Source: a virus. Taken from it: a stretch of 41,950 nt of DNA. This document shows, piece by piece, positions 1-41,950 of this stretch. The DNA lies in the IMG/VR virus record IMGVR_UViG_3300037316_000023, positions 1 through 41,950 of that record; one strand, written 5' to 3'. How positions within the stretch are numbered: position 1 is the stretch's first letter; each line of letters starts with the position of its first letter. Made by a program: the position numbers and the translations under genes. The notes under the pieces were generated by a model, which was given only the letters and a program-made list of their open reading frames with translations, was not told where the DNA came from and made no database searches.

Positions 1-127
1 CCACTGCTGATTGTCCACGTATCGGCGGCTGAAGCTGCACCAGTCCAATAGTTAGCAGCCACTTCAAGAAGTGGTGACGCATTCGTTGTTATAGCACTCG
101 CAATGGTGGTGTTAGCCCAAAGCCATG
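1..127. repeat. Terminal direct repeat marking the circle junction
   Basis: Bases 1-127 are identical to 41824-41950. The copy lies inside one continuous tail-fibre reading frame, and 127 bases is a common assembler k-mer length, so I read it as an assembly overlap that shows the molecule is circular or circularly permuted (unit length 41,823 bp), not as a biological terminal repeat. Confidence 0.9.
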
Positions 128-1028
128 CAACCGCTGATGTGTGGTTGAACGTCGTACCATTTCCCGCATTTGAGAGTGTTAAAGCACCAAGCGCACTGCC
201 TAGCTGGTCCCATGTGTAGCCGGTCGGAATGTCAGCGAGAACGAGAGCCGGTAACTGCGCGTGGGGTAACGTTCCGGTGGTGATGTCTGACGCAGAAACA
301 ACAACGTTCGAGGAAAGCGCGTGACCGTTAACAGTGGTGGTCTGAGGCACTAACAGTGCTTCGGCGGCTGTGGCCCGGTTCTTCTCTACCAGCACCGCCG
401 CATCAGCGTAAGCATCTGTAGCAACCTTGGTGTCATTCGAGAGTGCAGCCTGAGTTGTTGCGGTCGTACCATTAGGCAACGCCGAAACCGCACTGAGACT
501 TGCAGCAGACCCCGTGGTGTTCTGATTGAGTGTTGGAACGTCAGCAACAACTAGAGCACGTGCGGTAAGCGCACCACCTGACCCATTGGGTGAAGCGACA
601 ACCAGGTTTTGCGCGGGTGTGTCTGAGAGGTCAGCAAGCGCGGGTTGTGAGGCAGTAAAGAGGCCGGTTGCAGCCGTGAAACTATCTAAGAATAAGTGCG
701 TGACCTTAGCTTTGGTGTTAACAGCGGTGCCTCCACCCCCACTGAAAGCATCGGGCCTCATATCGGAGATGGTAGTTACCCTGATGTTATCCGTTTGAGC
801 CGTACAAATGGGCCATGCACCAGCTAAGAAGCCCACCGTGGATGATTCGATAAAGCCTGATGTGAAATTCAAATAGATGTATGTAAGAGTGTTAGCGGCT
901 AGTGATATATCACCAGTAGCAAAACGCACCACGGCCCCACTAATCACCGCATCACCGCTTGTAATGGTGATGAGCAACCCCGGTTTACTTGCGCGTTGTG
1001 TAAAACCTGTAACCAGACTTACAGCCAT
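1..1028 (-). CDS. Tail fibre / appendage protein, N-terminal part (continues at 41823)
   Basis: The ATG is at 1028-1026, with an AGG-containing leader upstream. The frame stays open to base 1 and, after joining the circle, continues from 41823 to the TAA at 40980. The joined gene is 1,872 nt, 623 residues, of which 342 codons lie here and a little beyond the junction. The start (MAVSLVTGF) leads into a beta-rich segment that ends near residue 100 in a DMRPD-type sequence. A low-complexity A/T/N/V-rich stretch follows, with LPNGTTATTQAAL and DITTGTLPHAQLPAL motifs of the kind common in phage tail-fibre shafts. It is the last but one gene of the leftward structural operon and overlaps the preceding gene's stop by 10 nt. 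I infer host recognition; no receptor or enzyme domain is visible. Confidence 0.75.
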   Translation of the reverse strand, partial: MAVSLVTGFTQRASKPGLLITITSGDAVISGAVVRFATGDISLAANTLTYIYLNFTSGFIESSTVGFLAGAWPICTAQTDNIRVTTISDMRPDAFSGGGGTAVNTKAKVTHLFLDSFTAATGLFTASQPALADLSDTPAQNLVVASPNGSGGALTARALVVADVPTLNQNTTGSAASLSAVSALPNGTTATTQAALSNDTKVATDAYADAAVLVEKNRATAAEALLVPQTTTVNGHALSSNVVVSASDITTGTLPHAQLPALVLADIPTGYTWDQLGSALGALTLSNAGNGTTFNHTSAVAWLWANTTIASAITTNASPLLEVAANYWTGAASAADTWTISS

Positions 1029-1342
1029 ATAATAACCTTCCTAACCCATCTAACAAGACGCTCGTACCAACGGGCCTCTAACACCTCAAGGCGGGCATAC
1101 GCTTCGTGTACCTTTGCGTGAGCCTCTTGTGCGTGGGCGTGGGCAATGTCAATCTCTACTATTAGCGCGTTTTCCTTTTCGGCGATCTTGTTATGCAGAG
1201 CGGTCTTCACCGCGTGTAATTCTGCCTGCAACAAAGAAAACTCTTCACGCAATCTTTGTTCTGCGTGGGTCGGTGCTGCAATACCCACCACCGTGCCTCC
1301 AAAGGTAGGTGCAATGTGTTTGGGTTTAATTGTGTCGCTCAT
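1019..1342 (-). CDS. Small coiled-coil protein, possible lysis or virion accessory
   Basis: 107 residues. Residues 27-95 are rich in A, E, H and L with heptad-like spacing (QAELHAVKTALHNK, EAYARLEVLEARW), which predicts a long coiled coil. The last 16 residues (WYERLVRWVRKVIIWL) are amphipathic and could lie on or in a membrane. It shares an ATGA start/stop overlap with the gene upstream and a 10-nt overlap with the tail fibre downstream, so the three are probably translated together. I do not recognise the family. An i-spanin-like or holin-accessory role is possible from its position and shape, but unproven. Confidence 0.6.
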   Translation of the reverse strand: MSDTIKPKHIAPTFGGTVVGIAAPTHAEQRLREEFSLLQAELHAVKTALHNKIAEKENALIVEIDIAHAHAQEAHAKVHEAYARLEVLEARWYERLVRWVRKVIIWL

Positions 1343-1563
1343 ATCTTCACTCCATAATGTCGGGCCACACCGCTAAACACTAGCACCATGGGGGTCGCCA
1401 CGTGAGTGACCCAAAAGTTACGATCATTGGTATTTTCCAGCTTTGTTACACGCTCGGCAACTGCTTCGTGGTGACAAGCAGCACGCTCACACAGTACCCT
1501 GATGTCACCAAGGGTCGTGATTATCTCTCTTTGAAATGTGTCGTTTGACCGTCTATCCTGCAT
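1339..1563 (-). CDS. Small coiled-coil plus transmembrane protein, XhlA/holin-like
   Basis: 74 residues from the ATG at 1563, which has AGGT about 10 nt upstream. A GTG at 1599 would add 12 residues but would overlap the moron promoter on the other strand, so I prefer 1563. The central part is helical and charged (EAVAERVTKLENTNDRNFW). It is followed by one hydrophobic segment (HVATPMVLVFSGVA) and a short polar tail. This coil-then-single-membrane-segment layout is that of XhlA-type haemolysin/holin accessories. It is coupled by ATGA to the next gene. A membrane role is reasonably supported; involvement in lysis is inference, because another lysis cassette sits at 19.9-21.4 kb. Confidence 0.5.
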   Translation of the reverse strand: MQDRRSNDTFQREIITTLGDIRVLCERAACHHEAVAERVTKLENTNDRNFWVTHVATPMVLVFSGVARHYGVKI

Positions 1564-1593
1564 GGTGGTTACCTGCGTGGTTACTTTCGTAAG

Positions 1594-1621
1594 TTGCACA
1601 CCCCGATGGGTGTGTTATGAT
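1594..1621 (+). promoter_or_regulatory. Promoter of the moron gene, predicted leaderless
   Basis: The -35 element TTGCAC (1594-1599), a 16-bp spacer and the -10 element TATGAT (1616-1621) are seen directly. The ATG begins at 1628, only 6 nt after the -10, so a normal start site about 7 nt downstream falls on the A of the ATG. There is no Shine-Dalgarno sequence. The same geometry recurs at 22455 and 39255. Confidence 0.65.
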
Positions 1622-1627
1622 TTGAAC

Positions 1628-1912
1628 ATGAAAAACATACTATTTGTCTTACTGTTCAGTGTTATGGCATTCGCAACCACATCACGTTTTGTACACTTCG
1701 ATGGGTTGGGTTTCGACGTTGACGGTGCTGTTGACAACGGTCATATCAACCTGAGAATGCTTTGCACAGGTGATGCACGTGTTGACGACGGCCCGGTCGG
1801 TGTCTTATCGAGCGTTACAGTCGTTTCGATAACACACCCATCACGCCATGTAGGTGACGTAGGTGATGCTTATTACCATGTAGAGATGACGGCCACTTGC
1901 ACGGCGAAGTGA
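1628..1912 (+). CDS. Secreted small protein, probable moron / lysogenic-conversion gene
   Basis: 94 residues. It has a classical signal peptide: MKN, a hydrophobic core (ILFVLLFSVMAF) and a likely cut after AFA near residue 16. The mature part is small and beta-prone, with two cysteines (about residues 45 and 91) that could form a disulfide in the periplasm. It is the only plus-strand gene within the leftward structural arm and carries its own strong promoter at 1594. Its stop directly abuts the stop of the convergent gene at 1913. An independently expressed, exported protein set into a late operon is the usual form of a prophage-expressed moron. Superinfection exclusion or a change to the host surface would fit but is inference. 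I do not recognise the family. The frame runs upstream to 1538, but the promoter argues for the ATG at 1628. Confidence 0.65.
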   Translation: MKNILFVLLFSVMAFATTSRFVHFDGLGFDVDGAVDNGHINLRMLCTGDARVDDGPVGVLSSVTVVSITHPSRHVGDVGDAYYHVEMTATCTAK

Positions 1913-1919
1913 TTACTTC
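1906..1919. terminator. Small hairpin across two convergent stop codons
   Basis: GAAGT and ACTTC (1906-1910 and 1915-1919) form a 5-bp stem with a GATT loop that contains both convergent stop codons. On the plus side TTGTCTG follows. It is too weak to call a terminator with confidence, but no better one exists between the genes. Confidence 0.25.
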
Positions 1920-2389
1920 TTGTCTGAGCCTGAAAACTCTTTGTAGAGTTCACGTGCCTCTTTGTAACCGAAGGCACCTAACCCCGCCTTGCTTGCTATG
2001 TCAATGATTGTCTTGATGGTTCCTAGATGTGCCCCAACAGCATCTATAACAGGCCCCGCAGCCATAGCACCGGTAACCGCAGGAACAGACACAGCCCCCG
2101 CCGCTTTGCCCCTCTCAAAACTAGCCTTGTCCTGGTCAGTCATGTTAGGGGTAGGCATCCCCGTAAGACCGGCAACAGCCATCTGCCTAGTGTTACTCGC
2201 ATCCAACTCAGGGTTAGACTTCATCTGAGCGGCGGCCTTCTCTGACACCAAAGGCTCATCAAAGGGGTTGCCATTAGGCGAAGCCTTCTGAGTGGCCGCT
2301 TGCGCCTGTTGATGCTCACCCGCCTCAGATTGCAGCGGGGCATCAAACGGGTTGCCGTTCGGATTAGGTGTTAACGATGGGGTTCCCAT
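1913..2389 (-). CDS. Small virion-associated protein of unknown function
   Basis: 158 residues. The N-terminal half is low complexity and contains a repeated motif, NGNPFDAPL and NGNPFDEPL, about 30 residues apart, each followed by S-E-rich linkers. The C-terminal half has a hydrophobic Gly/Ala-rich stretch (AGAVSVPAVTGAMAAGPVID) that could be a membrane-interacting helix, then a second helix ending EARELYKEF. It overlaps the upstream gene by TAATG coupling. Position after the ejection-protein-like genes and the Gly/Ala-rich helix suggest an internal virion or DNA-ejection component; the family is not recognised. Confidence 0.55.
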   Translation of the reverse strand: MGTPSLTPNPNGNPFDAPLQSEAGEHQQAQAATQKASPNGNPFDEPLVSEKAAAQMKSNPELDASNTRQMAVAGLTGMPTPNMTDQDKASFERGKAAGAVSVPAVTGAMAAGPVIDAVGAHLGTIKTIIDIASKAGLGAFGYKEARELYKEFSGSDKK

Positions 2390-3918
2390 TACTGAGCCGC
2401 CTTCTTTGGCAACATCGCCTTCTCATGCACGTAGTTGTATTCCGCACTAAGAGCAGAGCGAAGCGTTGCAGCGTTCATCTTCCCTGAGTTAGCAAGCTTC
2501 TGAAACTCTTCCATCATGTCGGAAGAACCACGACTCCCAACGTGAGCCTGCATCAACGCAGTTGATAACAGATGGGTGTGAACGAACAAAGGTGCATAAT
2601 CTGCATCGGCACCTGCCTTACTCAACATCGCATCGTTAAACCGTGCGGTCGCACTTGACCCCATCTTTCCCGCTTTGTCAAGATTATCCATGTCCTGACG
2701 AATCTGTGAGAACAAACCAGCGGGTGAGATAAGCTGACGCGCTGTAATCACCTTCTTGCCTGTGTCAGCATCCAACTTCGTAACACCCTGAGCACTTGCC
2801 TTTGTCAAATCATCAGAAGTACCAGCAACCTGGTTGCCTTCGGTATCTGTACCAACAAACATATTCTTGCTAACTGCATCCTTTGCAGTCGCCTCAGCCG
2901 CTGATTTTGCACCCGCACCCTTCGCAGCCGCCGCTTGATTGGCCGGTGAGTTCTCAACGTCTAGCTGTGCCTGCTTTACACCCTTCGCCTTGGCCGCATC
3001 CCCCGCAATGCTCTCAGGGCTGTTGTTAGCATTGTTGGTTGCTTGCTGTGACTGTTGTTTAACGGTGGCCGCGTGAGAATCCAACGCGGTAAGATTCGCC
3101 TTGTAAATCCCAAGCATGTTATCAAGCGTCTTCAACTGGTTATCTGATGCGCCGTTCTTCGCCATAGCGTCACGCTGTGTCTGCGTGGTGCTGATGTACG
3201 TTGGAAGGTCATCATGCTTCAACGGCTCACCGTTAATGTCAAAGCCGTGAATCTTGTTGGTCAGCATGTTCATGTTCTTCGGAGGCACGAACGATGCACC
3301 AGGAGGCAACGCAGGTAGACCAAGAGCAGGAGCAAGTTGCGTGTACATCGCCTTCTGTCCGTCACGTGTGTTTTGTGTATCCTGTGGGATTTGAACGGTC
3401 TTCCCATCGCCCGAAAGGTGCGTACCACCAGGCACAGATGCGGCACCATTTGTTCCTGTTTGCGCGGTCAAATGCTCCGTAACAGCAGAGCCGTGATTCG
3501 CGATGGTGTCATAGTCCACACCCAACGAGTTTGCCAAGGAGCGGTTGTCAAGGTCAGCCTTGGTGTGCGCGTCTGTCTGTGCTTGCGTGTCGTTCTGCAT
3601 CTTCAAGTCTTGGTTGTGAAGCTCTGCCATACGCACCTGGTCATCGAAGGTTTTGAATTTGATAGCTTGTTGTGTTGCTTGCGCTGCCTTCTCTGAGCGT
3701 GCGCCTTCACCTAGTCCACCCATGAATGAAGGACGACCACCAGCGGGTATACCAGCAAGACCAGTATCAACTGTGCTTGCGACCGCACCAAGAATCTTGC
3801 CAAGCCTGCTTTGAGGTTGAGCAGGAGCAGGAGCGGGTTGTTGCGCCGGTGCTGAGGGTGGCGTTGGGTTGCTGCCATCAGGAGGCGGAATGTTCGGTGT
3901 TACAGAATTTGTGCTCAT
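2389..3918 (-). CDS. Probable internal virion / ejection protein
   Basis: 509 residues. The N-terminus (to about 40) is Pro/Gln/Ala-rich and probably disordered. Next comes a Gly-rich patch (GLAGIPAGGRPSFMGGLGEG), then a long polar, mostly helical body rich in A, Q, N, T, K and D. It has no recognisable catalytic motif and, in particular, no lytic transglycosylase. A Gly-rich patch followed by long helices in a large protein between the tail nozzle and the fibre is typical of podovirus internal core or DNA-ejection proteins. The gene lies 3 nt downstream of a gene with the same character. The functional call rests on composition and position. Confidence 0.5.
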   Translation of the reverse strand: MSTNSVTPNIPPPDGSNPTPPSAPAQQPAPAPAQPQSRLGKILGAVASTVDTGLAGIPAGGRPSFMGGLGEGARSEKAAQATQQAIKFKTFDDQVRMAELHNQDLKMQNDTQAQTDAHTKADLDNRSLANSLGVDYDTIANHGSAVTEHLTAQTGTNGAASVPGGTHLSGDGKTVQIPQDTQNTRDGQKAMYTQLAPALGLPALPPGASFVPPKNMNMLTNKIHGFDINGEPLKHDDLPTYISTTQTQRDAMAKNGASDNQLKTLDNMLGIYKANLTALDSHAATVKQQSQQATNNANNSPESIAGDAAKAKGVKQAQLDVENSPANQAAAAKGAGAKSAAEATAKDAVSKNMFVGTDTEGNQVAGTSDDLTKASAQGVTKLDADTGKKVITARQLISPAGLFSQIRQDMDNLDKAGKMGSSATARFNDAMLSKAGADADYAPLFVHTHLLSTALMQAHVGSRGSSDMMEEFQKLANSGKMNAATLRSALSAEYNYVHEKAMLPKKAAQ

Positions 3919-3921
3919 AAG

Positions 3922-4614
3922 TTATCCTTTCCCCTGGAATATCTGACCCGCAGCCCCTATACCCGTACCAACCACACCGCCAAGAATCGAACCAATCGAA
4001 GGCCCCTGCGACTGTGTTACCGCGTTGCTCAGGCTTCCAACGGTGCTTGCCGCGCTGTTATCTTCCCCTGCCATGCCCTCAGGGTTTTCCATTCCTGCAA
4101 CACCCTCTTCGGCTTTGACAGCGTTCCATTGGTTCTGATTCTGAAGGTTTGCGTTCTGCTCAGTGATACCTTGCTGGGCCGCGTTGCCTGCCTGAGCGGC
4201 CTGCGAAGCGATGGAGGCGTTGATTTGCGAACTAACACCGCTTGGAAGTGCCTCAGCACCTCCTCTTGATGCCATGTTGTTGTTAACAGCACGCTGCACG
4301 TTTTGATCTTGTGCGGACACCTGGTCGTTCGCCTGAGCACGCATAGAAGCAAGCGTAGATGCGCCGTACCCTTGCGGGTTGTCAATGGCGCTCTGCATCT
4401 TGTTATTAAGAAAGTTCAACTGATTCTGTTGTGCCGCGTTGTTCGTCTGAAAGGCGTTTTGCAGCGTGTTTGAAAAGTTCGCTTGTGAAGCCTCTTCATT
4501 GTTGGCAACGTTATCACCTTTACAGAGGGCGATGGGGCCGGTGTAGTCAAACCAATCGCTTTCTATGACTGCCAGTGTTGCCATGTCGATAACAATGCGA
4601 GTGTAAATTCTCAT
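3922..4614 (-). CDS. Probable internal virion protein
   Basis: 230 residues. The first 30 residues (IYTRIVIDMATLAVIESDWF, then a short YTGPIALCKG) are a beta-hairpin module I have seen at the N-terminus of many podophage virion proteins, preceding helical Ala/Asn/Gln-rich bodies as here. Residues 40-170 are N/Q/A-rich helices. The C-terminus (SIGSILGGVVGTGIGAAG) is a Gly-zipper-like hydrophobic segment able to insert into membranes. This fits a protein ejected with the DNA to build a trans-envelope channel. It overlaps the acetyltransferase-like gene upstream by 4 nt. Function is inferred from layout. Confidence 0.55.
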   Translation of the reverse strand: MRIYTRIVIDMATLAVIESDWFDYTGPIALCKGDNVANNEEASQANFSNTLQNAFQTNNAAQQNQLNFLNNKMQSAIDNPQGYGASTLASMRAQANDQVSAQDQNVQRAVNNNMASRGGAEALPSGVSSQINASIASQAAQAGNAAQQGITEQNANLQNQNQWNAVKAEEGVAGMENPEGMAGEDNSAASTVGSLSNAVTQSQGPSIGSILGGVVGTGIGAAGQIFQGKG

Positions 4615-4991
4615 ACCTTAAACCTGAATACGGGGAAGTTAAGACGCTCAAACCCCCGCCTCTCTATAAACTTTGCAAGCCGCTCATCCTTACAACCAAA
4701 CATCACTTCTTTTATTCCTGCTGCCCGCGCTACATCTTTGACCTTCTCAAACAGTTCATTTAAGGCTCGCGCTTCCTGCATCGGTGTGATACCGGGCCGG
4801 GGTGCAAGAGCCTCTATAACAAGCACAGCGTGACAAGAGTTCATCAACTGCGGCACCCCATTGCGCTCAACCACCAAGTGCTGAGCCGTTGGATAGAGGT
4901 AAACCCCTCTGTCAACCAGGTTGATGTCGCTTGCCTTTGCTAACCAGTCAGCGTACGTTTCAGCGTCTCTATCTTCGGCGGGTCTTATCAT
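4611..4991 (-). CDS. GNAT-like acyltransferase-fold protein of the virion operon
   Basis: 126 residues from the ATG at 4991, which overlaps the upstream stop as ATGA. The frame itself extends to 5072, but the internal start begins MIRPAEDRDAETYADWL, a typical GNAT N-terminus. The C-terminal half has an ARAAGIKEVMFGC strand and helix, followed by KFIERRGFERL, which matches the GNAT pattern of a helix ending in a G-F-x-R turn. The acetyl-CoA P-loop (Q/RxxGxG/A) is not clear, so it may be catalytically inactive. GNAT-fold proteins sit next to internal virion genes in many podophages, which fits this position. Confidence 0.6.
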   Translation of the reverse strand: MIRPAEDRDAETYADWLAKASDINLVDRGVYLYPTAQHLVVERNGVPQLMNSCHAVLVIEALAPRPGITPMQEARALNELFEKVKDVARAAGIKEVMFGCKDERLAKFIERRGFERLNFPVFRFKV

Positions 4992-5704
4992 GCTGCTACC
5001 CAACCGCATAAAAAGTACGAACCGAACCCTAGAGGAAAGGCCGTTCCTATTGCCGGAATAGAACTGACCCACGCGGAAGACCTAGGCGTTGCGCTGTTGA
5101 CGTTGCCTGCATAAGAAGTATACGTTGGGTTGCTGCTTTGGTCATTGGCTGCTATGTTACCTGACCCACCGAATGCGTTACCAGTAAAACAGAAATAGTA
5201 ATCATGGGCCGGATCAATTACTAAACTCATGGCGTCGCTGATTTGCACGCCTGTTGTAGCAAATAGAGGTGTAGCACTACCACCAAAGGTTATTGGTGTA
5301 ACATCAACGGTCGTCAAGCTACCCTTTAGGGTACGGATAACACACATTTCTACAATCGCGGCTGACAGAACCGTTGTAACATTTAGTGACACTCTCCAAG
5401 CAGTGGCAGGAGGAGTACCAATTATGGAATCTCCGTACATTACTTGACAGTAAGTATAGCCCGCTGTAGGCAGTGTTGTGCCGCTTCCGCGATTGAAAGA
5501 GTTCCACGGCAACTCAGATACGTTAGCACCAACTGCTAATTTCGGAACATATGGAGGAGCTGAACCTATACCACTGACCCTAGCGGACAAGTTACCTACA
5601 TTATTGTTTGTCTTGTTAACCTGACTCAAAAGATTTGAAAGCGTTTGGTTAACATCTGACGTTAGTGTGGTGTCACTCAATTTGAACTTAAGTTCTCGCG
5701 ACAT
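4988..5704 (-). CDS. Tail-associated protein, possible receptor-binding or fibre component
   Basis: 238 residues. A short N-terminal coiled coil (DVNQTLSNLLSQVNKTNNNV) could trimerise the chain. About 190 residues of beta-rich, Gly/Ser/Thr/aromatic sequence follow (ATAWRVSLNVTTVLSAAIV, SYFLCGWVAA). A coiled-coil stalk plus a compact beta head is the layout of many short tail fibres and head decoration proteins. The gene starts directly after the nozzle stop and is coupled by ATGA to the acyltransferase-like gene. No specific family is recognised. Confidence 0.5.
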   Translation of the reverse strand: MSRELKFKLSDTTLTSDVNQTLSNLLSQVNKTNNNVGNLSARVSGIGSAPPYVPKLAVGANVSELPWNSFNRGSGTTLPTAGYTYCQVMYGDSIIGTPPATAWRVSLNVTTVLSAAIVEMCVIRTLKGSLTTVDVTPITFGGSATPLFATTGVQISDAMSLVIDPAHDYYFCFTGNAFGGSGNIAANDQSSNPTYTSYAGNVNSATPRSSAWVSSIPAIGTAFPLGFGSYFLCGWVAA

Positions 5705-8700
5705 TTAAGTGACCCCAAGCGTGAGTATTTCCGCCTTGTAGTTCTCTGCCGGAAAAGAGATTTTGATTTGTACGTTACACATCTCTTGCGCGATGGGGCT
5801 TGCTGCATTCTTCAGATACCATCGCTTCTGTGTCATGTTTGTTGAACCTGTTGGAAGCAACTTCGGAGGATCATTAACGCCCGCTCCAAGCGATGTAAAG
5901 GTACCTGCCCCGGCCAACGTTGCGAAGTCTTGAGGCAATATAGCAACGGTCGGAGCGGTGCCCGTGGGCACATACTGCAAGGTCAGGTAATCCACCAGCG
6001 CGGTTGTACCAGGAGGTGCAACGGTCAGACTGCCGACAATCGCATAACAGGGGTAAGTTCCGCCTATGTCTGTCCACGTTGTTAGGCTACGGCCTGCAAT
6101 GAAACCTGAGCCGGTAGCTGCACCCACAAGAAGTGTGAACTGTCCTAATGATGTCTCAATCGACTGGAAGCAGTTAGAGCCTCCAACAATCTGACACATG
6201 GGCGACCATGAATTTTCATCAATTCTGAAGCGTATATAGTTTGTCGAACCATCGCTAATGTGCAGACCCACATCAGCGCCGTTCTTGTGCATTGCCAAGT
6301 ACGTTGTTGCGGGCGGAAAATACAAGCCCAACAAAGGGGCGACGTTAAGGCCAATTTCAGTCAATGAATTTGTGAACGACCACAACTGACCTTGATTGGA
6401 GTACACATAGAGCGTATCGCCGTCTAACACAAGGCAGTTCTGTGAAGCCACACCAAGATTCTTCTGGTATATCTGAGCATAGAATGTTGATGTGCTTGTG
6501 CCGTATATCATCCACATCTCATCGGATGTAAAGACGATGATACCGGCAGGCACACTTGCAAGCGCGATCACCGCACCGGGGAAGGTAAACACGTTGGCCG
6601 GGGGCCAAGATTCGTTGCCATTTCCAAACGTCACATCAGGTCCGCCAGCAAAGTACACGTAGTTGTTAACCGCACCCCACATGCGGCCCGCCCCGAAGCA
6701 TAGCAGGCTAAACGTACCTGTTACCGAAGTCGTGATGGGGTTGGTAACGTTCGGAGGCGGATTGTTCTCCAAGTTTATCGGTGCTTCTATGAGGATGTCT
6801 AACTCCCCATCGGGTATGGTCAAGTCAAAAGCGTAACCAAATACAGCGCCTGTGTCGGTGTATGTCCATGTGCCTGAGTTCACCGTTGCGGCGGCTGTCT
6901 CATTCACTCCACCAGAGTTGGTGCATGTTATGGTGGTTGACGTACTCGCAATGATGTCGAATACACCGTTGTTACCTGCGTTGCTGAAGCCCGCAATGGT
7001 CGCACCACCTGTGCCTGTGGCACCCGCGAAGCCATTGTTAGTTCCTGCGGGGCAGGGATTGGTTAAGGTGTAAATCGTTGTAGTCCCGCCTGCTGCAAAG
7101 GCAGCTGACGATATTGCAAGGTTGTTAGGGATAGCAGCCAAGAAGTACCACGGGCCTGCCGTAGTGTCACTGTCTTGGGAACGGTAAATAATGAGGCTGT
7201 CCGCAAAGGCATACCCTGTAATGTCGGTCTGTGTTCCTCCGCTGAAACTGTTGTTAGTTGCAGGACCAGTCAAAATAAAGCTGGTCGGTGTGCCTCCCGT
7301 TGCTGGGGTAGTTGCATATTGGAGGTTTATTACATTGCCTGTGTCGGCTGCTGCAAAGGTAATAGCACCTGTTCCGGCATTAACAACGTACTGGCCGGTC
7401 GTAGGCATACCACTGGCAATCTGTGTATATACCGGACTGCCATTAGGACCTTTCACAATCATTGGGCTTGGCTTCACCAGACCAAAAGCATTAGTAGGCG
7501 AAAATACAGAAGCCTGATTGACCGTGTAGACGTAAGGCGATGCTGGAATCGTGATGGGGGATAGTACCCCATTACAGCCATTCAGAGGCGTTGAACTGAA
7601 AGAAGCAGCCGAATAAGAACTCCCCCATGAAGTTGTACTGGCAGAGAAAGAAGACGATGTTACCGCCGTGACCACGGCTACCCAACTAGAGATGGGTGGA
7701 AAGGGATAAATGGCTACCGTTCCGCCTGAACCAGCGCCTGTGTTAATAAAACCAAAATTGACTTCCGTTACAGTTGCGCCGTTATATGTCTGTAAGAACG
7801 AAGCCGATATAGTGTGCACACCGTTGAGTGCGCCCGCGCTGCAACCTACTACATTGATTTGAGCACCGACAGGGAATTGTCCGACTTGATTGCCGGAGAC
7901 GTATATACCGGAAGGACGGCCCGACACTGTACCGAAACCAACCACCACAGGCGTAATCAGACCGGGTAGCCCGGTGATGTTAACTGACTGACCAATGTGA
8001 AGATTGTTTCCACCCGGCGTTCCGAATACCACGGTGCCACTGCCTGCACTCCATGCGGCAATTGGATATGTTACGGATGACTCACTAACCTCTGTTACGT
8101 TCAAATCTCCCACGCTTGCGGAGATGGGCGACATGGTACTGACGTGGCCGCTTACGCTGTCTGCATACGAATACCCAAAGCTGAAGCCCACGCTCGGAAC
8201 TAAGAAGCCGTGAGTGCCTAACGTGAAGGAAGGGGCCACGGTCGGAACAGCGAGGCCCACGGGCCGCACCGTTGCCGCGCTAACAGTTCCAGCGTCACCT
8301 GTTGCCTGAAATGAGGCAAAATTCGCCATGTACAACGCTTGACCCACGCGCTGAAAAGCCGTCTGCGCAGCGGTAGGTAGCTTGCTTGAAATACTAGTTT
8401 TGGCACTCGGTGTGAAAGTGTAGATGTTCGTTTGCGTGTCAACCAGCGTTGTTATGGAACCTGTCAGGTTCCGATAACTAAAGAACTGCAAAGGCCACTC
8501 AGACGCGTTAAACGCGACGTTACAATATTGCGGGTAGCCGGGTCTACGAGTGATGGTGTTCTGCATGGACAGTTCCATGTTAGAACCGCCCCACAAAGTA
8601 TCGAAACGCGAGATTATCTGAACCCCCATCGCACTGATTGGGGTGAACAGCGGAGAACGATTTACATGTAGGCCGTTGACCCACAGAGGAATGTAAATCT

Positions 8701-8743
8701 GCCCTGCTTCGAGGTTACGGCGTATATTCGGGGACTGACTCAT
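5705..8743 (-). CDS. Tail nozzle protein (T7 gp12-like)
   Basis: 1,012 residues from the ATG at 8743, which has a GGGGGGA ribosome-binding site 10 nt upstream and starts 2 nt after the adaptor stop. The frame is open to 8773. The N-terminus contains the GLHVNRSPLF and RPGYPQYC signatures typical of podovirus tubular/nozzle proteins. A long central region is Gly/Thr/Ser-rich beta sequence (Ig-like or galactose-binding insertions). The last third (FTFPGAVIALASVPAGIIVF, DEMWMIYG, LDGDTLYVYSNQGQLWSF) looks like beta-propeller blades, as known for gp12. It would form the hexameric tip of the short tail. It is longer than T7 gp12 (about 794 residues) because of the inserted beta domains. Confidence 0.75.
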   Translation of the reverse strand: MSQSPNIRRNLEAGQIYIPLWVNGLHVNRSPLFTPISAMGVQIISRFDTLWGGSNMELSMQNTITRRPGYPQYCNVAFNASEWPLQFFSYRNLTGSITTLVDTQTNIYTFTPSAKTSISSKLPTAAQTAFQRVGQALYMANFASFQATGDAGTVSAATVRPVGLAVPTVAPSFTLGTHGFLVPSVGFSFGYSYADSVSGHVSTMSPISASVGDLNVTEVSESSVTYPIAAWSAGSGTVVFGTPGGNNLHIGQSVNITGLPGLITPVVVGFGTVSGRPSGIYVSGNQVGQFPVGAQINVVGCSAGALNGVHTISASFLQTYNGATVTEVNFGFINTGAGSGGTVAIYPFPPISSWVAVVTAVTSSSFSASTTSWGSSYSAASFSSTPLNGCNGVLSPITIPASPYVYTVNQASVFSPTNAFGLVKPSPMIVKGPNGSPVYTQIASGMPTTGQYVVNAGTGAITFAAADTGNVINLQYATTPATGGTPTSFILTGPATNNSFSGGTQTDITGYAFADSLIIYRSQDSDTTAGPWYFLAAIPNNLAISSAAFAAGGTTTIYTLTNPCPAGTNNGFAGATGTGGATIAGFSNAGNNGVFDIIASTSTTITCTNSGGVNETAAATVNSGTWTYTDTGAVFGYAFDLTIPDGELDILIEAPINLENNPPPNVTNPITTSVTGTFSLLCFGAGRMWGAVNNYVYFAGGPDVTFGNGNESWPPANVFTFPGAVIALASVPAGIIVFTSDEMWMIYGTSTSTFYAQIYQKNLGVASQNCLVLDGDTLYVYSNQGQLWSFTNSLTEIGLNVAPLLGLYFPPATTYLAMHKNGADVGLHISDGSTNYIRFRIDENSWSPMCQIVGGSNCFQSIETSLGQFTLLVGAATGSGFIAGRSLTTWTDIGGTYPCYAIVGSLTVAPPGTTALVDYLTLQYVPTGTAPTVAILPQDFATLAGAGTFTSLGAGVNDPPKLLPTGSTNMTQKRWYLKNAASPIAQEMCNVQIKISFPAENYKAEILTLGVT

Positions 8744-8745
8744 AC

Positions 8746-9831
8746 TTAGTACGTCCCCCCGTAGGAAGGCCAATAGTCATCAACTAGACCTTGGGTTGGT
8801 TGCAGATACACGTTCGACTCTTCAGCACAGTCACGACCTTTTGACTTTGCTAGTGTCTGCTTAAACTTTTCGTATTCGTCTTTTGTGGCCTGTGAGTTTG
8901 GATTCAAATAGCGATACATCCGATAGATAACAGCTTGACGTATCAGGTCGCTGTAAGTATCGGGAATGGGTGCCCACGTCACAGAGCTACCCAACGAGGT
9001 GAACAACGGGGCCGACTGTTGGTAAATGAAGTTGAAGGCCCAAATAACTCCACCAGGAATCTGATTGAAGCGGAAACGAAGAACGCCCGTGCCGTAATCC
9101 TGCACCATCGCAACCTGTTCAGGGTCACTAACACGACTCCATTTTGGGAGATTCCGAACGGCTTTAATCTGCCTCCAATTTGGAGGGCTAGAGTTGTTGT
9201 TCAACTCCATCATCGTGCAACCGCTCAACCAACCAAAGTTGGCAATACCGGGTGCCCCGCCCACATCGTTATTGTTCTGACCAGTGCCCGCCGCAAAGCT
9301 GAAGCTCTTAGCGGTCACGACTGTTATGGTGTAGCCGGTTGACCAGGAAGCAACAGAGCCGTTGTCTGAGTAGCTTGAGTTGTAGTTTGCAGCCGTGCCG
9401 GTCGTGAAGGTTAGACCAAGAAGGTTGACCACGTTGCCGATGGCAAAGCGATGGGGTTCTAGTGTCTTGACGGTGACCACACCCGCCGCAACGGTCACAC
9501 CGTTGTTAGTTGTAAGATCAATCGCGGCCCCGCTAGAAGTGACAGCCGCACCCCCGCTGCTGGTTGCTAATACAAAAGCAGAAGCCCCGGCAAACAAATA
9601 ATCCTGTTTGCTGAGGCTTGTTATCAGAGGTTGAAAGGTGGAAATAGCATCAAACATCTCAACACTGTTGAATTTCCAATCCTCTTCATCGTTGATAATC
9701 TCTGCCATGGCGTCACTGGCAATAGACAAGAACGGCTCAGAGGTGTAACCCCCCACTCCCGACAAAGGGAGTAGATCGGCATGGATGGAGCAGAAATTAG
9801 CAACAGACAACAGTGTTAGTGTGGATGCCAT
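8746..9831 (-). CDS. Tail adaptor protein (T7 gp11-like), with inserted beta domain
   Basis: 361 residues, against about 196 for T7 gp11. The helical N-terminus contains SEPFLSIASDAMAEIINDEE and DAISTFQPLI. The C-terminus contains VIWAFNFIYQQSAPLF, PDTYSDLIRQAVIYRMYRYL and QATKDEYEKFKQTL, the gp11/P22 gp4-like helical bundle that caps the portal. Between them (about residues 95-200) sits a Gly/Thr/Val-rich beta segment (TVAAGVVTVKTLEPHRFAIG), probably an inserted Ig-like domain displayed on the outside. It directly precedes the nozzle gene, the usual podovirus order. Confidence 0.7.
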   Translation of the reverse strand: MASTLTLLSVANFCSIHADLLPLSGVGGYTSEPFLSIASDAMAEIINDEEDWKFNSVEMFDAISTFQPLITSLSKQDYLFAGASAFVLATSSGGAAVTSSGAAIDLTTNNGVTVAAGVVTVKTLEPHRFAIGNVVNLLGLTFTTGTAANYNSSYSDNGSVASWSTGYTITVVTAKSFSFAAGTGQNNNDVGGAPGIANFGWLSGCTMMELNNNSSPPNWRQIKAVRNLPKWSRVSDPEQVAMVQDYGTGVLRFRFNQIPGGVIWAFNFIYQQSAPLFTSLGSSVTWAPIPDTYSDLIRQAVIYRMYRYLNPNSQATKDEYEKFKQTLAKSKGRDCAEESNVYLQPTQGLVDDYWPSYGGTY

Positions 9832-9834
9832 TTG

Positions 9835-10299
9835 TTACCCCATTAGCGATGCTTCGCCACAATCTTGGAACAACTTATTGAATTTGTCGGTGTTGTAAAT
9901 AGCACCACGGTCACGCAAGAACGCGGGTGCATCAGATTCCGTTGTCAAATGACCAGGGCGAATGCGGCCCTGACACTTTTGACACAGGATGAATCCAGGC
10001 GAAGCCGGATTTTCTTCCCGCACCCAAACAGCGTGCGTGCCTCCACCTTCGCGGCGGCTGTGCTCGTGAGCACAGATGTTCTGCATGGCAATCTTGTTTT
10101 CTCGTTCAGCCAAGACGCTCTGTGCGGTTTGCGCTCTGTGCTCTTGCGCCATTTGAAGCGCACTAAGTTCCTGTGCTGTTGGCGGGTTCGGCTTGCGTGA
10201 TTCGATAACGGCGGCTGTAACAGCCGCTGCAATCATCGCCTGCAATGCTTCTGGTGTTAAACTAACAACCGCTGGTGTGCTCAAGTGATCTTGTGCCAT
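9835..10299 (-). CDS. Unknown protein with a zinc-site-like cluster
   Basis: 154 residues. The N-terminal helix is Ala-rich (QAMIAAAVTAAVIESR) and is followed by a coiled region (ERENKIAMQN). The middle holds CAHEH, then a GFILCQKCQGRIRPGH segment about 30 residues later. Together these give Cys/His pairs (C, H, C, C, H) suited to a zinc ribbon. It lies 2 nt after the upstream gene and 3 nt before the adaptor, so it belongs to the head-tail joining group. I do not recognise the family; a head-completion or capsid-accessory role is only positional inference. Confidence 0.5.
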   Translation of the reverse strand: MAQDHLSTPAVVSLTPEALQAMIAAAVTAAVIESRKPNPPTAQELSALQMAQEHRAQTAQSVLAERENKIAMQNICAHEHSRREGGGTHAVWVREENPASPGFILCQKCQGRIRPGHLTTESDAPAFLRDRGAIYNTDKFNKLFQDCGEASLMG

Positions 10300-10301
10300 G
10301 A

Positions 10302-10889
10302 TTATTCTTCTCCTTGAAATTTTGATTCTGGATTGTCACGGTACTTCTGCGTTGATTCGCGCCAACGCCAACCGCGTCTATCTGTGCCCACATCGCCAAA
10401 CTCTTTAATTACCTTCTTGTATGACACAAGCCCTTGCTCAAGAAGCATGATGAGTACGGTGCGCCAACCGCGAATTTCTTTGTTAGCAAGCCGGGTGTAA
10501 TCTTCAACCTCAAGGCTGCTATATTCGTGCATGGGTTGTTTTGGAAATCCGCCTACATACTTGTTAGCGCGAAAGAAAATCGGTCTATCGTGCTGCCAAT
10601 ATTTTTCACTTTCTGCAAGCTCTTTGGCATTGCACGGGGCATACAAGGCAACATGACCAGGCAACCCATCCCGCACGGTCAGGCTTGGTACAATACGCTT
10701 CAAACGCGCAACAAAGTCAGCAAACTGGATGCGAGGCCCTAACACACGTGATGGGTCTTCTAGGTCGTCTTGGTGAGCAAGCCGCCGTGTACCGGCCATT
10801 GCAATGCACTGCTCACGCTTTTGCGCCACACCCTCTTTAGGGTCTAACCGTTTGTCGCCTAACTCGTTCCGGTCAACTTGGATAAGCAT
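10302..10889 (-). CDS. Unknown protein of the head-tail region
   Basis: 195 residues, soluble and basic at the C-terminus (RRGWRWRESTQKYRDN). Features include DPSRVLGPRIQFADFVARL, an aromatic stretch HDRPIFFRANKYVGGFP, and a helical segment YTRLANKEIRGWRTVLIMLL. No catalytic motif or membrane segment is apparent. It overlaps the gene upstream by 31 nt and is followed 2 nt later by the zinc-site protein, so the three are co-expressed. I cannot assign a function. Confidence 0.5.
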   Translation of the reverse strand: MLIQVDRNELGDKRLDPKEGVAQKREQCIAMAGTRRLAHQDDLEDPSRVLGPRIQFADFVARLKRIVPSLTVRDGLPGHVALYAPCNAKELAESEKYWQHDRPIFFRANKYVGGFPKQPMHEYSSLEVEDYTRLANKEIRGWRTVLIMLLEQGLVSYKKVIKEFGDVGTDRRGWRWRESTQKYRDNPESKFQGEE

Positions 10890-11191
10890 ATCGTTTCTTC
10901 CTCTCCGTCTGGATACACAGCAGTTAAGACGTTTCCCACATCAACTGTTAGTACAGGAAGGCGCGAAGCGCGGGCCACATGCGCGGTTAACTCTCTACAA
11001 GCCTCTTCATCTGGTGCCTGTAACACATCAACCACGAAGGGTTGTATCAATTCTTTGTCCTTATGACGGCCCACCACACCTGTAAAGCAAGGTGTGTTAA
11101 CAAATGCTGAGTGGGCCATACACAAGGTTTCGTCTGTTGCATCTCTCCCAAGGACATAGAAAAGAGGCACGTGGATTTCTGACTCTTCCAT
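10859..11191 (-). CDS. Unknown small protein after the capsid gene
   Basis: 110 residues, preceded by AGGAGCGG as ribosome-binding site just after the hairpin that ends the capsid transcript. The sequence alternates beta strands and acidic segments (HVPLFYVLGRDATDE, FVVDVLQAPDEEACREL, LPVLTVDVGNVLTAVY), suggesting a small alpha/beta fold. No motif is recognised. Its start lies 33 nt beyond the hairpin at 11224-11250, so it is probably read by transcripts that pass the terminator at reduced level. Confidence 0.5.
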   Translation of the reverse strand: MEESEIHVPLFYVLGRDATDETLCMAHSAFVNTPCFTGVVGRHKDKELIQPFVVDVLQAPDEEACRELTAHVARASRLPVLTVDVGNVLTAVYPDGEEETICLSKLTGTS

Positions 11192-11223
11192 GATATTGAA
11201 TTGCCGCTCCTAATAAAAGATTT

Positions 11224-11250
11224 GGGGAGAGCGTTATCAGCACTCTCCCC
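11224..11250 (-). terminator. Hairpin terminator/attenuator after the capsid gene
   Basis: GGGGAGAG (11224-11231) and CTCTCCCC (11243-11250) form a perfect 8-bp GC-rich stem with an 11-nt loop. On the minus strand it is followed by AAATCTTTT, an interrupted U tract. It sits 37 nt after the capsid stop; many phages place a leaky terminator here so that capsid mRNA is most abundant. Confidence 0.6.
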
Positions 11251-11286
11251 ACCAACAGTTAATTAGGCTGTTAGTTTGAAATGTTA

Positions 11287-12282
11287 TTAACCAATACTCG
11301 ACTCAACTCTTATCCTACGAAAATGGTTAATTGAGTTAGCCGTGTCAGGAGAGCTCACAACCCCAAAAAAGAAGTTGTAAAACGCAGCCGCAGCAATCAA
11401 GCCAGCAACGTCAATGCTGTTGCCCTGATCGTAACGTCTCACAGTCACAGAGAAGTTCTTTTGGTTGAGGTTCGTCCTGCCCAATGAAGAAGCAAGAAAA
11501 GCCTGCCAACCGAACGTGTAATTGTGATAGGCAATCTTTGAAGTGGACTGCCAGTTAGTCTCAGTTGGCACAGCGTTGGATTCGTACCATTCCGTACCGC
11601 CGATGTTACCGATGCGCTGACCCTGAATACCAACAAGAGCTTGGTTATTCTTCGCCAGAGTGTCCGAATACTTCTGCAAGTCGAGCGTACCGCCCGCAGA
11701 GCTATCGTTAACCAAGTCATACGCAGACAAGGAGTGAATCAGCGAGAAAAACAATCCGCTTTTCTTCGGCTTCACATCCTTAGAACGCAACTGCCAAACA
11801 GCCTGACGCGCAAGCGCGGCAGTCATGTAACTGCCGTTATTCACGTCAATGCAAGCAACGGTATCGCTGTTAGCCGCCGTGTCAACCGCCGTGGAAATAA
11901 CGTTGTCAACGGACAACGCACCACGATAAGCCAACAGAGCAGAGCCTTCAGCAACCACATCACTGATTGCAGTCAAGGTCACCTTGTTCGAGAAGCTGAC
12001 GTAATCGGCATAGTTCGACAAGTTGAGGGTCTTGGTGTTCTGTGAAAGGGTTTGACCAGATACGGGGGTTCCTTCGGTTACCGCCGTGGTGTTAGCAGCC
12101 ATCTTCGTATAGTTGAAGATTTGCATAGCGACACCGCTCATATCGGGCATGATTTTTTGTTCACATGCCGGATAGAAGTACAGGTTCGATTGCAGAGTGT
12201 CGCAGGCCGTGCGGTCGTAATAAACCGTAGGATAGCCACTCAGGCCACTGGAAATTACTGATGCAGCAGTGGGTAGAGACAT
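11287..12282 (-). CDS. Major capsid protein, HK97 fold, N4-gp56-like
   Basis: 331 residues, preceded by GAGGT at good spacing. The sequence pattern fits the HK97 fold of the N4-gp56-like group: an N-terminal arm, an E-loop-like stretch (TKMAANTTAVTEGTPVSGQ), a long spine helix region (TAALARQAVWQLRSKDVKPK), a P-domain strand set (GLFFSLIHSLSAYDLVNDSS), and a C-terminal A-domain (FNFFFG-like region, VRRYDQGNSIDVAGLIAAAA). Its place directly after the scaffold gene and before a strong hairpin supports the call. It forms the icosahedral shell. The family name is a judgement from pattern, not a search. Confidence 0.75.
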   Translation of the reverse strand: MSLPTAASVISSGLSGYPTVYYDRTACDTLQSNLYFYPACEQKIMPDMSGVAMQIFNYTKMAANTTAVTEGTPVSGQTLSQNTKTLNLSNYADYVSFSNKVTLTAISDVVAEGSALLAYRGALSVDNVISTAVDTAANSDTVACIDVNNGSYMTAALARQAVWQLRSKDVKPKKSGLFFSLIHSLSAYDLVNDSSAGGTLDLQKYSDTLAKNNQALVGIQGQRIGNIGGTEWYESNAVPTETNWQSTSKIAYHNYTFGWQAFLASSLGRTNLNQKNFSVTVRRYDQGNSIDVAGLIAAAAFYNFFFGVVSSPDTANSINHFRRIRVESSIG

Positions 12283-12328
12283 ATTGTGTTACCTCAGAGT
12301 GAGATTAAAGATTGTCTACGATGGGGTG

Positions 12329-13210
12329 TTATCGGCTTGCAAGTTGCTGGTTGGCACGCTTGCGAAGTTCCTCTAACGGCAACGCATACATATCTTCCTC
12401 AGAAGGTTCGGCAGCAACAGGCGTAGCAGTTCTACGCTGTGTTGATATGCCGCTATTCTTCTTCGTTCGTTGAGATGAAGCCGCCTCAGCCGCGTCAGCA
12501 ATCCGCTGCGCCTCTGCCTCTGCCCTCTTCTGCTCATCGCCCGCTTCCGCACCCTTGACTTGTAGCAATCCGCTATCGTTAAGGTCTGTGTAAGCCTTTT
12601 CAAAACCTTCCAAACTAAAATCGTTGTGAAGCGTCAACCATTTGTTGATTAGCTTCCCGTTGCGGTCGTTATCCAAGAAATCAGGATTAGCCGCAACAAA
12701 CTGGTCAGCAACGCCCTTCTTTGAACGCGCTTCTTGAAACGCCTTTTCACGCGCTGTGACCGTCTTAAATTCTTCGACATCCACACCCGTTACTGCCTTG
12801 AACATCTTCTTGAAGGCAATGGTTGGTGTCGCTAACAACTCAGCAGAGTACAGGGCCTCATCATCATTGCTAACAACCACCTCAGCCGGGGTGGTTTTGA
12901 CCTTCGCACTCAGTTCACGAATCTTGGTGGTTGCGTGCTTCTGAGCCTCAGCGAGTTTGTCTGTTAGGTTCTCCCACGCACCTTCACGCGAATCACCTTT
13001 GCCTGTGAAGACCTGAACACCGGCCCCATCACCAAGGTCAATGGTGCGCTTAAACTCGAAAGGCCCCTCAGTAACAGGCGGGTCAACCACTACCGGGGTA
13101 GTGGTAACAACTGGCTCAGTAACCGGGGTCGTTGATGCTTTGACGGCTTCTGCTTCGGCGGCCTTCCGTAAATCTTCCATTGACGCTGTCTCTGGGTCAA
13201 ACTCTGCCAT
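12329..13210 (-). CDS. Capsid scaffolding protein
   Basis: 293 residues, highly charged and mostly helical, starting MAEFDPETASMEDLRK. A Thr/Val/Pro-rich linker (about 25-50) is followed by a helical coil (NLTDKLAEAQKHATTK), a compact middle (VADQFVAANPDFLDNDRNGK) and a very charged C-terminal coil (AEAEAQRIADAAEAASSQRT). The final helix (EEDMYALPLEELRKRANQQL) could be the coat-binding end. Length, composition and position between portal and capsid are typical of podovirus scaffolds. It is removed or degraded after prohead assembly in relatives. Confidence 0.7.
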   Translation of the reverse strand: MAEFDPETASMEDLRKAAEAEAVKASTTPVTEPVVTTTPVVVDPPVTEGPFEFKRTIDLGDGAGVQVFTGKGDSREGAWENLTDKLAEAQKHATTKIRELSAKVKTTPAEVVVSNDDEALYSAELLATPTIAFKKMFKAVTGVDVEEFKTVTAREKAFQEARSKKGVADQFVAANPDFLDNDRNGKLINKWLTLHNDFSLEGFEKAYTDLNDSGLLQVKGAEAGDEQKRAEAEAQRIADAAEAASSQRTKKNSGISTQRRTATPVAAEPSEEDMYALPLEELRKRANQQLASR

Positions 13211-13221
13211 ATGTTTCTCCT

Positions 13222-13593
13222 TTAGTCCGTTACTACTTCCACGAATCCGTCTTTAGTGTCAAAATTGCGGGCAATCTGAATGCGCTTAAATAGATCGTCT
13301 TTGAACTTACGAGCACCACGCGCATCACGGCGCAACCCACTTGCCTTGTTATCATCGTCTTCTTCAAGGGCCTTCGATTCCAAATCCCTAACAACTGCCT
13401 CTGCAAACCGCTCCACATACAACCAACCACGGCTTGCAGTCGTTTCAATAAGAGCGGCCTTCATAACCATGAGGGCCGCGCCTTGAGTATCTGTAACAGG
13501 TTCGGCGGCTTCAGAAACAGGCTCAGAAGCCTCGTACCACGGCAAATCACCGATGGGGGCTAGTACCAATTTCTTATTGTCCGCCACTTGCAC
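13222..13593 (-). CDS. Unknown small protein between portal and scaffold
   Basis: 123 residues. The N-terminal third is acidic and Pro/Glu/Thr-rich (SEPVSEAAEPVTDTQG). The rest is a helical, basic/acidic segment (AVVRDLESKALEEDDDNKAS, RDARGARKFKDDLFKRIQIA). It overlaps the end of the portal gene by 20 nt and precedes the scaffold by 11 nt, so it is co-translated with them. Small proteins in this slot are common in podophages. I do not recognise this one. Confidence 0.5.
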   Translation of the reverse strand: MQVADNKKLVLAPIGDLPWYEASEPVSEAAEPVTDTQGAALMVMKAALIETTASRGWLYVERFAEAVVRDLESKALEEDDDNKASGLRRDARGARKFKDDLFKRIQIARNFDTKDGFVEVVTD

Positions 13594-15568
13594 CCCCGCC
13601 TGGTGTCGTGTTATCTAAAGCATCCAACCCGTGTTGTTCTTCAACCTTGAGATGTGAACGCAACACAGCTAGCGAAGCCTGGTCTGCTGACTTCTTATCA
13701 ACCGTGTCCAGGTCGTCACCGTGCTTCTGTTGCTGTAGCTGTTGCATCGCAACCCCACGGCTCATTGCTTGGTTTTTCTCCTGAGCACGTTTAAGGTCTT
13801 CGGCGGTCATCGGAACAATCAGGTTTTCTATATCCCATCCCTGAAGCTCTAGGTACTCAGACAAGAAGTTATCGTAATCAAACTTCTTGCCCTGTACCTC
13901 TAACGAGTCCTGTACAGCCGAATTTTGCACCATCTGCATAATGAGCGGTGCGGCTTGTGCGGCTGCTTGTTTCGTGGTGAGCTTAACACCTGCGATGATG
14001 TCTAGTTTTACATCAGCGTTGTAGATGTCTAGGATGTCACCCTCGAATGCCTTACCGTCTTCGTCACTGAGAATCTGTTTGATTTGGTCAGGTGTTATGT
14101 TGTCCTTGATGTGCTCCAAGAAGTGCTTGAGCACGGGCAGAAACACCAGGTCAATGTACTGCTCCATGAAATACTGAAGCCGCTGTGTGATGTCACCTTG
14201 GAAGGCTTGCACACCAGAGCCGGTACGCATGGCTTGTGTGGGCATGTTCGACCCGCCATTGGCACCAACACGCTGCATTGCGCGTTGCGATGAAGCCTCA
14301 ATTGCGCTGTGGGCCGTCTCACTAACATCAGTAGCGACCAGAGGCTTTAATTCGCCTTCGATGCTGACGACCTTACCGGGTGCAATGCTGATATTCTGTT
14401 GATTGTTACCAAGCGTGCCTTTGACGTTCTGAAAGGCAGGGTTGAGAACAAGCGCAAGCGAATCAATCCAGGTGTTAAGAACACCTTGTTGTAACCGTTG
14501 CTCACCGTTCAAGAGTCGCGCAATACCAAACCCAAAGAGCGAGTTTAGTACGTCAAAGAACGCGCAACCAACAACACACTTGCTGTTTTCCTTGTTGACC
14601 TGGTTGCGGATAACAAGTGTTCGTTGGCAGACCGTAACAATGCGGTCATCCGTCTTGTACTCCACCAACTCAAGCGGCGACATCAAAGGGTCTTTAGAAG
14701 CGGGCAATGTGTCTTGCTGCGCCTGTAGTTCCCGCGTCTGATTCGGCTTCAACGCCTGCATCGAATCCTTTGCAGGTTCCTCTTTGTTCGTGAGGATGTC
14801 AATCAACTCTTCCTTTGAAGGAATATTTTTGTACGTATCGTCATCAGCAAGGTCAAGTAAATCATAACCGGTGATGACGGTGCGCTTTCCTACAAAGCGA
14901 CCCTTGCGCGGGTCTTGCGTGGGGCAGCAAGGGTCAAAGATGGTGTTACGAAGATTAGCGGCCTCGTAAGTCGGTTTAGCAATGACTTCCTTTGATTCGT
15001 TCTTGTCACGCTCAATGCCTTTACCGTCGTCCGTCTTCTTGAATTTCTTCTTAACAATCTCTTGCGACTCCCAACCAGGGAAGCCCGCACCAAACCCATA
15101 TTGAAGAATGTTTTTCATGGTAAGGCGTGACCCCTCTTTGAAGTCACTGACCTTAACAGACCACCGTAACAACGACTGCCACGCTTTTGCAGCGTCAGGC
15201 TTCGTCTTGCCAATGGGGGTTGCTTCAAACGGGTCTTTACCAGAGCCAAACAAACTAAGGTGCAAAAATGGCATGATTTTTTCAACCGCCTCAAGCACTA
15301 CCGGCATACTCAGTGCAGAGCGGGGTTTGTCAGTGTTAGGCCAAGGGCGCACACGCACGTAACCGCGTACCAGGTCGTCAGCAACCTCAATTGAGGTGAC
15401 GAAGGCTTTTGCTTGCTCGTAAGAAATGCCCGCCGTGATGTCAGCTAACACAATTCCAAGCGCAACCGAATCTTCCCAAGGGTCTGATACTTCAACCTGG
15501 TCAACTAACAGGGGTGCTTGTGCTTCGCCTTCCGCTACTGCATTTGGTAATCTCTCAAAACCAGGCAT
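13574..15568 (-). CDS. Portal protein
   Basis: 664 residues, large as in P22/N4-type podovirus portals. Recognisable features: PWPNTDKPRSALSMPVVLEA near residue 80, GFGAGFPGWESQE in the wing, a long helical stem (NNQQNISIAPGKVV, AHSAIEASSQRAMQR), the membrane-like helix ITQRLQYFMEQYIDLVFLPV, and a Gln/Lys-rich coiled C-terminus (AMSRGVAMQQLQQQKHGDD). The dodecameric ring would sit at the unique vertex and bind terminase and adaptor. It lies directly downstream of TerL and one small gene and upstream of the scaffold, the canonical order. Confidence 0.8.
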   Translation of the reverse strand: MPGFERLPNAVAEGEAQAPLLVDQVEVSDPWEDSVALGIVLADITAGISYEQAKAFVTSIEVADDLVRGYVRVRPWPNTDKPRSALSMPVVLEAVEKIMPFLHLSLFGSGKDPFEATPIGKTKPDAAKAWQSLLRWSVKVSDFKEGSRLTMKNILQYGFGAGFPGWESQEIVKKKFKKTDDGKGIERDKNESKEVIAKPTYEAANLRNTIFDPCCPTQDPRKGRFVGKRTVITGYDLLDLADDDTYKNIPSKEELIDILTNKEEPAKDSMQALKPNQTRELQAQQDTLPASKDPLMSPLELVEYKTDDRIVTVCQRTLVIRNQVNKENSKCVVGCAFFDVLNSLFGFGIARLLNGEQRLQQGVLNTWIDSLALVLNPAFQNVKGTLGNNQQNISIAPGKVVSIEGELKPLVATDVSETAHSAIEASSQRAMQRVGANGGSNMPTQAMRTGSGVQAFQGDITQRLQYFMEQYIDLVFLPVLKHFLEHIKDNITPDQIKQILSDEDGKAFEGDILDIYNADVKLDIIAGVKLTTKQAAAQAAPLIMQMVQNSAVQDSLEVQGKKFDYDNFLSEYLELQGWDIENLIVPMTAEDLKRAQEKNQAMSRGVAMQQLQQQKHGDDLDTVDKKSADQASLAVLRSHLKVEEQHGLDALDNTTPGGGASGGQ

Positions 15569-15745
15569 CTAGTTACCCCCGTTCATGCGTTGCCAATACA
15601 ACGCGATTGTAGCGCCTATATACTTACCTTCAGTCAGTTGACCGGCTTGCGCTACGTCAAAAGTGAAACGCGCAAGTGTGTCAACCTCATCAGGTGTTAG
15701 CCGTGGTGAAGTTTCTCGCGAGGGCCAAGTTAAAAATCTCAACAT
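15569..15745 (-). CDS. Small protein between TerL and portal
   Basis: 58 residues from the ATG at 15745, with GGGAG 9 nt upstream; it overlaps the TerL stop by 7 nt. The upstream codon at 15763 has no such site. Sequence: MLRFLTWPSRE, then an acidic helix (PDEVDTLARFTFDVAQAG) and a short C-terminus ending NGGN. It is followed at once by the portal start. Function unknown; the coupling suggests a role in packaging or portal assembly. Confidence 0.5.
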   Translation of the reverse strand: MLRFLTWPSRETSPRLTPDEVDTLARFTFDVAQAGQLTEGKYIGATIALYWQRMNGGN

Positions 15746-17331
15746 GCAAACTCGCTCCCGCAATCACCGTGAGGCTGATTTATTTCCGCACCCATGTTGT
15801 CAATACCCTGCATAACAGGGTCTTGAGCCATCAGGTTTACCATCGGGTGACGTGACACAGGCTGTGCTAACCCTTTGTAACCGACAGATAACACTTGAGC
15901 CATCAGGCCCGCCGTGTCAGGCCAATCATCATGGCCGTGTCTGCCTTTAGGAAACTGCTTTGCCTGTTCGATAAACTTTTCCCACGCATTCAACCCTGCG
16001 AAGAAATAGAAACGCTTATTTTTTATGTGACCAGCTAACGACTCAACCCGCTTGTTCTTTGCATCGGGCTGGTTGTTGACCTTGATGTACTCAATGCTGC
16101 AAACAATTCCTTTGTCGCGCATTACCACTTTGAGATATTCAACGAAGTAACAGGCGCTCGCTGTCTTCTCAATCATCACCTTCATGGGCCGATGCTTCAG
16201 GATGCAATTGCAAACCATCACAGCCAAGGGCGCAACAGCCAGCACCCCGCCCTGCATATCGACCGCGTACATGCGCCCTACCTGGTCAACCTTGCCCGCG
16301 ATACATACTGAGTCGTCAGGGTTCTCACCCTCTGACGCAAGGTCAACGAACAGAACCGCCTGTGACAGCGCCGGTGCGTCTTTCTCTGGAATCACCGCAC
16401 CTAGTAGCAAATGCTCAGGAAGCACCTGCTGTGAGGATGCGATGGGGTAGTTGAGATACTGTGATGAATAAATCCCCGGCGAGTCGGATGCAATCTGCAT
16501 CAGCATCTCGCGGGTCAACCCTACCAACCTTCCGTCTTTCGTTTTGTACTGCGGGAAGCGTGGTGTTACTCCGTCTTCTTTCCAACAGGTCTTAACACTG
16601 ACAACCCATTCGCCTTTATTGCGGCGAATAATGTTTTCGTACAAATCACCAAAAGCGTATCTAGTACCAGATACAAAACGAGGGCAACCAGGGTCAACAA
16701 GCGGCCTCGCCATGTTAAAGTCTTCTTCGACTTTGGCAAGGAGGAGGGGGTTTCTATAGTTTCCATCGTTCACCAAATCATCGAAGAATCCAAGGTCATA
16801 GTGTTGGCCGGTTTTGATTGACTTCGGTGAAGCAACCGTGCAAGTTGCTTGCTGCAACTGGCGGCGTTCTCTGTTCGCCACAGAAAAGCGGTCAGCTGTT
16901 AACTCAAGCGTCTTTTTGTTGCCGCAAAACTCAGGATAATAGGTACTCAACTGAGTACGCGAGTGCGTTCCATCGAAATGTGAAGCGATTTCCTTTAACA
17001 GCCCCTTCGTAACCTTGATGGTGCCCTGCATCAGCAAAATTCTGATGTCTGGGTTGCACAAAATGGCCTGAATCGCTAACACCACAACGGCTGTGCTCTT
17101 AAAGTGACCGCGAGGCCATAAAATTAGGACATCCCCATCAGGGAATTTGTCCGCCCACGGCTGTTTACCATCAAAAGCCGGATATTGGTCGAACAATTCC
17201 TTGTGGGTTTCTTCGGTGAAGTCATAACCAAGCAGGTCGGCTAGAAATAACCTATCTGACCTTGCCCTCTTACGTGCTGCTAGCCATGTTGGATCAGCCT
17301 GCGCCGCTATGTTGTCAAATACTGGAGGCAT
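15739..17331 (-). CDS. Terminase large subunit (packaging ATPase and nuclease)
   Basis: 530 residues. The ATPase domain has a Walker A variant LWPRGHFKST (about 71-80), in which the usual GxxxxGK is replaced by an RGHFKS loop as in several phage terminases. Walker B plus catalytic carboxylates are YDLGFFDD (178-185). A coupling motif region follows (VSGTRYAFGDLYENI). The RNase H-like nuclease begins VLFVDLA (D about 330) and continues through KVMIEKTASACYFVEYL and KNKRFYFFAGLNAW to HDDWPD near residue 490. It cuts and pumps DNA through the portal. It overlaps TerS by 17 nt. Confidence 0.85.
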   Translation of the reverse strand: MPPVFDNIAAQADPTWLAARKRARSDRLFLADLLGYDFTEETHKELFDQYPAFDGKQPWADKFPDGDVLILWPRGHFKSTAVVVLAIQAILCNPDIRILLMQGTIKVTKGLLKEIASHFDGTHSRTQLSTYYPEFCGNKKTLELTADRFSVANRERRQLQQATCTVASPKSIKTGQHYDLGFFDDLVNDGNYRNPLLLAKVEEDFNMARPLVDPGCPRFVSGTRYAFGDLYENIIRRNKGEWVVSVKTCWKEDGVTPRFPQYKTKDGRLVGLTREMLMQIASDSPGIYSSQYLNYPIASSQQVLPEHLLLGAVIPEKDAPALSQAVLFVDLASEGENPDDSVCIAGKVDQVGRMYAVDMQGGVLAVAPLAVMVCNCILKHRPMKVMIEKTASACYFVEYLKVVMRDKGIVCSIEYIKVNNQPDAKNKRVESLAGHIKNKRFYFFAGLNAWEKFIEQAKQFPKGRHGHDDWPDTAGLMAQVLSVGYKGLAQPVSRHPMVNLMAQDPVMQGIDNMGAEINQPHGDCGSEFAC

Positions 17332-17776
17332 TTTGTCTTTCCGCAGCTAACACAGCCTCAAGAGGGCTAACTTCTTTCTCTTCCTCTTCTTTTCCGGATT
17401 TCGGCTTGTCCCAACCGTTCATACGAGCGTAGATGGTGAGTAACTTAATAAACGTCTCATCTTCCAAGCCCTGCTTACGCAGCCGATAGGTAACACCCTG
17501 TAGAGCCTCGCGCTTTGTGTAAACCGGCTCGGGCCGCTCGTACTGGATAACAATAAGGGCCTTCTCGATGGTTTTGTGCATCATCCAGCGGCCTGCATGA
17601 AAAGCCGTGCTTCCCCGGCCCGACAAAGGTAATTCTGGTTTGGCCTGGTGCATAGCCTCGATTGGGTCGATGTTGTTAGCAATACACGTAAGAAACGTCT
17701 TCTGCTCAGGTGTGTAAAGCTCCCAATCTTCCATCCGCTCTAGGCGGGCTAGTTTTTCTTCGACCGTGAGTACCAT
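17315..17776 (-). CDS. Terminase small subunit
   Basis: 153 residues. The N-terminal part is helical (EEKLARLERMEDWELYTPEQ, then KTFLTCIANNIDPIEAMHQA) and looks like the HTH/homeodomain-like DNA-binding region of TerS proteins, including the phage-type phrase on IEA-MHQAK. Residues 80-125 form a central helical region and the C-terminus is charged (KPKSGKEEEEKEVSPLEAVL), suited to TerL binding. Position immediately upstream of, and overlapping, TerL is the main support. It would recognise the packaging start. It overlaps the glycosyltransferase gene by 28 nt. Confidence 0.7.
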   Translation of the reverse strand: MVLTVEEKLARLERMEDWELYTPEQKTFLTCIANNIDPIEAMHQAKPELPLSGRGSTAFHAGRWMMHKTIEKALIVIQYERPEPVYTKREALQGVTYRLRKQGLEDETFIKLLTIYARMNGWDKPKSGKEEEEKEVSPLEAVLAAERQNASSI

Positions 17777-19122
17777 TCGCGCATTTGCTCCGGTGTAACA
17801 GAGTGCATCGTGACCATCTCAGGTGTTAAGCGGGATTCGTCATAAGCAGGACCAAAGAAATAGTGTTCTGAGAACCCCGGTCTGTGCTGCATAAGCATCA
17901 GGGGTCTAATTCCCGCATTCCCTAACACCTTACTAACGTGAACATCCTCAGCGTAAGCGTGCTGCGGTGTGCGCCCCTGCGTTGCTACAATCCTGCAAGC
18001 ATTCGAAGACAGAAGATAACCAGGTCCACCGGAACAGACGCCACCATGCAGATAACCCGCATAGTCAAAATTGTTTTCAAGTATTTCAATTAACAGCTTT
18101 TCTACGTAGACGGCTGTATCGTCATCAGCCTTGAAAACGAATTTGTAATTGTTGTCGGTTACGTACTGGCAAATACCTACCGTTTTCGCAATGAGCGAAT
18201 CGTAACCATCGCCGCAATCCAGAAAGACTTCATCCGGCTCTGGTGAACGTGGGAAACCATCCTTCGGCTTACCGTAAAAAAATCTAATATCAACATTATG
18301 GAACGCAGCGACATCAGCACCCCATGTTTCCCTAACAGCCTTTACTTGTTCGTTAGGGCCGTTCTGATGGAAGCCCGTTGCAACACAAGCAGGCCCACCG
18401 CCGTGTGATTCGTAATCGAAGGTAAAGCAAGTCGGTATAGCAATCAGAATCTTAGGCAGTGGAGGTAACTTCTCTATTGACCGACTGCGGCACCCGCCTA
18501 TGTGTGTAATGATGGGTCTGTTAAGGTCAGCTATACGGTAACCCTTGTCAAGAAGCATCTTGCTTAGAGCTTCTTCGTGGGTAAGGCCGGTGTTACCTAT
18601 CTGCTTGGCAACGTTCGGTAAAATCAATTCCCTACAGTCTGATAATCTCCGTAAGCCGGGGTTCCATGCCCATCCGCCCCACACACCGCGCCAGTACGGC
18701 TCAGGTATGTGCAACTCGCCATGTACAAGAGGATGCCAACCTGTATCACCACGCAGAGTGACACAAATAATATTGCTATGCGTGTTGAGGATGTCCTTCG
18801 ACTCGCGCATGAAGGGTGAGAGCCTGTTTTGAAACAACCAATCATCTTCACACCAGAATACAAAGTCGTGCTTGGCCTCTGTTATGAGCTTGGCACAGGC
18901 AAACGCTTGGCCCCGCCGCTCATGCCCTGCAATCCACTTCAGGTTGCGTTGCTTCCACTTGAAATCTTTTAGAAACTCTGGCATCTCTGCTTCAGAGTCT
19001 TCAAACACGATTAGCTCTTGAGGTTCCTGGTCGCATATTGCGTAGAAGCTCTCAAGCGTCGTCTTTAGCAGGTCGTGCCGGTTGCAGCTAGTCACCAGCA
19101 TTGAGATGTTAGTGTTAGGCAT
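17749..19122 (-). CDS. Two-domain glycosyltransferase (GT2-like plus GT31-like)
   Basis: 457 residues from the ATG at 19122. N-terminal domain (about 1-215): a GT-A fold of the GT2 type, with SMLVTSCNRHDLLKTTLESF at the nucleotide-binding start, VFWCEDDW (about residues 92-95) as the metal-binding DxD-like site, and an acceptor region WNPGLRRLSD with THEEALSKML. C-terminal domain (about 220-457): motifs of GT31/fringe-type beta-1,3-glycosyltransferases, namely KAVRETWGADV followed by VDIRFFYG, then FKADDDTAVYVEKLL (DDD site) and YAEDVHVSKVLG (the ED-V motif). Both domains keep their metal-binding acids, so the protein is probably bifunctional. It sits between a coiled-coil protein and TerS within the late operon. 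The target could be a virion protein or host surface glycan; the sequence does not tell. Confidence 0.75.
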   Translation of the reverse strand: MPNTNISMLVTSCNRHDLLKTTLESFYAICDQEPQELIVFEDSEAEMPEFLKDFKWKQRNLKWIAGHERRGQAFACAKLITEAKHDFVFWCEDDWLFQNRLSPFMRESKDILNTHSNIICVTLRGDTGWHPLVHGELHIPEPYWRGVWGGWAWNPGLRRLSDCRELILPNVAKQIGNTGLTHEEALSKMLLDKGYRIADLNRPIITHIGGCRSRSIEKLPPLPKILIAIPTCFTFDYESHGGGPACVATGFHQNGPNEQVKAVRETWGADVAAFHNVDIRFFYGKPKDGFPRSPEPDEVFLDCGDGYDSLIAKTVGICQYVTDNNYKFVFKADDDTAVYVEKLLIEILENNFDYAGYLHGGVCSGGPGYLLSSNACRIVATQGRTPQHAYAEDVHVSKVLGNAGIRPLMLMQHRPGFSEHYFFGPAYDESRLTPEMVTMHSVTPEQMREWYSRSKKN

Positions 19123-19126
19123 ACAT

Positions 19127-19426
19127 TTACGCAATGACCAAAGACGGCTCTGCTTCTACCGGCTGTGTGGCAGCGGCCTGTTGCTCTGCTTCCATCTTCG
19201 CCTGCATCTTCTTCACACGCTCATCCATCCACGTCTGTATCTCGGTGGTTTCCGCGCCTGACTTCTCAACCAGGAACGCAAGAACCAAATCCAGCTTTAC
19301 AAGCGTCTCTTGTGTCTTCTGGATAACACCCGCTGTCTCATCAAATACCTTTTGGGCCTCTGCCCGCGTCAATGGGCCGTTCCAATACCGCTCACGGTTG
19401 TGAGCTAATCTCTGTGCATCACTCAT
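19127..19426 (-). CDS. Small coiled-coil protein upstream of the glycosyltransferase
   Basis: 99 residues. Almost entirely helical: NRERYWNGPLTRAEAQKVFD, then TQETLVKLDLVLAFLVEK with heptad spacing, and a charged C-terminal coil DERVKKMQAKMEAEQQAAAT. There is no membrane segment or signal peptide. It overlaps the end of the DUF5317-like gene by 8 nt and ends 4 nt before the glycosyltransferase ATG. Function unknown; the tight spacing links it to these genes. Confidence 0.55.
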   Translation of the reverse strand: MSDAQRLAHNRERYWNGPLTRAEAQKVFDETAGVIQKTQETLVKLDLVLAFLVEKSGAETTEIQTWMDERVKKMQAKMEAEQQAAATQPVEAEPSLVIA

Positions 19427-19778
19427 ATGCTCTCCTTGTAATCATCAGCACTGCCCACAGGAAGTAAACGAAGACCCCATAAGTATCGTTCCACATCATC
19501 AGAAAATCACCGATGGAGTAAATAGATGTGTGAAGATCAAAAATGTCAGCCAAGATGTTCAAGTGCGTGTTGTGTGTCATAACACAATGCACATCATCAA
19601 TCATCCCGTCAGCATCAGCACCGCCCTCAACAAAACTGTTAAGGTGTCGCTGATTCACCATCACCGGAAACTTGTCATTGTTGGCATACAGCACCAACTG
19701 ATTACTTGCGGCCCCCGCGAAGCCGGCGATGGTGGGAAGAAGAAGCAACCACAACATTGTTTTTCTTATGAACTGCAT
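19419..19778 (-). CDS. Membrane protein, DUF5317-like
   Basis: 119 residues. It begins with a signal-like hydrophobic segment (RKTMLWLLLLPTIAGFAGAA), then ASNQLVLYANNDKFPVMVN. A conserved-looking block (DVHCVMTHNTHLNILADIFD, then SIYSIGDFLMMWNDTYGV) precedes a second hydrophobic segment (VFVYFLWAVLMI) at the C-terminus. The A-N-N-x-x-F-P-V and H-L-N-x-L-A-D / S-I-G-D patterns match what I recall of DUF5317. It is likely an inner-membrane protein with both ends in the membrane. Ribosome-binding site GAAGAGG. Role unknown; it lies between the lysis and packaging genes. Confidence 0.6.
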   Translation of the reverse strand: MQFIRKTMLWLLLLPTIAGFAGAASNQLVLYANNDKFPVMVNQRHLNSFVEGGADADGMIDDVHCVMTHNTHLNILADIFDLHTSIYSIGDFLMMWNDTYGVFVYFLWAVLMITRRAYE

Positions 19779-19878
19779 GGCATGCCTCTTCGGGCTCAGG
19801 ATTCAATGGCACTGTTACGGGTCTTCGTGCTTTGGTTACTCGAAACACCAGGTCGTCATTATCCGGCCCAATGTTCAT
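19702..19878 (-). CDS. Possible small overlapping ORF
   Basis: 58 codons from an ATG at 19878, in a gap of 154 bases between the spanin-like and DUF5317-like genes, then overlapping the latter by 77 nt in another frame. Its first 40 residues have a protein-like composition (NDDLVFRVTKARRPVTVPL), but the end (HHRRLRGGRK) is merely the shadow of the next gene. There is no clear ribosome-binding site. It may be real or may be chance. Confidence 0.25.
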   Translation of the reverse strand: MNIGPDNDDLVFRVTKARRPVTVPLNPEPEEACHAVHKKNNVVVASSSHHRRLRGGRK

Positions 19879-19932
19879 ATTCAAAAGGCAATCCACATCT
19901 TTACACCAGACCCGCCGCGCATTCGTAAACGC

Positions 19933-20484
19933 TTACAGGTGACCACTAATCAACAACCCAATTCCCACGCCCACACCAACAGCCTTTGCAATCCCAATCA
20001 CACGCCTTAAAAATTTTGGTTTTTTCTTCAGCGCAACAATCTCTGAATCCTTCGCAACAACGATGGCCGTCTCAGCCTTCAGGTCAACCGTGCAGGCCGC
20101 AAGGTTCACCGCGTCAACCTTCGCCTGCCCTAACAGCGTCACCAGGGGCAAGGCGTCAACCGAAACCTGTGATGGGTTGTCAACCGCAACCCGCGCCTCT
20201 AGCGGCACCTCTGTAATCTGGGGGAGGGCCTGTACAACTTGTGCCGGTGTTCGTGCAGCATGAACAACCTTGGTTATCGTTACAACCTTCGCAGCTGCTT
20301 GAGTGTTGTTGGTTACTATCTGCTGTTGTAGTAAAGCAACCACACTCTGCTGTTGCTTAATCACATCATCGGCCTTCACTCTCGCATCGTGCTCTTGCAA
20401 CCACACATGAGCACCCACCAGAGCACCGGCAATCAGTAGAATGTAAAACAGGTGCGTCTTCGCGTACGTCTCAAGCCAAATCAT
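19933..20484 (-). CDS. Spanin-like protein with membrane segments at both ends
   Basis: 183 residues. N-terminal membrane anchor (HLFYILLIAGALVGAHVWL, about 11-29), then a helical coil with the pattern of an i-spanin periplasmic rod (KADDVIKQQQSVVALLQQQI). A beta/Pro-rich middle (VVQALPQITEVPLEARVAV) and a second helix follow. The C-terminus is a Gly-rich hydrophobic helix (VIGIAKAVGVGVGIGLLISG). The first half resembles Rz-type inner-membrane spanins. The second membrane segment is unusual for Rz; no lipobox is present, so it is not a classical u-spanin. It is coupled by TAATG to the small gene upstream. Late lysis, joining or disrupting membranes, is the best guess. Confidence 0.5.
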   Translation of the reverse strand: MIWLETYAKTHLFYILLIAGALVGAHVWLQEHDARVKADDVIKQQQSVVALLQQQIVTNNTQAAAKVVTITKVVHAARTPAQVVQALPQITEVPLEARVAVDNPSQVSVDALPLVTLLGQAKVDAVNLAACTVDLKAETAIVVAKDSEIVALKKKPKFLRRVIGIAKAVGVGVGIGLLISGHL

Positions 20485-20663
20485 TAGACCGCCTTCTTAA
20501 CAGCGGCCTCTAGAGCTTCGACACGCGCAACGAGTGCATCAAAGTCGGCCTTAACAACATGCTCAACCTTCGCAATAACGGCCTTGAAGTCACCTTCAAC
20601 CTTCGTAACGAAGCCCGCAACTTTCGATTCCACTCCCTTAACATCATTTGACAGTTGTGACAT
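20484..20663 (-). CDS. Small helical protein of the lysis region
   Basis: 59 residues, ATG at 20663 preceded by AAGGAGAG at ideal spacing. Entirely helical with heptad-like valine/alanine spacing: VESKVAGFVTKVEGDF, VIAKVEHVVKADFDALVARV, EALEAAVKKAV. It has no membrane segment. Its stop overlaps the start of the spanin-like gene as TAATG. The coiled-coil nature and position suggest a partner of the spanin-like or holin-like protein, but I do not recognise a family. Confidence 0.6.
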   Translation of the reverse strand: MSQLSNDVKGVESKVAGFVTKVEGDFKAVIAKVEHVVKADFDALVARVEALEAAVKKAV

Positions 20664-20681
20664 AACACTCTCCTTTAAAAT

Positions 20682-20906
20682 TTAATTTTTTGGTGTGTCC
20701 TTCTTAACACCTAGCGCCACACCCACACCACCAATGAGGGCACCAAAACCAATTGCAAAATCTTGAGGATTGAAAATTGCGTGCTGCACATAATGTGCAG
20801 TCGTCAACCCAAAGTATTGCAGAACACCAACCACCGCAAACACCCTGATGGGGCAGAACGTTTGGTTATCCGGCTCAGTGAAGATGTTATGCAAAAATTT
20901 TTTCAT
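20682..20906 (-). CDS. Holin-like membrane protein
   Basis: 74 residues from the ATG at 20906 (a TTG two codons upstream is less likely). Two hydrophobic segments: RVFAVVGVLQYFGLTTAHYV (about 21-40) and FAIGFGALIGGVGVALGV (about 51-68), then a short basic tail KKDTPKN. Two short membrane helices, the second Gly/Ala-rich with a charged C-terminus, is the layout of small class II holin-like proteins. It stands 147 bases downstream of the peptidoglycan-active gene. A 17-codon reading frame (20956-20903) ends in an ATGA overlap with this start and could couple its translation. Confidence 0.6.
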   Translation of the reverse strand: MKKFLHNIFTEPDNQTFCPIRVFAVVGVLQYFGLTTAHYVQHAIFNPQDFAIGFGALIGGVGVALGVKKDTPKN

Positions 20907-20956
20907 TGGCAATACTTCACGTCACACCACTCTACAATTTGTCGGTATGTTGTCAT
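20903..20956 (-). CDS. Possible 17-residue leader peptide before the holin-like gene
   Basis: ATG at 20956, TGA at 20905-20903, overlapping the holin-like start as ATGA. The encoded peptide (MTTYRQIVEWCDVKYCQ) is not hydrophobic. The holin-like ATG has no good ribosome-binding site of its own, so coupling through this leader is plausible. The leader itself also lacks a clear site, hence low confidence. Confidence 0.3.
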   Translation of the reverse strand: MTTYRQIVEWCDVKYCQ

Positions 20957-21053
20957 AACTATCAACAATACATTGTGGTGTAAATCACAGTGCTCACGGT
21001 CATGCGGTAACCAACTCCTGCAAGGTTCGCCGTTCGCCAATGTCCAATGACAA

Positions 21054-21440
21054 TCAGCCATGCGTCACCTGAATGTTATGGTCACCACTGTTCCAAAACG
21101 CTGCTCTCAAATACAGTGGCAGCACGATGCACCCGTGTGAAGCGAAGCCGGGGTGCTCTGCCGAATCACCGTGCAAGAAGAACGAATCCCTGCCGTACAT
21201 CTCGTTGTACGGCGATGGGGTCAACCGCATCGCATACTTACCAACCACCGCATCATCGTGCGGTTCACCTGCTGTATAGAACCCACGGGGGAGAGGCCCC
21301 ACCCCTTTTACATCCTGCATGTCAGGGTTATTCTTACCTTCAACGCGGCCGGCGTACCCACTCTTAAAAATTAGTTTTCCCGATGGGTCAATCCACCATC
21401 CGGTGCTCTGCTCGAACGTCCAAGTGCGGTCTGTGATCAT
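21054..21440 (-). CDS. DUF2778/Tlde1-like peptidoglycan enzyme, probable endolysin
   Basis: 128 residues. After WTFEQSTGWWIDPSGKLIF and a GYAGRVEGKNNPDMQ segment come KGVGPLPRGFYTAGEP and, at the C-terminal side, FFLHGDSAEHPGFASHGC. The HG...SxGC pattern (His90, Ser101, Gly103, Cys104) is the L,D-transpeptidase-type active site, and the GKNNP/GPLPRG context matches the DUF2778 (Tlde1) family. Tlde1 acts in the periplasm as an L,D-carboxypeptidase and exchange enzyme on peptidoglycan. No signal peptide is seen, so export would depend on the holin. As first gene of the leftward arm, followed by holin-like and spanin-like genes, it is the best endolysin candidate. Confidence 0.7.
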   Translation of the reverse strand: MITDRTWTFEQSTGWWIDPSGKLIFKSGYAGRVEGKNNPDMQDVKGVGPLPRGFYTAGEPHDDAVVGKYAMRLTPSPYNEMYGRDSFFLHGDSAEHPGFASHGCIVLPLYLRAAFWNSGDHNIQVTHG

Positions 21441-21736
21441 AAAGTTAATTGGGCCGTCTCTCCGGCTGTCACGCCTGCTTTAACTCAGGGGCGTTCCAGG
21501 GCGCACAGTGTGGGTCTGTGCGGCTAACCTCCCAAGGAGTAGGGAGGAAGTGGTAAGACTTAATTTTTGGACCATGGCCCGCCGATCATATGGAATCCTG
21601 GGGGGCCTCCCCCGGCCTCGAAGTACCACAGAAAGTAGTACCTATATACAACAGCGCACACGACTTGCAGCAACTAACCAGGTGACCGTAAGGTTTTGAA
21701 CTTGAAGCACCTCAACCGCGATGGGGTATCGGTATT

Positions 21737-21755
21737 ATGCGACAATCATGCGACA
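21737..21755 (+). repeat. Helically phased direct repeat, operator candidate
   Basis: ATGCGACA occurs at 21737-21744 and again at 21748-21755, an 11-bp period (one helical turn). Two copies on the same face of the helix suit binding by one regulator or replication protein. Only two copies are present. Confidence 0.4.
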
Positions 21756-22149
21756 GCCTTTGTATGTCATTGATTCCACAACTACTAAACGCACGCGCCG
21801 GTTAAATGAACCGCCGCTTTCGATGTCTCATATTGAGATTGTTTTACTTTGGTAACCTAACGCGGCAAGGGTATCAGTATCCGCCCCAAGTTCTGTGTGG
21901 AAGGCTGACTATAAGACCATAATGGGGTTTGACTGTCAAGTCGGATGAACAACTCATACATCTACACCAACTATCATAACTAAACACGTCGAGAACCCAC
22001 ACATTGTACACGTGGTATTGGTATAGATGTAAAATCTACACTCTCCTCACTAACCCCATTAGAATCATATATATATATATATACATTTCAGTGCTCCCAT
22101 GGGGGGGTGGGTTTCTATACATATATGTGTATGTTCTCACCGTCTAAAC

Positions 22150-22179
22150 TTGACAGACTTCATTAACTTATGGTACTTT
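22150..22179 (+). promoter_or_regulatory. Rightward early promoter
   Basis: TTGACA (22150-22155), an 18-bp spacer and TACTTT (22174-22179). The predicted leader to the ATG at 22199 is about 13 nt and contains GGAGG. The 12-mer TATGGTACTTTC that overlaps the -10 (22169-22180) recurs at 39237-39248 upstream of the integrase promoter. Confidence 0.6.
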
Positions 22180-22198
22180 CATTTTGGAGGATGTCAAC

Positions 22199-22414
22199 AT
22201 GAGCTTCACACGATACCAGGCCGAACGGGAATGTTTGCGACGTGCTCTTAACGACGCGGGTGACTTCAGCATAGAGGAGCTGAGGAAGATATTGATTGCT
22301 AGTGGTCTGGATGTGCCTTCTGATCTGCCGCGGCACCTCAAGGCGATAGGTGCACAGAGCCGCAAGCGTAAGGGTCACAACTCACAATGGGAGTGGTTCA
22401 TCCCAACCGTGTAA
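22199..22414 (+). CDS. Small putative DNA-binding regulator, first rightward gene
   Basis: 71 residues from the ATG at 22199, with GGAGG 8 nt upstream; an in-frame ATG at 22184 lies in the ribosome-binding site and is unlikely. The sequence reads as a small winged-helix-like domain: helix YQAERECLRRALNDAGDF, helix SIEELRKILIASGL, then PRHLKAIGAQSRKRKGHNSQ as a basic recognition part, and WEWFIPTV as a closing strand. It is directly behind the rightward promoter, the usual place for a control protein. I do not recognise a named family. Confidence 0.55.
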   Translation: MSFTRYQAERECLRRALNDAGDFSIEELRKILIASGLDVPSDLPRHLKAIGAQSRKRKGHNSQWEWFIPTV

Positions 22415-22454
22415 ATCTTACACAGTACCCCGTCAGTAACCACCTAAAGTGATA

Positions 22455-22484
22455 TTGCGCTGCTTTTGTGCGTTAGTTTATATT
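22455..22484 (+). promoter_or_regulatory. Promoter with leaderless geometry upstream of 22491
   Basis: TTGCGC (22455-22460), an 18-bp spacer and TATATT (22479-22484). The ATG at 22491 starts 6 nt after the -10 and has no Shine-Dalgarno sequence, so the transcript would begin at or within one base of the ATG. Confidence 0.55.
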
Positions 22485-22490
22485 TAACAC

Positions 22491-22664
22491 ATGATATCCA
22501 CATCTGAATACGGGATACGCACCAACAAAGCACTCAGGCTTAAATGGCCTGATTTAACCATTGATCAACGCGCTTGGGAGCTTGCGAAGATCGCTGCGGC
22601 ACCTGGTGAGTCTTTGAGTGTCACCATCGCACGCGCACAACGCATTAAAGACTCACTGAAGTAA
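22491..22664 (+). CDS. Small unknown protein, predicted leaderless
   Basis: 57 residues (start MISTSEYGIRTNKALRLKW). The rest is helical: TIDQRAWELAKIAAAPGESL, then SVTIARAQRIKDSLK. The second half could be a ribbon-helix-helix-like or small helical DNA-binding unit, but that is weak. No ribosome-binding site precedes the ATG, and the promoter at 22455 places the start site at the ATG. The stop is followed 2 nt later by the AAAGGAG site of the ParB-like gene, so it probably heads that operon. Confidence 0.5.
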   Translation: MISTSEYGIRTNKALRLKWPDLTIDQRAWELAKIAAAPGESLSVTIARAQRIKDSLK

Positions 22665-22674
22665 AAGGAGAAAT

Positions 22675-23397
22675 ATGAACATCGATAAGATAGTGATTGA
22701 TCCTGAATTTGCTTCTTTACTAACGCCGCTGACGGCGGAAGAGAGTGAGCAGCTAGAAGCCAACCTCACATCTGCCGGTGTGATCTGTGACCCTCTGGTC
22801 GTCTGGCATAACATATTGCTTGACGGTCATAACCGACTGAAGATCATTAAAAAACACGGCTTAAAATACGATGTTAAGGAACTGGACGACGCGTTGCCTG
22901 ATCGTTCCGCAGCAATGGCGTGGATGATTGAGCATCAGTTTGGCAGGCGCAACGTGTCACCAGGCGCGAGGGCGGTTGCAGAAGCGTCCGTGATCCAATT
23001 GCGCATCTCCAGTGAAATCAAGGAGTTACCGTTAGCCACTGTGGCTAAATCCAAACCACACACGACGACCCGCCGTGCTACGTACGTCGCGAAGTACAGT
23101 CCCACACGTGCGCGAAAAGTGATGGCTGGAAAGATGAGCCTGGAAGATGCGGAGAAGAAAACACGTGACGAGCGAATTGCTGAGGGCAGAGAAAAACGCA
23201 GGGAGGCACCTAAGCCGCGTGTCCCTGACCACGGTGAAGTGATCAACCGTATAGCGGCACAGATTGCAACGTTGGTTACTGACCTCAAGGAATTCAAGCC
23301 CTATCGGGAGGCTGTTAGGAAAAGTCCAAGCACCAAGTTTCTCCTGAAGAGTTTGAATGCGCTAAATGATGTTGTAACCTACTTAACAACAAAATAA
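22675..23397 (+). CDS. ParB N-terminal domain protein
   Basis: 240 residues, ATG preceded by AAAGGAG. The N-terminal 90 residues match the ParB/Srx nuclease-like fold: LTAEESEQLEANLTSAGV, then DPLVVWHNILLDGHNRLKI, where the DGHNR box is the nucleotide-binding signature. A helical middle (ARAVAEASVIQLR) and a possible HTH-like stretch (KSKPHTTTRRATYVAKYSPT) are followed by a very basic segment (DERIAEGREKRREAPKPRV) and a C-terminal helix. In phages such proteins act as transcription regulators, nucleases or partition factors. No ParA is nearby, so partition is unlikely. A regulator of early or lysogenic genes is my best guess. Confidence 0.65.
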   Translation: MNIDKIVIDPEFASLLTPLTAEESEQLEANLTSAGVICDPLVVWHNILLDGHNRLKIIKKHGLKYDVKELDDALPDRSAAMAWMIEHQFGRRNVSPGARAVAEASVIQLRISSEIKELPLATVAKSKPHTTTRRATYVAKYSPTRARKVMAGKMSLEDAEKKTRDERIAEGREKRREAPKPRVPDHGEVINRIAAQIATLVTDLKEFKPYREAVRKSPSTKFLLKSLNALNDVVTYLTTK

Positions 23398-23425
23398 CAG
23401 CATGCGAACAAGAATGGGTCGCAAA

Positions 23426-23545
23426 GGAGAAATCACCATGGCAGTAGATTACTTAACAAAAGGAGTGGCGCAAAAGAACACCAATGGAGAAATCACCATG
23501 GCAGTAAATTACTTAACAAAAGGAGTGGCGCAAAAGAACACCAAT
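23426..23545 (+). repeat. 60-bp tandem duplication containing RBS and start codon
   Basis: Unit 1 (23426-23485) and unit 2 (23486-23545) differ at one base (GTAGATT against GTAAATT). Each unit includes GGAGAAATCACCATGG, so the ribosome-binding site and start codon exist twice in the same frame. A degenerate third copy begins GGAAAAATC at 23546. Confidence 0.9.
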
Positions 23546-23746
23546 GGAAAAATCTCTTGGAAGCTTACAGGCGATGCGTATGCGCACGAAATGCAGTGCT
23601 TGCAAACGAAAATTCATACGCTTGAGGCTCGTTTGGTGGACTTGAAAGAAGAGCGCGATTTTATGCTCACACACATCCTCAAAGCAGTAGGGGCGTTGAA
23701 GGGTCTTCCTGAACCCACTCGTCCCAAATTGCAAGAACCATCCTAA
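23438..23746 (+). CDS. Small coiled-coil protein with duplicated N-terminus
   Basis: 102 residues from the ATG at 23438 (GGAG 8 nt upstream); an equally good internal start at 23498 would give 82 residues. The 20-residue unit MAVDYLTKGVAQKNTNGEIT is present twice with D to N in the second copy, caused by the 60-bp duplication. The unit ends before KISWKLTGDAYAHEM. The rest is a coiled coil (LQTKIHTLEARLVDLKEERD) and a helix (FMLTHILKAVGALKGL). It lies 40 nt after the ParB-like gene and just before a strong terminator. Function unknown. Confidence 0.6.
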   Translation: MAVDYLTKGVAQKNTNGEITMAVNYLTKGVAQKNTNGKISWKLTGDAYAHEMQCLQTKIHTLEARLVDLKEERDFMLTHILKAVGALKGLPEPTRPKLQEPS

Positions 23747-23756
23747 CCCACCAGCC

Positions 23757-23794
23757 AAGGGATGTCCTTCTTCAGGGTGTCCCTTTTTTTTTTT
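23757..23794 (+). terminator. Strong intrinsic terminator
   Basis: Stem 23757-23767 with 23775-23785 (11 pairs, three of them G-U wobbles), loop of 7 nt, then an unbroken run of T to 23794. It ends the first early operon. Confidence 0.85.
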
Positions 23795-23799
23795 ACCTC

Positions 23800-24036
23800 A
23801 TGTCATTACCTAAAACAGAACGCAACCAGGCGATAGCCGCTGCAGTTGCCAATGGTGAGCCGCTGAAAGTTGTTGCGGCCCGCTTTGGTATATCCGTGGC
23901 GCGTGTGTCGAAGATTGTTAACACGACCACACCAGAGCACCCCATCACCTTACGTGATGCAAGACCCACACTCCTGCAAATGCAAGTGTTGTTGAACAAG
24001 CTATTGACTTCAATAGATAACACTGTTGAATCTTAA
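23800..24036 (+). CDS. Small helix-turn-helix protein
   Basis: 78 residues. Residues 8-42 read as a resolvase/homeodomain-like HTH: RNQAIAAAVANGEPLKVVAA, then RFGISVARVSKIV, with the A-x-x-x-G turn between helices. The remainder (PTLLQMQVLLNKLLTSID) is a helix with hydrophobic spacing suited to dimerisation. The ATG follows the terminator U tract by only 5 nt and has no ribosome-binding site, so how it is started is unclear. A transcription regulator is likely; it is one of few candidates for the lysogeny switch. Confidence 0.55.
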   Translation: MSLPKTERNQAIAAAVANGEPLKVVAARFGISVARVSKIVNTTTPEHPITLRDARPTLLQMQVLLNKLLTSIDNTVES

Positions 24037-24077
24037 ATGGTGTGATGCACTGGCAAAGAGTGCATACTGACTCACCG

Positions 24078-24377
24078 ATGAGGCTTCACGTTTACATCCA
24101 TAACAGGGGCGAGGCGAAGCTAGACCAGATCCTCGTACTCTTGCAAACCGTAGTAGGAAAAGAGGAAAAAATGGCTTCAGACCTAACCGACCTAACCGCC
24201 CAAGTACAGGCAGAAACAGATGCCGAAACTGCGGCAATAACACTGCTCACCACACTCTCAGCCGACATCGCTTCCCTGAAGAACGACCCGGTTGCGATTC
24301 AGGCACTCTCAGACAAACTCAAGGCCAATGCTGCGGCGCTATCCGCTGCGATTGTTGCGAACACGCCGGCGGCATAA
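24078..24377 (+). CDS. Coiled-coil protein of a common small phage type
   Basis: 99 residues from the ATG at 24078; an internal ATG at 24171 has a far better ribosome-binding site (AGGAAAAGAGG) and would give 68 residues. From 24171 the chain (MASDLTDLTAQVQAETDAET, AITLLTTLSADIASL, LSDKLKANAAALSAAIVANT) is a continuous Ala/Leu/Thr coiled coil like small phage structural or accessory proteins. The longer start adds LHVYIHNRGEAKLDQILVLL, which such proteins often carry. Function unknown. Confidence 0.5.
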   Translation: MRLHVYIHNRGEAKLDQILVLLQTVVGKEEKMASDLTDLTAQVQAETDAETAAITLLTTLSADIASLKNDPVAIQALSDKLKANAAALSAAIVANTPAA

Positions 24378-24382
24378 CAACG

Positions 24383-24404
24383 GGGCGTCTCTTACCGGAC
24401 GCCC
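24383..24404 (+). terminator. Hairpin, weak terminator
   Basis: GGGCGTC (24383-24389) pairs with GACGCCC (24398-24404), loop of 8 nt. It is followed by TGGTTATTCTTT, only a broken T stretch, so termination may be partial. The next ATG (24417) follows at once. Confidence 0.55.
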
Positions 24405-24416
24405 TGGTTATTCTTT

Positions 24417-24626
24417 ATGGAACCACGTGATGTTAAGACCTTAGTCCGAACGTTTCTCCGTGACAACCCCGACAGCAAGTTCTCGGAGATGTTTTACGGT
24501 GTAGCGAAGCATGGTGTGAGTGCTACTGAGGTAGACAGGGCCATATACGAAATGCTTAAGAACGATGAATTGACCGACACGGGTTGCGGTGTTTGGAATC
24601 TACTAGAAGAAAGACGGGCCTCGTAA
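24417..24626 (+). CDS. Small winged-helix-like protein
   Basis: 69 residues. Reads as MEPRDVKTLVRTFLRDNPDS (helix), SEMFYGVAKHGVSATEVDRA (turn and helix), IYEMLKNDELTDTGCGVWNL (helix, wing). The layout recalls small winged-helix domains with the GxxxTEVDRAIYEML recognition part. No ribosome-binding site is visible at the ATG, which lies 12 nt after a hairpin. A DNA-binding function is a guess from pattern. Confidence 0.45.
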   Translation: MEPRDVKTLVRTFLRDNPDSKFSEMFYGVAKHGVSATEVDRAIYEMLKNDELTDTGCGVWNLLEERRAS

Positions 24627-24641
24627 TGGCCGGAAGGAGTC

Positions 24642-25022
24642 ATGTCTGTGAACACATCAAAGACATCGTTGCTGCATACTACACGGCTTACCCTCATTTG
24701 CGTCCTTTTGCTGGTGGTGTTGACAGGGCTGAACTGCTCCAAAAAGAAAGCGCAAGTTGCTTCGCCCAACGCAAACACAGGGAAGAACGCTTCTTCGCAA
24801 CAGGTGTTAACAAGCGCCGAAATGCAAGACAGTTGGCAGACCTGCCTAAACGAACCTCCAATTTGTCAAGGCGGGTTGATCTCACAGAGCGCATCGCCTG
24901 ACATGATTAACAATTGGATAGCGAAGAATAACATTACCTTCCCGCTCACTTGCCGTTTTCAGCATCCCCCACGCTGCCGACTGGGGCATACTTCGAATTG
25001 CAACCAACGATGCACCCCATGA
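24642..25022 (+). CDS. Exported small protein of the early region
   Basis: 126 residues, with GGAAGGAG directly before the ATG. Basic N-terminus (SVNTSKTSLLHTTRL), hydrophobic core (TLICVLLLVVLTGL), then NCSKKKAQVASPNANTGKN. The Cys after LTGLN gives a poor lipobox because Asn, not Gly/Ala, precedes it, so lipidation is doubtful; a type I signal or a membrane anchor is possible. The periplasmic part has five to six further cysteines (WQTCLNEPPICQGG, CRFQHPPRCRLG, CNQRC), suggesting disulfides or metal binding. An envelope protein made early could block superinfection; that is inference. Confidence 0.5.
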   Translation: MSVNTSKTSLLHTTRLTLICVLLLVVLTGLNCSKKKAQVASPNANTGKNASSQQVLTSAEMQDSWQTCLNEPPICQGGLISQSASPDMINNWIAKNNITFPLTCRFQHPPRCRLGHTSNCNQRCTP

Positions 25023-25051
25023 GTTCACCTGTGCTAAGGAGGCACAGTATT

Positions 25052-25243
25052 ATGACAAACACGCTAGTCCACACCAAAGTAAACATCAAACCAGTTGCTC
25101 AAGCCGTGATGGAGAAATTCAACATCACGAGCATGAGGCGGGATGGTCCAACTTCTGATTTACAGGAGTTGCCCCCTGTGCGCCTCAGCGGAGAGCTTGA
25201 AGCATTCCTCAAGCAAACCATCGAGGAGAACACCCGCAATTAA
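25052..25243 (+). CDS. Small unknown protein
   Basis: 63 residues from the ATG at 25052, which has AAGGAGG 9 nt upstream; the frame extends further up without such a site. Composition is basic then acidic: TLVHTKVNIKPVAQAVMEKF, then VRLSGELEAFLKQTIEEN. The C-terminal helix could be part of a ribbon-helix-helix or simply a coiled segment. It ends the small-gene cluster before the hairpin at 25282. No family recognised. Confidence 0.55.
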   Translation: MTNTLVHTKVNIKPVAQAVMEKFNITSMRRDGPTSDLQELPPVRLSGELEAFLKQTIEENTRN

Positions 25244-25281
25244 CGACTGTCTCGATATGACGTAACAGCGCACCCCGAATA

Positions 25282-25309
25282 CCCTGCGGTGCTCACGAAG
25301 GCCGCAGGG
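25282..25309 (+). terminator. Hairpin, possible terminator
   Basis: CCCTGCGG (25282-25289) pairs with CCGCAGGG (25302-25309), loop of 12 nt. No T run follows (CGTTATAAACC), so it may be a Rho-dependent stop, an mRNA-stabilising hairpin or a protein site. Confidence 0.45.
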
Positions 25310-25334
25310 CGTTATAAACCATGCACTAAACCCC

Positions 25335-25385
25335 AAGCTAGTTCCTCAACCGCTCGTTAAATTTCCTCAACCGCAAGCTAGTTCC
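25335..25385 (+). repeat. Interdigitated direct repeats
   Basis: AAGCTAGTTCC occurs at 25335-25345 and 25375-25385 (40 bp apart). TTCCTCAACCGC occurs at 25342-25353 and 25363-25374 (21 bp apart, two helical turns). They lie in a stretch of about 300 bases without a convincing gene (25244-25543). Iteron-like or regulator-binding sites are possible. Confidence 0.5.
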
Positions 25386-25403
25386 CTAAACACAAACAAA
25401 GAA

Positions 25404-25450
25404 GCGAAGGCAAGTAGTTACGGAGTTCCCATCCGCCTACTCACCTTCGC
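25404..25450 (+). other. Long interrupted hairpin in the intergenic region
   Basis: GCGAAGGCAAGTAG (25404-25417) and CTACTCACCTTCGC (25437-25450) are inverted repeats matching at 12 of 14 positions. An inner CGGA/TCCG pair (25421-25424 and 25432-25435) extends the fold. It could be a structured RNA, a protein-binding palindrome or a replication element. The rest of 25451-25543 holds nothing else I can name apart from a possible TTGACC at 25521. Confidence 0.5.
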
Positions 25451-25543
25451 TAGGCCACGTAGAACCCGTTTGCTGCGGGTCTTGTTGGGCCTCATTGTAT
25501 CCGGTACCGAGTCACAATTTTTGACCTAGCGAGGTTTTAAATT

Positions 25544-25639
25544 ATGTCAGCCCGTTTACTTGTACAGCATACCACGCCCGGCCCCCATCCCGTCTGTTCA
25601 ATATTGCACACTTTTACAAATAAGGTCTTCGGGTGGTAA
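25544..25639 (+). CDS. Possible 31-residue leader ORF
   Basis: ATG at 25544 with GAGG 9 nt upstream, TAA at 25637-25639. The peptide (MSARLLVQHTTPGPHPVCSI, then 11 more residues) shows no motif. Its end overlaps the GTG start of the next gene (25633), so it could couple translation. Low confidence because of its length. Confidence 0.3.
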   Translation: MSARLLVQHTTPGPHPVCSILHTFTNKVFGW

Positions 25640-26022
25640 TTCCCGCCCCACGTTCGCCCCAGACACTCACCATTGAGAGCATGTTGCTCGATGGGGTGCT
25701 CTCGATTGCAGAGATAGCACGCATTCACAACGTGAGCCGCGTGCGGGTGCGGCAGATACGAAGCCGCCTATTTACTACTTCGCCACTGGAAGAGGGGGGA
25801 ACTTCCACTCCCACCCATGAGATTTTCCAATCTCCGTTACAGTCGTCAGGTATGAAGACACTCAATCTTCACCTGACCCCGGCGATATACGCGGCACTAA
25901 TCGAAGCGTGTGCAGCCTCCAACCTTGGCTCTGACGAACCATCCACCATTGAAGACTATGTAGGTGAAGTGTTAATGACGCACTTGCAGACCAGGGGTCT
26001 GATTCGGCGCAAGAGGAGATGA
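25633..26022 (+). CDS. HTH-containing putative regulator
   Basis: 129 residues from GTG 25633, or 113 from the ATG at 25681. Residues 17-46 form a sigma-region-4-like helix-turn-helix: MLLDGVLSIAEIARIHNVSR, then VRVRQIRSRL. After a Ser/Thr/Pro linker the C-terminal half (KTLNLHLTPAIYAALIEACA, then IEDYVGEVLMTHLQTRGLI) looks like a helical dimerisation domain with a ribbon-helix-helix-like strand. It overlaps the next gene by ATGA. It heads the replication operon and is a candidate regulator of it. Start choice is uncertain; a TTGACC-like -35 lies at 25521. Confidence 0.55.
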   Translation: MVIPAPRSPQTLTIESMLLDGVLSIAEIARIHNVSRVRVRQIRSRLFTTSPLEEGGTSTPTHEIFQSPLQSSGMKTLNLHLTPAIYAALIEACAASNLGSDEPSTIEDYVGEVLMTHLQTRGLIRRKRR

Positions 26023-26597
26023 CCGAAATGCAGACTCAAGAAGTGCAAAGCCCTGAGTGTGTAACCACAGACTTTTTGGGGCGGATATGCAAACGATGTG
26101 AGGTTAACATCGACCACATGCGTTCTGATGCTGAGTATTGCTCGCGCAAGTGTCAGAAGCACGCGGTGCGTGATGAAGAAGCATTGTTACGGCGCAAGCT
26201 ACGCAACTTGGTGTTTGCATACCGCAACCGTGACCGGGCCTTTACCTTTGATGGGCGTTATGAGGGCACAACCACTGACCCCATCACCATTGTGTATGGA
26301 AGAAAGAAAGACACCGGTTATGTACCAATGCCCATTGATGTGCATGTGAATTCACGTGAGCCGCGATTTGGACAGGTAACACCTGAAGATGTCACATGGG
26401 CATTGAAGCAACGAGCAGTATCGCATTCGTTACCAATGCCTCGCCTCTTGAAGACCTATTGCGCGTGTTGCCGTGAAGCGGTGATTGATGGCACACGTGA
26501 GGTGCGGGTTACGGTCGGTTGCTACTTGCCGGTTGAGCATGAATGCCCACGCACCAGGGTGTACGACTTGCACGGGAAACTGTTGGAGGTTATTTAA
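26019..26597 (+). CDS. Cysteine-rich zinc-binding protein of unknown function
   Basis: 192 residues. N-terminal zinc-finger-like region: [15 protein letters not shown], then [15 protein letters not shown] (four Cys, CxxC plus CxxxC spacing, similar to small treble-clef or FCS/MYM-type fingers). A second Cys pair lies towards the C-terminus ([13 protein letters not shown]). Between them is an unknown domain with [20 protein letters not shown] and [17 protein letters not shown]- or RNA-binding is plausible. It is coupled by ATGA to the HTH gene and lies 3 nt before the pentapeptide gene. Confidence 0.55.
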
Positions 26598-26600
26598 CAC

Positions 26601-27107
26601 ATGTTAATCAATGGTAAAGAAGTTTCGATTGCCCCAGAAGCGGACCTGAGCTGCGCGGACCTGCGCGACGCGGACCTGCGCGGCGCGGACCTGAGCGGCA
26701 CGAGCCTGCGCGGCGCGGACCTGAGCTGCGCGGACCTGCGCGGCGCGAACCTGAGCGGCGCGAGCCTGCGCGGCGCGGACCTGAGCTGCGCGAACCTGCG
26801 CGGCGTGAACCTGCGCGGCGTGAACCTGCGCGGCGCGAACCTGCGCGGCGTGAACCTGAGCTGCGCGAACCTGCCTTCAGGTTTCAAAGTGTGTCGCATG
26901 GACTTTGGTGGTTGGTCAATTCTTGTTTTGCCACTGACAACCACCATCGGTTGCCAGACTCACAAAAATGAAGACTGGTTAAGGTGGACACCTGAAGACG
27001 TGAGTTACTTTGCTGAAGGTGCCAAAGAATACTGGTCACGACACAGAGAATCCATTTGCGCTGTTATACGCGACGTGATGGGGGCAAGTAAAAGAGAGGT
27101 GTTATGA
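26601..27107 (+). CDS. Pentapeptide-repeat protein
   Basis: 168 residues. Residues 14-93 are 16 uninterrupted pentapeptides of the form A(D/N)L(R/S)(G/C), expected to fold as about four turns of a right-handed quadrilateral beta-helix. The C-terminal 75 residues form a separate domain with [20 protein letters not shown] and [20 protein letters not shown], a tail I recall from other phage pentapeptide proteins. Related folds (MfpA, Qnr) mimic DNA and bind gyrase; whether this short solenoid does so is unknown. The repeat DNA (26640-26879) is very GC-rich and uses almost one codon set, unlike flanking genes. Confidence 0.8.
26640..26879 (+). repeat. 15-bp tandem array coding the pentapeptides
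   Basis: Sixteen near-identical 15-bp units such as GCGGACCTGCGCGGC, with a visible 60-bp higher-order period (two successive blocks of four units with the order [20 protein letters not shown] and its variant). The homogeneity at DNA level points to recent expansion or gene conversion. Confidence 0.85.
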
Positions 27108-27175
27108 GCGACCTTTGTACATGTACCGATGGCCAGTGTGAGAAGCACGACGCAACAGAAACGAGGGAGAAATGA
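27104..27175 (+). CDS. 23-residue cysteine-rich microprotein
   Basis: ATG at 27104 (GAGAGG 5 nt upstream), TGA at 27173-27175. It overlaps the pentapeptide gene's stop as ATGA and the next gene's start by 4 nt (27172-27175). The peptide [16 protein letters not shown] plus 7 residues has C-x-C-x4-C-x2-H, a compact set of four possible zinc ligands. The double coupling and the good ribosome-binding site argue it is real in spite of its size. Function unknown. Confidence 0.5.
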   Translation: MSDLCTCTDGQCEKHDATETREK

Positions 27176-27357
27176 AGAAGCCAAGCAAGCCGTTGCGCGA
27201 GAAACAATTCATTGCAACCGTGGGTGGTCTGATGTGCTGCACTCCACCCGAGTTTGAGTCTATTGCTTACAAGGGTCTTCACCATAACAACAAGAAACGT
27301 AACAAGCTCGGTGCTTCTAAACCAACAAACGTTGGTGACCCTAATCAGAAGAGGTAA
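27172..27357 (+). CDS. Small basic protein
   Basis: 61 residues, with GAGGGAG upstream of the ATG and ATGA overlap with the microprotein. Strongly basic (KKPSKPLREKQFIATVGG, HHNNKKRNKLGASKP), with one CC pair (LMCCTPPEFES). It ends 3 nt before the primase-helicase start. A nucleic-acid-binding accessory of replication is plausible, but no family is recognised. Confidence 0.55.
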   Translation: MKKPSKPLREKQFIATVGGLMCCTPPEFESIAYKGLHHNNKKRNKLGASKPTNVGDPNQKR

Positions 27358-27360
27358 GTC

Positions 27361-29385
27361 TTGCTCTTTGACGCGAAGAAGTTTAGAGCGGCCCTCCCCG
27401 CTGAGATGTTGCTTGAGAAGCGATGGGTGCGTTACTTTCTCAAGCCTAAGTCTGAAGGTGGAACAGCCAAGATACCACTAGGTAACCACTCAGACCCTAA
27501 CACATGGAGCACATTCGATGAATGCGTTGCGAAGATTGAAAACGACCAGCAAGGGATTGGTTACAACTTTCTCGGAGGCAGCATTCACGGCCTTGATATT
27601 GACCATTGCCGTAACCCTCGCACTGGTGTCTTGTGCAACGAAGCAATGTTGTTATTGTCGCGCTTGCCGTCGTGGGCAGAATTTTCGGTGTCGGGTCAGG
27701 GTATTCACGTTCTCTTTACGGGACATGTGCGAGGGAAACTGCTAACAGAAACTTGCTTGCAGTACTGGAATCCGAAGAACAGTCCGCGCTTCTTCACCAT
27801 CACTTGTGACATGGTGGGCGAAGCCTTCAAAGAGTTGAAAGATGTTGGGGATGACTTCAATTACATTTTCAGCACGGCGAAGCACATCTCCGCGAAGATC
27901 AGGGAAGAACTGAAGGCGGTTGACCATGAGCAATGGCTTGCGCTGCCTAAAGAACGGGAAGTACAGGAGGTTGTTAGCCGTGACAAATCGAAAACTAAAA
28001 CGCGAAAGGTTGTTGCGGGATTCGACATCAAAGACTTCCTCGGCTTCTATAACATACCCATTGACAACGAGACAGACAACGAAATTGGTCACTGTGTGCG
28101 AGTTGCAACGTGTCCTATTAAGGGTGAGCCTCATGTTGGGCAGAATGCAACGACGACTAATTTTGTGTTCCCCACAAGAGATGGTGGGCTTGCATTCCAT
28201 TGTCAGAGTACAGGATGTGTTGAATATGGAGTTGGCGAAGCTATTAAGAAACTTGCAGAGGCCCACGGTGTCTATCCTAAAGACATCTACGAAGCGAAGC
28301 GAGAGCGGGCCGCGCAACAGTCATGGCAATACGTAATCAGCCTGGAAGATGTTAGCCCCGAACACATAGAAGAGATGCATTGGTTGTGGGAAAACTACCT
28401 CCCACAGAATCAACTCGTTCACTCAGCGGGTGCATCCTCACAGGGTAAAAGCCCTGTATGGCGTGACCTGATTGCACGCATGACGGCGGGCCGCGAATGG
28501 CCCAACGGTGAGTTAAGCAAAGGCCCCTGCACCGTTGTGGTGATGGCGAATGAGGATGATTGGCCCACGGTCGTACTGCCTCACCTGAAGTTTGCAGGAG
28601 CAGATTTCAAGTATGTCAAGCAGGTGAAGGCCACTGTTAACCGTGGTGACTCGGCGGCTGACATCGTTGCGGCCTTAGACCGTGACATTGAGAGCTTGGA
28701 TAAAGCCATCCGTGAGCGGGGCGATGTCGGTGCGTTGCTCATAGACCCCATCACAAATTACTTGGGCGGGGCCAAGATGAACCGCGAAGATGAAATGCGG
28801 TCAATCCTGATGCCCATGGCGCAACTTGCCCAAAGCAACAAGGTCAGTGTTAACACCATAGGCCATTTCAACAAGAGCCAAGACGTACAGATGTTAGACA
28901 AGGTGATGGGTGCGAGGGCTTTTGTTGGTGTGGCGCGTCAAGCATTGTTCTTCACGAATGATGAGAACGATGAGAACGAGTTTGCACACGTCATGGGCTT
29001 TGGTCGCAAGACAACCACTCCCGGCCTGAGGTATCGCACCGTGCAACAGGAGTTGAGGCACAACGGCAAGGTGTTAAAGATTGTGGGCATTGAGTGGTTA
29101 GGTGAGTCACGGCAAGACATGGAGAGTGCCGTTGTTGAGCCGCTGAAGCAACGCGATAAGTCTACAGCTAAAACGGTGCGTCAGATAATCAAGACCGCAC
29201 TGAGAGACGGTCAGAAGCCTTCTGAGTACGTGGTTGAGCTTTTGAAAGACGCAGGCATTGACCCCAAGTTTAACTGGCAGCGTGAAGCTAACAAGGTTGC
29301 CGTGTCCGGCAAGGGCGGTGTTGAAGGGAAGGGTGAAAAGTTCTTTTGGTGGATAGCTACTGCCCAGACGGAGTTTGACAAGTGA
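27361..29385 (+). CDS. Primase-polymerase fused to RepA-type helicase
   Basis: 674 residues, starting at TTG with AGAGG 6 nt upstream and 3 nt after the previous stop. N-terminal archaeo-eukaryotic primase/PrimPol domain: HGLDIDHC (metal-binding D79, D81) and FSVSGQGIHVLF (the SxxGxH motif, about 110-118). A possible zinc knuckle follows (CPIKGEPHVG, then LAFHCQSTGCVEYG). C-terminal RecA-like ATPase: Walker A GASSQGKSP (about 357-365), Walker B ALLIDPITNYLG (about 458-469), then VSVNTIGHFNKS and KVMGARAFVGVARQALFF, as in RepA-like AAA_25 helicases. It makes primers and unwinds the phage DNA during replication. The C-terminal 100 residues may be a winged-helix extension. Confidence 0.85.
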   Translation: MLFDAKKFRAALPAEMLLEKRWVRYFLKPKSEGGTAKIPLGNHSDPNTWSTFDECVAKIENDQQGIGYNFLGGSIHGLDIDHCRNPRTGVLCNEAMLLLSRLPSWAEFSVSGQGIHVLFTGHVRGKLLTETCLQYWNPKNSPRFFTITCDMVGEAFKELKDVGDDFNYIFSTAKHISAKIREELKAVDHEQWLALPKEREVQEVVSRDKSKTKTRKVVAGFDIKDFLGFYNIPIDNETDNEIGHCVRVATCPIKGEPHVGQNATTTNFVFPTRDGGLAFHCQSTGCVEYGVGEAIKKLAEAHGVYPKDIYEAKRERAAQQSWQYVISLEDVSPEHIEEMHWLWENYLPQNQLVHSAGASSQGKSPVWRDLIARMTAGREWPNGELSKGPCTVVVMANEDDWPTVVLPHLKFAGADFKYVKQVKATVNRGDSAADIVAALDRDIESLDKAIRERGDVGALLIDPITNYLGGAKMNREDEMRSILMPMAQLAQSNKVSVNTIGHFNKSQDVQMLDKVMGARAFVGVARQALFFTNDENDENEFAHVMGFGRKTTTPGLRYRTVQQELRHNGKVLKIVGIEWLGESRQDMESAVVEPLKQRDKSTAKTVRQIIKTALRDGQKPSEYVVELLKDAGIDPKFNWQREANKVAVSGKGGVEGKGEKFFWWIATAQTEFDK

Positions 29386-29588
29386 GACGGACTTGTTGCG
29401 AGTGCGGTGTTAGACAAGTACATGGCGATTACGACGTTTGTAAGGATTGCGATGATAGAAGTCAACCCAGACCGCTTCAAGATGAAGCCTTACGCGCACC
29501 AGTTAGCAGGGGTAAAGACCCTGTTAAAGAAGCCTGTTTACGGGCTTTTTTGGAAGATGCGATTAGGAAAGACGAAGTGCGTCATTGA
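29382..29588 (+). CDS. Small zinc-ribbon protein overlapping the helicase gene
   Basis: 68 residues from a GTG that overlaps the primase stop (GTGA), with CGGAG 8 nt upstream. The first 24 residues hold a clear zinc ribbon: RRTCCECGVRQVHGDYDVCK, then DCDD, so CxxC and CxxC are 11 residues apart. The remainder is charged and helical (DPVKEACLRAFLEDAIRKDE). It overlaps the helicase gene by 137 nt in another frame if the helicase starts at 29452. The zinc knuckle lies wholly before the overlap, which makes it unlikely to be a mere shadow. Confidence 0.55.
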   Translation: MRRTCCECGVRQVHGDYDVCKDCDDRSQPRPLQDEALRAPVSRGKDPVKEACLRAFLEDAIRKDEVRH

Positions 29589-30984
29589 TACCGCCTGCCT
29601 GCTTTTCGATGCTGGTGCTATTGATACGCTCTTGGTCGTTGCACCTGCTCAAGTGAAAGACATCTGGTTAGATAAGACACTAGGTGAGATTGTTACGCAC
29701 AATTGGAGCAAAGCCAAAACGTATGAGTGGAAGAATTACGGCTATACCATAGCGCATAACACGATGGATTTGCCCAAAGATAAACCGTGTTATGTGGTAA
29801 GCAGTGTTGAATTTTTACGTCAAGAAGGTCCTCTTGGTGATTTTCCGTGGGTTGAGTCATTACTGCGAGAATTGGCCGGACGTAAGGTGTGGTTTGTGTT
29901 TGATGAGGCGTCTGTTTTAGGGAACTGGTCAACCGGCAACACGAAGTCAATGATTGCATTGCGTAAGGGCATGGAGCGCGTGACGCTGTTAGACGGCACC
30001 CCACGCGGCAACAGCCACATGGCGTTCTATAGCAAGTTCAAGGTGCTTGACCCTGACATTCTTGGATGCAAGAGCTACTTCCATTACAGAGGCCGCTATG
30101 CACAACTAGGTGGATGGAAGCAAAAGGAAGTGGTGGGTGAAAAGAACATGGACGACTTCGCTAAACGCACAGCACCGTTCTGCGAGTTCTTAGAGCAGGA
30201 CGTTTTAGACATGCCGAAGAAGGTACCAGGCATCTTGACTGCCGCGCTGAGTGAGAAGAGTTGGAAGGTCTATTGCCAGATGCGAGATGAGTTGGTTGCG
30301 GAGCTTGACAGCGGTGTATGTGCTGTTAGTCATGCTGCTGTGAAGTGCATCCGGCTTGCTCAGATTTGCGCCGGTTTCCTGGGTGGAGTTACAGAAGAGG
30401 CGCAGATGAGCCTCAACAACCCATCGGAGGAATTTGTATCACCCGAAATGCTTGCGTCTATATTCCCTGTCACCAAAGAGATTCACGACGCACCAACCAA
30501 GATGTTGATGGGGTGGTTGAAGCTGAAGTTGGCAGAGGATGAGAATTTTAAGGCTGTGATTTGGGCAAGGTTCGTGCCTGAGATATTCCGACTTGCAACA
30601 GAGATGGACATGTTAGGTATAGACCACGGTATTAAGTCGGGTGACGTGGACATGTACAAGAATGAGCTTCACCCGCGCAGCAGTCACCAAGGGTCTTACA
30701 TCCTGGTCTGCCAACCACAAACCGCACAGTACGGAAACAACTTCAGCCGCGCACGTACCAGCATCTTCTTGAGTCAAGACTATAACCGCGTAACTAGGGC
30801 ACAGGCCGGTGACCGTGTACAGGCCGATGGTGCAGGCGCAACCACGTTAGAGCTTGATGTGTTGGTGACCGGCCCACGAGGTCAGAAGACCATCGTGCAT
30901 GACATCGTGGCCTCAGTAAGAGGCAAGGAAGAAGCAGAGAAGCGCACCGCGCAAGCGTGGAGAAAGGTGTTATTGGAGGAATAA
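29452..30984 (+). CDS. SNF2-like superfamily 2 helicase
   Basis: 510 residues from the ATG at 29452, which has AAGGA 5 nt upstream; a GTG at 29407 in frame has no such site. Motif I is LFWKMRLGKTKCVIDTA (about 32-48), Ia LLVVAPAQVKDIWL, II VWFVFDEAS (about 146-154), III LLDGTPRGN. The C-terminal domain has KAVIWARFVPEIFRL, then DYNRVTRAQAGDRVQA, the motif VI equivalent of phage SNF2-type helicases. It would translocate on duplex DNA in replication or recombination. The stop overlaps the next start as TAATG. Confidence 0.8.
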   Translation: MIEVNPDRFKMKPYAHQLAGVKTLLKKPVYGLFWKMRLGKTKCVIDTACLLFDAGAIDTLLVVAPAQVKDIWLDKTLGEIVTHNWSKAKTYEWKNYGYTIAHNTMDLPKDKPCYVVSSVEFLRQEGPLGDFPWVESLLRELAGRKVWFVFDEASVLGNWSTGNTKSMIALRKGMERVTLLDGTPRGNSHMAFYSKFKVLDPDILGCKSYFHYRGRYAQLGGWKQKEVVGEKNMDDFAKRTAPFCEFLEQDVLDMPKKVPGILTAALSEKSWKVYCQMRDELVAELDSGVCAVSHAAVKCIRLAQICAGFLGGVTEEAQMSLNNPSEEFVSPEMLASIFPVTKEIHDAPTKMLMGWLKLKLAEDENFKAVIWARFVPEIFRLATEMDMLGIDHGIKSGDVDMYKNELHPRSSHQGSYILVCQPQTAQYGNNFSRARTSIFLSQDYNRVTRAQAGDRVQADGAGATTLELDVLVTGPRGQKTIVHDIVASVRGKEEAEKRTAQAWRKVLLEE

Positions 30985-31538
30985 TGGCAACCAAGCCCGG
31001 TAAGTACGCGGCCTTCAAGAAGGTTTACCCAAAGGTGCCTCTTGATGCTACTGCATTCGACAAAATGCGCGAGGTGTTAGACGCGCTTGAGAACCCTGAT
31101 GAGCCTAAAGACTCAATGAGGGTGCGTGACCTTCCTAACACCGAACTAAAAGACCTTTACGTTAAGGCCCGCAAAGCGAAGGATGCTCTAGATGTGCAGG
31201 TGTCCTTGCTTGAAACGCAGATAGCGGCTTATACCTATCTCTTTGTGCAGCGCATGGAAGAAGACGATGTTACAGCTTTGCCGTTCACTGATGGGGTGCA
31301 GCTTGGTTCATCGGTTGAACCTTACCCGAACGTGAAAGACAGAGCGGCCCTGTATGGTTGGATAAAAGAGACGGGCCAAGAAGATTTGCTAACACTGAAC
31401 TATCAGACTCTAGCCTCCATCACCAAGCAGCGGTTACTAGAGGGTGAGCCTATACCACCAGGCGTGGAAGTTTTTATGAAAGACAAGCTAACCGCAAGGG
31501 GCTTGAACACGAACAAAGGAGCAACATCAAATGACTAA
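30984..31538 (+). CDS. Unknown replication-operon protein
   Basis: 184 residues from the ATG at 30984 (GGAGG 5 nt upstream, TAATG coupled). The N-terminus is basic (ATKPGKYAAFKKVYPKVPLD), the middle is helical (KDLYVKARKAKDALDVQVSL), and the last third reads VQLGSSVEPYPNVKDRAALY, then ETGQEDLLTLNYQTLASITK and LEGEPIPPGVEVFMKDKLTA. This last part is familiar from phage operons next to SSB and DNA polymerase genes, but I cannot name the family. It overlaps the ssDNA-binding-like gene by 8 nt. Confidence 0.6.
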   Translation: MATKPGKYAAFKKVYPKVPLDATAFDKMREVLDALENPDEPKDSMRVRDLPNTELKDLYVKARKAKDALDVQVSLLETQIAAYTYLFVQRMEEDDVTALPFTDGVQLGSSVEPYPNVKDRAALYGWIKETGQEDLLTLNYQTLASITKQRLLEGEPIPPGVEVFMKDKLTARGLNTNKGATSND

Positions 31539-32307
31539 GGCAATTGAACGAGTTGAAACCAAGGGTAGCTTGGCTGTCGTTCCTGCCCACCTGAAGCAAT
31601 ATGTGGGGATGGCAGATGACGAACAGGTTGTGGGCCGTGAGGATATGTTAATCCCCCGGCTTGCTGTCGCACAAGACGGCATGTCACCGCAGTTGAAGAA
31701 GGCTAGCGAGTTGTACATTCCAGAGCTTGAGGCCGGTGACCTGTTTAACACCGTCACCAATGAGATTTATGGGCCGACTGCAACCGTAATTCCACTGTTC
31801 TTTACGAAGAACTACATTGAGTTTGCGCCTAACATGGGCGGTGTGTTGGGTCAGTACAGCAATGCGGCTGAGCTTCCGAAGGGCGGTCTTGATTGGGGTC
31901 GTGATCCTGAAGACGGTTCACCGATACCGCCGCGCATCACTGAGTTTAAGAACCGCATGTGCCTGATTGAGACTGAGGCCGGTTATCAACCCATCGTTGT
32001 ATCTTTCAAGAAGGGTGAGGTGAAGTTCTCTGACCAGTGGAACAGTCAGATAAAGTTTGCGCGTATGGCTGACGCCCTCCCTTGCTTCGCTCACACGTAC
32101 ACCATTACATCGAAGCTGAAGAACAAAGGTCAACAGTCGTGGTACGTCAAGACGATTGCGCCTTTAGGCTTCACACCTGAGAACATCTTTGGTCAGGCGA
32201 AGTCTTACTTTGAGCAGCTTAACCAGGGCGGTTACACGGTGGACACCACCGGCATTGAGGCTGACACCAAAGAGGCCGATGCTGATACGTCCTTTGACCA
32301 AGACTAA
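31531..32307 (+). CDS. Probable single-stranded DNA-binding protein
   Basis: 258 residues, GGAG 9 nt before the ATG. The body has the pattern of a phage family found beside replication genes: REDMLIPRLAVAQDGMSPQL, then ELEAGDLFNTVTNEIYGPTA, VIPLFFTKNYIEFAPNMGG and a beta-rich core. The C-terminus is acidic (EADTKEADADTSFDQD), the usual tail by which phage ssDNA-binding proteins recruit partners. Position between helicase and nucleotide-metabolism genes supports the role. The family name is not certain; homology search would be needed to exclude a recombination mediator. Confidence 0.6.
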   Translation: MTKAIERVETKGSLAVVPAHLKQYVGMADDEQVVGREDMLIPRLAVAQDGMSPQLKKASELYIPELEAGDLFNTVTNEIYGPTATVIPLFFTKNYIEFAPNMGGVLGQYSNAAELPKGGLDWGRDPEDGSPIPPRITEFKNRMCLIETEAGYQPIVVSFKKGEVKFSDQWNSQIKFARMADALPCFAHTYTITSKLKNKGQQSWYVKTIAPLGFTPENIFGQAKSYFEQLNQGGYTVDTTGIEADTKEADADTSFDQD

Positions 32308-32327
32308 GTAAAAGCCGTTGTGAACGG

Positions 32328-32359
32328 GGAGGGCGCTAACAGGCACCCTCCAATTTTTT
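32328..32359 (+). terminator. Intrinsic terminator after the SSB-like gene
   Basis: GGAGGG (32328-32333) pairs with CCCTCC (32346-32351), with an inner GC/GC pair after a mismatch; AATTTTTT follows (six T at 32354-32359). It splits the rightward operon into two units. Confidence 0.75.
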
Positions 32360-32377
32360 GTCTCTAAGGTGGTTAAC

Positions 32378-32737
32378 ATGGAGCGGAAACGCTGGATAGC
32401 TGTTGATTTTGATGGGACATTGGCAACGTTCGGTTGCAACTGGCAGAACGATTACCGCGCCACTGGTGACCCCATTCCGGCGATGGTGGAGAGGGTTAAG
32501 CAGTGGATTGCAGCCGGTGAGGATGTGCGAATCTTTACGGCCCGCATGGACTGCTATCACCCCAAGTTTCCTAATCTAACAGCCGCCGCCGTGAGACGAC
32601 CAATCATAGTTTGGTGCATCAAGCACCTTGGAAAACGTCTCATTGTTACCAACAAGAAAGATTACTGGATGAAGGCTCTTTATGATGACAGAGCTATTCA
32701 AGTAGAGAAAGATACAGGGAGGCTGATAACAAGATGA
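32378..32737 (+). CDS. HAD-like phosphatase
   Basis: 119 residues from the ATG at 32378, with AAGGTGG upstream. HAD motif I is IAVDFDGTLA (nucleophile D and acid D two residues later), motif II IFTARM, a lysine in LIVTNKKDYWMKALY for motif III, and motif IV YDDRAI. No cap domain is apparent at this length, so it belongs to the small capless type, close to phage 5'-nucleotidase or polynucleotide-kinase-phosphatase-like proteins. It may dephosphorylate nucleotides for the DNA-synthesis genes around it. It overlaps the next gene by 4 nt. Confidence 0.7.
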   Translation: MERKRWIAVDFDGTLATFGCNWQNDYRATGDPIPAMVERVKQWIAAGEDVRIFTARMDCYHPKFPNLTAAAVRRPIIVWCIKHLGKRLIVTNKKDYWMKALYDDRAIQVEKDTGRLITR

Positions 32738-33117
32738 GCGACCCTAAAGTTGGTATTGGTGGAGCACCCACCCGCGCAACCACACTGCCGGATGACCCCA
32801 AGCAACGCAAACAACACCCCATCGCAAGCGGTGTGTTGGATTATTTTCCAGATGCCTTGGTTGCTGTGGCCTCTGTGTCGTGGAAGGGCAACGAACAACA
32901 CAACCCTGGTCAGCCGTTGCATTGGGCTAGAGGCAAATCAACGGATGAGGCCGACACCATGATTCGGCACTTCCTGCAACGTGGAACCATAGACACGGAT
33001 GGTACGCGACACTCTGCAAAGATGGTGTGGCGTGCATTGGCTCTGCTTCAAAAGGAGATTGAGAGTGAGCGAGATTCTAACAGTCAAGGAAAGGGCCGAT
33101 GTCGAAGCGTGGCTTAA
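32734..33117 (+). CDS. dATP/dGTP diphosphohydrolase N-terminal-like (DUF5664) protein
   Basis: 127 residues. Residues 25-112 carry the family pattern: KQHPIASGVLDYFPDALVAV, ASVSWKGNEQHNPGQPLHW, ARGKSTDEADTMIRHF, TDGTRHSAKMVWRALALLQK. The conserved HNPG-x-PLHW-ARGKS and RHSAK-x-x-WRAL blocks are typical of the domain named dATP/dGTP diphosphohydrolase N-terminal (DUF5664). Biochemical activity of the isolated domain is not something I can confirm. It starts in ATGA-type overlap with the HAD gene and overlaps the next by 19 nt. Confidence 0.75.
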   Translation: MSDPKVGIGGAPTRATTLPDDPKQRKQHPIASGVLDYFPDALVAVASVSWKGNEQHNPGQPLHWARGKSTDEADTMIRHFLQRGTIDTDGTRHSAKMVWRALALLQKEIESERDSNSQGKGRCRSVA

Positions 33118-33380
33118 CAAAGGAAGAGAGAGCGGCCAAGTGGGATAGCGAATTTATCCCATGCAAGAAACATCCTGAACGAAGATGCAACAAGTATTCT
33201 TATGTTAAATGCGGCGCTATCCGCTGCGGCACTTGTAAGAATTGCGGTGTTAAAGCGTTGAGTAGACTACAAACCTACAGAGCAACAGAAAAAGGCAAAG
33301 CAACTGTGTTCCGCTGGAATCACTCTGCTGGTGGTCATTCGGCGCGGGCTTGGCATATAGAAAGGAAACTTCATGGTTAA
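33099..33380 (+). CDS. Small cysteine-rich zinc protein
   Basis: 93 residues. Zinc-ligand cluster in the first half: FIPCKKHPERRCNKYSYVKC, then GAIRCGTCKNCG, giving Cys at about 22, 30, 37, 42, 45 and 48 plus a His. The C-terminal half is basic and aromatic (RLQTYRATEKGKATVF, HSARAWHIERK). A nucleic-acid-binding zinc finger is likely. It overlaps the genes on both sides (19 nt and 8 nt). Confidence 0.5.
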   Translation: MSKRGLTKEERAAKWDSEFIPCKKHPERRCNKYSYVKCGAIRCGTCKNCGVKALSRLQTYRATEKGKATVFRWNHSAGGHSARAWHIERKLHG

Positions 33381-34224
33381 GACAGACGCAACAACATTGA
33401 ACCTGCTATCTGAGGTTCAATCACAACTTCAAGACTACGCACCCGCTCTCAAACAGAGTATGGTGATTGATGGGCAGGCCCGCCGCTTGGTGTGGGATTT
33501 TTCCGATGTTGACATTGAAACATTGGAAATACTACAAGTGACTGATGTTCAGTTTGGTCATAAGGCGTGTGACCTTGAGACTCTTAACAAGTACCTTGCA
33601 TGGGTGTTATCGGAAGAAAACCGTTACATCGTGCTTGGTGGTGACATGGTTGACGCCGGTCACGTACAAAGCAAAGGTTCTCCATTTGAGCAGATAGGCG
33701 ACCCACAGCAAGAAGTGTGGGCCTTCTGTAAGCTGTTCGCTCCTGTGCGGCATAGGGTGTTAGGTTACGTGGGTGGAAACCATGAACGAAGGAGCATTCC
33801 GACCTTCGGTGACATCGGGAAGTCAATTGCGACCGTCCTTGAATTACCTTACTCACCAGGCAAGCAGCACATTGACATCATCTTTGGTGACCACAAGCCT
33901 TTCAAAATCTCCATGTGGCACGGGGGCGGGGGTGGGTCTACAAAAGGCACGCTTGCTAATGGCCTAGTGCGTTTTATGAACCAAGCCGACTCCCAACTGT
34001 ACCTGTTAGGTCACCTCCATCAAGCGATGGTGGTACAAGAGTCACGCGAGGTGCGGGAAAAGAAGACCATGCGGCTGCAAAAGATTGTTGGTGCGCGTGG
34101 TTCATCCTTCCTGAAGCACTATGGCACATACGCAGAGGTGATCTTAGGTACTAACCCACAAACCATTCAGATGCCCCGCGCTGTGCTTGAGCGCAACGGG
34201 CACTGGGAGTTGACGCTAAGATGA
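33373..34224 (+). CDS. Calcineurin-like metallophosphoesterase
   Basis: 283 residues. All metal-binding motifs are visible: VTDVQFGH (about 56-62; D and H), VLGGDMVD (about 87-94), VGGNHERR (about 132-139), SMWHGGGGG (about 180-188) and LLGHLHQ (about 211-217). This is the two-metal phosphoesterase fold seen in SbcD/Mre11-type nucleases and lambda-type phosphatases. No SbcC partner is present, and the GGNHE with a short C-terminus suggests a DNA- or nucleotide-acting phage phosphoesterase. It overlaps the neighbours by 8 and 4 nt. Confidence 0.8.
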   Translation: MVKTDATTLNLLSEVQSQLQDYAPALKQSMVIDGQARRLVWDFSDVDIETLEILQVTDVQFGHKACDLETLNKYLAWVLSEENRYIVLGGDMVDAGHVQSKGSPFEQIGDPQQEVWAFCKLFAPVRHRVLGYVGGNHERRSIPTFGDIGKSIATVLELPYSPGKQHIDIIFGDHKPFKISMWHGGGGGSTKGTLANGLVRFMNQADSQLYLLGHLHQAMVVQESREVREKKTMRLQKIVGARGSSFLKHYGTYAEVILGTNPQTIQMPRAVLERNGHWELTLR

Positions 34225-34328
34225 CGAAAGTAACATGTTATTGCGTGTGGGTTGGTAACCGCCTGTATCGGATGTGGTGTTACGATGGCCACATCCGATA
34301 TGAAGGGTATGGCCCATTTAGTCATTGA
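34221..34328 (+). CDS. 35-residue protein
   Basis: ATG overlaps the phosphoesterase stop as ATGA; TGA at 34326-34328. Aromatic and Gly-rich (CYCVWVGNRLYRMWCYDGHI, then RYEGYGPFSH) with three Cys, likely a beta-hairpin microprotein. It is supported by the coupling only. Function unknown. Confidence 0.4.
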   Translation: MTKVTCYCVWVGNRLYRMWCYDGHIRYEGYGPFSH

Positions 34329-34357
34329 CTGCTATTCCTGTTATGTTAGGATTTGGT

Positions 34358-34564
34358 ATGGACTTCCTTGCAGAGCCGGTGGTTGACTTCCTAGAGGAAG
34401 AAGAGAAGCACCCTGATTGGAACTGTGTTGGTTGCGGGCACGGCCTCACAGCACACACAAAGGGCCTGGTGCTTCATGGTGCCTGTCAGATGTGCAGGGA
34501 GTGCCCAAAAGCAGTGTTGACGGAGAAAGCGAAGCGTGCAGTAAATCACGGTTTGTTACCGTGA
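34358..34564 (+). CDS. Small zinc-ribbon protein
   Basis: 68 residues from the ATG at 34358 (TTAGGA upstream). After an acidic start (DFLAEPVVDFLEEEEKHPDW) comes NCVGCGHGLTAHTKGLVLHG, then ACQMCRECPKAVL: CxxC and CxxCxxC with histidines, a zinc ribbon. Its stop lies 2 nt before the tRNA-like gene. Function unknown; it is one of several small Cys-rich proteins in this operon. Confidence 0.5.
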   Translation: MDFLAEPVVDFLEEEEKHPDWNCVGCGHGLTAHTKGLVLHGACQMCRECPKAVLTEKAKRAVNHGLLP

Positions 34565-34565
34565 T

Positions 34566-34667
34566 GGGTGTTGTTAGCTCAGTCGGGAGAGCACCAAGGT
34601 GTAACCCACCTTCAGTACGCGGGTGGTTGCCTTGGGGGTCGGTGGTTCGAGTCCATCCCAACACCCA
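34566..34667 (+). tRNA. tRNA-like gene with enlarged anticodon loop
   Basis: D arm: GCTC (34577-34580) and GAGC (34589-34592) with an AGTCGGGA loop. Anticodon stem: CCAAG (34594-34598) and CTTGG (34631-34635). Variable loop GGGTC; T arm: GGTGG and CCATC (34641-34645, 34653-34657) with a TTCGAGT loop. The acceptor is GTGTTGT with CCAACAC (one mismatch), extendable outward by two pairs to CCCA. The anticodon loop is 32 nt instead of 7 and contains its own CCACC/GGTGG hairpin, i.e. a 25-nt insertion. The anticodon therefore depends on processing: GUA if the insert follows position 37, GUU if it sits earlier. A hairpin-bearing insertion makes decoding activity doubtful. Confidence 0.45.
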
Positions 34668-34699
34668 TCGGGGTAACAAACCCAAAGGAGAAATAAAAC

Positions 34700-34957
34700 A
34701 TGGCAAAGAACAAAAGCCGTGGGGTTGTGTACGTGATTACCCCACTAGGACGTAAACAATTCGCAGAGGTAACCGGTCACGGTCGGAGTATTATGAAGGT
34801 GCTTCGGCGGCTTCGTAAGGCTTCAGGGCCGGAGATTTTGAACGCTGTTAGCCGTGAGTTCAAAACGGAAAAGGCACAGAGCAAGCGCAAGAATGTTGCC
34901 GGTGTCTATCTGTGGCGATTCACCCGCAAGGGCCTGCTCAAGCAGGTTGCAGCGTAA
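34700..34957 (+). CDS. Small basic winged-helix-like protein
   Basis: 85 residues, AAAGGAG upstream. The sequence reads YVITPLGRKQFAEVTGHGRS, then IMKVLRRLRKASGPEILNAV and VAGVYLWRFTRKGLLKQVA, a winged-helix arrangement with a very basic middle. The wing-like strand before FTRKGLL is typical of MarR/PadR-type or phage Cro-like small DNA binders, but no family is certain. It is the first gene after the tRNA-like element and may bind DNA. Confidence 0.5.
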   Translation: MAKNKSRGVVYVITPLGRKQFAEVTGHGRSIMKVLRRLRKASGPEILNAVSREFKTEKAQSKRKNVAGVYLWRFTRKGLLKQVAA

Positions 34958-35032
34958 TTGAACGTGGTGGGCCGGTACCGCAAGGTCACCTTAAGCAACC
35001 CGGCAAGATTTTATAACTACCAAGGAGAACAA

Positions 35033-35755
35033 ATGTCAACAGGCAGAATTGAAAATGGGTTTTACGTGCAAGGTGATTTGCGTTTTGCGATTGACGCAGC
35101 CGATGCTCACAAGACCTTTGACGCTGTGGGAGCGTTGTCTCACGCTGACAAGATTACACTAGCGAAGTTGAATAACATTCCAACTGAGCCGTACAACAAA
35201 CAACTGCTCACCAATGTACTGAAGTCGGTTGTGCAGAATGCTTGGTTTGCTGCAAAGCAGGGTACGGTGCCTGTCGAGGTCGCAACCGGCCACACGGCCC
35301 GCTTGCAGCGTTACCAGGCTGAAATTGCCATCCCCACCAACGCAGTTGACTTCCTAGCGAAGAAGACTCGCGTTGCGAAGGCCGCACGACCTGCGTTGAG
35401 CTTCACGCTTGACAATGCGAAGTATGAGCAGGTGTGGCGTGAGTGGCGCGGTCAACGTGCTCTTGTTATCCGTTCCATGCAAGAGTTGTTGGCGAACGTT
35501 ATAGGAACCGGTGTTACCATCCGTCAAATACTTGAGAACGTGAAAGAGACGCGTGAAACGACTCTGCCCACGCGCAACGCGGTTGGTCAGATTGTGAACG
35601 CGCTGATGTTTGCGGGCTTGGCAACTTGCCTCAATCCTGAAGCAGCAAAGGCCCCGCGTACACAGGCTGCTGTCTCAGTTACTAAAACCACAACCACTAC
35701 CCCGGCTGCAAAAGCAATCCCCGCCGCTCAGGTTGCAAAGAACAAGAAACGTTAA
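35033..35755 (+). CDS. Unknown protein with basic Ala/Thr-rich tail
   Basis: 240 residues from the ATG at 35033 (AAGGAG 5 nt upstream); the frame opens at 34958 without such a site. The body is alpha/beta (ENGFYVQGDLRFAIDAADAH, then GALSHADKITLAKLNNIPTE) with a long helical stretch (RALVIRSMQELLANVIGTGV). The C-terminus is a low-complexity basic tail (VSVTKTTTTTPAAKAIPAAQ, then VAKNKKR) like histone-like or DNA-condensing proteins. It ends 29 nt before a strong terminator. Function not recognised. Confidence 0.5.
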   Translation: MSTGRIENGFYVQGDLRFAIDAADAHKTFDAVGALSHADKITLAKLNNIPTEPYNKQLLTNVLKSVVQNAWFAAKQGTVPVEVATGHTARLQRYQAEIAIPTNAVDFLAKKTRVAKAARPALSFTLDNAKYEQVWREWRGQRALVIRSMQELLANVIGTGVTIRQILENVKETRETTLPTRNAVGQIVNALMFAGLATCLNPEAAKAPRTQAAVSVTKTTTTTPAAKAIPAAQVAKNKKR

Positions 35756-35784
35756 CAACTGTTGGTAGGTTAACACTCTTCCCA

Positions 35785-35818
35785 CCCCACGCTTTGTAAC
35801 TAGAGCGTGGGGTTTTTT
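35785..35818 (+). terminator. Strong intrinsic terminator
   Basis: CCCCACGCT (35785-35793) pairs perfectly with AGCGTGGGG (35804-35812), loop of 10 nt, followed by six T (35813-35818). Confidence 0.9.
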
Positions 35819-35826
35819 ATTGGTAT

Positions 35827-36645
35827 ATGACCATACGAATATACCAAGGTGATTGTCTTGAGGTGATGAAACAACTCCATTCAGGCAGTGTTGATTTAGT
35901 GTTGTGTGATCTTCCTTATGGAACTACCCAAAACAAATGGGATGTGGTTATCCCATTTGCTTCTTTGTGGTCTAACTATTTACGTGTAGGGAAAGAATCT
36001 GCCGCCTTTTGCTTCACAGCCTCACAACCATTTTCCTCTGCTCTGGTAATGAGCAATCCGAAAATATTCCGACACGAATGGGTGTGGATTAAGAACAGAG
36101 GAAGCAATTTTGCTAACACCGTGCGTGAACCGTTTAAGGAGCATGAAGTGGTGTTGTGCTTCAGTCGTGGTAAATGGACATACAACAAACAGATGCAAGA
36201 GCGCACCGGGAGAGGTGTATCACTAATCGGTAAGCGTGTTGGTGTAGGTAAATCGGAGCGCCCCGGAATGGGGCGCCCAATGATGGAGTTCAAGGAAACG
36301 GAATCACTTTCTGAGCTTCGTGTTCCTTCCTCATGGCAAAAATTTAACACTCAAGTTGGTTTACATCCCACACAGAAGCCCGTTGCGCTGATGGAATACC
36401 TCATCAAGACTTACACCAACGAAGGTGATACGGTGCTTGATAACTGCATGGGGTCGGGCACAACGGGGGTTGCTTGCGTTAACACAGGCCGCAACTTCAT
36501 TGGGATTGAAAAAGACCCAACATACTTTGAGATTTGCAAGCAGCGCATCGTAGGTGCTGAAGTCGTTACCGTAGCACCATCTGCACCTGTGGATGTGTGC
36601 CTTTCACACAAACAAGAGAACTGTTCGCGGTGCTCCATTGGCTAA
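35827..36645 (+). CDS. Orphan DNA N6-adenine or N4-cytosine methyltransferase
   Basis: 272 residues. Order of motifs is that of the beta class: N-terminal motif IV LVLCDLPYGTTQNKWD (about 23-38, DPPY replaced by DLPY), then HEWVWIKNRGSNFANT, a variable target-recognition stretch, and motif I DNCMGSGTTGVACVNTGR (about 205-222, S-adenosylmethionine site) with FIGIEKDP. No restriction nuclease is adjacent, so it is an orphan enzyme that may mask phage DNA from host restriction or mark it for packaging or replication. The ATG has no ribosome-binding site and follows the terminator by 8 nt; a poor promoter match (TTGTAA at 35794, TTTTAT at 35815, 6 nt before the ATG) might make it leaderless too. 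Confidence 0.8.
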   Translation: MTIRIYQGDCLEVMKQLHSGSVDLVLCDLPYGTTQNKWDVVIPFASLWSNYLRVGKESAAFCFTASQPFSSALVMSNPKIFRHEWVWIKNRGSNFANTVREPFKEHEVVLCFSRGKWTYNKQMQERTGRGVSLIGKRVGVGKSERPGMGRPMMEFKETESLSELRVPSSWQKFNTQVGLHPTQKPVALMEYLIKTYTNEGDTVLDNCMGSGTTGVACVNTGRNFIGIEKDPTYFEICKQRIVGAEVVTVAPSAPVDVCLSHKQENCSRCSIG

Positions 36646-38590
36646 AGCTAAGGTGTTAAAGGGTCAATACTTCCTGTTTGGTAACACAGGCGAAGTGTCT
36701 AACTGGAAACCCCCATCAGAGTTGCCGAACCTTGAGGGTGTTAAAGAGATAGCATTCGACACCGAAACCACCGGCAAAGACAAACGTAAAGATACCCCCA
36801 TCGGCTTCTCTTGCTGCACCTCTGATGGGGTGAAGTTCTATGCACCGTGGGGCCATGCCGGGGGAAACCTCAACCCAGAGAACGTGAAGGCGTGGGCGAA
36901 AGAGCAATTACGAAACAAGAAGCTCATTGGCTGTAACATCGGCTTCGATGCTGAGATGATGCGCCGTTGGGGTGTAGACCTGGAAGCACAAGGAAACCAA
37001 CTTTATGATATATCGCATGGTGCTGCTCTACTTAACGAGAATAGAACTAGCGGGTTTGGTTTGTCTGATCTTGGTATGGAGTATTGTGCTCGTCCGAAGT
37101 TGGATGAAGGACTAGATAAAAGCAGGATGTCTGACTATCACTCTTCAATGGTCGGAACCTACGCGGAAGAAGACGCTGCTCTAACATGGGATGTGTACGC
37201 GGCACAACGGCCCCTGATTGAGAAAGACCAGCTAGGGAAGGTTGACGACCTAGAATCAAAGCTCATTTGGCCTAACAACCACATGGAGCGGTCAGGCGCA
37301 CGGCTTGATGTACCAAAGCTAGAGCAGTTCGGGTTAGACCTACAGAATGAGCTATCAGCGCTAACCATGCGAATTTGGGCCGCGACCGGGGTGCGCCTTG
37401 ACCCCAACAAGGTTGATTCATGGGATAGGCTCTTTATTCAGATGGGCCGTGATCCTAACAAGGTGATGAATGAGAAGCACCAACTGGTGTCTTCCTATAC
37501 CGAAGACTTCCTGAAGAAGTTCACAGATGAGCACACCGTTGCGGGCCTGCGTTGCAGGCGGCTGTTATCGCTCAAGTCTAAGTACCTTGACAAGTACGAG
37601 CACACCAGGAGGGGTGACTTCCTTCCGTTTGACCTGTTCCAACTTCGGGCCGGGGAAGAAGAGAAGGGCACCGTGGTGGGCCGCTACTCATCAGCCCGCG
37701 TCAACATTCAACAGGTTTTCAAGGTTGAAAACCAGGTAAAGAGGTTCGGTGACGGTTACATCATCCGTGAGTTGATGATACCTGACGATGGCTATGAGAT
37801 GTTTGCTTGGGACGGCTCACAGCTTCAGTTTAGGTTGTTCGCTCACCTCTCCCAAGATAAGGACATCATCAGGGCTTACCACGACGGTTATAACAGGTGG
37901 AGGGCAGGCGGTAAAGACGTTGACTTTCACCAGATGGTTGCAGACCTGTTCCATCTCAGCCGACAGAACGCAAAGACTAACAACTTCGCGTTGGTGATGG
38001 GGATGGGCCGCGCACACCTCTCTTCTAACATCGGCAAGGCATGTGATTGCCAGAGTGAAACGTATTGGAAGTATGTTGAGGGCCGTGACTTCGACCCCAC
38101 CAAAGACTTCTCCAACAATGAGAACCATGCGGAGAACTGCCCCGCCGTGGAAGCAAACAAGATGGTGGATGAGTATGAGGCTTCTTTCCCATCGGCAAAG
38201 AAGACTATGGAAATGGTTGTAAAGTTTGCGAAGAAGAACGGTTTTGTACCTACCTTGTTAGGCAGGCGAAGACGTTACGCAGATAGCGAGTATCGCGGTG
38301 GGTTAAAGCAGAAGACGCGCTATTACAAGGCTCTAGCCTCCTGGTTGCAGGGGTCTGAGGCCGACATCGTAAAGAGCAAGATTCTGAGGGTTTACAACGA
38401 GCGCAATAACATCGGGATTCACAAGATGCGTATGCCTGTACACGATGAAATCACGGGCGACATTGACCCTGACCCAAAATGGAAGGTGTTAGCGCGTGAG
38501 GTGTTAAACATTCAAGAGATACCGTGCCGTGTTCCGATTACATGGGCCGATGAGTACGGTGCAAATTGGAGGGAGTGCAGTGGTAAGTGA
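36593..38590 (+). CDS. Family A DNA polymerase with 3'-5' exonuclease
   Basis: 665 residues; it overlaps the methyltransferase by 53 nt (a TTG at 36638 is an alternative start). Exonuclease motifs: IAFDTETTG (about 52-60), GCNIGFDAEMM (about 113-123), YAEEDAALTWD (about 190-200). Polymerase motifs: A FAWDGSQLQFRLFA (about 402-415), B RQNAKTNNFALVMGMG (about 457-472), C MPVHDEI (about 614-620). Compared with E. coli Pol I: F762 is kept, Y766 is M, G763 is A, and the steric-gate E710 is Q. Between motifs B and C there is a 40-residue insert with CDC and NCPA that could bind zinc. It replicates the phage genome; no separate RNA polymerase is present. Confidence 0.9.
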   Translation: MCAFHTNKRTVRGAPLAKAKVLKGQYFLFGNTGEVSNWKPPSELPNLEGVKEIAFDTETTGKDKRKDTPIGFSCCTSDGVKFYAPWGHAGGNLNPENVKAWAKEQLRNKKLIGCNIGFDAEMMRRWGVDLEAQGNQLYDISHGAALLNENRTSGFGLSDLGMEYCARPKLDEGLDKSRMSDYHSSMVGTYAEEDAALTWDVYAAQRPLIEKDQLGKVDDLESKLIWPNNHMERSGARLDVPKLEQFGLDLQNELSALTMRIWAATGVRLDPNKVDSWDRLFIQMGRDPNKVMNEKHQLVSSYTEDFLKKFTDEHTVAGLRCRRLLSLKSKYLDKYEHTRRGDFLPFDLFQLRAGEEEKGTVVGRYSSARVNIQQVFKVENQVKRFGDGYIIRELMIPDDGYEMFAWDGSQLQFRLFAHLSQDKDIIRAYHDGYNRWRAGGKDVDFHQMVADLFHLSRQNAKTNNFALVMGMGRAHLSSNIGKACDCQSETYWKYVEGRDFDPTKDFSNNENHAENCPAVEANKMVDEYEASFPSAKKTMEMVVKFAKKNGFVPTLLGRRRRYADSEYRGGLKQKTRYYKALASWLQGSEADIVKSKILRVYNERNNIGIHKMRMPVHDEITGDIDPDPKWKVLAREVLNIQEIPCRVPITWADEYGANWRECSGK

Positions 38591-38711
38591 TGAACAGCTA
38601 AAGGAAGAGTTTGAGGAACGTGCGGCCATCAAGCAGTTTGACGGCAAGATGAAACAGGAAGAAGCAGAGTATTGGGCTTGGAAGGATACCTATGAACGAA
38701 TCAACGGTTAG
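38580..38711 (+). CDS. Small acidic helical protein
   Basis: 43 residues from a GTG at 38580 with GGAGGGAG 4 nt upstream; it overlaps the polymerase by 11 nt and the nuclease gene by 20 nt. It is highly charged and helical (SDEQLKEEFEERAAIKQFDG, then KMKQEEAEYWAWKDTYERI). Such peptides often modulate a neighbouring enzyme, but nothing specific is visible. Function unknown. Confidence 0.5.
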   Translation: MVSDEQLKEEFEERAAIKQFDGKMKQEEAEYWAWKDTYERING

Positions 38712-39120
38712 CAGCGCATTTCAAACCCTCTTCCGTCAGACTGTGCCTGGTGCTGTGGTGGTTAAGCACGCTGACAAGTCAATGATTGGTATGCCTGACG
38801 CTTCGATAACCCATAACAAGATCACTCTGTGGTTAGAGTACAAGTTTATAGGCCCCAAGACGAAGGGTGTTACCGCACAATTCATGCGTGATGGGGTTTG
38901 GGATGCTCAGCACGTTGCGGAGTCTTCACCTACGCAACATAACATGATGCAACGGCTTGCTGTGGCCGGTCACGCCTATTACATCTTTTGGGTGTTAGAC
39001 CACAGAGCAACCAGGAAGAAGGTCGGTTACATCCGCCTGTGGCACCCCATCACCGGCACTGTGGCGACTCTTAACAATAATCAAGAGTTGATTTTATCCG
39101 GCCTTGCGCCGTTCTTCTAA
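38692..39120 (+). CDS. VRR-NUC-like PD-(D/E)xK nuclease
   Basis: 142 residues. The nuclease core is VVKHADKSMIGMPDASITHN, then KITLWLEYKFIG: a G-x-PD motif followed after about 15 residues by E-x-K (WLEYK), the catalytic acids and lysine of the VRR-NUC/Holliday-resolvase group. The rest (AQHVAESSPTQHNMMQRLAV, then YYIFWVLDHR) completes a small alpha/beta fold. A role as structure-specific nuclease in recombination or replication is likely for phage genes next to a DNA polymerase. Confidence 0.75.
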   Translation: MNESTVSSAFQTLFRQTVPGAVVVKHADKSMIGMPDASITHNKITLWLEYKFIGPKTKGVTAQFMRDGVWDAQHVAESSPTQHNMMQRLAVAGHAYYIFWVLDHRATRKKVGYIRLWHPITGTVATLNNNQELILSGLAPFF

Positions 39121-39165
39121 AGGCCCCGTAAACTACTGAAAAGACATGGTGTTACGGTTCCAAGC

Positions 39166-39208
39166 CGGTTTAGCAAACCGCCGCCTTCAGCCTCTCGGCC
39201 ACATCTCC
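39166..39208 (-). other. attP candidate: 5' half of a tRNA-Ser(GCU)
   Basis: Read on the minus strand from 39208, the sequence follows a serine tRNA: acceptor GGAGATG, TG, D arm GCC with GGC around GAGAGGCTGAA, then anticodon stem GCGGT, loop TTGCTAA (anticodon GCT) and ACCG. It stops matching at position 43 (G opposite G27); no variable arm, T arm or acceptor 3' strand follows. It lies 82 bp upstream of the small gene at 39290 and 279 bp upstream of the integrase. A truncated host tRNA next to an integrase is the usual form of a phage attachment site. Confidence 0.65.
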
Positions 39209-39236
39209 GTGCTGGTAACCATAACAATACATTGAA

Positions 39237-39248
39237 TATGGTACTTTC
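39237..39248 (+). promoter_or_regulatory. Candidate shared operator
   Basis: TATGGTACTTTC is identical to 22169-22180, which overlaps the -10 of the rightward promoter; CATT lies upstream at both places. GTAACCATA and TATGGTAC flank this region as imperfect inverted repeats (39216-39244). A common regulator of the early and integrase promoters is possible. Confidence 0.4.
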
Positions 39249-39254
39249 GTGCCC

Positions 39255-39283
39255 TTGCGCTCCGTCGCATTCTGTTGCATGAT
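39255..39283 (+). promoter_or_regulatory. Promoter of the integrase operon, predicted leaderless
   Basis: TTGCGC (39255-39260), 17-bp spacer, CATGAT (39278-39283). The ATG at 39290 is 6 nt downstream of the -10 and is preceded by GGGGTT directly, so no ribosome-binding site at useful spacing exists. The same -35 sequence and geometry occur at 22455. Confidence 0.5.
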
Positions 39284-39289
39284 GGGGTT

Positions 39290-39490
39290 ATGAAGATCAC
39301 AGCCGCAACACACAACGAGTTCATAGAGAAATGCAAAAGCGAACTAGCCATGAACTTTGAGTGCCCTTCCGAGCAGATTTTGGGAGTATACGGCTCAAAG
39401 ATGGGTTTGACAAGCAAGGAGATGTTTGAAGTCATATGCCAACACAACGAGAGTCAGACGAAAGAGCCTGTAAAGGATTATTTAGCGTGA
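39290..39490 (+). CDS. Small protein preceding the integrase, excisionase candidate
   Basis: 66 residues from the ATG at 39290. Sequence: MKITAATHNEFIEKCKSELA, then NFECPSEQILGVYGSKMGLT and SKEMFEVICQHNESQTKEPV. It is mostly helical with a possible helix-turn-helix around ILGVYGSKMGLTSKEMFEV. Its stop overlaps the GTG start of the integrase as GTGA, so the pair is translated together. Small DNA-binding proteins in this place are often excisionases or integrase regulators; this is inference from position. Confidence 0.5.
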   Translation: MKITAATHNEFIEKCKSELAMNFECPSEQILGVYGSKMGLTSKEMFEVICQHNESQTKEPVKDYLA

Positions 39491-40596
39491 GCCGTCACCA
39501 GGCCGGCCACATCTATGAGAAGCACGGTGCATTCCACGTCAGATACTACGTGGAAGAGGCCGGTGAGCGCAAGCAGAAGAGTACCAAGCTGTGCGACAAA
39601 GACCGCACGAAAGGCCACGGCTCAATCACGGCGAAGGCCGTTGTTATGCTCTGCGAAGACTTCATGCGAACGGTCAACAGCGACACACCGACCGTGAAGG
39701 CTTTAACCGTGATTGAATTTTGGGATACTATCTATCAGCCGTTCATCGAATCAACTCTTAAACACTCAACCGTGAAAGGATACACACAGGTATGGAATCA
39801 ACATATAGCAGCACACTTTGGGAAGACCTTTTTGGCAGAGTACAAGACATCAATGATGAGCCTTTACCTAACCCACCTGTCGAAGACGTACCGCCCGCGC
39901 ACGTTGGCATCAGTGAAGTTCTTAGGCAGCGCAATCTTCGCACACGCAACAGCGATGGGGTTGACCGAATCAAACCCCATCAGAGACGCAAAGGTTTTGG
40001 GGAAGATGTTGCCAAACGGTGTGACTGAATCGTACACCTTGGAAGAGATTGAGAACGTCATCAGCGCACTGGTTGACCGCGTGGAATGTCAACTCATCAT
40101 GGCTCTAGCGTTCTTCTTGGGGTTGCGGAAGGGTGAGATTGCAGGGCTGCAATGGGGTGATGTTGATGCAGACTTTGTGCACGTTCGGCGGGCCATTGGC
40201 CGGGGGATGGTGGGAACCCCAAAGACCCGCAAGAGCACCAGGAGCGTGCCCCTGATAGCGCCTGTGCGCCTGTTCCTGGGGCTGTGGCGTCAGAAGTGCC
40301 GGGGCGATGGGTGGGTGTTCCCTGGTCGCGGGGCTGAGCCTGCTAGTCTGGATGGTCTAGCCGGCCGTGTGATCCGGCCCACGTTGGAGAAGGCCGGGTT
40401 GCCGTGGAAGGGCTTCCACGCGGGCCGCAGAGGGCTAGGTACGACCCTCCGAAGCCTGACGGGGAATAGCAACGCGGGGCGTGATATGTTGGGCCACAGC
40501 AACGCACAAGTCACTGAAGCCCACTATGAAGCCGCGATGCCTGAAGAGGTGTTACGCGGTATGAAGCTGTTAGAGGCTAAAGCGAAGTCCAATTGA
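39487..40596 (+). CDS. int: Tyrosine recombinase, phage integrase
   Basis: 369 residues from GTG 39487 (AAAGGA 9 nt upstream, GTGA coupling); an ATG at 39436 in frame would give 386. N-terminal arm-binding-like domain: GHIYEKHGAFHVRYYVEEAG. Core-binding domain: KALTVIEFWDTIYQPFIEST to AIFAHATAMGLTESN. Catalytic domain: FFLGLRKGEIAGLQWG (R), GTPKTRKSTRSVP (K), GFHAGRRGLGTTLRSL (H-x-x-R), MLGHSNAQVTEAHYEA (H and nucleophile Y). The full R-K-HxxR-H-Y set is present, so it should be active in site-specific integration and excision. The gene converges with the last leftward gene, overlapping by 20 nt. Confidence 0.9.
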   Translation: MSRHQAGHIYEKHGAFHVRYYVEEAGERKQKSTKLCDKDRTKGHGSITAKAVVMLCEDFMRTVNSDTPTVKALTVIEFWDTIYQPFIESTLKHSTVKGYTQVWNQHIAAHFGKTFLAEYKTSMMSLYLTHLSKTYRPRTLASVKFLGSAIFAHATAMGLTESNPIRDAKVLGKMLPNGVTESYTLEEIENVISALVDRVECQLIMALAFFLGLRKGEIAGLQWGDVDADFVHVRRAIGRGMVGTPKTRKSTRSVPLIAPVRLFLGLWRQKCRGDGWVFPGRGAEPASLDGLAGRVIRPTLEKAGLPWKGFHAGRRGLGTTLRSLTGNSNAGRDMLGHSNAQVTEAHYEAAMPEEVLRGMKLLEAKAKSN

Positions 40597-40975
40597 CTTG
40601 CGTACCCGGCATAAGACCACCCGCCACTGACACGAAGCCCTCAGCCGCGTTCCTAGCCGCCATGAATTGATTCTGTTGGTTGGTTAGAACTGCACCAGGT
40701 GCCAATGTTCCACCACCTGACTGCCTTGCGTAGGTGTAAGACCACACACCCGTGTTGACATTGAACACCACTGTTAAGACATACCCATTGGCTAAAGCAG
40801 CCGCACCTTGATTAAGCGCGGGTGGGTTGCCGACAATGGAAGGCCCCACCATGTAAACCACCGTCTGAGTCATGGCCTGAAAATCATAATCAATCTTCAC
40901 GCAAGCCCCGATGGTGTCGTTTTCGGTTACACCTTGAATGGTGAATGCAACTGGAGTTGTTAGAGTTATGCTCAT
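40577..40975 (-). CDS. Small beta-rich virion-associated protein
   Basis: 132 residues, ATG 4 nt after the tail fibre stop; last gene of the leftward arm. Beta-strand-rich: SITLTTPVAFTIQGVTENDT, then QTVVYMVGPSIVGN and GYVLTVVFNVNTGVWSYTYA, ending GFVSVAGGLMPGTQVNWTSL. No signal peptide. It resembles small tail-tip or fibre-associated beta proteins by composition; a chaperone or cap for the fibre is possible. It overlaps the integrase tail to tail by 20 nt with no terminator between them. Confidence 0.5.
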   Translation of the reverse strand: MSITLTTPVAFTIQGVTENDTIGACVKIDYDFQAMTQTVVYMVGPSIVGNPPALNQGAAALANGYVLTVVFNVNTGVWSYTYARQSGGGTLAPGAVLTNQQNQFMAARNAAEGFVSVAGGLMPGTQVNWTSL

Positions 40976-40979
40976 AAGT

Positions 40980-41950
40980 TTAGCTCGTTGGTGCTACAAA
41001 TTGGCGATAGAAGACGGTGATGCGAACAACACCAGCACCGGGGTTAGAGCCGGTGCAGGTAATACGAACCTTAGCCGCTGCAACTTGAACAGGACCAAGA
41101 TTGGAACTGGCAACTGTTGGGTCAGCCTGGTTAAGCCCAATGGAAGTTGTACCTGCAACCAGTGTGGCGTTAGCGCTTGAGAACCTCGCGCTTTGTGTTG
41201 CATCACCTACGGCCCAATTGGTTGTTGTTGTAATGGTAGTCGTAACGCGACATACAACAGCCTCAATGATGGAACCAGCGGGTAATAGGTTGCCTGTGGT
41301 GTCGGTAGTTAGACCCACGGTGCTTAAAGTGAGAAGCTCAGAGGATTGACCCTTAACCCATTGTGCGCCGTTTGCCGATTGTTGCGTGATGGTTGCTAGT
41401 GTTATTGCTCCGCTTACATCCGCAGCCGTTCCGTTGCCGATTGCAATTCCCGCAGCACCGGAACGAGATAGACCTGTATCTAGTGCAGCGGTGCCGCTGT
41501 TCACCGTCTGTGTCCCCCAACCCAAAACCAAGTTGACTGAAGCCGCAAGTTGTCCTGTTGCTGTCACCAACCACCCGGTGACAGCGGTGCCAATACCTAA
41601 GAAGCACCCCTGCGGGCTTGTTAAAGTGACCGGCGACGAGCTTGTGTTATGTAAACCAGCAAAGTTGGCGTTGGCAATACCAAGAGCGGCTCCGGTGTAA
41701 AACACAGCGTTCCCTATCGTGAGCGTCGAACTCGAAACCGCCTGAATAACAACTTTTGGTATACCAGTGCTACCAGAATGTCCGATGGTTAGCGTGCTTG
41801 TGGCATTCGTACCGGCACCAATGCCACTGCTGATTGTCCACGTATCGGCGGCTGAAGCTGCACCAGTCCAATAGTTAGCAGCCACTTCAAGAAGTGGTGA
41901 CGCATTCGTTGTTATAGCACTCGCAATGGTGGTGTTAGCCCAAAGCCATG
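40980..41950 (-). CDS. Tail fibre / appendage protein, C-terminal part (joins 1..1028)
   Basis: The frame runs from the window end to the TAA at 40982-40980 and is the continuation of the gene whose start is at 1028; positions 41824-41950 repeat 1-127. The C-terminal 300 residues are beta-rich: AANYWTGAASAADTWTISSG, then STLTIGNAVFYTGAALGIAN and NWAVGDATQSARFSSANATL, ending with KVRITCTGSNPGAGVVRITV and FYRQFVAPTS. The last 50 residues read like a trimeric beta-sandwich tip. A GTG 62 bases beyond the junction is an internal codon, not the start. Function as in the first part: host attachment. Confidence 0.75.
   Translation of the reverse strand, partial: WLWANTTIASAITTNASPLLEVAANYWTGAASAADTWTISSGIGAGTNATSTLTIGHSGSTGIPKVVIQAVSSSTLTIGNAVFYTGAALGIANANFAGLHNTSSSPVTLTSPQGCFLGIGTAVTGWLVTATGQLAASVNLVLGWGTQTVNSGTAALDTGLSRSGAAGIAIGNGTAADVSGAITLATITQQSANGAQWVKGQSSELLTLSTVGLTTDTTGNLLPAGSIIEAVVCRVTTTITTTTNWAVGDATQSARFSSANATLVAGTTSIGLNQADPTVASSNLGPVQVAAAKVRITCTGSNPGAGVVRITVFYRQFVAPTS

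Follow-up and report, generated by a model that had tools for sequence, protein, structure and literature searches.

The window that we analyzed, i.e., the whole 41,950-bp stretch of phage DNA, begins and ends with the same 127 bp (1-127 and 41824-41950 are identical), and is therefore most naturally taken as a closed circle of 41,823 bp. This 127-bp repeat is probably an assembler k-mer overlap rather than a biological terminal repeat, since the sister phage described below also has a 127-bp repeat, in an unrelated location. Close to a tyrosine integrase gene, the minus strand of this genome reads GGAGATGTGGCCGAGAGGCTGAAGGCGGCGGTTTGCTAAACCG (39208 to 39166), a segment that occurs once in the window and that is identical at 43 of 43 nt to nucleotides 1-43 of the tRNA-Ser(GCU) gene. 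A preliminary description of this DNA had proposed a probable attP at precisely this place and on this strand, ending at tRNA position 42; both the coordinates and the end point proved exact, as 43 gene nucleotides correspond to conventional position 42. The features of the locus are collected in Table 1.

Table 1. Features of the putative attP region and its neighboring genes (positions in the window)
Feature	Position	Strand	Evidence
tRNA-Ser(GCU) 5′ half, putative attP identity segment	39166..39208	-	Exact match to 19 intact genes; sharp boundaries
Presumed attP core CGGTTTGCTAAACCGGCT (anticodon arm; 7-nt loop enclosed by an inverted repeat)	39163..39180	-	
Block TTTTCARTAGKTTACGGG, conserved with the sister phage, opposite side of the core	39124..39142	-	Alignment of the two attP regions
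Block CAAGRGCACGAAAGTRCYAT, conserved with the sister phage, ~30 nt 5′ of the tRNA half	39238..39257	-	Alignment of the two attP regions
GCGCAAGG, direct copy flanking the core	39102..39109	-	Repeat search; weak
GCGCAAGG, second flanking direct copy	39253..39260	-	Repeat search; weak
Candidate promoter TTGTCA-17-TATACT, directed toward the tRNA half, ~177 nt upstream of nucleotide 1	39385..39413	-	
ORF of 65-71 aa between attP and int; its last 4 nt overlap the int start	39275..39490	+	
Tyrosine integrase (int), 369 aa from GTG 39487, ORF open from 39436	39487..40596	+	PF00589, phrog_1, identity to the sister protein
142-aa gene on the other attP flank	38692..39120	+	60% identical in the sister phage
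Family A DNA polymerase	36593..38590	+	68% identical in the sister phage

The integrase matches Pfam PF00589 (E 5e-10) and phrog_1 (E 7e-45), and contains R231, K263, H328, R331, H354 and Y364 (numbered on the 386-aa ORF), six catalytic residues that are invariant between the window phage and its sister, where the two proteins are 66% identical overall. Translation most likely starts at the GTG listed, since the sister protein aligns from there, and this start lies ~280 bp from the tRNA half, with the putative attP on the 5′ side of int. A search of the integrase profile against solved structures gave no match, and the N-terminal arm-binding domain was therefore read by eye only. The small ORF between attP and int has no family match and is absent from the sister phage sequence; its position makes it a candidate excisionase gene. 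On the other flank, the product of the 142-aa gene appears nuclease-like on inspection, and the position of the att region is syntenic, since this gene flanks it in both phages.

Host identity and limits of the tRNA half

Our search for the exact 43-mer covered 84,980 bacterial and archaeal species, each represented by a single genome, and identified 19 contigs; in all 19 the 43-mer begins an intact tRNA-Ser(GCU) gene recognized by ARAGORN. Bacterial genes identical over the 43 nt, for which the preliminary description had suggested a search, thus do exist. The names of these contigs include Methylocella, Methylocapsa, Lichenibacterium, Lichenifustis, Roseiarcaceae, Beijerinckiaceae and Methylobacteriaceae, and in addition Hyphomicrobiales/Rhizobiales, one Bradyrhizobium MAG and unclassified (alpha)proteobacterial MAGs. 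With up to two mismatches, the 43-mer is present in 115 of 397 family-level genomes (from the family of one exact-match genome), where the most frequent variant has a single difference, at nucleotide 6. This 43-nt exact match is confined to tRNA-Ser(GCU) genes, and chance is therefore excluded as its origin.

Both boundaries of the match are sharp, since at the 19 loci the exact match overshoots tRNA nucleotide 1 by only 0-4 nt and nucleotide 43 by 0 nt, and since the 40-nt flanks on either side are identical between phage and host at 3-14 of 40 positions, which is near background. Immediately beyond the 43-mer the host genes read TTATA(G/C)GG..., where the phage reads GCTTGGAACC... ARAGORN found no complete tRNA in the window, and we also found no serine-tRNA 3′ half there. 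The identity is thus lopsided, running from the anticodon arm back to the first tRNA nucleotide and then ending, and this lopsidedness fits the rebuilding of a tRNA, unlike a mere recognition site for the integrase.

The anticodon arm is the presumed crossover site, and this core (CGGTYTKCWAAACCGGCT) has one full match in each circular genome, that of the window phage and that of the sister. Around it, the conserved CAAGRGCACGAAAGTRCYAT block is a candidate protein-binding site or -10 region, and GCGCAAGG has three copies in the window genome, two of which flank the core and are possible, weakly indicated, arm sites for the integrase; no other such repeat flanks the core twice in the window.

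A sister phage with another tRNA half

Through its polymerase (68% identical) and terminase (81%) we identified a sister phage, IMGVR_UViG_3300027854_000001 (40,905 bp), which carries the 45-nt segment GGAAGCGAAGGGAATCCGGTTGGTTCCCCCGGTCTTCAAAACCGG in the same position and orientation as the tRNA half of the window. This segment has the layout of a different tRNA 5′ half, with an anticodon UCA in the loop CUUCAAA, an acceptor strand of 8-9 nt and a long D arm, and it aligns to the first half of the Rfam tRNA-Sec family with 22.9 bits, a score under the family cut-off, which is to be expected when only half of the tRNA is present. Our Rfam search with this family matched every genome, since other long-arm tRNAs also score, and the comparison was therefore made with the nine best matches; in the true selC genes of the order, the length from nucleotide 1 to the anticodon equals that of the sister half, and identity is at most 32 of 45 nt (~70%). 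No host gene within three mismatches of the sister half was present in 248 family-level and 289 class-level genomes, and “tRNA-Sec-like” is the proper label for the half, since its exact host gene was not found in this sample.

Comparison of the two attP regions demonstrated that they have nothing in common but the anticodon-arm core and phage blocks close to it, and that the core (CGGTCTTCAAAACCGGCT in the sister) is the only portion of the tRNA half common to both. Since the core is shared and the rest of the tRNA differs, this integrase lineage appears to keep the anticodon-arm core, with the attached 5′ half following the target. In the sister, four copies of ATGCGATG lie in a 311-bp stretch surrounding the core, where the frequency in the remainder of the sister genome predicts ~0.04; some 8-mer is, however, present at least four times in ~2% of the other windows of that genome as well. 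The ATGCGATG repeats may be integrase arm sites. Our searches of other viral contigs found no attP like that of the sister and, with a single integrase sequence, no close integrase relatives, and an alignment of the two integrases matched the sister phage only.

We consider it possible, if somewhat doubtful, that this integrase lineage recognizes little beyond the anticodon arm (CGGTYTKCWAAACCGG), that the isotype of the target was switched from tRNA-Ser to tRNA-Sec by a swap of the 5′ half, and that the two sisters rewire different host tRNAs onto phage promoters in lysogeny. Such an isotype switch between sister phages adds to the interest of the locus, and the pair, with its different tRNA targets, provides material for the study of how an integrase changes its target and how a prophage takes over tRNA transcription.

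The sister contig overlaps itself by 127 bp (positions 1 and 40779), and its first base is nucleotide 28 of the tRNA half, bordering the anticodon arm. The chance that a random contig break falls inside the 45-nt segment is ~0.001, and the break may, by an argument made after the fact, mark a point where reads from integrated copies made the assembly graph branch.

Probable integration into tRNA-Ser(GCU) and alternative readings

Taken together, the exact host identity, a single complete tRNA among the junctions modeled in silico and, most strongly, the presence of another tRNA half at the same place in the sister phage support the attP reading of the preliminary description. We conclude that the 43 nt are very probably the host-identity segment of attP, which the integrase would recombine into the tRNA-Ser(GCU) gene of Hyphomicrobiales related to Beijerinckiaceae. 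As a general rule, elements that target tRNA genes restore the gene, and here restoration would come from the 5′ side; a phage using this 5′-half version of the strategy must therefore keep the host tRNA working. From this arrangement we infer the act of integration, the position of the crossover, the use of a phage promoter and stable lysogeny, as follows. The adjacent tyrosine integrase would act on the anticodon arm, recombining the copy in attP with the one in the chromosomal tRNA-Ser(GCU) gene, and the host gene would be cut within this arm, so that the 5′ half of the host and its promoter would end up at the far end of the prophage. The identical 5′ half of the phage would join the host 3′ half, leaving the tRNA sequence unchanged, and the restored gene would be divergent from int, ~280 bp from the int start. 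With the host promoter displaced, the restored tRNA must be transcribed from phage DNA, perhaps via the tabulated TTGTCA-17-TATACT site.

We modeled this recombination in silico with the attB of a Roseiarcaceae genome. One junction (phage ...TTACCAGCAC and the 5′ half, leading into TTATAGGG...) gives a complete tRNA-Ser recognized by ARAGORN and identical to the host gene. The other junction (the host region upstream of tRNA-Ser(GCU) and the 5′ half, leading into phage GCTTGGAACC...) holds the displaced, non-functional host 5′ half, and ARAGORN recognized no tRNA there or in attP itself.

The preliminary description had added the corollary that the phage must supply a tRNA promoter upstream of the half. 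The host tRNA-Ser genes have a clear TTGCMA-17-CATATG promoter, and no promoter of this type is present in the phage upstream region, so that the corollary stands in part: the region contains one plausible sigma-70-like site, TTGTCA-17-TATACT, which is one of two sites matching at least 10 of 12 positions on the minus strand of the genome, a score expected in 300 bp of matched random sequence with P ~0.02. The best sigma-70-like site in the sister upstream region matches 9 of 12. Transcription of the restored tRNA from a phage promoter is thus plausible, as judged from these motifs.

Our search for integrated copies covered the likely hosts at several levels. No close integrase was present in 20 host records, among them the 19 exact-match genomes, nor in 397 order-level and 397 family-level genomes, and the more distant integrases found in those genomes have no adjacent tRNA within the stretch fetched. 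Prophages with the same integrase in tRNA-Ser(GCU), which the preliminary description had suggested as a check, were accordingly not found in the order-level, family-level or exact-match genomes. No displaced 5′ half occurs among the family-level 43-mer matches; a second 43-mer-like copy in one genome, considered as such a half, was rejected, as each of the two is a full or almost full tRNA gene. The lack of an integrated copy in this search counts against our conclusion, as do the missing host-type promoter, for which the phage site is weak evidence of a substitute, and the lack of a host gene close to the sister half in the genomes sampled. Neither attL/attR junctions nor lysogens were present in the genomes searched, an absence in a sample that does not exclude their existence.

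This absence leaves room for a variant in which the attP is real and integration is transient, occurring in the course of lytic infection as in cyanophages, with stable lysogeny and tRNA restoration of little importance. No repressor was recognized among the proteins scanned, and cyanophages of the same layout integrate rarely and without stable lysogeny (PMC8776855). We nevertheless judge this variant unlikely, although with a real chance of being correct: the tRNA half is identical to the host back to nucleotide 1, far beyond the core needed for recombination, and this suggests that viable integrants matter. The absence of lysogens from the genomes searched would also suit a relic, i.e., a half left unused after a past recombination with, or pickup of, a tRNA-Ser gene. 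A relic would decay and show no parallel in the sister, whereas the 43 nt are 100% identical to living hosts, the integrase is intact, and in the sister the half of another tRNA occupies the corresponding place and ends at the same points; we consider this reading very improbable. Least probable of all, to the point of being negligible, is that the half gene, which holds the whole anticodon arm and has a promoter-like site directed at it, is transcribed and acts in trans independently of integration, as a tRNA fragment or decoy against a tRNA-cleaving defense or as part of a split tRNA, since the window has neither a complete tRNA nor a 3′ half (which rules out the split tRNA), the place beside int is common to both phages while the isotype differs, and such a role has no need of an end exactly one stem beyond the crossover point.

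Comparison with known 5′-half systems and other features of the genome

Integration into tRNA-Ser(GCU) from the 5′ side would put the window phage in a documented minority, since the 3′ half is what the majority of elements in tRNA genes carry. The putative attP has a segment, within the usual ~30-50 bp, identical to one end of a host tRNA gene, an intact tyrosine integrase nearby and an extent that restores the gene, as in tRNA-gene attP sites generally; the segment ends just past the anticodon arm, as in 5′-half sites, and the sister provides a second example. On this sequence evidence the attP probably belongs to the 5′-half class. In the Islander survey, 3,760 islands with a 3′ fragment were recorded against 159 with a 5′ fragment (3,919 in total), and the 5′ tDNA islands of this survey, the same minority class as that of the window phage, extend the class beyond phages (PMC4383910). 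Another viral contig, IMGVR_UViG_3300020594_000010, contains at 4218-5733 a complete tRNA-Ser(GCU) followed directly on its 3′ side by a tyrosine-integrase-like ORF of 415 aa, different from int, and is apparently an element of the usual 3′-half type using the same tRNA gene as the window phage.

The parallel drawn in the preliminary description with the cyanophage P-SSP7 and its tRNA-Leu 5′ half holds, except for the side of int on which attP lies. The att motifs of the T7-like cyanophages P-SSP7 and S-TIP37 correspond to the first half of tRNA-Leu; integration has been shown, and in S-TIP37 it depends on int and attP (PMC8776855). Integration in these cyanophages was demonstrated by PCR, and they have, like the window phage, a tyrosine integrase and an attP (of ~39-42 nt in the cyanophages) equal to the 5′ half of the host tRNA (PMC8776855, PMC3861242). 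The cyanophage attP is downstream of int (PMC8776855), whereas that of the window phage is on the 5′ side, and the target is tRNA-Leu in the cyanophages, as opposed to Ser-GCU in the window phage and the tRNA-Sec-like gene in the sister, with Hyphomicrobiales as the host group here. Neither the attP position nor the tRNA-Leu target of the T7-like cyanophages is thus found in the window phage, which we place outside that group since these two features differ; integration is shown for the cyanophages, and the window phage is likened to them from sequence alone. The HTVC019P-like pelagiphages carry an integrase and a 46-bp tRNA-Leu fragment that has been used for host inference; the passages of the report describing it do not state which tRNA half this is, and both the phage group and the host differ from those of the window phage (PMC3861242).

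Two further systems resemble the window phage in part. The pTN3-like integrases of Thermococcales use the 5′ half of a tRNA gene as attB, with the restored tRNA under expression from the integrase side; pTN3 is an archaeal plasmid with a suicidal integrase gene that is split on integration (PMC8371274), whereas int is separate from attP in the window. The mycobacteriophage Fionnbharth has tRNA-dependent lysogeny, in which it compensates for the damage that integration causes to a host tRNA gene, with a whole phage tRNA, a core of ~10 bp and no restoration of the host tRNA (PMC10865867). The window phage has neither a whole tRNA of the same isotype nor such a short core, its attP half being 43 nt. 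If our reading is correct, the 5′-half attP strategy, seen in marine cyanophages and archaeal plasmids, extends to phages of this alphaproteobacterial group, and an exact sequence places an uncultivated soil phage on Beijerinckiaceae-like Hyphomicrobiales.

Elsewhere in the window genome, a 461-aa protein with Glycos_transf_2 and Galactosyl_T glycosyltransferase-like domains (17749-19134) adjoins the terminase genes, and a 128-aa protein with a Tlde1 domain (PF10908; 21054-21440) is possibly a cell-wall-acting lysis protein. The 114-aa ORF at 23402-23746 contains two adjacent 60-bp direct repeats, 97% identical, that include the start codon and a Shine-Dalgarno-like sequence, and since the repeats span the start codon, the N-terminus of this ORF is duplicated. 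In addition, a pentapeptide-repeat protein is encoded at 26601-27107 by ~14 near-identical 15-bp units.
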